Source: Betaproteobacteria bacterium
GTDB lineage: Bacteria > Pseudomonadota > Gammaproteobacteria > Burkholderiales > Burkholderiaceae
Length of the DNA stretch: 33,524 nucleotides
Assembly (NCBI GenBank): GCA_947378095.1
Contig: CANCIL010000014.1
Location: 1-33,524 of the forward strand
Reading direction: 5' to 3'
Of this stretch, positions 1 to 33,524 are shown in pieces (positions within the stretch are counted from its first letter, which is position 1; each line of letters opens with the position of its first letter). Below the pieces are notes generated by a model. It worked only from the letters and a program-made list of their open reading frames with translations. It ran no database searches and was not told the DNA's origin. A program made the position numbers and the translations under genes.

Positions 1-1
1 C

Positions 2-1132
2 CAATTTAATGTGCCAGTTCCAAACGGCATTCCTGCATTTAGTGTTGATGAGGCGATGAAGGCTGCTGAAAAATTGGGTGGCCCAGTATGGGTTGTTAAG
101 GCACAGATTCATGCAGGCGGACGCGGTAAGGGCGGCGGCGTGAAATTAGCTAGAAGCATGGACGAAGTAAAGAAATACGCTTCTGAAATCTTGGGTATGC
201 AACTCAAGACACATCAAACTGGACCAGATGGTCAAAAAGTGAATCGTCTCTTAATCGAAGATGGCGCAGACATTAAAAAAGAGTACTACTTCAGTATCGT
301 GACTGACCGTGGAACACAAAAGAATGTGATCATGGCCTCTAGCGAAGGTGGCATGGATATTGAGGAAGTTGCAGAATCTCATCCAGAAAAAATTATTAAA
401 GTATTTGTTGATCCATTAATTGGTTTAACTGATGCTGATTGCGACATCGTTGCTAAAGGTATTGGTGTTCCTGATGCCTCTATCCCAATGGCTCGCGATG
501 TATTTAAAAACCTCTATAAAACCTACTGGGATACAGATGCATCTTTAGTGGAGATCAATCCATTGATCCTTGAGGGTAATGGCAAGATCAAGGCTCTTGA
601 CGCTAAATTTAACTTTGATCCAAATGCCTTGTTCCGTCATCCTGAGATCGTTGCTTACCGCGATATGGATGAGGAAGACGCTGCTGAAATCGAAGCCTCT
701 AAGTTTGATCTTGCTTACATCTCTTTAGATGGCAATATTGGTTGCTTAGTGAATGGCGCTGGTTTGGCGATGGCAACCATGGACACTATTAAGTTGTTCG
801 GTGGTGAGCCAGCAAACTTCTTGGATGTTGGTGGTGGTGCTACAGCAGAAAAAGTAACTGAAGCCTTCAAGATCATGCTAAAGAACAAGAGTGTTGAAGC
901 AATTTTGGTCAATATTTTCGGCGGCATTATGCGTTGCGACGTGATCGCTGACGGTGTAGTGACTGCATGTAAGGCAGTAAATTTGACTGTACCTTTGGTT
1001 GTGCGCATGAAGGGTACCAATGAAGATCTAGGCAAGAAGATTCTTGCTGATTCTGGCCTCCCGATCATCAGTGCCGATTCAATGGCTGAAGCTGCTACAA
1101 AGGTAGTTGCTGCTGTTGCCAAAAACAAATAA
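2..1132 (+). CDS. sucC: Succinyl-CoA synthetase (ADP-forming) beta subunit, 5'-truncated by window edge
   Basis: Frame is open from base 2 (Q F N V P V P N G...), so the GTG at 11 is internal; ATP-grasp [37 protein letters not shown] and [15 protein letters not shown] motifs; followed by sucD. Confidence 0.96.
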
Positions 1133-1147
1133 TCCAGGAATTTCAAT

Positions 1148-2041
1148 ATGTCTATTTTGATCAATAAAAACACCAAAGTCATTACACAAGGTATTACTGG
1201 TAAGACTGGTCAGTTCCATACAGAAAAATGCCAGGAATATGCAAACGGTAAGAACTGTTTCGTTGCTGGTGTAAATCCTAAAAAAGCAGGCGAGTCTATT
1301 TTTAACATTCCTATTTTTGGTAGTGTTAAGGAAGCTGCTCAACAAACTGGCGCTACTACTTCCGTTATTTATGTTCCGCCTCCCGGCGCAGCTGCGGCGA
1401 TTTGGGAAGCAGTTGAAGCCGATCTCGATTTCGTGATCTGTATTACTGAAGGTATTCCAGTACGCGACATGCTTGAAGTGCGCAATAAGATGAAGGCTAA
1501 AGAAGCGGCTGGTGGCAAGAAGACTTTATTGCTTGGCCCTAACTGCCCTGGAATCATTACCCCTGATGAAATCAAGATCGGCATCATGCCTGGGCATATT
1601 CATAAGAAGGGTCGTATCGGCGTTGTAAGCCGCTCTGGTACTTTGACATACGAAGCAGTAGGTCAGTTAACTGCGATCGGTTTAGGTCAATCCACAGCGG
1701 TGGGTATTGGCGGTGACCCAATTAATGGCTTGAAGCATATCGACATCATGAGAATGTTTAATGAAGATCCAGAAACGGATGCGGTCATCATGATTGGTGA
1801 AATCGGCGGTCCTGATGAAGCAGAAGCTGCTCGCTGGTGCAAAGATAATATGAAGAAGCCGGTAGTTGGCTTTATTGCTGGTGTAACAGCGCCTCCAGGT
1901 AAGCGTATGGGCCATGCTGGCGCACTAATTTCTGGTGGAGCTGATACTGCCGATGCCAAACTCGCTGTAATGGAAGAGTGTGGCTTTAAGGTAACAAAGA
2001 ATCCATCTGAAATGGCTGCTCTATTGAAAGCCATGTTGTAA
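1148..2041 (+). CDS. sucD: Succinyl-CoA synthetase alpha subunit
   Basis: MSILINKNTKVITQGITGKTGQFHTEKC; GPNCPGIITPDE; GRIGVVSRSGTLTYEAV; catalytic GHAGALISGG. Confidence 0.97.
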   Translation: MSILINKNTKVITQGITGKTGQFHTEKCQEYANGKNCFVAGVNPKKAGESIFNIPIFGSVKEAAQQTGATTSVIYVPPPGAAAAIWEAVEADLDFVICITEGIPVRDMLEVRNKMKAKEAAGGKKTLLLGPNCPGIITPDEIKIGIMPGHIHKKGRIGVVSRSGTLTYEAVGQLTAIGLGQSTAVGIGGDPINGLKHIDIMRMFNEDPETDAVIMIGEIGGPDEAEAARWCKDNMKKPVVGFIAGVTAPPGKRMGHAGALISGGADTADAKLAVMEECGFKVTKNPSEMAALLKAML

Positions 2042-2058
2042 TTGAGCCTGAATAAAAA

Positions 2059-2087
2059 AGATGCCGAATAAACGGCATCTTTTTTTG
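2059..2087 (+). terminator. Rho-independent terminator after sucCD
   Basis: agatgccg-aataaa-cggcatct followed by T-tract. Confidence 0.85.
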
Positions 2088-2140
2088 TAGTTGTGAGTAA
2101 GTTAAAAGAAGTTAAAACATAAAAAAACGTAGGAGACACC

Positions 2141-2845
2141 ATGGATTTTTCAGCATTTTCAGATGCCGCTTTTTGGGCGGCACTTCTATCAATCATCGTT
2201 GCCAATATTTTGTTATCAGGCGATAACGCAGTGGTGATTGCTTTGGCATCACGCAACTTACCACCTGCTCAGCAGAAAAAAGCGATTTTCTGGGGTAGTG
2301 CAGCCGCAATTATTTTGCGTGTGGTGTTAACCATTACTGCTGTTGCTTTGCTAACCCTGCCTTATCTCAAAATTGTTGGCGGCTTGTTGTTGCTCTATAT
2401 TGGTATTCAGTTGCTATCTGATAGTGGCGGTGAAGAGCACATGGAAGCCAAGACTAGTATTTGGGCGGCCATTCGCACTATTTTGATTGCCGACTTAGTA
2501 ATGAGCTTGGATAACGTCCTTGCCGTAGCAGCAGCTGCTCAAAAAGGCCCAGAAGAGACTCGTTTACTGCTCTTAATCATTGGCTTAGGCATGTCTATTC
2601 CATTAATCATTTTTGGTAGCGCCATGCTCCTCAAGATCATGGATCGTTTCCCAATCATTATTACTTTAGGTGCTGGCTTATTGGGCCTTCTCGCTGGCGG
2701 TATGTTGGTAGATGATCCTGCTATTAAAGACAGCATTCAAGAAGCGCTTGGCGATGCCAAGTTAGCCTTTGAAGCGATAGGCGTTGCGATTGTGATTTTG
2801 GTAGGTACGTATTTGAAGAAAAGAAATTCTCACAAAGAGGCGTAA
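2141..2845 (+). CDS. TerC family integral membrane protein (YjbE-like)
   Basis: LSIIVANILLSGDNAVVIALASRNLP and LIADLVMSLDNVLAVAAAA, the two acidic membrane motifs typical of TerC/YjbE proteins. Confidence 0.9.
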   Translation: MDFSAFSDAAFWAALLSIIVANILLSGDNAVVIALASRNLPPAQQKKAIFWGSAAAIILRVVLTITAVALLTLPYLKIVGGLLLLYIGIQLLSDSGGEEHMEAKTSIWAAIRTILIADLVMSLDNVLAVAAAAQKGPEETRLLLLIIGLGMSIPLIIFGSAMLLKIMDRFPIIITLGAGLLGLLAGGMLVDDPAIKDSIQEALGDAKLAFEAIGVAIVILVGTYLKKRNSHKEA

Positions 2846-2864
2846 CTTTCCTTCTTGCTAATCT

Positions 2865-2895
2865 GAAAAAGCCGGCCTTCAACGCCGGCTTTTTC
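2865..2895 (+). terminator. Rho-independent terminator after terC-like gene
   Basis: gaaaaagccggc-cttcaac-gccggctttttc inverted repeat with A/T flanks. Confidence 0.85.
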
Positions 2896-2967
2896 GTTTC
2901 TCGAGTGCCTTGAGGCTAAGGGGTATAGACTGGAGAATGAGGTATTTCACCTCAGGAGTCAGAGCAT

Positions 2968-3492
2968 ATGCAGAATATTAATAGCAGCAAAAGTAAAGAA
3001 ATCTCAGAGTCAAAAGCAGATTCTGGATTTACTTTAATTGAAGTCATGGTGGTAGTAGCTATCATCGGTATTTTGGTGGCGATTGCCGTACCTCAGTATC
3101 AAGATTACATTGCTCGTAGCAGAATCGTTGAGGGTATGAATTTGGCCTCTAGTGCAAAACTATCGGTTACTGAAGCGTTTGCTAGTCGAGGAACGGTTGC
3201 AATGGATGATGCTACTCACGGATCATTTACATTTACACCAACACGGAGTGTGAAGTTAATTGAGATCACCCCATCAGGTGCAATTGCGATTGATTTTCAG
3301 AATAGCGTGGCACCAGAAGGCAAAAATACATTGCATTTAGTCCCAACCAATGAGCCTGATGCAAATGTTCCTAAGCCAATCGATCTATCTAAGCCCGAGG
3401 GCTCCACTTGGTCTGGCGGCTGGTCTTGCCGATCTACAGAAACCAATTTGATACCTCAGTTGCTACCTTCTGAGTGTCGTATTGGTAAGTAA
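2968..3492 (+). CDS. Type IV pilin-like protein (PilA/PilE type)
   Basis: Class III prepilin signature G|FTLIEVMVVVAIIGILVAIAVPQYQDYIARSR; Cys pair near the C-terminus. Confidence 0.9.
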   Translation: MQNINSSKSKEISESKADSGFTLIEVMVVVAIIGILVAIAVPQYQDYIARSRIVEGMNLASSAKLSVTEAFASRGTVAMDDATHGSFTFTPTRSVKLIEITPSGAIAIDFQNSVAPEGKNTLHLVPTNEPDANVPKPIDLSKPEGSTWSGGWSCRSTETNLIPQLLPSECRIGK

Positions 3493-3524
3493 GTATTGGT
3501 TTGAGTAGTAGGGACTCAGAAGGA

Positions 3525-3725
3525 CTAAGATTTTTTCAGAAGATCTAAATACTTATGAAAGCGTTCTTCTCCAAATACAGTAAGCCCTAATTTTTGTAAT
3601 AGCTTGATTCCTGCCATCGTTCTGCCTTTTGGGAGCGGTGGTGGTGGATCAATATGGTGTGCGCTGTTTACTAGTGCGCGGTTAATATAAAGACGATAGC
3701 CCTTTTTTCTGAAATTAGTCGGTTG
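3525..3725 (-). pseudogene. Possible C-terminal remnant of an unidentified gene (about 66 codons open, no suitable start)
   Basis: Reverse strand reads QPTNFRKKGYRLYINRALVNSAHHIDPPPPLPKGRTMAGIKLLQKLGLTVFGEERFHKYLDLLKKS*; protein-like composition but preceded by a stop and lacking an upstream ATG/GTG. Confidence 0.4.
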
Positions 3726-3819
3726 TTAGTTGACAGAGAAAAACTATCTGCATTTAAAATTAATTCGCAGTAGAATTACTGAATACAGGCCTTCAGCTTA
3801 GCAATAGGAGCATAAGTTC

Positions 3820-4059
3820 ATGAATAAGAAAAAAATCATCATTATCATCGCAGCGGTTTTGGTAATATTTGTTCTAATTAACATCATTGCTAGAAGTTTT
3901 TGCGAGCCGGCTAAAGACGATACAGCAAGTGCTATTACTTCTTATGTGGAGAAGAATATGCCTAAACCTGAAGGCTTAGATGTTAGCGATATGAGAATGT
4001 CTTGGATATTATTGTTCTCTAAGTTTTGCGGTAATGGCGCTGCCACGCAACGTTTTTAA
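3820..4059 (+). CDS. Small hypothetical protein with N-terminal transmembrane segment
   Basis: MNKKKIIIIIAAVLVIFVLINIIARSFC...; ATG with upstream purine-rich region (aataggag). Confidence 0.6.
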   Translation: MNKKKIIIIIAAVLVIFVLINIIARSFCEPAKDDTASAITSYVEKNMPKPEGLDVSDMRMSWILLFSKFCGNGAATQRF

Positions 4060-4071
4060 TTTACTAAAGAC

Positions 4072-4749
4072 TTAGGCGATATCCAATAGATCAAAGTAGT
4101 AGACCTGTTGCCCATATTCAGGTGGGGAGACATATTTTTTCTTCCCCAGACTTTTCCAATTTACTATTTGTGAAAAGTTGGGACCATCATATACAAAGGT
4201 ATGAAATTCTCCGTTCTCTCCACAGGCATCCACTCCTTCGGGAAGTCCAGCAATAAATTGGGCGTCAAATTCAACACCTACAAATGAGTCATCTAAAAAA
4301 CGTCCATCGACACAGGTAACTCTTGCTTTAAAACCAGCATTCAGAAACTCATTAACAAGAGATAGGCGATTTTCATTCCAAAGTGGGAGTATTGCTTCAA
4401 TATTCGCAGCAGTACAAACTTTTTCTTCCCATTCTCGATGAGCTATTAGATCGATATCTCCAAAAATGGCCTGGGTAATGCACTCATCAAGATGGAGATT
4501 TTGGAGCTTGCTAATAAAGTCTTGTTCATAACTTTGCCAAGAGGCGGAGATAAATTCATTTACCATTCCCAAAGATCTACCCTGCAGGCCAATAAGCGCT
4601 TTGCTTACTCCGTGAGAGCGAGTTTTGAGGCCAGACTCATCAAGTGCAGTGAGTAAGTGGGTGGTATTAAGCCCTAATTTTTGGGCGCGCCATAATGCTA
4701 GGCAAGAATCTTTACCCCCGCTCCAGGATGCCATCGCTTTGTTATTCAC
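4072..4749 (-). CDS. Dph6-related ATP pyrophosphatase / adenine nucleotide alpha hydrolase-like protein
   Basis: N-terminal PP-loop ASWSGGKDSCLALWRA; GDIDLIAHREWEEKVC; family-typical C-terminal region GENGEFHTFVYDGP. Confidence 0.85.
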   Translation of the reverse strand: MNNKAMASWSGGKDSCLALWRAQKLGLNTTHLLTALDESGLKTRSHGVSKALIGLQGRSLGMVNEFISASWQSYEQDFISKLQNLHLDECITQAIFGDIDLIAHREWEEKVCTAANIEAILPLWNENRLSLVNEFLNAGFKARVTCVDGRFLDDSFVGVEFDAQFIAGLPEGVDACGENGEFHTFVYDGPNFSQIVNWKSLGKKKYVSPPEYGQQVYYFDLLDIA

Positions 4750-4831
4750 AAGATTAATTATATGATCCGGTCAGATGTTGGGGCTTGTATCATGCAATTT
4801 ATAAAGCGCCGCTAAATGAACTTCATTAAAA

Positions 4832-5866
4832 ATGACTGCCACTAAAAACCGAGATCTGTTTCTGGATATTGCTAAGGGTTTAGCAATTATCTTAGTAGTA
4901 GTGGGTCACGTCATTCAAGGTAGCGCACAAAACTTTGATGATCTTCTCTGGTTTAGAGTGATCTACTCATTCCATATGCCTCTATTTGTATTCCTATCAG
5001 GGGCAGTTGCTGCTATTGCATTTAAATCAGATAGGATCGAAGAAGGGGTAGAGGCCGCTCTTCAACAGGCCAAAACGAGAATTGCTAAAGCAACTGTTCG
5101 TTTATTGTTGCCGTTTATCGCTTGGTGCCTTATTAACCAATTAATTTATCACCATAGCGATAGCGTGATGGCAGCTTTAATTCTGGCATTTAGGCGTCCT
5201 GATACTGCACTCTGGTTTCTCCTAGCTATTTTTTACTGCGTTGTACTGGCAGAACTTTTTAATATTTTTTTCTCTGTGATTTATAGGCTCTCGACAAGAT
5301 TCGGCCTTAAGGAAGCAGTCAAATGGATTGCTGATGGCCGCGTCCAAATTGCCTTGATGATATTTATTTGGTGGTCTATTCGAGAGCATACGCCTCGTGG
5401 CGCTGGCCTAAGCCTGATCAGGTCATACTTTATCTATTACGTCCTGGGGATTGGTTTTTATAAGTATGTATATCTAAAATTATCTACATGGAAGTATCTA
5501 CCAGCTTGGATTATTTTTATTGGACTCATTCCATTTTGGTCAAGAACTGCCATAGACAATATGGATGCATCAATATTATTGCCTAGTGTGCTTATTTATT
5601 TTTATGCTGGAATTGTTGCGCTAAGTGGCTCATTTTTAATTTTGAGCATTGCAAAATGGATTGCACAAACTCACATCAAAGTATTAAAAAGTTTTCTAGT
5701 GCTATGCGGACAGCTTTCCTTAGGAATTTATGCAATTCACTATTTCTTTTTAGCATACCCTCCAAAGGTGCTTACTCCCTTGCTTGTGAGCATAGTGCTA
5801 GCCTATGGCATCAATAGGATCCCAGTTGTAAGAACGGTCTTACTGGGTGAAAAGGGTTGGTTATAA
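4832..5866 (+). CDS. Acyltransferase family 3 membrane protein
   Basis: RDLFLDIAKGLAIILVVVGHVIQG; SFHMPLFVFLSGA; multiple TM segments. Confidence 0.85.
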   Translation: MTATKNRDLFLDIAKGLAIILVVVGHVIQGSAQNFDDLLWFRVIYSFHMPLFVFLSGAVAAIAFKSDRIEEGVEAALQQAKTRIAKATVRLLLPFIAWCLINQLIYHHSDSVMAALILAFRRPDTALWFLLAIFYCVVLAELFNIFFSVIYRLSTRFGLKEAVKWIADGRVQIALMIFIWWSIREHTPRGAGLSLIRSYFIYYVLGIGFYKYVYLKLSTWKYLPAWIIFIGLIPFWSRTAIDNMDASILLPSVLIYFYAGIVALSGSFLILSIAKWIAQTHIKVLKSFLVLCGQLSLGIYAIHYFFLAYPPKVLTPLLVSIVLAYGINRIPVVRTVLLGEKGWL

Positions 5867-5917
5867 TAGATGTTTATAAAAATTAGCTAAAAGCAAGCCT
5901 ATATTAAAGGAGCTGTC

Positions 5918-6799
5918 TTGAAGAAATTAACAATTTTATTTTTCCCAGTCATCCTTGTAGCTTGTGCTGGTGGCAGCACCTCCACAAGCACTACTTCTTC
6001 CTCTGCGGCCACCACCCCTTTTACGAGCTGGTCTAGCACTACGGTTGGAACCCCCGTTAGCTTTTCTAGTGGCCCATCATCTACTTTGGCTGTTGATGGT
6101 ACTTCAGTCCAAGGAGCTTCAGATGCAGCTGCTACCCTGACATTAAATTCAAGCAATAATTTTTCTGCTATCAATGCATCTAATACAGCAGGCTCTGTTT
6201 CTTTTAGTACTGCAAATGGCGATACTTTGCAGAGTGGATTTAATGGTAATGCAACAGTTGCTCTCAATAAATCTCAAACCACTGTGGGTGCATTTGCCAA
6301 TCCTTCAGCCTATGGATTTGAATACCAAACTTTTGGCGCATGGGGTGCATATGGTAATGCCACTACCCCTGCTTACGCTGTAAGCGTGGGAAACCCTTCT
6401 CCTGCTAGTGCAATTCCTGCGGTTGGCTCCTTAACATTTACTGGAGGCTCTGCTGGATATTATGTTGATCCTTCCAAATTTGGTTATGTAACTAATGCGG
6501 TTATGGTGGCCGTAGTCACTTTTGATAATCGTACAGTTGCGTTTAATACAACTAATACAACCATAGCTGGCGGTCCTGGTGCCTCATTACTTTCAGCGCC
6601 AGCATTAAATATGACCGGCAATCTAAGCTATGCTGCTGGGACAAATGCAATGACAGGAACAGCTACCACTACCAATGGAATGTCAGGCAATATGAATGGT
6701 AAGTTTTATGGCCCAGGCTTAAATGAAATCGGCGGTACTTATGCAGTGACGGGCTCAGGTATTGGATCAATGGTTGGTGGTTTTGGAGGCAAGCGATAA
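5918..6799 (+). CDS. Surface lipoprotein with TbpB-like/Slam-dependent C-terminal barrel (SLP1)
   Basis: TTG start preceded by aaaggag; lipobox LVAC; Ser/Thr-rich linker; C-terminal GKFYGPGLNEIGGTYAVTGSG...GGFGGKR; adjacent to Slam-like gene. Confidence 0.8.
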   Translation: MKKLTILFFPVILVACAGGSTSTSTTSSSAATTPFTSWSSTTVGTPVSFSSGPSSTLAVDGTSVQGASDAAATLTLNSSNNFSAINASNTAGSVSFSTANGDTLQSGFNGNATVALNKSQTTVGAFANPSAYGFEYQTFGAWGAYGNATTPAYAVSVGNPSPASAIPAVGSLTFTGGSAGYYVDPSKFGYVTNAVMVAVVTFDNRTVAFNTTNTTIAGGPGASLLSAPALNMTGNLSYAAGTNAMTGTATTTNGMSGNMNGKFYGPGLNEIGGTYAVTGSGIGSMVGGFGGKR

Positions 6800-6825
6800 A
6801 CCTCCCTTCTTTAGCTCTCTTACTG

Positions 6826-6850
6826 AGGGTGCTACTTGTAGCACCCTTTT
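6826..6850 (+). terminator. Terminator-like hairpin overlapping the start of the Slam-like gene
   Basis: agggtgcta-cttg-tagcaccct, 9-bp perfect stem, followed by tttttcttta. Confidence 0.75.
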
Positions 6851-8001
6851 TCTTTATCGGGTCTCAGTCTTATGCTGCAGTTGCTCGTGAGCCTGCGCTT
6901 GTTCAAAAAGAGTTTGAAGAAGCTATAGGCATGATGGGCTACAGCCCCGAAGCTGCAGCAGCAAAATTTGGAGAGCTTTATCAAGAGACTAAGGCGCCTC
7001 GTATTCAACTTGAGTGGGCCAGAAGCTTATACCTAGCCGGAAGATTGGCTGAGGCAAAAGAACAATTTATTGATGTAATTAACAAAGAGATTCCGATTAC
7101 GGTCAGAGATAAGATCGAATGGTATTTGAGTGAGATTCAAAAAAGGCAATCAGCGAAAGTCTATATTGGCCTTTATCAGGACTCTAATCCCGGATATATC
7201 ACAAGTGCCAGAACGGTCAGTATTTTTGGGCAAACACTTTCATATCAGCCGGCAGTAAATACCAACTCAGAAACAGGCCTTGGGGTCGGGGTAGAGGCTG
7301 AGCGTGAACTGGTTCCTCAGTCTGGTTATTTTGCGCAAGCCAATATAAACACCGCGACCTATCAAACTAGTGCATTTAACAAGCAAGATATGGATGTCAG
7401 TTTTGTAAAACGATGGCAAGACTATAACTATAAAGATTTACGAGTAGGCTATGAACGTATGCTCTACGGTGGGTCTACATTGTTTGATTATGCATACGTA
7501 TCGTCTAAATGGGTCTTTAATTTACCCAGTCAAGACTACTATGGATTTTTTATCAAGGGCGGCCCCTTAACTTATCCAAACTACACGTATTTGTCAGGCT
7601 CTCAAACCCAAGCTAACGTTTTTTATAATCACAATATTACAAGAGACTTAACTCTGTACTTAGAGGCGGGCGGAGATAAAACCTTTGCTAGCCAGCCTGC
7701 TTATAGCTCAAACGGCTTTTATGGAACTTTAGGCACACAAGTGGCTTGGGACTCCACGAATATTCAAGCTAACCTCAAGGCTTCGATATTGCAGCGCAAC
7801 TATATGGATTCTGATCCATTGTGGGGTGAGACTAGGCGAGATTCTGGACAGCTATATTGGCTCTCTATCACCAAGAGGGACCTCTATATCCTAGGGTTGC
7901 GACCAAGTATTGATATTACCTATCAAACCAATAACTCCAATATTCCATTTTTTGCTTATAACAAGCTCTTTGGCGGCATCTTCTTTAAGAATGTGTATTA
8001 G
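6829..8001 (+). CDS. Slam (surface lipoprotein assembly modifier, DUF560)-like outer-membrane protein; start codon uncertain (GTG 6829, or further upstream in frame)
   Basis: Signal peptide, short helical TPR-like N-domain (KEFEEAIGMMGYSPEAAAAKFGELYQETKAPRIQLEWARSLYLAGRLAEAKEQF), then a beta-barrel domain ending RRDSGQLYWLSITKRDLYILGLRPSIDITYQTNNSNIPFFAYNKLFGGIFFKNVY, typical Slam C-terminus. Confidence 0.8.
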   Translation: MLLVAPFFFIGSQSYAAVAREPALVQKEFEEAIGMMGYSPEAAAAKFGELYQETKAPRIQLEWARSLYLAGRLAEAKEQFIDVINKEIPITVRDKIEWYLSEIQKRQSAKVYIGLYQDSNPGYITSARTVSIFGQTLSYQPAVNTNSETGLGVGVEAERELVPQSGYFAQANINTATYQTSAFNKQDMDVSFVKRWQDYNYKDLRVGYERMLYGGSTLFDYAYVSSKWVFNLPSQDYYGFFIKGGPLTYPNYTYLSGSQTQANVFYNHNITRDLTLYLEAGGDKTFASQPAYSSNGFYGTLGTQVAWDSTNIQANLKASILQRNYMDSDPLWGETRRDSGQLYWLSITKRDLYILGLRPSIDITYQTNNSNIPFFAYNKLFGGIFFKNVY

Positions 8002-8103
8002 TAATGGCCATACTTTACGAGTGCGATTATTAGGTCTATAACTAAGCTTGGAAATTTTCTAATTTGGTTGTGCAGGGGTAAATAATATAAGAGGGAGGGA
8101 ACT

Positions 8104-8982
8104 ATGAAAAAGGTGGCTCTAGTATTTTTGCCCATTTTAATTAGTGCTTGTGCTGGAGGTGGCAACAGCTCCTCTACTAGCTCAGCTTCTACAAACGCGT
8201 TTACTTCTTGGTCTGCCACTATTGCCGCTAACGCCCCAGTAAGCTTTACTAGCGGATCAACTTCAACTATGGCGCTTGATGGAACATTCGCTCAAACTGA
8301 TGCTGATGGAAGCGCCACTCTTGCGCTAGGTGGCAATGGAATTTTTTCATCTATCAGTGCTTCAACGCCTACAAATTCCGTAGTGTTTAATGCTGCAAAT
8401 GGCGATAGCTTACAAAGTGGTTTTTTTCAAACCTCTACGATTGCATTAAATAAGTCTGAAACAACTATTGGTGTTTTTACAAATCCTACCTATTATGGAT
8501 TTGAGTATCAGACCTATGGAGCGTGGGGATCGTATGGAAATGCAACAACTTCAGCGAATGCAATCAGCGTTGGAAGTGCTACTCCAGTCACTGGAATTCC
8601 GGCTACCGGTTCTTATGTCTTTAATGGTGGAGCATCAGGTTATTACACCGATCCAACTAAATTTTCTTATGTAACCAATGCCAATATGACTGCTACAGTT
8701 TCTTTTGATGCTCGAACCGTAAGTTTTAGTACGACTGGAACGAATGTCAGTGGCTCACCATCTGGCTCTGTTATTGCAGCGCCAGACTTAAATCTTGCAG
8801 GTACCTTATCTATTGCTGCTGGGGCCAATAAGATTTCTGGTGTGGTTACTACTGTTGGGGGAATGACTGGAAATGCAAACGGTAAGTTTTATGGTCCTGC
8901 CGCCAATGAGGTGGGTGGAACTTATGCGGTATCTGGATCTAATCTAGGTTCCTTTGTTGGTGGATTTGGGGGCAAGCGATAA
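8104..8982 (+). CDS. Surface lipoprotein with TbpB-like/Slam-dependent barrel (SLP2), paralog of 5918..6799
   Basis: RBS gggaggga; lipobox ISAC; co-linear with SLP1 (YGFEYQTYGAWGSYGNATT; GKFYGPAANEVGGTYAVSGS; FVGGFGGKR). Confidence 0.82.
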   Translation: MKKVALVFLPILISACAGGGNSSSTSSASTNAFTSWSATIAANAPVSFTSGSTSTMALDGTFAQTDADGSATLALGGNGIFSSISASTPTNSVVFNAANGDSLQSGFFQTSTIALNKSETTIGVFTNPTYYGFEYQTYGAWGSYGNATTSANAISVGSATPVTGIPATGSYVFNGGASGYYTDPTKFSYVTNANMTATVSFDARTVSFSTTGTNVSGSPSGSVIAAPDLNLAGTLSIAAGANKISGVVTTVGGMTGNANGKFYGPAANEVGGTYAVSGSNLGSFVGGFGGKR

Positions 8983-9008
8983 TTACTCGATTTTTCATAA
9001 TCTTCTCT

Positions 9009-9040
9009 TGGGTGCTTAAATTAGCACCCATTTTCTTTTT
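9009..9040 (+). terminator. Terminator-like hairpin overlapping the start of the downstream barrel gene
   Basis: tgggtgct-taaatt-agcaccca then ttttcttttt. Confidence 0.65.
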
Positions 9041-9497
9041 CATGCATCCAGCTTGTGCTCAAGAACCCACTGCATGGCTGCAAATCATTGAGCCGCAAAG
9101 TAAAAATGAGTTATGGGTCAATCCTGGGATGTATTCCTATCACTTTCAGAAAGATCAAAATCTGAATAACAATAACTGGGGAGTTGGGCTAGAGTATCGA
9201 TTTAATACAGTTGCATCAGTTACCCTGGGAAACTACAAAAATAGTGATAACGGCCATTCTAGTTATGCAGGGGTCTATTACCAACCCATTGCAATAGGCC
9301 CAGTAAAGATCGGCGTCGTGGCAGGAGGTTTTAATGGGTATCAGTCAACTAATAATGGGGGTTGGTTTCCGGCGGTCTTGCCTGCTATCACATTAGAAGA
9401 GGGCAGATTGGGTGCCAATATCTTTTTTATTCCTACGGTGGGTGATAAGGTACATGGCGCCATTTCGCTGCAGCTTAAATTAAAGCTTTATGATTAG
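9012..9497 (+). CDS. Uncharacterised small exported, probable outer-membrane beta-barrel protein; start uncertain
   Basis: Signal peptide ending PACA|QEP; alternating amphipathic strands with Gly/Tyr-rich turns (WGVGLEYRFN, SYAGVYYQP, GPVKIGVVAGGFNGY). Confidence 0.6.
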   Translation: MLKLAPIFFFMHPACAQEPTAWLQIIEPQSKNELWVNPGMYSYHFQKDQNLNNNNWGVGLEYRFNTVASVTLGNYKNSDNGHSSYAGVYYQPIAIGPVKIGVVAGGFNGYQSTNNGGWFPAVLPAITLEEGRLGANIFFIPTVGDKVHGAISLQLKLKLYD

Positions 9498-9596
9498 CGT
9501 CTTTGAAGCCAATAAAGACAACATTAGGGTAGGCCCAAAAGTTTAATTTCGTATTCATTAAAGATGCGGTATTAAATTTTCACTTATTGCATAAAT

Positions 9597-10685
9597 ATGA
9601 ATATAGGTATCAGCGATAAATTGATGGGTAATGAGAATAGATTTAGATCTTTAGATTTTTTAAGGGGCTTAGCTATTCTGGGTGTAATAGCTATCCATGT
9701 CTCATTAGGGTTGCCTACTCAAATTGAATTGATTGATAAGACCTTATCCTTTGGCTTATATGGTGTTCAGCTCTTTTACTTAATTAGTGCAATTACGATG
9801 TGCTTGATGTGGGAGCAGAGGGCATATGAAAAGTCGCCAACTAAAAATTTTTATATCAGAAGATTTTTGCGTATAGCCCCACTATTTTGGCTGGCAATAC
9901 CAGTCTATCTTTCTGTGAATGGATTCGAACCCTCATATTGGGCGCCTGAAGGTATAGGAGTAACCCAGATCGTATTGACAATATTGTTTCTGCAGGGGTT
10001 TTGGCCTGATGCGATTAATAGTGTTGTCCCTGGGGGATGGTCAATCGCTGTCGAGATGACTTTTTATTTAATTTTTCCAGTATTGATACGGACTTTTCAA
10101 AATAGAGCTAATTTATATCTGTATAGCGCAATCTTTGTATGGCTTTTAAATAACTTATTTTTCAAAGGCTGGATCACTGAGTTTTTTGCTGATCATTATC
10201 CTGCTATGGGGGCGTTAATTGTTAAGGATTACCTTAGCCTTTATTTTTTGAATCAGGCGCCTATTTTCTTAATTGGTTGTTGGATTTATTTCTCTGGAGC
10301 CAATAGTTTTTTTAAAGGCAATTTAGTCATTTTTGTAGCCTGGATCGGTTTAGCAGCCTTGCTAAAATTTGCTTTAGGAATAAATGGGCTGGGATTTTTG
10401 TTGGTTTATTTAAGCCTTTCCGTTTTAGTCGTCTTTTGCATTACCAAAAAAGTACATTTCAAGCCGATTGAGGCGCTTGGAAAAAATTCATACGCAATGT
10501 ACCTAATCCATTTTTTGGTGATTAGTTTTGTATATAGACTGCTACCTGAAAAAATGGGTCTAATGATGTGGTTGACAGCAATGTGCCTTACCGTATTGAT
10601 TAGCTATGTGCTCTCTAAAATAATTTATTTCTTGATAGAAAGCAGGATCCAACTCCTGGCCAATAGACTTACAGTAGGTAGATAA
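9597..10685 (+). CDS. Acyltransferase family 3 (OafA/YrhL-type)
   Basis: RFRSLDFLRGLAILGVIAIHVS; FYIRRFLRIAPLFWLAIPVYL; GGWSIAVEMTFYLIFPVLI. Confidence 0.9.
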   Translation: MNIGISDKLMGNENRFRSLDFLRGLAILGVIAIHVSLGLPTQIELIDKTLSFGLYGVQLFYLISAITMCLMWEQRAYEKSPTKNFYIRRFLRIAPLFWLAIPVYLSVNGFEPSYWAPEGIGVTQIVLTILFLQGFWPDAINSVVPGGWSIAVEMTFYLIFPVLIRTFQNRANLYLYSAIFVWLLNNLFFKGWITEFFADHYPAMGALIVKDYLSLYFLNQAPIFLIGCWIYFSGANSFFKGNLVIFVAWIGLAALLKFALGINGLGFLLVYLSLSVLVVFCITKKVHFKPIEALGKNSYAMYLIHFLVISFVYRLLPEKMGLMMWLTAMCLTVLISYVLSKIIYFLIESRIQLLANRLTVGR

Positions 10686-10711
10686 GTCAAGCGCTTTGAT
10701 TGGGTGGGCGA

Positions 10712-11875
10712 TTAATTTTTAATCTTCTCAGATATAAATTGACCCACAAATACATTTCCTTCGTTATTAAGATGGCCGTCGTTTAGCCAGTAGAGTTCCT
10801 CAGACCGCTTTTTCGACTCATAGAAGGGCTCTGTAAGATCGTAGTTACGGACCTTCTTTGAGCTTAAGTAATCTCGTAAGCCTCCATAGAAAATGGTATT
10901 TGCATAGTGTAGTTTTGGGGGAATCAAGATTAATATTAATTCGTAGTTCTGTTTCTTGGCATCATTAATCCATAAATCCAAAGCCTCACGATTTTTCTTG
11001 CTAACTTCAGCGCTTTCATACCCCTTATCCTTGCCATAATTGACTCCTTCGCTGATTCCGTAAATTGTGGCAAGTTCTTTTGCTTTCGTTTGTTTGATAC
11101 CGATCTTTAGCAAGTTCCATGTCAGAGAATGGCCATCTAACCAAGAATCAAGACGAGTCTTCCAGTCTTGCGATTTTGGATTTATTCCAGCCAGGATATC
11201 CTCTTTGATTTGATTCATATCGCGTGGAAGCAGTTGAAATTGCACGGCATCAAATTTATAGGTGTCTACCTCATAGCCCTCTATAACAGTGGTATGTGGG
11301 TAAGCATAATCATTGGCGACATCATTTTCATAAAAGGAAAGAATGACTCTTTTTGGGGGGTGGCCAATAAGTTTTATGGTGCGCTGAAATTTTTCAAACT
11401 GATGTCTTTGTCCTGAATGAATGATGCCGCACTTGACAGTAAATCGCCCGCTTATCTTTTCATAAGTGGAGGGAATATTCTGTTCATAGTTTCCATAACC
11501 CCAAGCAAATGAATCTCCCGCGAAGTAATCATAATTTTTAGCAGATTTAATCTCTGCTAGGGTATGGCGATCAAAGCATCCAATCTCATTTGAAAAGATG
11601 GGGAAACTTCCATCAGCCATATTGAAGGTGATAGGGGCGACATTCTTTTGAATATCAAAACCCATCACAGGGTCCGCTACGTTATATCCACGCGGAAAGT
11701 AGTGAACGGCAGCATTTAACTTTTCTTGAAAGCGGTTCTTTTTGTATGCTGGCAAGAAAGTAATGCCTTCGCTCGGTGAGCTTACATATCCAACAAAATC
11801 AACTACAGCTAGGGTGCCGATAGTCGCCAAGGTAATTGGTAAACAGTTTCTAAAAAGACTTTTAAGAGAGGGCAT
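10712..11875 (-). CDS. SGNH/GDSL-hydrolase-like protein with N-terminal membrane anchor
   Basis: Block I-like DYFAGDSFAWGYG, ENDVANDY, terminal WLNDGHLNNEGN (D-x-H block). Confidence 0.7.
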   Translation of the reverse strand: MPSLKSLFRNCLPITLATIGTLAVVDFVGYVSSPSEGITFLPAYKKNRFQEKLNAAVHYFPRGYNVADPVMGFDIQKNVAPITFNMADGSFPIFSNEIGCFDRHTLAEIKSAKNYDYFAGDSFAWGYGNYEQNIPSTYEKISGRFTVKCGIIHSGQRHQFEKFQRTIKLIGHPPKRVILSFYENDVANDYAYPHTTVIEGYEVDTYKFDAVQFQLLPRDMNQIKEDILAGINPKSQDWKTRLDSWLDGHSLTWNLLKIGIKQTKAKELATIYGISEGVNYGKDKGYESAEVSKKNREALDLWINDAKKQNYELILILIPPKLHYANTIFYGGLRDYLSSKKVRNYDLTEPFYESKKRSEELYWLNDGHLNNEGNVFVGQFISEKIKN

Positions 11876-12111
11876 TAGGTAATTATCTGATTAAGGTTCG
11901 ATATTTCCGATCGCCATGATGCTGTCGGCTGGTTTGCAAATGGCCTTGATTTTCAATGGGTAATTTGTACTATCGTGGACCCCTCAATATTAATGGCTTT
12001 TTACAAACAATAACCATTGACTAAATATTATTAATATCCTCTCTTGATGCCATTTACAAATTTAACATTTCAGTATATTTTTAACCTTATGTCTGTTAAT
12101 TTTTGTCTTCT

Positions 12112-12957
12112 ATGAAAAATATCGCACTTCTATTCTTCCCTTTGCTTTTGGTGGCCTGCGCTAGCGGAGGTAGTGGAGGTGGGGGCTCAGTATCCACCAC
12201 ACCCTTCACAACATTTTCAGCTATTGCGCCTAATACGACAGTGCAGTCATCTGGAGGGTCGACCCAATTTACTTATTCCCCTGCTGCAGTTAGCTCTAAT
12301 GGACAAAGTACCTCTGGAGCTACATTAACTACAAAATATGATGCGAGTACAAATCCAACTGCTATTTCTATACAGTCAGCTCAGGGCGCCTCCGTCTCAA
12401 TCAATACAGCAATTGGAGATACTATTACAACCACTGGCGGCATAGTACTAGGCACTAGCAAGGACGCTAATACAAATTTACTGGTATCAACGGGATTTGA
12501 GTACCAGTCTTTTGGTGTGTGGGCTGCTGGGGCTGGCTCGGGAACTGCGGGCGCTTTTGCTGTAGGTAATCCAACTGCTGCAGCTAACATTCCTACTTCG
12601 GGCTCGGCTTCGTTTACAGGAAAATCTTTTGGGGTTTACGGATCGAGTGCTGGTGTTTATTAAACAGTCTCTGATATGACGGCAACCGCTAATTTTACTA
12701 ATAGATCTATTGTGTTTACAACTTCCAATACTATTAACAACGATACAAAAGTGGCCGCATCCGGACTCAACCTTATTGGTTCATTTGCTTACAACTCTGG
12801 ATCAGCAATATTTTCTGGTGGAGTCGTTTCATCAGGGGGAATGTCAGGAGTTGGCACTGGTCAGTTTTATGGCCCAGCTGCAAATGAAATTGGAGGCACT
12901 ATTTCCTTGTCTGGCAATGGTGGAGTATTCACGGGGGCTTTTGGCGGCAAACGTTGA
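12112..12957 (+). pseudogene. Third TbpB-like/Slam-type surface lipoprotein paralog (SLP3), interrupted by in-frame TAA at 12661-12663
   Basis: MKNIALLFFPLLLVACASGG lipobox; ORFs 12103..12663 and 12676..12957 are in the same frame; second half carries GQFYGPAANEIGGTISLSGNG...GAFGGKR. Confidence 0.82.
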
Positions 12958-13037
12958 CCCTGTTTAATCTATCTCTATTCAGCCTTAATTATCAGACCAA
13001 AGTTTTAGATTAAGAATATTGGCCGCTTCTCCACCTC

Positions 13038-13162
13038 CCACTCTTAACAAGCTCTTTTCTAAGAGCTTGAAATAACCGATTACCATGCCATGGTCTACTG
13101 CATTGTGCATATCGTAGATTATGAGTATGGCGACTTAGACTGTAGTGAGGACTTCCATTTCA
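13038..13162 (-). pseudogene. Degraded 3'-end fragment of moaC (direct repeat of intact moaC)
   Basis: 13052-13162 aligns without gaps to 14838-14948 with about 19 mismatches in 111 bp by hand count; reverse translation MEVLTTV*VAILIIYDMHNAVDHGMVIGYFKLLEK vs intact [35 protein letters not shown]. Confidence 0.88.
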
Positions 13163-13510
13163 GTTGACTGCAACTTCAATCTTGAGACATATTTGACGAA
13201 GATAAAATATAGGACTACCTCACCATACTGAAGTTTCCATAATAGGCATAAGTAGGTTTATAAAAATACCTCTCTTCAATATTTCTAGTCAAAAAGGCAG
13301 GGGGCAAAGATTAACCTTTAGTAGCATTAAGTAAATGGAAATAGTGGGATGAATGACTTTTAGTTCGAAATAAGACTAGAGGTTTGGCCCATCGTTAATC
13401 ATCCTTGATTGATATAGGTGGGAGTCGATCTACTCGCGTTACTATCTAAAAAATTAACAATAAGCTATGACTATTCAAATAACGAGATAAAGGATAGCTT
13501 AGGGCAATAG

Positions 13511-14707
13511 TCACTTTTTAAGGTCGTTACTTATGGATTCAGATACTAATTTATAGCCCTTAGGAGATAAATGGTAGCCTTCCGGTGCGTAAGCTGCTGA
13601 CCCAGCTTCATGCAAGATATTTGTGAAATCTATGTAAGTGATATTTTTGGAGTGCGAATAATCTCCTAGCATTTTTGCATAGTTAGCAGATCGTGCATCA
13701 GGCCTCCAAAAATTATTATTGGGAATGTATCCAATTATTGGGGTGCATCCGTTTTTAAGGCACTCAGCAGCAAGAAGATCAATTGCAAGCGTATTGGAGG
13801 ATGGGAGCTTGCTTTTCCAACCTCCTACTTTTAAATAATTGTTAATGGTTCTTCTAATGGTTGGTAGTGAAAAATATTTTAGGGATTTTTCAAACAGGCT
13901 AATTTGCGAAAATATTTTAATAAATTCTTGTGGAGAATTATCAGTTAACAAGGTTTCAATAAGATAGTCTGACTTGGCATAAAAATCCAGTGTATTTTTA
14001 GATAAATGCAGCTCACCATTTTTACTTTCAAAATATTTTTTATTTTGCACAAAATAGTAGTCATAAATTAAAGAGTCAGCATCGTCCTCATTATCATTTG
14101 CATAAAAGATAGTAACAACATACTTTGGCTTTAGAAGTGGAATAAATATTTTTTCAAGAGCGGCATAATGTATAGCGTGGTTTCCATAAGTCGCCAGATT
14201 TAGAAGTTTCAATTTACTTCCCAATTGAAATGCTATTGAATCCTTTTCATCTACACAAGCTCCATGAGCAAATGAGTCGCCAATCAAAATTAAATCAATT
14301 TTCTCATCCCAGAGATTGTCCTGATTTCTAAATCCAAAACGATCTGTTTCGTATTTAATTAACCCATATCCCTCATTGCAAAAGTACAATTTACTATAGG
14401 GTTGTGGTGCTAATGGGGCCGCATCCATTTCTTTAGCGAGTTTTTTTAAGGGTAGGTATGTATCAATAGTTTCAGGAAAAAATAGAGCTTTATATCCTTG
14501 TTGCACAGCTACTTTTTTTTGAGGAACATCTTCTTTTAGGATTCTTTCAGCTTCAATTTTTTTAGCCTCACTCAGACTATTCGCAGCCTCTAATGAAGCT
14601 ATTTTTTGTAAATAGTAGTCGCCAACTATTAAACATGGATAGCCGACAAGAAAAACAATGAATATCAAAGAAAAATATAAATAAATTTTTTTTATTCTTT
14701 TGGTCAT
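13511..14707 (-). CDS. SGNH-hydrolase-like protein with N-terminal membrane anchor
   Basis: LILIGDSFAHGACVDEKDSIAFQL; FYANDNEDDA; YAPEGYHLSPKGYKLVSE. Confidence 0.7.
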   Translation of the reverse strand: MTKRIKKIYLYFSLIFIVFLVGYPCLIVGDYYLQKIASLEAANSLSEAKKIEAERILKEDVPQKKVAVQQGYKALFFPETIDTYLPLKKLAKEMDAAPLAPQPYSKLYFCNEGYGLIKYETDRFGFRNQDNLWDEKIDLILIGDSFAHGACVDEKDSIAFQLGSKLKLLNLATYGNHAIHYAALEKIFIPLLKPKYVVTIFYANDNEDDADSLIYDYYFVQNKKYFESKNGELHLSKNTLDFYAKSDYLIETLLTDNSPQEFIKIFSQISLFEKSLKYFSLPTIRRTINNYLKVGGWKSKLPSSNTLAIDLLAAECLKNGCTPIIGYIPNNNFWRPDARSANYAKMLGDYSHSKNITYIDFTNILHEAGSAAYAPEGYHLSPKGYKLVSESISNDLKK

Positions 14708-14803
14708 AATTTGGAATCTTTGATAGATTAAATGCTTTGTGGCACTAAGCTTCTGATATGACTAAAGCTTAAATGCTTTGAAGCAGGGTTAGCTTAGCGT
14801 TTA

Positions 14804-15280
14804 CTACTCTGCTACCCAAGCACCACTCTTGCCGCCACTCTTTTCCAAGAGCTTGATGTCACCCATTGCCATGCCACGGTCTACTGCTTTGCACATATCG
14901 TAGATGGTGAGTAGGGCGATTTGGACTGCGGTCAGGGCTTCCATTTCAACACCAGTTGGGCCTGTGGTTTCTGCTTTGACTTGGCAGGTGATACTGCTTT
15001 CAGCCTTATTGAGCCCAAAATCTAGACTGACATGGGTCAGGGCTAAGGGGTGGCAAAGGGGTATCAGATCAGATGTCTTCTTAGATGCCTGAATACCTGC
15101 AATTCTGGCAATTCCTAAGACATCCCCCTTTTTATGGTTTCCCGCCTCCACCATCTCAAAGGTTTGGGGAAGCATGGTGATCTTGCCTGTAGCCACTGCC
15201 ACTCTATGGGTATTGGGCTTATCGCCCACATTGACCATGTGAGCCTGGCCGCTTGCATCAAAATGAGTTAGTTTGTTCAT
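14804..15280 (-). CDS. moaC: Cyclic pyranopterin monophosphate synthase
   Basis: [78 protein letters not shown]. Confidence 0.97.
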
Positions 15281-15303
15281 GGGATAAGTTTTACCATATA
15301 GGG

Positions 15304-17019
15304 ATGCAGGTAATAAAGCCGGTTGGCAAAATCTCCTTTTTTCGACGCTTACTAGCTATCCAGTTGGTGCTGGCGCTATCTTGTTCTGGTGTTGCCCCCG
15401 CTTTTGCAGCCCCTCCGACTTTTGTTCCTGCGGGCGATGTCTCTGTGCAGGGCGATTCTGCTGCCCTCCAAAATATTGGACGAGCGATGCAATCCCCTGA
15501 TGCTCGTCCTACTAATGCTCCAAATCGCAATACTCCTCAAATTCAGCCAACATTGGTATTGCCAGATATGGGTGATCCAGGTGGCGATGCTTTAAGTCGG
15601 ATTGATGAGCGTAAGTATGGCGAGATGATCATGCGTCAGATTCGTCCAGACGTGGATTATTCGAATGACTGGCCGATCTATGATTATCTAAATCAAATGG
15701 AGCGTCGTTTATTGCAGGCTGCTAAAAAATTACAGCTGGGTGGTGCCAATGAGCAAGGTAGTGGTGCCTATAACTTCGAAGTCTTTGCAGTCAAAGACAG
15801 CACAATTAATGCGTTTGCATTACCTGGTGGATTTATTGGTTTTCATACAGGTTTAATAGTAAGTGCTGAGTCTGACTCAGAAGTTGCCTCAGTGATGGGC
15901 CATGAAACTGGCCACGTCTTGCAAAGACATTTAGCTCGTCAAATGGACAAGCAGACGACCAATACGATGATCGCTATCGCAGGCATGGTACTTGGCGCAC
16001 TGGCAATGTCTCGCAACCCTTCTGCAGGTGCAGGCCTGATGCAAGGTGGTCAGGCGGCAGCAATCAGTAACTATTTATCTTACTCAAGAGACGCCGAGCG
16101 CGAAGCAGATCGTATTGGCTTTCAGATACTAGAGGCCAGTGGATATGATGTTAATGGTGCCCCAGGATTTTTCCAGCGCTTGCAAAAAATTACCGGGATC
16201 ATGGATAAAGGTGTACCTGGTTATGTTCGTACCCACCCGTTAACTACGGATCGTATTGCAGAAATGCAAGATCGCGTGCGCATGGTGCCAGCGCGTAATG
16301 TGCCTACCGCAGTCGAGTTTTACTTTATTAAAGCCAGAGCTCGAATGGAGCAGGCTGGATCCTCTAGCGGTCTCTATGATTTACGCAATACTTTTGAGAG
16401 TTTGAGTAAGCAAGCCCCAATCGGTAAGCAGATGGAAGGTACTTATGGCCTGGCACTCGTTGCTCAGCGCCAAGGAAAAATAGATCAAGCGGAAACTTAC
16501 CTCCAGCAGGCGCGTAATTTGGCACAGTCAGCCAGTGCACCAGGCTCTCCTATCCAGAGACAAAGTTTGTCATTGGATATCACTGCTTCAGAGCTAGCCT
16601 TAGCTAAGGGTAAAAGCCAAGAGGCATTGCAAATTGCCCAAGCTACTTTGGTGGCCTATCCTCAGTCCTATGCTGCTGGCGTAGCCATGATAAATGCAGA
16701 CTTAAAGCTAGGAAAAACCAATGAGGCTATCAATTGGTTAAAAGCAAGAACCAGAGCGCAACCCAACGAAGTAATTTGGTGGTCGCTACTATCAAATGCC
16801 TACGATCAGGCTAAAAATGTTCCTTTAAGACATTACGCCTTGGGTGAAAAATATGCTCTGGAAGGTGCTTGGCCATCCGCAATTGAGCAACTCAAAATTG
16901 CACGCTCTTCGGGCGGCGCTGACTATTATCAAGGCTCGAGCATTGATGCACGCTTAAGAGAGATGCAAAGACAATATCAAGAAGAACTCAAGGACCAGAA
17001 TAAAAATAAGCCTGGTTAG
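15304..17019 (+). CDS. M48 family metalloprotease with TPR domain (BepA/YfgC-like)
   Basis: [13 protein letters not shown] (HExxH-type motif), [18 protein letters not shown], signal peptide; start at 15304 chosen because the 15253 extension overlaps moaC and adds no signal-peptide feature. Confidence 0.92.
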
Positions 17020-17037
17020 TATTAGATAGATTTTCGG

Positions 17038-17661
17038 CTAAGCACTAGGCTTAGCTATGTAATGAAAGCGACTTACTAGTTCTGAAGAATGTATAGGATC
17101 TAAAGGTAGTTGCTTGCCGTGCCAATTCCAAGAGCCTCCAAAACTACACGCTTCTTCCTTGAGGGTAGCTAGCTCTGAAAATATCTCTAGATCATGATCA
17201 TGTAAGAGTGCAACACTTTCTTTATCTTGAGTTTTAAATGTTGTTTGTGTCACTTGATTCAAATTTTCATAAATGACTTGAGAAATCCTTCCAACAATAT
17301 AAATATTGCCATTCTCATCACTTAATGCAGCGCTAGGTTCGATTGGGCTTTGGCACTGAGTCAATAACTTTGACTCTTGATCGCCTGGGATAAATCTAAC
17401 GATCCAGGGCGTAGCATCTAGAGTGATAAAAACCCGCTGAGGACCATTCTGAAAAAAGTATCTACCTTCTGTATCGCAGGCATAGTTTCTGGAGATAAAT
17501 TCATTTAAAGCCTGATGCACAATGACCGTGCCGGGTAAGTTATTTTGCTGGGCGAACTCATCTCGCATACGCCATTGACCACGACGATCGAGGGCTAACC
17601 AGCCATAGCAGGCGGGTACATTAGGCCACTTCGTGAGTGATCGAAGGACTTGCTCATCCAT
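17038..17661 (-). CDS. DUF2946-like conserved hypothetical protein
   Basis: MDEQVLRSLTKWPNVPACYGWLALDRRGQWRMRDE; recognised only as a Burkholderiales-type conserved protein. Confidence 0.7.
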   Translation of the reverse strand: MDEQVLRSLTKWPNVPACYGWLALDRRGQWRMRDEFAQQNNLPGTVIVHQALNEFISRNYACDTEGRYFFQNGPQRVFITLDATPWIVRFIPGDQESKLLTQCQSPIEPSAALSDENGNIYIVGRISQVIYENLNQVTQTTFKTQDKESVALLHDHDLEIFSELATLKEEACSFGGSWNWHGKQLPLDPIHSSELVSRFHYIAKPSA

Positions 17662-17687
17662 TGCAAGGGTGCTTTGAGAGTTTGGTA

Positions 17688-18122
17688 TTAATGCAAGCCG
17701 TGCGGAGTTGACGGTGCATCAAAAGTATCTTCAGTTGAGCGACTTGCATGCAGATGTGCAATACGCCAGCCCTGACTATCTTGTAACAAAACTAGCGTAA
17801 TGTTGAGAAAAAACTCTGACTCAATTTGATCGGCTCTGAGGTGAACTGCTTCAGTCGTGTCATAGATAGCGGCGCCCAGGATAGTGTGGCTAATGCACGC
17901 AATAGGCTCCAGAAATAAAGGCTGTTTTAAAAGTAGTCTCTCTAGTCCCTGACGGATCTCTGCATGACCGCTAAGGCGATGGCCTTCAGGAAGAACGCAA
18001 GTAATGGAGTCGTCATCAAGCCAAATATCGAGAGCGCCTTGAACATCGCGATGTTTTAGGGCATCACGCCAAGCGTCGACTACATCATCTGCATTATGAA
18101 AAAGTCTGGCTAGTTTTGTCAT
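17688..18122 (-). CDS. SnoaL/NTF2-like (DUF4440-type) protein
   Basis: MTKLARLFHNADDVVDAWRDALKHRDVQGALDIWLDDDSITCVLPEG...; ATG at 18122 preferred over 18224, which would overlap waaF. Confidence 0.8.
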   Translation of the reverse strand: MTKLARLFHNADDVVDAWRDALKHRDVQGALDIWLDDDSITCVLPEGHRLSGHAEIRQGLERLLLKQPLFLEPIACISHTILGAAIYDTTEAVHLRADQIESEFFLNITLVLLQDSQGWRIAHLHASRSTEDTFDAPSTPHGLH

Positions 18123-18142
18123 GAATAGGGTTTGGGTTGAGA

Positions 18143-19192
18143 TTACGACTGCAATGTATGAAGTGTAGCCAAAACTTGTTGCGGCAGGATGTCTTTTAAG
18201 CACTTTAAGTGACCTAGAGGGCATTCCCTTTTATGGCACGGGCTGCAAGGCAGATTAAGCCAAATCACTTTTGCCTTATCGGACAGCGGCGGAGTATGTG
18301 ATGGATCACTTGAGCCAAAGATGGCGACTTGCGGGATTTTGAGGGCAGCTGCAATGTGCATCAAACCAGAATCATTGCTAATCACCGCTTTGCTCATCCC
18401 AATCAGGGCAATTGCCTCATCTAAGGAAGTACTTCCACACCAATTATGAATTTTTGATGCATGTTCAGTACGAGAGGTGATCTCTTGTCCAAGAGCTTGA
18501 TCTCCTTGGCTACCTAGAAGAATGATCTGACTATTTGGATTGCTGGAGATTAATTCATTCGCGAGAGTGGCAAAGTGTTCTGTAGGCCAGCGCTTAGTGA
18601 CTCCATATTCAGCGCCAGGGCACATAATATAAAAAGCAGAGTTTGGCTCTGACAAGTTGATATTGGCACTAGTAAGTTTTTTCTCTACTGACTGTCTTGC
18701 GCTCTGCAAAACATTGAGATGCGGAGTGATCGCCTGATGAATACTTTGTTCTGCATCATTCAGAAGATGACTTAGAGCAAGATAGTGCTCGACCATAGGT
18801 GGTCGATTGATTTTGCTTGGATTATTCAAGGAGACATTAATTAAGCCAAAGCGCATTTCTCCGCGATAGCCGATTCGAAGTGGAATATTAGCTAGCCAAG
18901 GGATGAGTGCTGATTTGAAGCTGTTCGGCAGAACAAAACAGGCTTGATATTTTTTTGCTGCAATTTCTTTTGCTAGCTGCTTACGCAAACTCCATTGCAA
19001 TTGTTTATGTTCAAACTTGGCATCAATTACTTCATTGACTTCAGAGCAAGCACGATAGATGGGGGCAACCCAAGTGCTAGCAAGAACATCAATAGTGGAG
19101 TCTGGATACAGTGTTTTGATGCTGGCCAGTAAGGGCTGCGTCATGACGGCATCCCCAATCCAGTTTGGGGCGATGATCAGAATACCTGGCAT
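18143..19192 (-). CDS. waaF: ADP-heptose--LPS heptosyltransferase II
   Basis: MPGILIIAPNWIGDAVMTQPLLASIK; CPGAEYGVTKRWPTEHFA; ISNDSGLMHIAAAL; FGSSDPSHTPPLS. Confidence 0.94.
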   Translation of the reverse strand: MPGILIIAPNWIGDAVMTQPLLASIKTLYPDSTIDVLASTWVAPIYRACSEVNEVIDAKFEHKQLQWSLRKQLAKEIAAKKYQACFVLPNSFKSALIPWLANIPLRIGYRGEMRFGLINVSLNNPSKINRPPMVEHYLALSHLLNDAEQSIHQAITPHLNVLQSARQSVEKKLTSANINLSEPNSAFYIMCPGAEYGVTKRWPTEHFATLANELISSNPNSQIILLGSQGDQALGQEITSRTEHASKIHNWCGSTSLDEAIALIGMSKAVISNDSGLMHIAAALKIPQVAIFGSSDPSHTPPLSDKAKVIWLNLPCSPCHKRECPLGHLKCLKDILPQQVLATLHTLQS

Positions 19193-19244
19193 GGGTTGTA
19201 TCCCGATTCAGCGCTCCATTTTTGATCTAGAGCGCCGATCTGGT

Positions 19245-19433
19245 TTAGTGTCCGTGTGGCTCAGTGCCAGGGATCAGCTTGTAGTCAGTGCCGCAATAAG
19301 GGCACTTGGCTTCACCTGTTTCAGTGATATCAAGAAACACACGAGGATGAGAGTTCCATGCTGGAGTCTTATTGGTGGGGCAATGTAATGGCAAGTCTTT
19401 GCCATCCACCATTACTACTTGAGCTTGAGTCAT
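19245..19433 (-). CDS. Zinc-finger (CHCC-type) domain protein
   Basis: LHCPTNKTPAWNSHPRVFLDITETGEAKCPYCGTDYKL. Confidence 0.9.
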   Translation of the reverse strand: MTQAQVVMVDGKDLPLHCPTNKTPAWNSHPRVFLDITETGEAKCPYCGTDYKLIPGTEPHGH

Positions 19434-19468
19434 GTTCTGATTCCTGATTGCTGAGTATTGCTCATTCG

Positions 19469-20392
19469 TTACTTAACGTAGGTAAGCCACGATTTGTACT
19501 TATCGTTTCTGCCATACACCGCATCAAAATAAGTCTTCTGAATTTTCTCAGTAATCGGGCCACGTTTGCCGTCACCAATGCTGCGGTCATCGAGTTCACG
19601 AATAGGAGTTACTTCAGCAGCAGTGCCAGTAAAGAAAGCTTCGTCAGCAGAATAGATTTCATCACGAGTAATGCGCTTCTCACGCAATTCAAGACCGAGA
19701 TCTTTCACGATCTCAATAATGGAGTCACGCGTAATGCCATCTAAGCAAGAAGCTAAGTCTGGTGTGTAGACAATGCCATCGCTGACCATGAAGATGTTTT
19801 CGCCAGAACCTTCAGAGACATACCCTTCGGTGTCGAGCAAGAGCGCTTCGTCGTAACCATTTGCTGTGACTTCTTGATTAGCCAAAATCGAATTGATGTA
19901 ATAGCCAGATGCTTTAGCCCGAACCAATGACGAGTTCACAAAATGGCGAGTAAATGAGGAAGTCTTAACGCGAATACCTTTGTTGATTCCATCTTCACCT
20001 AAATAAGCACCCCATTGCCACGCGGCTACTGCGGTATGGATAGTGTTGCCTTTAGGGGAGATGCCGAGCTTTTCGGAGCCAATAAAGATGATCGGGCGGA
20101 TATAGCAAGCTTCAAGCTCATTGCTGTTCACCACATCAATAATGGCTTTGGTAATCTCTTCCTGGCTATAAGGCATATTCATTTGGAAGATCTTGGTGCC
20201 GTTAAACAGGCGCTTCACGTGCTCTGGGAGGCGAAAAATAGCAGTGCCCTGAGGGGTTTTGTAGGCGCGAATGCCCTCAAAAACGCCCATTCCGTAGTGC
20301 AGGCTATGGGTCAGCACATGAATATTGGCCTCGCGCCAAGGAACTAGCTTCCCATCGGACCAAATAAAACCATCGCGGTCGGACATCGACAT
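19469..20392 (-). CDS. ilvE: Branched-chain amino acid aminotransferase
   Basis: HSLHYGMGVFEGIRAYKT; GYDEALLLDTEGYVSEGSGENIF; DEAFFTGTAAEVTPI. Confidence 0.97.
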   Translation of the reverse strand: MSMSDRDGFIWSDGKLVPWREANIHVLTHSLHYGMGVFEGIRAYKTPQGTAIFRLPEHVKRLFNGTKIFQMNMPYSQEEITKAIIDVVNSNELEACYIRPIIFIGSEKLGISPKGNTIHTAVAAWQWGAYLGEDGINKGIRVKTSSFTRHFVNSSLVRAKASGYYINSILANQEVTANGYDEALLLDTEGYVSEGSGENIFMVSDGIVYTPDLASCLDGITRDSIIEIVKDLGLELREKRITRDEIYSADEAFFTGTAAEVTPIRELDDRSIGDGKRGPITEKIQKTYFDAVYGRNDKYKSWLTYVK

Positions 20393-20613
20393 TTTCTCTA
20401 CCTTTTTAGTATCTAGTGAATTGGGTATATCTGGGGCGCCCAGCCAGCCGGTTTTAGGCCTCTAGCTCAGAATGCGTCCAAGCCACTATTGTAGAGCAGG
20501 CAGGCTAATTCTTCGTGGGGATCCTTTGGGGTGGCTGTCCCGAAACATTTAGAATGGAGTACTCAGAAGAATCGACCCAAAACCCCTTAATTACCTTATT
20601 TTTGATAAAAAAC

Positions 20614-21825
20614 ATGCCGGAATCATTATTTAAAGTTAAACGTTTAAGCGAATTGGCTGAATCAGGCCTTTTAAAGGGAAAACGGGTCCTGATCCGTGCT
20701 GACCTCAATGTTCCCCAAGATGATGCAGGCAACATTACTGAGGACACCCGCATTCGAGCCTCCATGCCAGCAGTCCAAATGTGTTTGGATGCCGGCGCGG
20801 CAGTCATGATGACGTCCCATTTGGGTCGTCCAACAGAAGGGCAATTTAAGCCAGAAGATAGTTTGGCTCCTGTGGCTGATCGCATTGCTTCATTGCTCAA
20901 TCGCAAAGTACCTCTTATTAGCAATTGGGTGGATGGCGGATTTGAAGTTAAGCCAGGCGAATTGGTTCTTTTAGAAAATTGCCGCTTAAATGTCGGCGAG
21001 AAAAAAAATAACGATGAGCTGGCAAAAAAGATTGCCGCTCTATGTGATGTTTATGTGAATGATGCATTCGGAACTGCGCATCGTGCGGAAGCAACAACAC
21101 ACGGCGTTGCGAAATTTGCTCCAGTAGCATGTGCTGGTCCTTTGATGGCAGCAGAGTTAGACGCACTAAGCAGAGCTTTGGCAAGCCCGAAACGCCCGCT
21201 GGTAGCAATTGTGGCTGGCTCCAAAGTTTCTTCTAAGCTCACCATTCTGAAAGCCTTGGCTGACAAAGTCGATGAACTGATTGTTGGTGGCGGCATTGCT
21301 AATACCTTCATGCTCGCTAAAGGATTGCCCATTGGTAAGTCTTTAGCTGAACCAGACCTGGTAGAGGAAGCAAAAGAAATTATGGAGATTATGGAAAAGC
21401 GCGGCGCGCATGTTCCAATTCCAGAAGACGTTGTCGTGGCAAACGAACTCTCTCCACTGGCGCGCGCCAATCGTGTTGCAGCTGATCAAGTCGCAGAAGA
21501 TGACATGATTTTGGATATTGGTCCAAAAACAGCAGCGCGCCTCTCCATCATGCTTGCTCATGCAGGTACGATTGTTTGGAATGGCCCTTTAGGCGTTTTT
21601 GAAATCGACCAATTTGGCGGCGGCACCAAAATGTTGGCTGCAGCGATTGCCCATTCACCTGCGTTCTCGATAGCTGGTGGTGGCGATACCCTGGCGGCGA
21701 TTGCTAAATATGGTATTGAAAATCAAGTGGATTACATCTCAACTGGCGGCGGCGCTTTCTTGGAATTCCTCGAAGGTAAAACCCTGCCAGCCTTTGCAGT
21801 ACTGGCTGAAAGAGCGAAAGACTAA
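20614..21825 (+). CDS. pgk: Phosphoglycerate kinase (ORF extends to 20515 but ATG 20614 preferred)
   Basis: [64 protein letters not shown]. Confidence 0.97.
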
Positions 21826-21828
21826 ATA

Positions 21829-23265
21829 ATGCTTCGAGCAACCAAAATCATTGCCACCCTAGGGCCTGCATCAGAAAAGCCTGAGGTGCTTCGTGACATG
21901 ATTCGTGCAGGCGTAGATGTAGTGCGTATGAACTTTTCTCATGGCACGATCGCTGACCATAAAGCCCGTCATGATTTAGTCCGTAGTATTTCTGCTGAAG
22001 TGGGCAAAGAAGTTGGCATCATGGCCGATCTTCAGGGCCCCAAAATTCGGGTTGGTAAATTTGCCGACACCAAAATTATGCTCAAAGAAGGCGAGCAATT
22101 TATTTTGGATGTCAATTGCGAATTGGGAAATCAAGAGCGTGTTGGCTTAGATTACAAAGAACTACCTAGTGATGTGAAATCAGGCGATCGACTGTTGTTG
22201 AATGACGGATTAGTGATGCTTCGCGTTGAAAGCGTCAAGGGCGGTGAAATTTATACCCGCGTAGAGCAGGGCGGACCGCTGTCTAATAACAAAGGTATTA
22301 ACCGTGCCGGTGGTGGTTTGACTGCGCCAGCGCTCACTGAAAAAGACATTACCGATTTAGATGCAGCGATTGCCATGGGCGTTGATTTCTTGGCGATTAG
22401 CTTTCCTAAAGATGGTGCTGATATGGCCTATGCTCGCAAGCTCGCAGATGCTGCAAGCGCGAAGTATGGTCTTGGAAGAGTAAAAACGATCGCTAAGGTA
22501 GAGCGCGCTGAAGCGATTCAACCTGAAGCACTCAAAAGCATCATTGCCGAGAGTGACGGCATTATGGTGGCGCGTGGTGACTTGGCGATTGAAGTTGGCA
22601 ACCCAGCAGTTCCCGCTTTACAAAAACGCATGATTAAGTGGGCGCTAGAGGCTGACAAATTTACAATCACGGCTACCCAGATGATGGAATCGATGATTAA
22701 TGCACCTGTGCCTACACGTGCTGAAGTGAGTGACGTAGCCAATGCCGTATTAGATGGTACTGACGCTGTGATGCTTTCGGCTGAATCTGCTGCAGGAATG
22801 TATCCAGTGCAGACTATTAAAGCGATGGCAGAGATTTGTGTTGAAGCAGAAAAATCAGATCGCGTGAAATTGGATACCGATTTCTTAGACCAAACTTTTA
22901 CACGGATTGATCAAACGATTGCCTTGGGCGCTTTATTTACCGCTCATCATTTGAATGCCAATGCGATTGCTGCGCTCACAGATTCGGGCTCTACTCCAAT
23001 TTGGATGAGTCGTCACAATATTCATGTTCCAATCTTTGCGCTGACCTCCAAGATTGCGACCCAGCGTGCTCTCAGCACTTATCGCAACGTGACTCCGATT
23101 GGCTTGGATTACACCAAAGATCGAGATTTAGCATTGCAAGAGGTAGAGGATTGCCTCAAGAAATTAGGCGCAGTGAAAAAGGGCGATACCGTAGTGCTGA
23201 CCTCAGGTGAGCCAATGGGCGAGCCTGGCGGAACCAATACCCTCAAAATTGTGCATGTGAAGTAA
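21829..23265 (+). CDS. pyk: Pyruvate kinase
   Basis: RATKIIATLGPASEKPEVLRDMIRAGVDVVRMNFSHG; GIMVARGDLAIEVG; ATQMMESMI. Confidence 0.97.
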   Translation: MLRATKIIATLGPASEKPEVLRDMIRAGVDVVRMNFSHGTIADHKARHDLVRSISAEVGKEVGIMADLQGPKIRVGKFADTKIMLKEGEQFILDVNCELGNQERVGLDYKELPSDVKSGDRLLLNDGLVMLRVESVKGGEIYTRVEQGGPLSNNKGINRAGGGLTAPALTEKDITDLDAAIAMGVDFLAISFPKDGADMAYARKLADAASAKYGLGRVKTIAKVERAEAIQPEALKSIIAESDGIMVARGDLAIEVGNPAVPALQKRMIKWALEADKFTITATQMMESMINAPVPTRAEVSDVANAVLDGTDAVMLSAESAAGMYPVQTIKAMAEICVEAEKSDRVKLDTDFLDQTFTRIDQTIALGALFTAHHLNANAIAALTDSGSTPIWMSRHNIHVPIFALTSKIATQRALSTYRNVTPIGLDYTKDRDLALQEVEDCLKKLGAVKKGDTVVLTSGEPMGEPGGTNTLKIVHVK

Positions 23266-23287
23266 TAGCAAACAGATAGCAAACAGA
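23266..23287. repeat. Two perfect tandem copies of an 11-bp unit (tagcaaacaga) in the pyk-fba spacer
   Basis: Direct reading of the sequence. Confidence 0.9.
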
Positions 23288-23332
23288 AAACAAACCGATT
23301 TATTTAATTAACTTATTTATTAAGAGAACATC

Positions 23333-24397
23333 ATGGCTTTAGTATCTTTGCGTCAACTCTTGGATCACGCTGCTGAAAACGGTTATGGTCTACCCGCTTT
23401 TAACGTTAATAACTTAGAGCAGGTCACTGCCATCATGGAAGCTGCAAATGAAGCAGACTCGCCAGTGATCATGCAGGCATCTGCTGGCGCGCGTAAATAT
23501 GCAGGTGAAGCCTTCTTGCGTCATTTAATTTCAGCTGCAGTTGAAGCCTATCCTCATATTCCAGTAGTAATGCACCAAGACCATGGCCAAAGCCCTGCAG
23601 TCTGTATGGCTGCGATTAAAAGTGGCTTTACTAGCGTCATGATGGATGGTTCACTCGAAGGCGACGGTAAAACGGTTGCTAGCTATGAATACAACGTCGA
23701 TGTCTCTAAAGAGGTTGTGAAGTTTTCTCATTCCATTGGAGTTACGGTTGAAGCGGAATTGGGCGTGCTTGGTTCTTTAGAAACGATGAAAGGCGACAAG
23801 GAAGACGGTCATGGTGCCGATGGCACGATGACTCGTGAGCAGTTATTGACCGACGTTGAGCAAGCTGCTGACTTTGTGAGAGCAACTCAGTGTGACGCCT
23901 TGGCGATTGCCATCGGTACTAGCCACGGAGCATATAAGTTCAGCAAAAAGCCTACTGGCGATATTTTGGCAATCGATCGCATTAAAGAAATTCATGCGCG
24001 TATTCCAAATACCCATTTAGTAATGCATGGTTCTTCTAGCGTTCCTCAGGAATTACTCGCCGAGATTCGTCAATTTGGTGGCGATATGAAAGAAACATAC
24101 GGCGTTCCAGTTGAAGAGATTCAAGAAGGCATTAAGAACGGTGTTCGCAAGATCAATATCGATACGGATATTCGTTTAGCTATGACGGGCGCTATTCGTC
24201 GCTATTTCATTGAGAATCCGAGTAAGTTTGATCCACGTGATTACCTCAAGCCAGCGCGTGAAGCAGCTAAGAAAGTTTGTATGGCCCGTTTTGAAGCTTT
24301 TGGATCTGCTGGTCAAGCTTCTAAGATCAAGCCTATCCCATTAGAAAAAATGGCCGAGCTCTATAAGAGCGGCAAATTAGCTCAGATCGTGAAGTGA
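23333..24397 (+). CDS. fba: Fructose-bisphosphate aldolase class II
   Basis: [62 protein letters not shown]. Confidence 0.96.
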
Positions 24398-24405
24398 GTT
24401 AAAAA

Positions 24406-25299
24406 ATGCCAGCTTTGTACGCCACCTCAATTAAGTCACTTCCTTTGTTATCCAAAGGTAAGGTGCGTGATGTCTACGCGCTGGGTGATGACAAGCTCTT
24501 AATGATTACTACTGATCGCTTATCTGCATTTGACGTTGTGATGGGTGAGCCTATTCCTGAGAAGGGTGTTGTGCTCAATCAAATGGCGAACTTCTGGTTT
24601 GATAAATTGGCTGCGGTGATTCCAAATCACTTAACCGGAATTGATCCAGCTACCGTCGTTGCTGCTGATGAAGTAGATCAAGTCAAAGGTCGTGCAGTAG
24701 TCGCTAAACGCTTAAAGCCCATTATGGTTGAAGCGGTGGTTCGTGGTTACTTGGCAGGAAGTGGTTGGAAGGATTACAAGGATACTGGTAAGGTTTGCGG
24801 CATTCCTCTTCCAGAAGGTTTGGAGAATGCGCAAAAATTACCTGAGCCGATTTTTACTCCTGCTGCAAAAGCAGAAGCTGGTGAGCATGATGAAAATATT
24901 ACGTTTGCAAAAGTAGTTGAGCTGATTGGTGAAACATTAGCCAATCAAATTCGTGAAGTGAGTATTCGTTTGTATAAAGAAGCTTCTGAATATGCTGCTA
25001 CTCGTGGAATCATCATCGCTGACACCAAGTTTGAATTTGGTCTGGATGATGCGGGTCAGTTAGTTCTCATGGATGAAATTCTGACAGCAGACTCTTCACG
25101 CTTTTGGCCTGCTGAAACCTATTACGTGGGATCTAATCCTCCTTCTTATGACAAGCAATTTGTCAGAGATTGGTTAGAAACAGCGATGGTAAATGGGAAG
25201 TTATGGCCTAAAACAGCCCCAGCACCCCAATTGCCAGTCGAAGTGATTGAAAAAACCGCCCAAAAGTACCGCGAAGCCTTAACCAGGCTCACTCAGTAG
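24406..25299 (+). CDS. purC: Phosphoribosylaminoimidazole-succinocarboxamide synthase
   Basis: [55 protein letters not shown]. Confidence 0.97.
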
Positions 25300-25367
25300 T
25301 TCATTGCTTGACTCAGGGATAATAGAGTCTGCAAGGGATATCAGCCCATAGGGCATTTGGAGAAGTG

Positions 25368-25862
25368 ATGAGCAAGAAGCCAATAGTCGGAATAGTGATG
25401 GGTTCCAATTCAGATTGGGACACGATGCAACACGCCGCCCAAATGCTCGAGCAATTTGGCATTCCACATGAAGCTCAAGTTCTGTCGGCACACCGTATGC
25501 CTGACGATATGTTCCAGTATGCAGAGCAGGCACAAGCCAATGGATTACAAGCCATCATTGCAGGTGCAGGAGGAGCAGCGCACTTACCTGGCATGCTCGC
25601 TTCTAAAACGATTGTTCCTGTCTATGGTGTACCGGTAGCTAGTAAATATTTGCGCGGTGAAGATTCTTTATATTCCATCGTGCAAATGCCCAAAGGTATT
25701 CCGGTGGCGACATTTGCAATTGGTGAAGCTGGAGCAGCCAATGCCGCATTGCATGTGATTGCAGGTTTAGCGCTACATGACGCAGATTTAGCGAAGCGTT
25801 TAGAAGAGTTCCGCGTGAAGCAGTCTGATACAGCACGCTCCATGAATTTGCCAGGATATTAA
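25368..25862 (+). CDS. purE: 5-(carboxyamino)imidazole ribonucleotide mutase
   Basis: [54 protein letters not shown]. Confidence 0.97.
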
Positions 25863-25866
25863 TTAC

Positions 25867-27051
25867 ATGGCAGATCGTTTAGAGCCCATTTTGCCGGGTT
25901 CGTATTTAGGAATTTTAGGTGGCGGACAATTAGGTCGTATGTTTACTCAAGCTGCACAAGCCATGGGTTACAAGGTCTGCGTTCTAGATCCAGGCTCTGA
26001 TAGCCCAGCAGGTTCTATTGCTGAGAAATTCATTCAAGCGGATTACACCGATTCTGCAGCCCTTAAAGAAATGGCATCGCTTTGTTCTTCAGTGAGCACC
26101 GAGTTTGAAAATGTGCCAGCGCAAGCATTAGATGAGCTAGAGTCTTTAGGTGTATTTGTGGCACCACGCAGTAGTTGCGTTTCTTTGGCGCAAAATCGGG
26201 TCGCTGAGAAAAAATTCTTGGCAACATGGAAAGCCGAAACCAGTATTGGCCCGGCACCTTATGCTGTTATTGAGCATGATGCTGATATTGCGCATATGAG
26301 CGCAGATTTATTTCCAGGAATTTTGAAGACAGCGCGCATGGGTTATGACGGCAAAGGTCAAATCACTGTGTATACCGCTGCTGAATTACCCGCAGCTTGG
26401 GCAGAATTGGGTAAAGTTCCCTGCGTATTAGAAAAGCGGATGGATTTGGATTTTGAGGTTTCTGCTTTGGTCGTGCGGGGTTACGATGACGCCGTAGTGG
26501 CCTATCCAGTTTCACAAAATATTCATCGGGACGGTATCTTGCATACCTCTACAGTGCCAGCGCCTTCATTAAAGCCATCTCAAGAGAAAAAAATTGTGGA
26601 TGCAGCCAAAGCGCTTATCCGAAAAATCGATTATGTTGGTGTCCTCTGTGTGGAGTTCTTTGTACTCAAAAATGGCGACATCATCGCCAATGAAATTGCT
26701 CCACGTCCCCATAACTCTGGACACTACACCATGGATGCATGTGTTAGTAGTCAGTTTGAGCAACAGGTCAGAAGTATGGCGCGTCTCCCACTGGGCGATA
26801 CCCGCCAACTAGCACCAGTATCTATGCTCAATCTATTGGGTGATCTTTGGTTTGAGGGTAATGAAGATCAAGCCAAAGAGCCGGCTTGGAATAAAGTTTT
26901 GGCGCATCCTGATGCGAAGTTGCATCTCTACGGCAAGTCTGCTCCACGCATGGGTAGGAAGATGGGTCATATCAATTGTTTGGGCGAGGCCTTAAATGAG
27001 GCTCGTCATAACTGCGCAGCAGTCGCTACTGAATTAGGCATCGAGCCCTAG
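25867..27051 (+). CDS. purK: 5-(carboxyamino)imidazole ribonucleotide synthase
   Basis: LGILGGGQLGRMFTQAAQAMGYKVCVLDP; FVLKNGDIIANEIAPRPHNSGHYTMDAC. Confidence 0.97.
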   Translation: MADRLEPILPGSYLGILGGGQLGRMFTQAAQAMGYKVCVLDPGSDSPAGSIAEKFIQADYTDSAALKEMASLCSSVSTEFENVPAQALDELESLGVFVAPRSSCVSLAQNRVAEKKFLATWKAETSIGPAPYAVIEHDADIAHMSADLFPGILKTARMGYDGKGQITVYTAAELPAAWAELGKVPCVLEKRMDLDFEVSALVVRGYDDAVVAYPVSQNIHRDGILHTSTVPAPSLKPSQEKKIVDAAKALIRKIDYVGVLCVEFFVLKNGDIIANEIAPRPHNSGHYTMDACVSSQFEQQVRSMARLPLGDTRQLAPVSMLNLLGDLWFEGNEDQAKEPAWNKVLAHPDAKLHLYGKSAPRMGRKMGHINCLGEALNEARHNCAAVATELGIEP

Positions 27052-27053
27052 AA

Positions 27054-28148
27054 ATGTCCACCGATAGTACGCCACTGCAATCCTCTGCAGTGATTAATGA
27101 GGCAGTACAAACTTTGCGCGATGGCGGTTTGGTTGCCTTCCCAACAGAGACTGTCTATGGCTTAGGAGCAGATGCTAAAAATCCTGAAGCCATTAAAAAA
27201 GTATTTGCCAGTAAAGGCCGTCCTTCATCACATCCTTTAATTGTGCATGTAGCTGCTCCTGACAAATTTGATCAAGACCAAATTGATTGGGTTTCAGTAT
27301 TGGCGCCCTGGGCGAGAGATATTTCTGAGAACGCCCTAAAGCTTATCTCTGCATTTTGGCCCGGCCCACTTACCTTAGTGTTTCAAAAAGACAAGAGTGT
27401 TCCTAGCGAAGCGACTGGTGGGCAAGATACAGTTGCTATTCGTGCGCCTGCACATCCTATGACACAAGAACTATTGCGTAAATTTAAGGGTGGCATAGTA
27501 GGACCCTCAGCTAATCGCTTTGGCAAGGTATCTCCTACTAGTGCCTCTGATGTCCGTAATGAATTTGAAGGGATGTTAGATCTGATGGTCTTAGATGGCG
27601 GAGATTGTGAAGTGGGTATTGAATCCACCATCATTGATCTATCGTCGGGTGATAAGCCTATTTTGCTCAGACCCGGTGCCATTACACCAAGCGAGATCTT
27701 CGCAAAGACTGGTATTCAGGTTTATCAGCCTGGAGAGATTAAAAAGACTGAGGAAGAAGCTGCACTTCCAAGGGTCTCGGGAAGTTTACGTGCGCATTAT
27801 GCCCCTTCAACGCCTTTGCGTCTTTATGCGCCAGGGCGAGTGCTCGATGCATTAAGTGAGTTTCCAGACATTAAGTCTAGAGTCGCAGTAGCGGTATTGG
27901 ATACAGAATCAGGTTTGGGTGATGATGGTCATCCTTCTGTACATTTTGAAGAAGTGGTCATGCCCAGTGACAGCGCCGCCTTTGCGAGTCGACTCTATCG
28001 TTCCTTGCGGGATTTAGATCAGCAGGGTTGGGATCTGATTTTGTTCCCAGAACCTCCGGCTGGTGAAGAATGGGATGGCGTGAGAGATCGACTTCAGCGC
28101 GCCTGCTTTGGTTCGGGACCATCCTCTAGTAGCCACGCTAGCAGTTGA
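27054..28148 (+). CDS. L-threonylcarbamoyladenylate synthase (Sua5/YwlC type)
   Basis: LRDGGLVAFPTETVYGLGADAKN; KGRPSSHPLIVHV; GPSANRFGKVSPTSASDV; C-terminal Sua5 domain. Confidence 0.94.
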   Translation: MSTDSTPLQSSAVINEAVQTLRDGGLVAFPTETVYGLGADAKNPEAIKKVFASKGRPSSHPLIVHVAAPDKFDQDQIDWVSVLAPWARDISENALKLISAFWPGPLTLVFQKDKSVPSEATGGQDTVAIRAPAHPMTQELLRKFKGGIVGPSANRFGKVSPTSASDVRNEFEGMLDLMVLDGGDCEVGIESTIIDLSSGDKPILLRPGAITPSEIFAKTGIQVYQPGEIKKTEEEAALPRVSGSLRAHYAPSTPLRLYAPGRVLDALSEFPDIKSRVAVAVLDTESGLGDDGHPSVHFEEVVMPSDSAAFASRLYRSLRDLDQQGWDLILFPEPPAGEEWDGVRDRLQRACFGSGPSSSSHASS

Positions 28149-29644
28149 TCATGCGCCTCTAAGCCTCTCCAGGCATTAGGGTGGTTGATGAAGGAAGACA
28201 CTGCATAGAGCTTTCCGGACTTACTTAAAACATATCCTGAAATTGCTCTTACATCAGCTAGCGATCCAGTCTTGATTCTGACCTCTGGTTTTTTCTTCAG
28301 ATGCAAAAATTTCCGTAATTGGATCATTAGGCGATTTCTCATGGTGCCATCTGTTCCGGCAAGCGGCAGACTGTTATAAAAAATCTCCGATGATGGCAAG
28401 TTACGAGCTGTCACTAAGAGTTGATTCATTTGTTCAGCAGAGATGGCTTCATTACGCGAGAGTCCTGATCCATTCTCAATCACTAGTCCTGGAAAATCTA
28501 AACCCTGTTGCTTTAGCCAACTTTGAATCACTATATCGCCATTGGCAGTAGTGGCTGGCTTCCCTATCTTCTCTAGAGCTAGAGTCAGTAGGAGTTGGCG
28601 CGCCATGACGTTGTTGGAGTACTTGTTGATGTCTTGTACATCATCGGCCAAATTAATGCCTTCAAACTGAAGTAGGAGTCTTGCAGCCAATGGGACTGCT
28701 GCACTCTTTCCAATGGGTGGCTGAACCCAACCACCCCCAGCTAGCTCCCAGGCAGCAGCAAATCCTTGGGTTAAAAAAGTATTCGCATCTAAGGCAACCA
28801 CGTTGTAGTTAACCCCTTTGCATCCATTTGGAAACGCCCCTGAAAATTGAGCTGTGAGTAGTTGATCTGTTTTGCTACCCTTGCTATTAATACTCCCGCC
28901 TTCAGGATCTAAGTTAAAGCGGAGATTGCTTTTCCAGTTATCGCACGATCCATCAACCAACTGCATTTGATTGTCAATTTGGAGTTGTGACATCGCGGGG
29001 CTATAACGAATATCAATGAAATCCGCCGTACGTGACTTTCCAAGCTGAAAGGAGAGCGTTCTAAAAGCGTAGAGAAGAGGATCTGGAGGAACGTTATACG
29101 CACGCAAGGATTCGCCATCGATGGTGTTGTGTTCCATCACGCTAGGCGCATAAGCGCTTCGGTCAAAAAATAAATTACCATCAATTTTTTGAATGCCTAA
29201 AGCTTGTAGGGCCTTCATTAGTTTGGCCAACTCCTCAGGCACCAATTTGGGATCCCCTGTTCCTTGCAGATAGAGATTGCCTTTCAGAGTGCCTTGCCGA
29301 ATCATGCCATCGGTGTAGATATTGGTACGCCAGCGATATTGGGGTCCCAAAATATCTAAGCCGCTGAGGGTAGTGAGTAACTTCATCACGGAAGCAGGAT
29401 TCATGGCCTCCTGGGCGCGCCAGCTCAGAAGCGTTTTAGATGTCTGCTTGCCCGTTTTCTGTGGCTCAATTTCCACCACAGAAATACTCAGCGCATCTTT
29501 TGGAATTTGATTGCGCTCAAGGCTGGTTGCTACTGCTTGGGGAATGGTATTGATGCTTGCTGCATTAGCGGTCAGGTAAGCGCCTATCCAAGATAGGACC
29601 ATTAGCCATTTGAGGGATCGACGATAGTCAGTACGCATTCCCAA
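28094..29644 (-). CDS. dacB: D-alanyl-D-alanine carboxypeptidase/endopeptidase (PBP4)
   Basis: MNPASVMKLLTTLSGLDILG (SxxK), KYSNNVMARQLLLTLA (SxN), RIKTGSLADVRAISGYV (KTG). Confidence 0.95.
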   Translation of the reverse strand: MGMRTDYRRSLKWLMVLSWIGAYLTANAASINTIPQAVATSLERNQIPKDALSISVVEIEPQKTGKQTSKTLLSWRAQEAMNPASVMKLLTTLSGLDILGPQYRWRTNIYTDGMIRQGTLKGNLYLQGTGDPKLVPEELAKLMKALQALGIQKIDGNLFFDRSAYAPSVMEHNTIDGESLRAYNVPPDPLLYAFRTLSFQLGKSRTADFIDIRYSPAMSQLQIDNQMQLVDGSCDNWKSNLRFNLDPEGGSINSKGSKTDQLLTAQFSGAFPNGCKGVNYNVVALDANTFLTQGFAAAWELAGGGWVQPPIGKSAAVPLAARLLLQFEGINLADDVQDINKYSNNVMARQLLLTLALEKIGKPATTANGDIVIQSWLKQQGLDFPGLVIENGSGLSRNEAISAEQMNQLLVTARNLPSSEIFYNSLPLAGTDGTMRNRLMIQLRKFLHLKKKPEVRIKTGSLADVRAISGYVLSKSGKLYAVSSFINHPNAWRGLEAHDQLLAWLLEDGPEPKQAR

Positions 29645-29675
29645 TAGGATAAACCTTGGGAATATCAGTGGCTAC

Positions 29676-32108
29676 TTATAGAAAGTGGCGATAGCGAGAT
29701 TGATAGGTATGGAGTATGCCGTTTTGCTCTTCAAGCAATTGCTTAAAGGTCTGGATTCTGGGGGCAAGTAGGCCATCTCTTTCTAGCGCTTGGCATTGCT
29801 CAAGAAAGGTCTTAGCATGAAGTAACTGGGCACCTCCTTTTATGAGGTGCACCATACTTTTAAATTCAGCCTCACTAGGGGTGCCGGCATCTAGCTTGCT
29901 CAGCGCTTCATTATGTACGCGCTCAATTTCCTCTAAGAGGATCAGGATCTGTTTCGGATCATTTCGCAAAAGATTGGCAAAAGCCTCAAAGGAATATTCC
30001 TCCTTGGATTCTGAATGAGATACGGTAACCGATTTGAAATAACGTGATAATTCATTTTCTAAGGTCATCAGGCTAAGCGGTTTGATCAAAACCCCATTCA
30101 TACCGGCTGCTAAAAATTGATGGCGTGAATCCAGTGCATAAATATCAGCTGTGACTCCGATGATGATGAGATCTCGATGGCCACAAGAGCGCAGATGTTT
30201 AGCGAGCTCAGAGCCCTGCATTCCTGGGATGGATTGATCGGTCAGCACTAGGTCAAAATGATTTTCAGCGATTAGATCAAGGGCAGCATGTGCATTTTCA
30301 CAAACAGAGACTTCAATACCTAGCGCTTGTAATTGCAAAGAGATAATCTGCCTGCTAGCAGGGTGATCCTCCACTACTAGCGCATGAACTGTTTGTTCCG
30401 TAGAGTTTTTAGCAACCAGTTTTCTGGAGACAGGTATTTGCTCCGAACTAAACGTACTGCGGTTCGCGGCAATAGTCGTGCGTGGAAATGCCACTGAGAA
30501 ATGTACATTGCTCCCAAAACCGGGGGCACTCTCAAAGAACAACTGACTATTCATAGAATTGACCAGATGCTTGGTTATAGTCAGCCCCAGGCCCGTTCCC
30601 CGTTGCTGTTCATTGAGGTTGCCATCGCCTTTATTGGGTACTTGCTCAAAAGCCTGTAGGGCGAGCTCAATTTCTTCTGCGCCCATACCAATTCCGGTAT
30701 CAATTACCCGAAACTCAATCAGTTGTCCAGCGTGATCATCCGCCAGAATGGTGATGGAAAAGTAAATTTCTCCTTGCTCGGTAAACTTAATCGCATTACT
30801 GATTAAGTTTTGCAATATTTGCCGCAACCTTAAGGCATCCATCATCAAGACCTCTGCAATCTTTGGATCTTTGATGGTGTGTAGCTGCAGACGATGTTTG
30901 ATTGCTACTGTAGAAAATGCAGAATCAATTTCATCGATCAAGTTATTGAGGTTATAGGGCTCTTGATGCAATGTGAGTTTGCCCGCTTCAATTTTTGAAA
31001 GATCTAGGACTTGATTCAGAATGCCCAAGAGCGATTCGGCAGAGGCATGCGCACTGCGTAATAAAGGCTTTTCACTCGAAGGAAATTGTTTGCTGGTCAG
31101 CAGCAACTCTTGCACTCCGAGAATGGCATTCATAGGTGTCCGAATTTCATGGCTCATCGTGGCTAGAAAAGCAGACTTGGCCGCATTGGCCTTCTCAGCA
31201 TTTTCTTTGGATGAGATCAGCATGGCAGTCTCTTCCTCTTGAATCGATTGTTTGCGATGAAAGTGCCATATTAATAAGACCCCAGCAATCAGTAGCGCTA
31301 AGCTAATGCCCCATGGAAGTGAAGTCCTTAAGGGCAGGACCTGAGGCTCTAGGGAGTTTGGGTCTAGAGAGAATAACTGCCGGGATTCAATGGGGTCTAA
31401 GGAGTTTAAGAAGCTTCCCAGTACATCATGAAGCGCTGCATCTTGATGCCCAATCAACCAGCGATAAGGAAAGGGGTCTCTGTTGTAGAGGCCATCAAGT
31501 TGAATCTTGCCATCACCTACTTGAGTAATCAGGTGGTGAGCGAGTCTGATGGGCAATACGAGCGCCTGTATATTGTTATTTAATAAATCCGCTAATAATT
31601 TCTCTATGTGACTAGAGGTCAGAGAGCTCTGTTGATTTTTACTTGGGGGGTTTTCAAAACCCCGCTCAAAGTAAGCAACATTCGATGGATGTAGTACTTG
31701 CTCTACTCTTGTGGTTTTTGTCAGAACAGCATCATGACCCCAGAAGATCGCTTCCGAAAGCGAGCCAAATCGTAAAAATGCTTCATCTGCTGGCGGATCA
31801 ATGATGAAATCTACTTCGCCATTAGCCAATTGTTGTAATCCCTCTTGATCTGTCTTTCTCCAAGTGGGAATAAATATTTGCTGCGTTCTTTGTTCAAGAA
31901 GGGATAGCAGCGCTCTAAATACACCCATGTCTTTTTGATTTTTACCTTGATACAGGTATGGGGCATATTTTTCATGAATACTAAAACGCACAATCGGATG
32001 GGCATCGATCCACCGTTGTTCAGATGGGCTGATAGGCTCAGCTTGAGCAAGTCCAGTTATTGATAAGCAAATCAGCAGACTGAATTGAATGGTGTATCGA
32101 TGCATCAC
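29676..32108 (-). CDS. BvgS/EvgS-like hybrid sensor histidine kinase: periplasmic SBP-like domain, HisKA, HATPase, REC, HPt
   Basis: RFSIHEKYAPYLYQG...GEVDFIIDPPADEAF periplasmic sensor; LATMSHEIRTPMNAILG; GTGLGLTITKHLV; HFDLVLTDQSIPGMQG; HLIKGGAQLL. Confidence 0.93.
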   Translation of the reverse strand: MMHRYTIQFSLLICLSITGLAQAEPISPSEQRWIDAHPIVRFSIHEKYAPYLYQGKNQKDMGVFRALLSLLEQRTQQIFIPTWRKTDQEGLQQLANGEVDFIIDPPADEAFLRFGSLSEAIFWGHDAVLTKTTRVEQVLHPSNVAYFERGFENPPSKNQQSSLTSSHIEKLLADLLNNNIQALVLPIRLAHHLITQVGDGKIQLDGLYNRDPFPYRWLIGHQDAALHDVLGSFLNSLDPIESRQLFSLDPNSLEPQVLPLRTSLPWGISLALLIAGVLLIWHFHRKQSIQEEETAMLISSKENAEKANAAKSAFLATMSHEIRTPMNAILGVQELLLTSKQFPSSEKPLLRSAHASAESLLGILNQVLDLSKIEAGKLTLHQEPYNLNNLIDEIDSAFSTVAIKHRLQLHTIKDPKIAEVLMMDALRLRQILQNLISNAIKFTEQGEIYFSITILADDHAGQLIEFRVIDTGIGMGAEEIELALQAFEQVPNKGDGNLNEQQRGTGLGLTITKHLVNSMNSQLFFESAPGFGSNVHFSVAFPRTTIAANRSTFSSEQIPVSRKLVAKNSTEQTVHALVVEDHPASRQIISLQLQALGIEVSVCENAHAALDLIAENHFDLVLTDQSIPGMQGSELAKHLRSCGHRDLIIIGVTADIYALDSRHQFLAAGMNGVLIKPLSLMTLENELSRYFKSVTVSHSESKEEYSFEAFANLLRNDPKQILILLEEIERVHNEALSKLDAGTPSEAEFKSMVHLIKGGAQLLHAKTFLEQCQALERDGLLAPRIQTFKQLLEEQNGILHTYQSRYRHFL

Positions 32109-32113
32109 AGTCT

Positions 32114-32737
32114 TTAGCTTTCGATGATGTTATTCATACGGCAAAATAAAATCAGGTCAGCAATATTGTTAATACCTAACTTATCAAAGACACGCGTTTT
32201 ATAAGTAGCAACAGTCTTATTGCTGATATGTAACATGTCTGATATCTGCTGATTAGTATTGCCTTTACCAAGGTATTTCATTACCTGTAGCTCCCGATCG
32301 GAGATGAGTGCGAGCTTGTCGTTATCACTCAATGAGCTATTACCATTTTTTCCATGTGTAAAGAAGTTATAGCCCTGAGAGATTGCAACGCACGCTGCCA
32401 AGATGACATCGGCGCCAGCCGTCTTATTGACAAAGCCATGAGCACCCAAGGATCGCACTCGCCCACCGTAGACTGCTTCATCCAGGCTCGAAAGCACCAG
32501 GATCCGAATGTCGGGATACATCAATCCAATACGACGAATGACATCAAATCCATCGGTCTTAGGCATATCTAGATCCAGAATCATCATATTGGGATTCACT
32601 TCTTTGATGGATCTGAGACACTCTTCTCCATTCTGAGCTTGCCCCGCAATCTCAAAGAGCAATTGATCTTGCAGCATACTTTTAAGCGCCATCAGCATTG
32701 CCGGATGGTCGTCTACCAACATCACGCGTTTTCTCAT
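32114..32737 (-). CDS. NarL/BvgA-type response regulator (REC + LuxR HTH)
   Basis: RVMLVDDHPAMLMALKSML; MILDLDMPKTDGFD; ISDRELQVMKYLGKGNTNQQISDMLHISNKTVATYKTRVFDKLG. Confidence 0.95.
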   Translation of the reverse strand: MRKRVMLVDDHPAMLMALKSMLQDQLLFEIAGQAQNGEECLRSIKEVNPNMMILDLDMPKTDGFDVIRRIGLMYPDIRILVLSSLDEAVYGGRVRSLGAHGFVNKTAGADVILAACVAISQGYNFFTHGKNGNSSLSDNDKLALISDRELQVMKYLGKGNTNQQISDMLHISNKTVATYKTRVFDKLGINNIADLILFCRMNNIIES

Positions 32738-32813
32738 TACTTGTCTCCGTTTGGGTTTGGTTGTGGATGAGGATGAAGCGAAAAAATGGCTTTAGCAATT
32801 TGACTGTCATTGA

Positions 32814-33524
32814 TCTGCAGCATTTGATGGCGACTTACTTGGGGGCGAGTGGCGCGGGGCGCTGGAGGAGGCCAACCAGAAATTCATGACGCCGCCGCTC
32901 CCTTCCGACGAGGTCACGGGCGTCATCAAGAGCCTTGCCAAGAAAGAGTACAACTACATGTGCAAGGACGAGCCCATGCGGTCGCACTGTGACAGCATGA
33001 CCTGCCGCGCGCGCCGCTACGGCGTGGGCGACGGCTCCGGCATCCCTCAGATATCTGGCCTCTCCAAGCTGGACACCGAGCCGCCGCGCTGGTTCGTGGA
33101 CGTGGAGGACCGGCGCATCGAGGCCACCACCGACCAGCTGCAGCAGTACCAGCAGTTCCACAAGCTGTGCATGGAGCAGCTCAACCGGGTCTACGGCCCG
33201 GTCAAGCAGGGCGACTGGTTCCAGCTGCTCCAGGCCGCCATGGCCAACGTGGTCCTGGTGGAAGCACCGCCCGAGGTCGGCAGCTCGGGCCACTTCCGCG
33301 AGATGCTGGAGGAGTTCCTGACCAACCGTGCTGCCGGAGAGAGGATCGAAGATCTTCTCTCAGGCAGACCCTGGCACGACGAGGACGCGGGCCGGCACTA
33401 CTTCCGGCTGCGCGACCTCCTGGCCTACCTGACGCGCGAGGGCGCCCCGCGCGACATGACCCGCGGCTGGGTCACCCAGCGGGTGCGGGCGCTGGGCGGC
33501 GACGCCAAGTTCTTCAACCTCAAG
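32814..33524 (+). CDS. 5'- and 3'-truncated phage/plasmid primase-like protein (PriCT-like region) in GC-rich DNA; recognisable protein starts about 32841
   Basis: Open + frame to window end: ...GGEWRGALEEANQKFMTPPLPSDEVTGVIKSLAKKEYNYMCKDEPMRSHCDSMTCRARRYGVGDGSG...EFLTNRAAGERIEDLLSGRPWHDEDAGRHYFRLRDLLAYL...; in-frame TGA at 32811-32813; first in-frame ATG only at 32886. Confidence 0.75.

Follow-up and report, generated by a model that had tools for sequence, protein, structure and literature searches.

The window analysed here is a whole contig of 33,524 nucleotides from a freshwater bacterium of the genus Polynucleobacter, the genome of which measures 1.94 Mb and is 77% complete. Its + strand carries, in order, the genes for a predicted TbpB-like surface lipoprotein (cargo 1, 5918..6799), a predicted Slam/T11SS outer-membrane translocon (6829..8001), a paralogous predicted TbpB-like surface lipoprotein (cargo 2, 8104..8982), a predicted PagP-like 8-stranded outer-membrane barrel (9012..9497) and a third, interrupted lipoprotein paralog (cargo 3, 12112..12957), the type XI unit thus reaching at least to position 12957. 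A sequence-only reading had proposed a cargo1-Slam-cargo2 unit in a freshwater betaproteobacterium. The coordinates it gave for the three genes and their lengths of 293, 390 and 292 residues were all correct on re-reading, and the unit is supported by Pfam matches above cut-off to SlipAM in the middle gene and to TbpB_B_D in both neighbours. The families and their order stood, but the three-gene picture was incomplete, as it had overlooked the PagP-like gene, a further cargo and the terminator hairpins described below. Scans for Rfam families and for tRNAs returned no matches in the window.

The product of 6829..8001 (390 residues, listed start GTG) has a hydrophobic leader followed by a short helical N-domain and a predicted DUF560 barrel. 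It matches Pfam SlipAM with 34.4 bits (cut-off 22) over residues 145-379, as do all eight members of the Slam alignment, so that its earlier description as Slam (DUF560)-like was borne out and, judged by sequence, it is a Slam/DUF560 protein. Regarding the signal peptide and short TPR-like domain also claimed for it, the hydrophobic leader and the short helical domain were recovered while the TPR match is weak: the N-domain, of about 85 residues, matched TPR_19 in four of the eight alignment members (best E 0.0039) and TPR_Slam in only two (best E 0.0015), the latter model retrieving mostly TPRs in general when used as a class-wide probe. Searches of PDB sequences with the Slam protein and with its profile gave no meaningful match. 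This gene is the sole SlipAM gene of the 77% complete genome and is adjoined on both sides by genes for TbpB-type barrel lipoproteins. Among the nearest named relatives of the protein is that of Polynucleobacter sp. AP-Latsch-80-C2 (94% identity).

Cargo 1 (TTG start, 293 residues) and cargo 2 (ATG start, 292 residues) are 57% identical over their full length. Their lipoboxes, read from the sequence, are LVAC followed by AGG in cargo 1 and ISAC followed by AGG in cargo 2, and both proteins possess Ser/Thr-rich linkers and a common GKFYGPxxNE(I/V)GGTYAV(T/S)GS...GGFGGKR ending, which confirms their description as paralogous lipoproteins. The presence of an 8-stranded TbpB-like barrel at the C-terminus had been set beforehand as a test. 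Pfam TbpB_B_D (cut-off 26 bits) scored 28.1 bits in cargo 1 (residues 166-293) and 31.6 bits in cargo 2 (residues 165-292), the match covering all 126 model positions and reaching the last residue in both. A cargo profile built from 12 relatives matched TbpB C-lobe structures over positions 103-294 (E 3e-7). Cargo 2 was modelled with AlphaFold (pLDDT 82.8, pTM 0.81); the model was confident save for residues 1-32, which comprise the signal peptide and linker, and its best Foldseek match was the TbpB C-lobe 5kkx (E 1.4e-8), followed by NHBA, fHbp and HphA. Each cargo is thus predicted to be one lobe, a handle plus an 8-stranded barrel. The two cargos scored 24.6 and 28.2 bits against the NCBIfam slam_lipo equivalog NF041636, below its curated cut-off of 80. 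Cargo 2 resembles the HphA (hemophilin) hemophores with a Slam partner in being a single-lobe protein of about 250 residues, and V. harveyi HphA (8gm3) is among its Foldseek matches. Unlike HphA, it contains no histidine, and so provides no evidence of heme binding, and no heme genes lie nearby.

Cargo 3 is 41% identical to its paralog and has a single in-frame TAA at 12661-12663, being otherwise open to the GGKR end and above the TbpB_B_D cut-off across the stop. Its counterpart in a related genome (L037:2472-3320) is intact and encodes 282 residues, and the TAA may reflect either decay or a sequence error in an assembled metagenome.

The AlphaFold model of the protein encoded by 9012..9497 is an 8-stranded barrel (pLDDT 86.7) whose best PDB match in a fold search was PagP, the lipid A palmitoyltransferase (3gp6, E 1.1e-5, TM 0.56-0.58). 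A search of PDB sequences with the profile of this family gave only chance matches to ribosomal L23, and against Pfam PagP the window protein reached 12.7 bits, below the cut-off of 24, one distant member reaching E 8.2e-8. The catalytic residues of PagP are His, Asp and Ser. Among 25 relatives of the PagP-like protein, His44 and Ser78 are invariant and Asn77 is nearly so; we take Asn77 to occupy the position of the active-site Asp, which, unlike in PagP, is Asn throughout the close family, the exception being L042. The gene adjoins the Slam unit in six of the eight cassettes of the genus. The family occurs in 47 of 186 genomes of the genus and in 179 of 399 of the family Burkholderiaceae, where it is thus common and not by itself a Slam component; a Slam-specific accessory was accordingly rejected, and we infer only that the protein may have an accessory role in the cassette.

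Two genes of the acyltransferase-3 family and two SGNH/GDSL-like genes are interleaved with the cassette (4832-5866, 9597-10685, 10712-11875 and 13511-14707), as if genes for modification of surface polysaccharide or lipid used the same variable site. No TonB-dependent receptor gene was found in the window, the two receptors of the genome being located on other contigs (C10 and C25); the adjacent receptor that characterises a bipartite uptake system of the TbpB/HpuA type is therefore absent here. Slam1 and Slam2 act with TbpB, HpuA and fHbp in Neisseria, and Slam-TbpB pairs are known from Moraxella and Haemophilus (PMC5449769, PMC9090332); clusters with several lipoproteins form a small subset (nine) of the Slam clusters in PMC5449769. 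As in these systems, a DUF560 barrel adjoins lipoproteins with TbpB-type 8-stranded barrels, and the fold of cargo 2 matches TbpB, NHBA and fHbp. The Polynucleobacter cassette differs from them in its free-living freshwater host, its three paralogous single-lobe cargos, the lack of a nearby TonB receptor gene, a shorter N-domain and a predicted terminator within the signal-peptide codons of Slam.

Among the 186 genomes of the genus surveyed, SlipAM was detected in 14 and TbpB_B_D in nine. The cassette-type Slam is present in eight, and the survey of related neighbourhoods that the sequence-only reading had suggested found a cargo in every one of these; a single further genome has a cargo alone (Fisher p 3e-13, a value that ignores relatedness). 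A complete cargo gene is adjacent to Slam in seven of the eight. In the remaining and most distant cassette, the adjacent cargo (L042:8084-9003) is split over two overlapping frames, possibly by a frameshift, both Slam and the PagP-like gene being intact there. The locus is thus a patchy cassette in Polynucleobacter, in which cargo and cassette Slam co-occur almost perfectly. The window and four relatives (L036, L037, L038 and L039) have flanking genes in common as far as the stretches reach, a Dph6-like ATPase, an acyltransferase or a pilin on one side and MoaC or an M48 peptidase on the other; the cassettes of L040, L041 and L042 have other neighbours. One 99% complete genome, G118, encodes two tandem cargo lipoproteins (L035:7623-9463) and no detectable Slam of the cassette type. 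A second kind of SlipAM protein, divergent and of 450-640 residues, occurs in seven genomes (L043-L049, for example L047:1-15001) without a TbpB-like cargo, in a conserved cluster with genes for LuxR, HlyD, an ABC exporter, a FecR-domain protein and a giant cadherin-like protein, which poses the question of whether a DUF560 barrel is linked there to an adhesin secreted by a type I system.

Both junctions of the window at which a cargo gene precedes a membrane-protein gene carry a predicted intrinsic terminator on the + strand. At the junction of cargo 1 and Slam, a 10-bp hairpin followed by a U-run lies at 6825..6855 (RNA fold -15.6 kcal/mol, z -3.3), and at that of cargo 2 and the PagP-like gene an 8-bp hairpin followed by a U-run lies at 9009..9040 (z -5.4). 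The sequence GGGTGCT-N6-AGCACCC followed by a U-run is common to the two, each of which forms the stable GC-rich hairpin with a U-run directly after it that is typical of intrinsic terminators. The hairpins lie within the signal-peptide codons of the downstream genes and encode the hydrophobic core of the leader (RVLLVAPFFF in Slam and VLKLAPIFFF in the PagP-like protein), so that without the hairpin codons neither protein would have a leader. That two unrelated proteins, Slam and the PagP-like barrel, have this motif in their genes is most readily accounted for at the level of the RNA. The start of Slam is ambiguous: the listed GTG at 6829 falls within the stem and yields a leader without positive charge, and the ATG of L036 and L038 aligns with a CTG at window positions 6823-6825. 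The possibility that an in-frame ATA, which overlaps the stop codon of the cargo gene, provides a coupled start was dropped because it does not hold in L039 and L041. Likewise discarded was a general terminator type of the form GGGTGC..GCACCC, no further copy being present in the window and no U-tailed copy in 420 kb of a relative.

A strict detector found such a hairpin at all eight junctions of the close family at which a membrane-protein gene comes after a cargo gene, starting 18-27 nt beyond the cargo stop, and in each case the eight bases behind the stem include seven T or more. Over 420 kb scanned in a complete relative, by comparison, none of 173 co-directional gene pairs had a hairpin inside the downstream ORF and one had a hairpin anywhere; only the strict version discriminates, as looser thresholds gave 4 and 10 of 173 inside the downstream ORF. 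In L038, L039 and L041, in which Slam precedes the PagP-like gene, no hairpin was detected and the leader of the PagP-like protein is an ordinary one, nor was a hairpin detected at the cargo-to-cargo junction of L035. The placement of the hairpin therefore tracks the cargo and not the downstream gene. Counting against the terminator reading, the hairpin is also missing from the distant L042 junction and from the high-GC loci L155, L156 and L161.

The aligned hairpins have 98.4% of stem cells paired, with double changes in three of the eight pairs, which indicates that the stem is preserved through compensatory change. In three Slam orthologues, 9/10, 9/10 and 10/10 hairpin codons were identical, compared to approximately 56% elsewhere (Fisher p 0.003-0.04), synonymous change being thus almost absent from the hairpin; as the eight hairpins are partly orthologous and their sequences related, no p value given here is exact and independence is overstated.

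In other genera of the class, a terminator-like hairpin was found at six of eight mid-GC cargo-to-Slam junctions compared to 5 of 61 other junctions (p 9e-5), in a comparison made with a looser detector on eight junctions chosen by eye and with cargos recognised via the C-terminal motif or position. These hairpins lie 15-27 nt after the cargo stop, between the genes or near the next start, and high-GC loci lack the T-run. A cargo-terminator-Slam layout beyond Polynucleobacter is thus a lead rather than a result. In L164, from a genome with uptake repeats of the neisserial type, the cargo and Slam genes are separated precisely by an inverted repeat resembling the neisserial uptake sequence, GCCGTCTGAAA..TTTCAGACGGC (junction after position 6389); this hairpin was not counted by the detector.

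Taken together, these observations make it probable that the locus is a type XI (Slam) cassette in which a terminator follows the cargo and the lipoprotein outnumbers the translocon; that the cargo reaches the surface, that transcripts end at the hairpin in the cell and that the amounts differ is inferred. The cargo lipoproteins would be lipidated via their lipobox and carried to the outer membrane, where a single Slam barrel would recognise the TbpB-type C-terminal barrel and move the cargo to the outer face, each cargo then displaying one handle-plus-barrel lobe at the surface. The intrinsic terminator placed after a cargo gene and before a membrane-protein gene would end most transcripts, and rare read-through would yield little Slam or PagP-like protein, so that many lipoproteins would pass through few Slams. 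In the Polynucleobacter lineage, the terminator would have been compressed into the codons that specify the leader of the gene that follows. As the hairpin overlaps the start region of Slam, we propose that ribosome initiation could oppose termination. A wider claim, that type XI operons in general are built as cargo-terminator-Slam, which fixes the cargo-to-exporter ratio, and that ribosomes in Polynucleobacter melt the terminator in a translation-tuned feedback, is possible, if rather doubtful. In Xenorhabdus, NilB and NilC have separate promoters (PMC9100927), and such control of the ratio need not be universal.

The same precedent would favour an ordinary T11SS cassette in which the hairpins are plain ends of the cargo transcripts, Slam and the PagP-like gene are expressed from their own promoters inside the 3' ends of the cargo genes, and the overlap results from compaction, as small genomes would allow, and sets no ratio. 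We consider this unlikely, since a scan for sigma-70-like sites, the only type sought, found no promoter-like site on the + strand from 5014 to 9597, and since the overlap is absent from the other tight gene pairs (0/173). That the hairpin controls translation by masking the beginning of the message for Slam or the PagP-like protein, or protects the 3' end of the cargo mRNA, in either case without ending transcription, is quite unlikely: the stem is stable, and in L036 and L038 the start codon touches it, but the U-run found at all eight junctions is expected for termination and unnecessary for masking or protection. It is very improbable that the DUF560 protein serves another substrate and that the lipoproteins are periplasmic or exported otherwise, even though the SlipAM proteins of the type I secretion/giant-adhesin cluster have no cargo and G118 retains two cargos without a detectable Slam, because Slam adjoins TbpB_B_D cargos with near-perfect co-occurrence and the C-terminal barrel is known to be shared by T11SS cargos (PMC12282271).

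For the preferred reading, a cassette whose terminator limits expression of the exporter, a parallel is found in the ABC-importer operons of cellulolytic Clostridia, in which internal stem-loops set the ratio of products by partial termination, as established by Northern blots and reporters (PMC9045158). In both systems the stem-loop lies after the gene for an extracytoplasmic binding protein and before that of a membrane translocator. The clostridial stem-loops, however, are located between genes and are experimentally shown, whereas those of Polynucleobacter are predicted and lie within the opening codons of the downstream gene. The word "terminator" is absent from the main text of the few Slam/T11SS papers searched for it.

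The locus thus belongs to the known type XI (Slam) kind, and the overlap of its predicted terminator with a signal peptide is unusual and well conserved. The experimentally verified type XI systems all fall in an animal-associated cluster (PMC12282271). The cassette described here occurs, patchily, in a free-living freshwater genus, and its close relative AP-Latsch-80-C2 (L003) has a cultured-type genome record. One and the same sequence is apparently under selection both as a signal peptide and as a terminator, and the hairpins offer a concrete starting point for testing by what means a Slam operon might control the amount of cargo relative to translocon.
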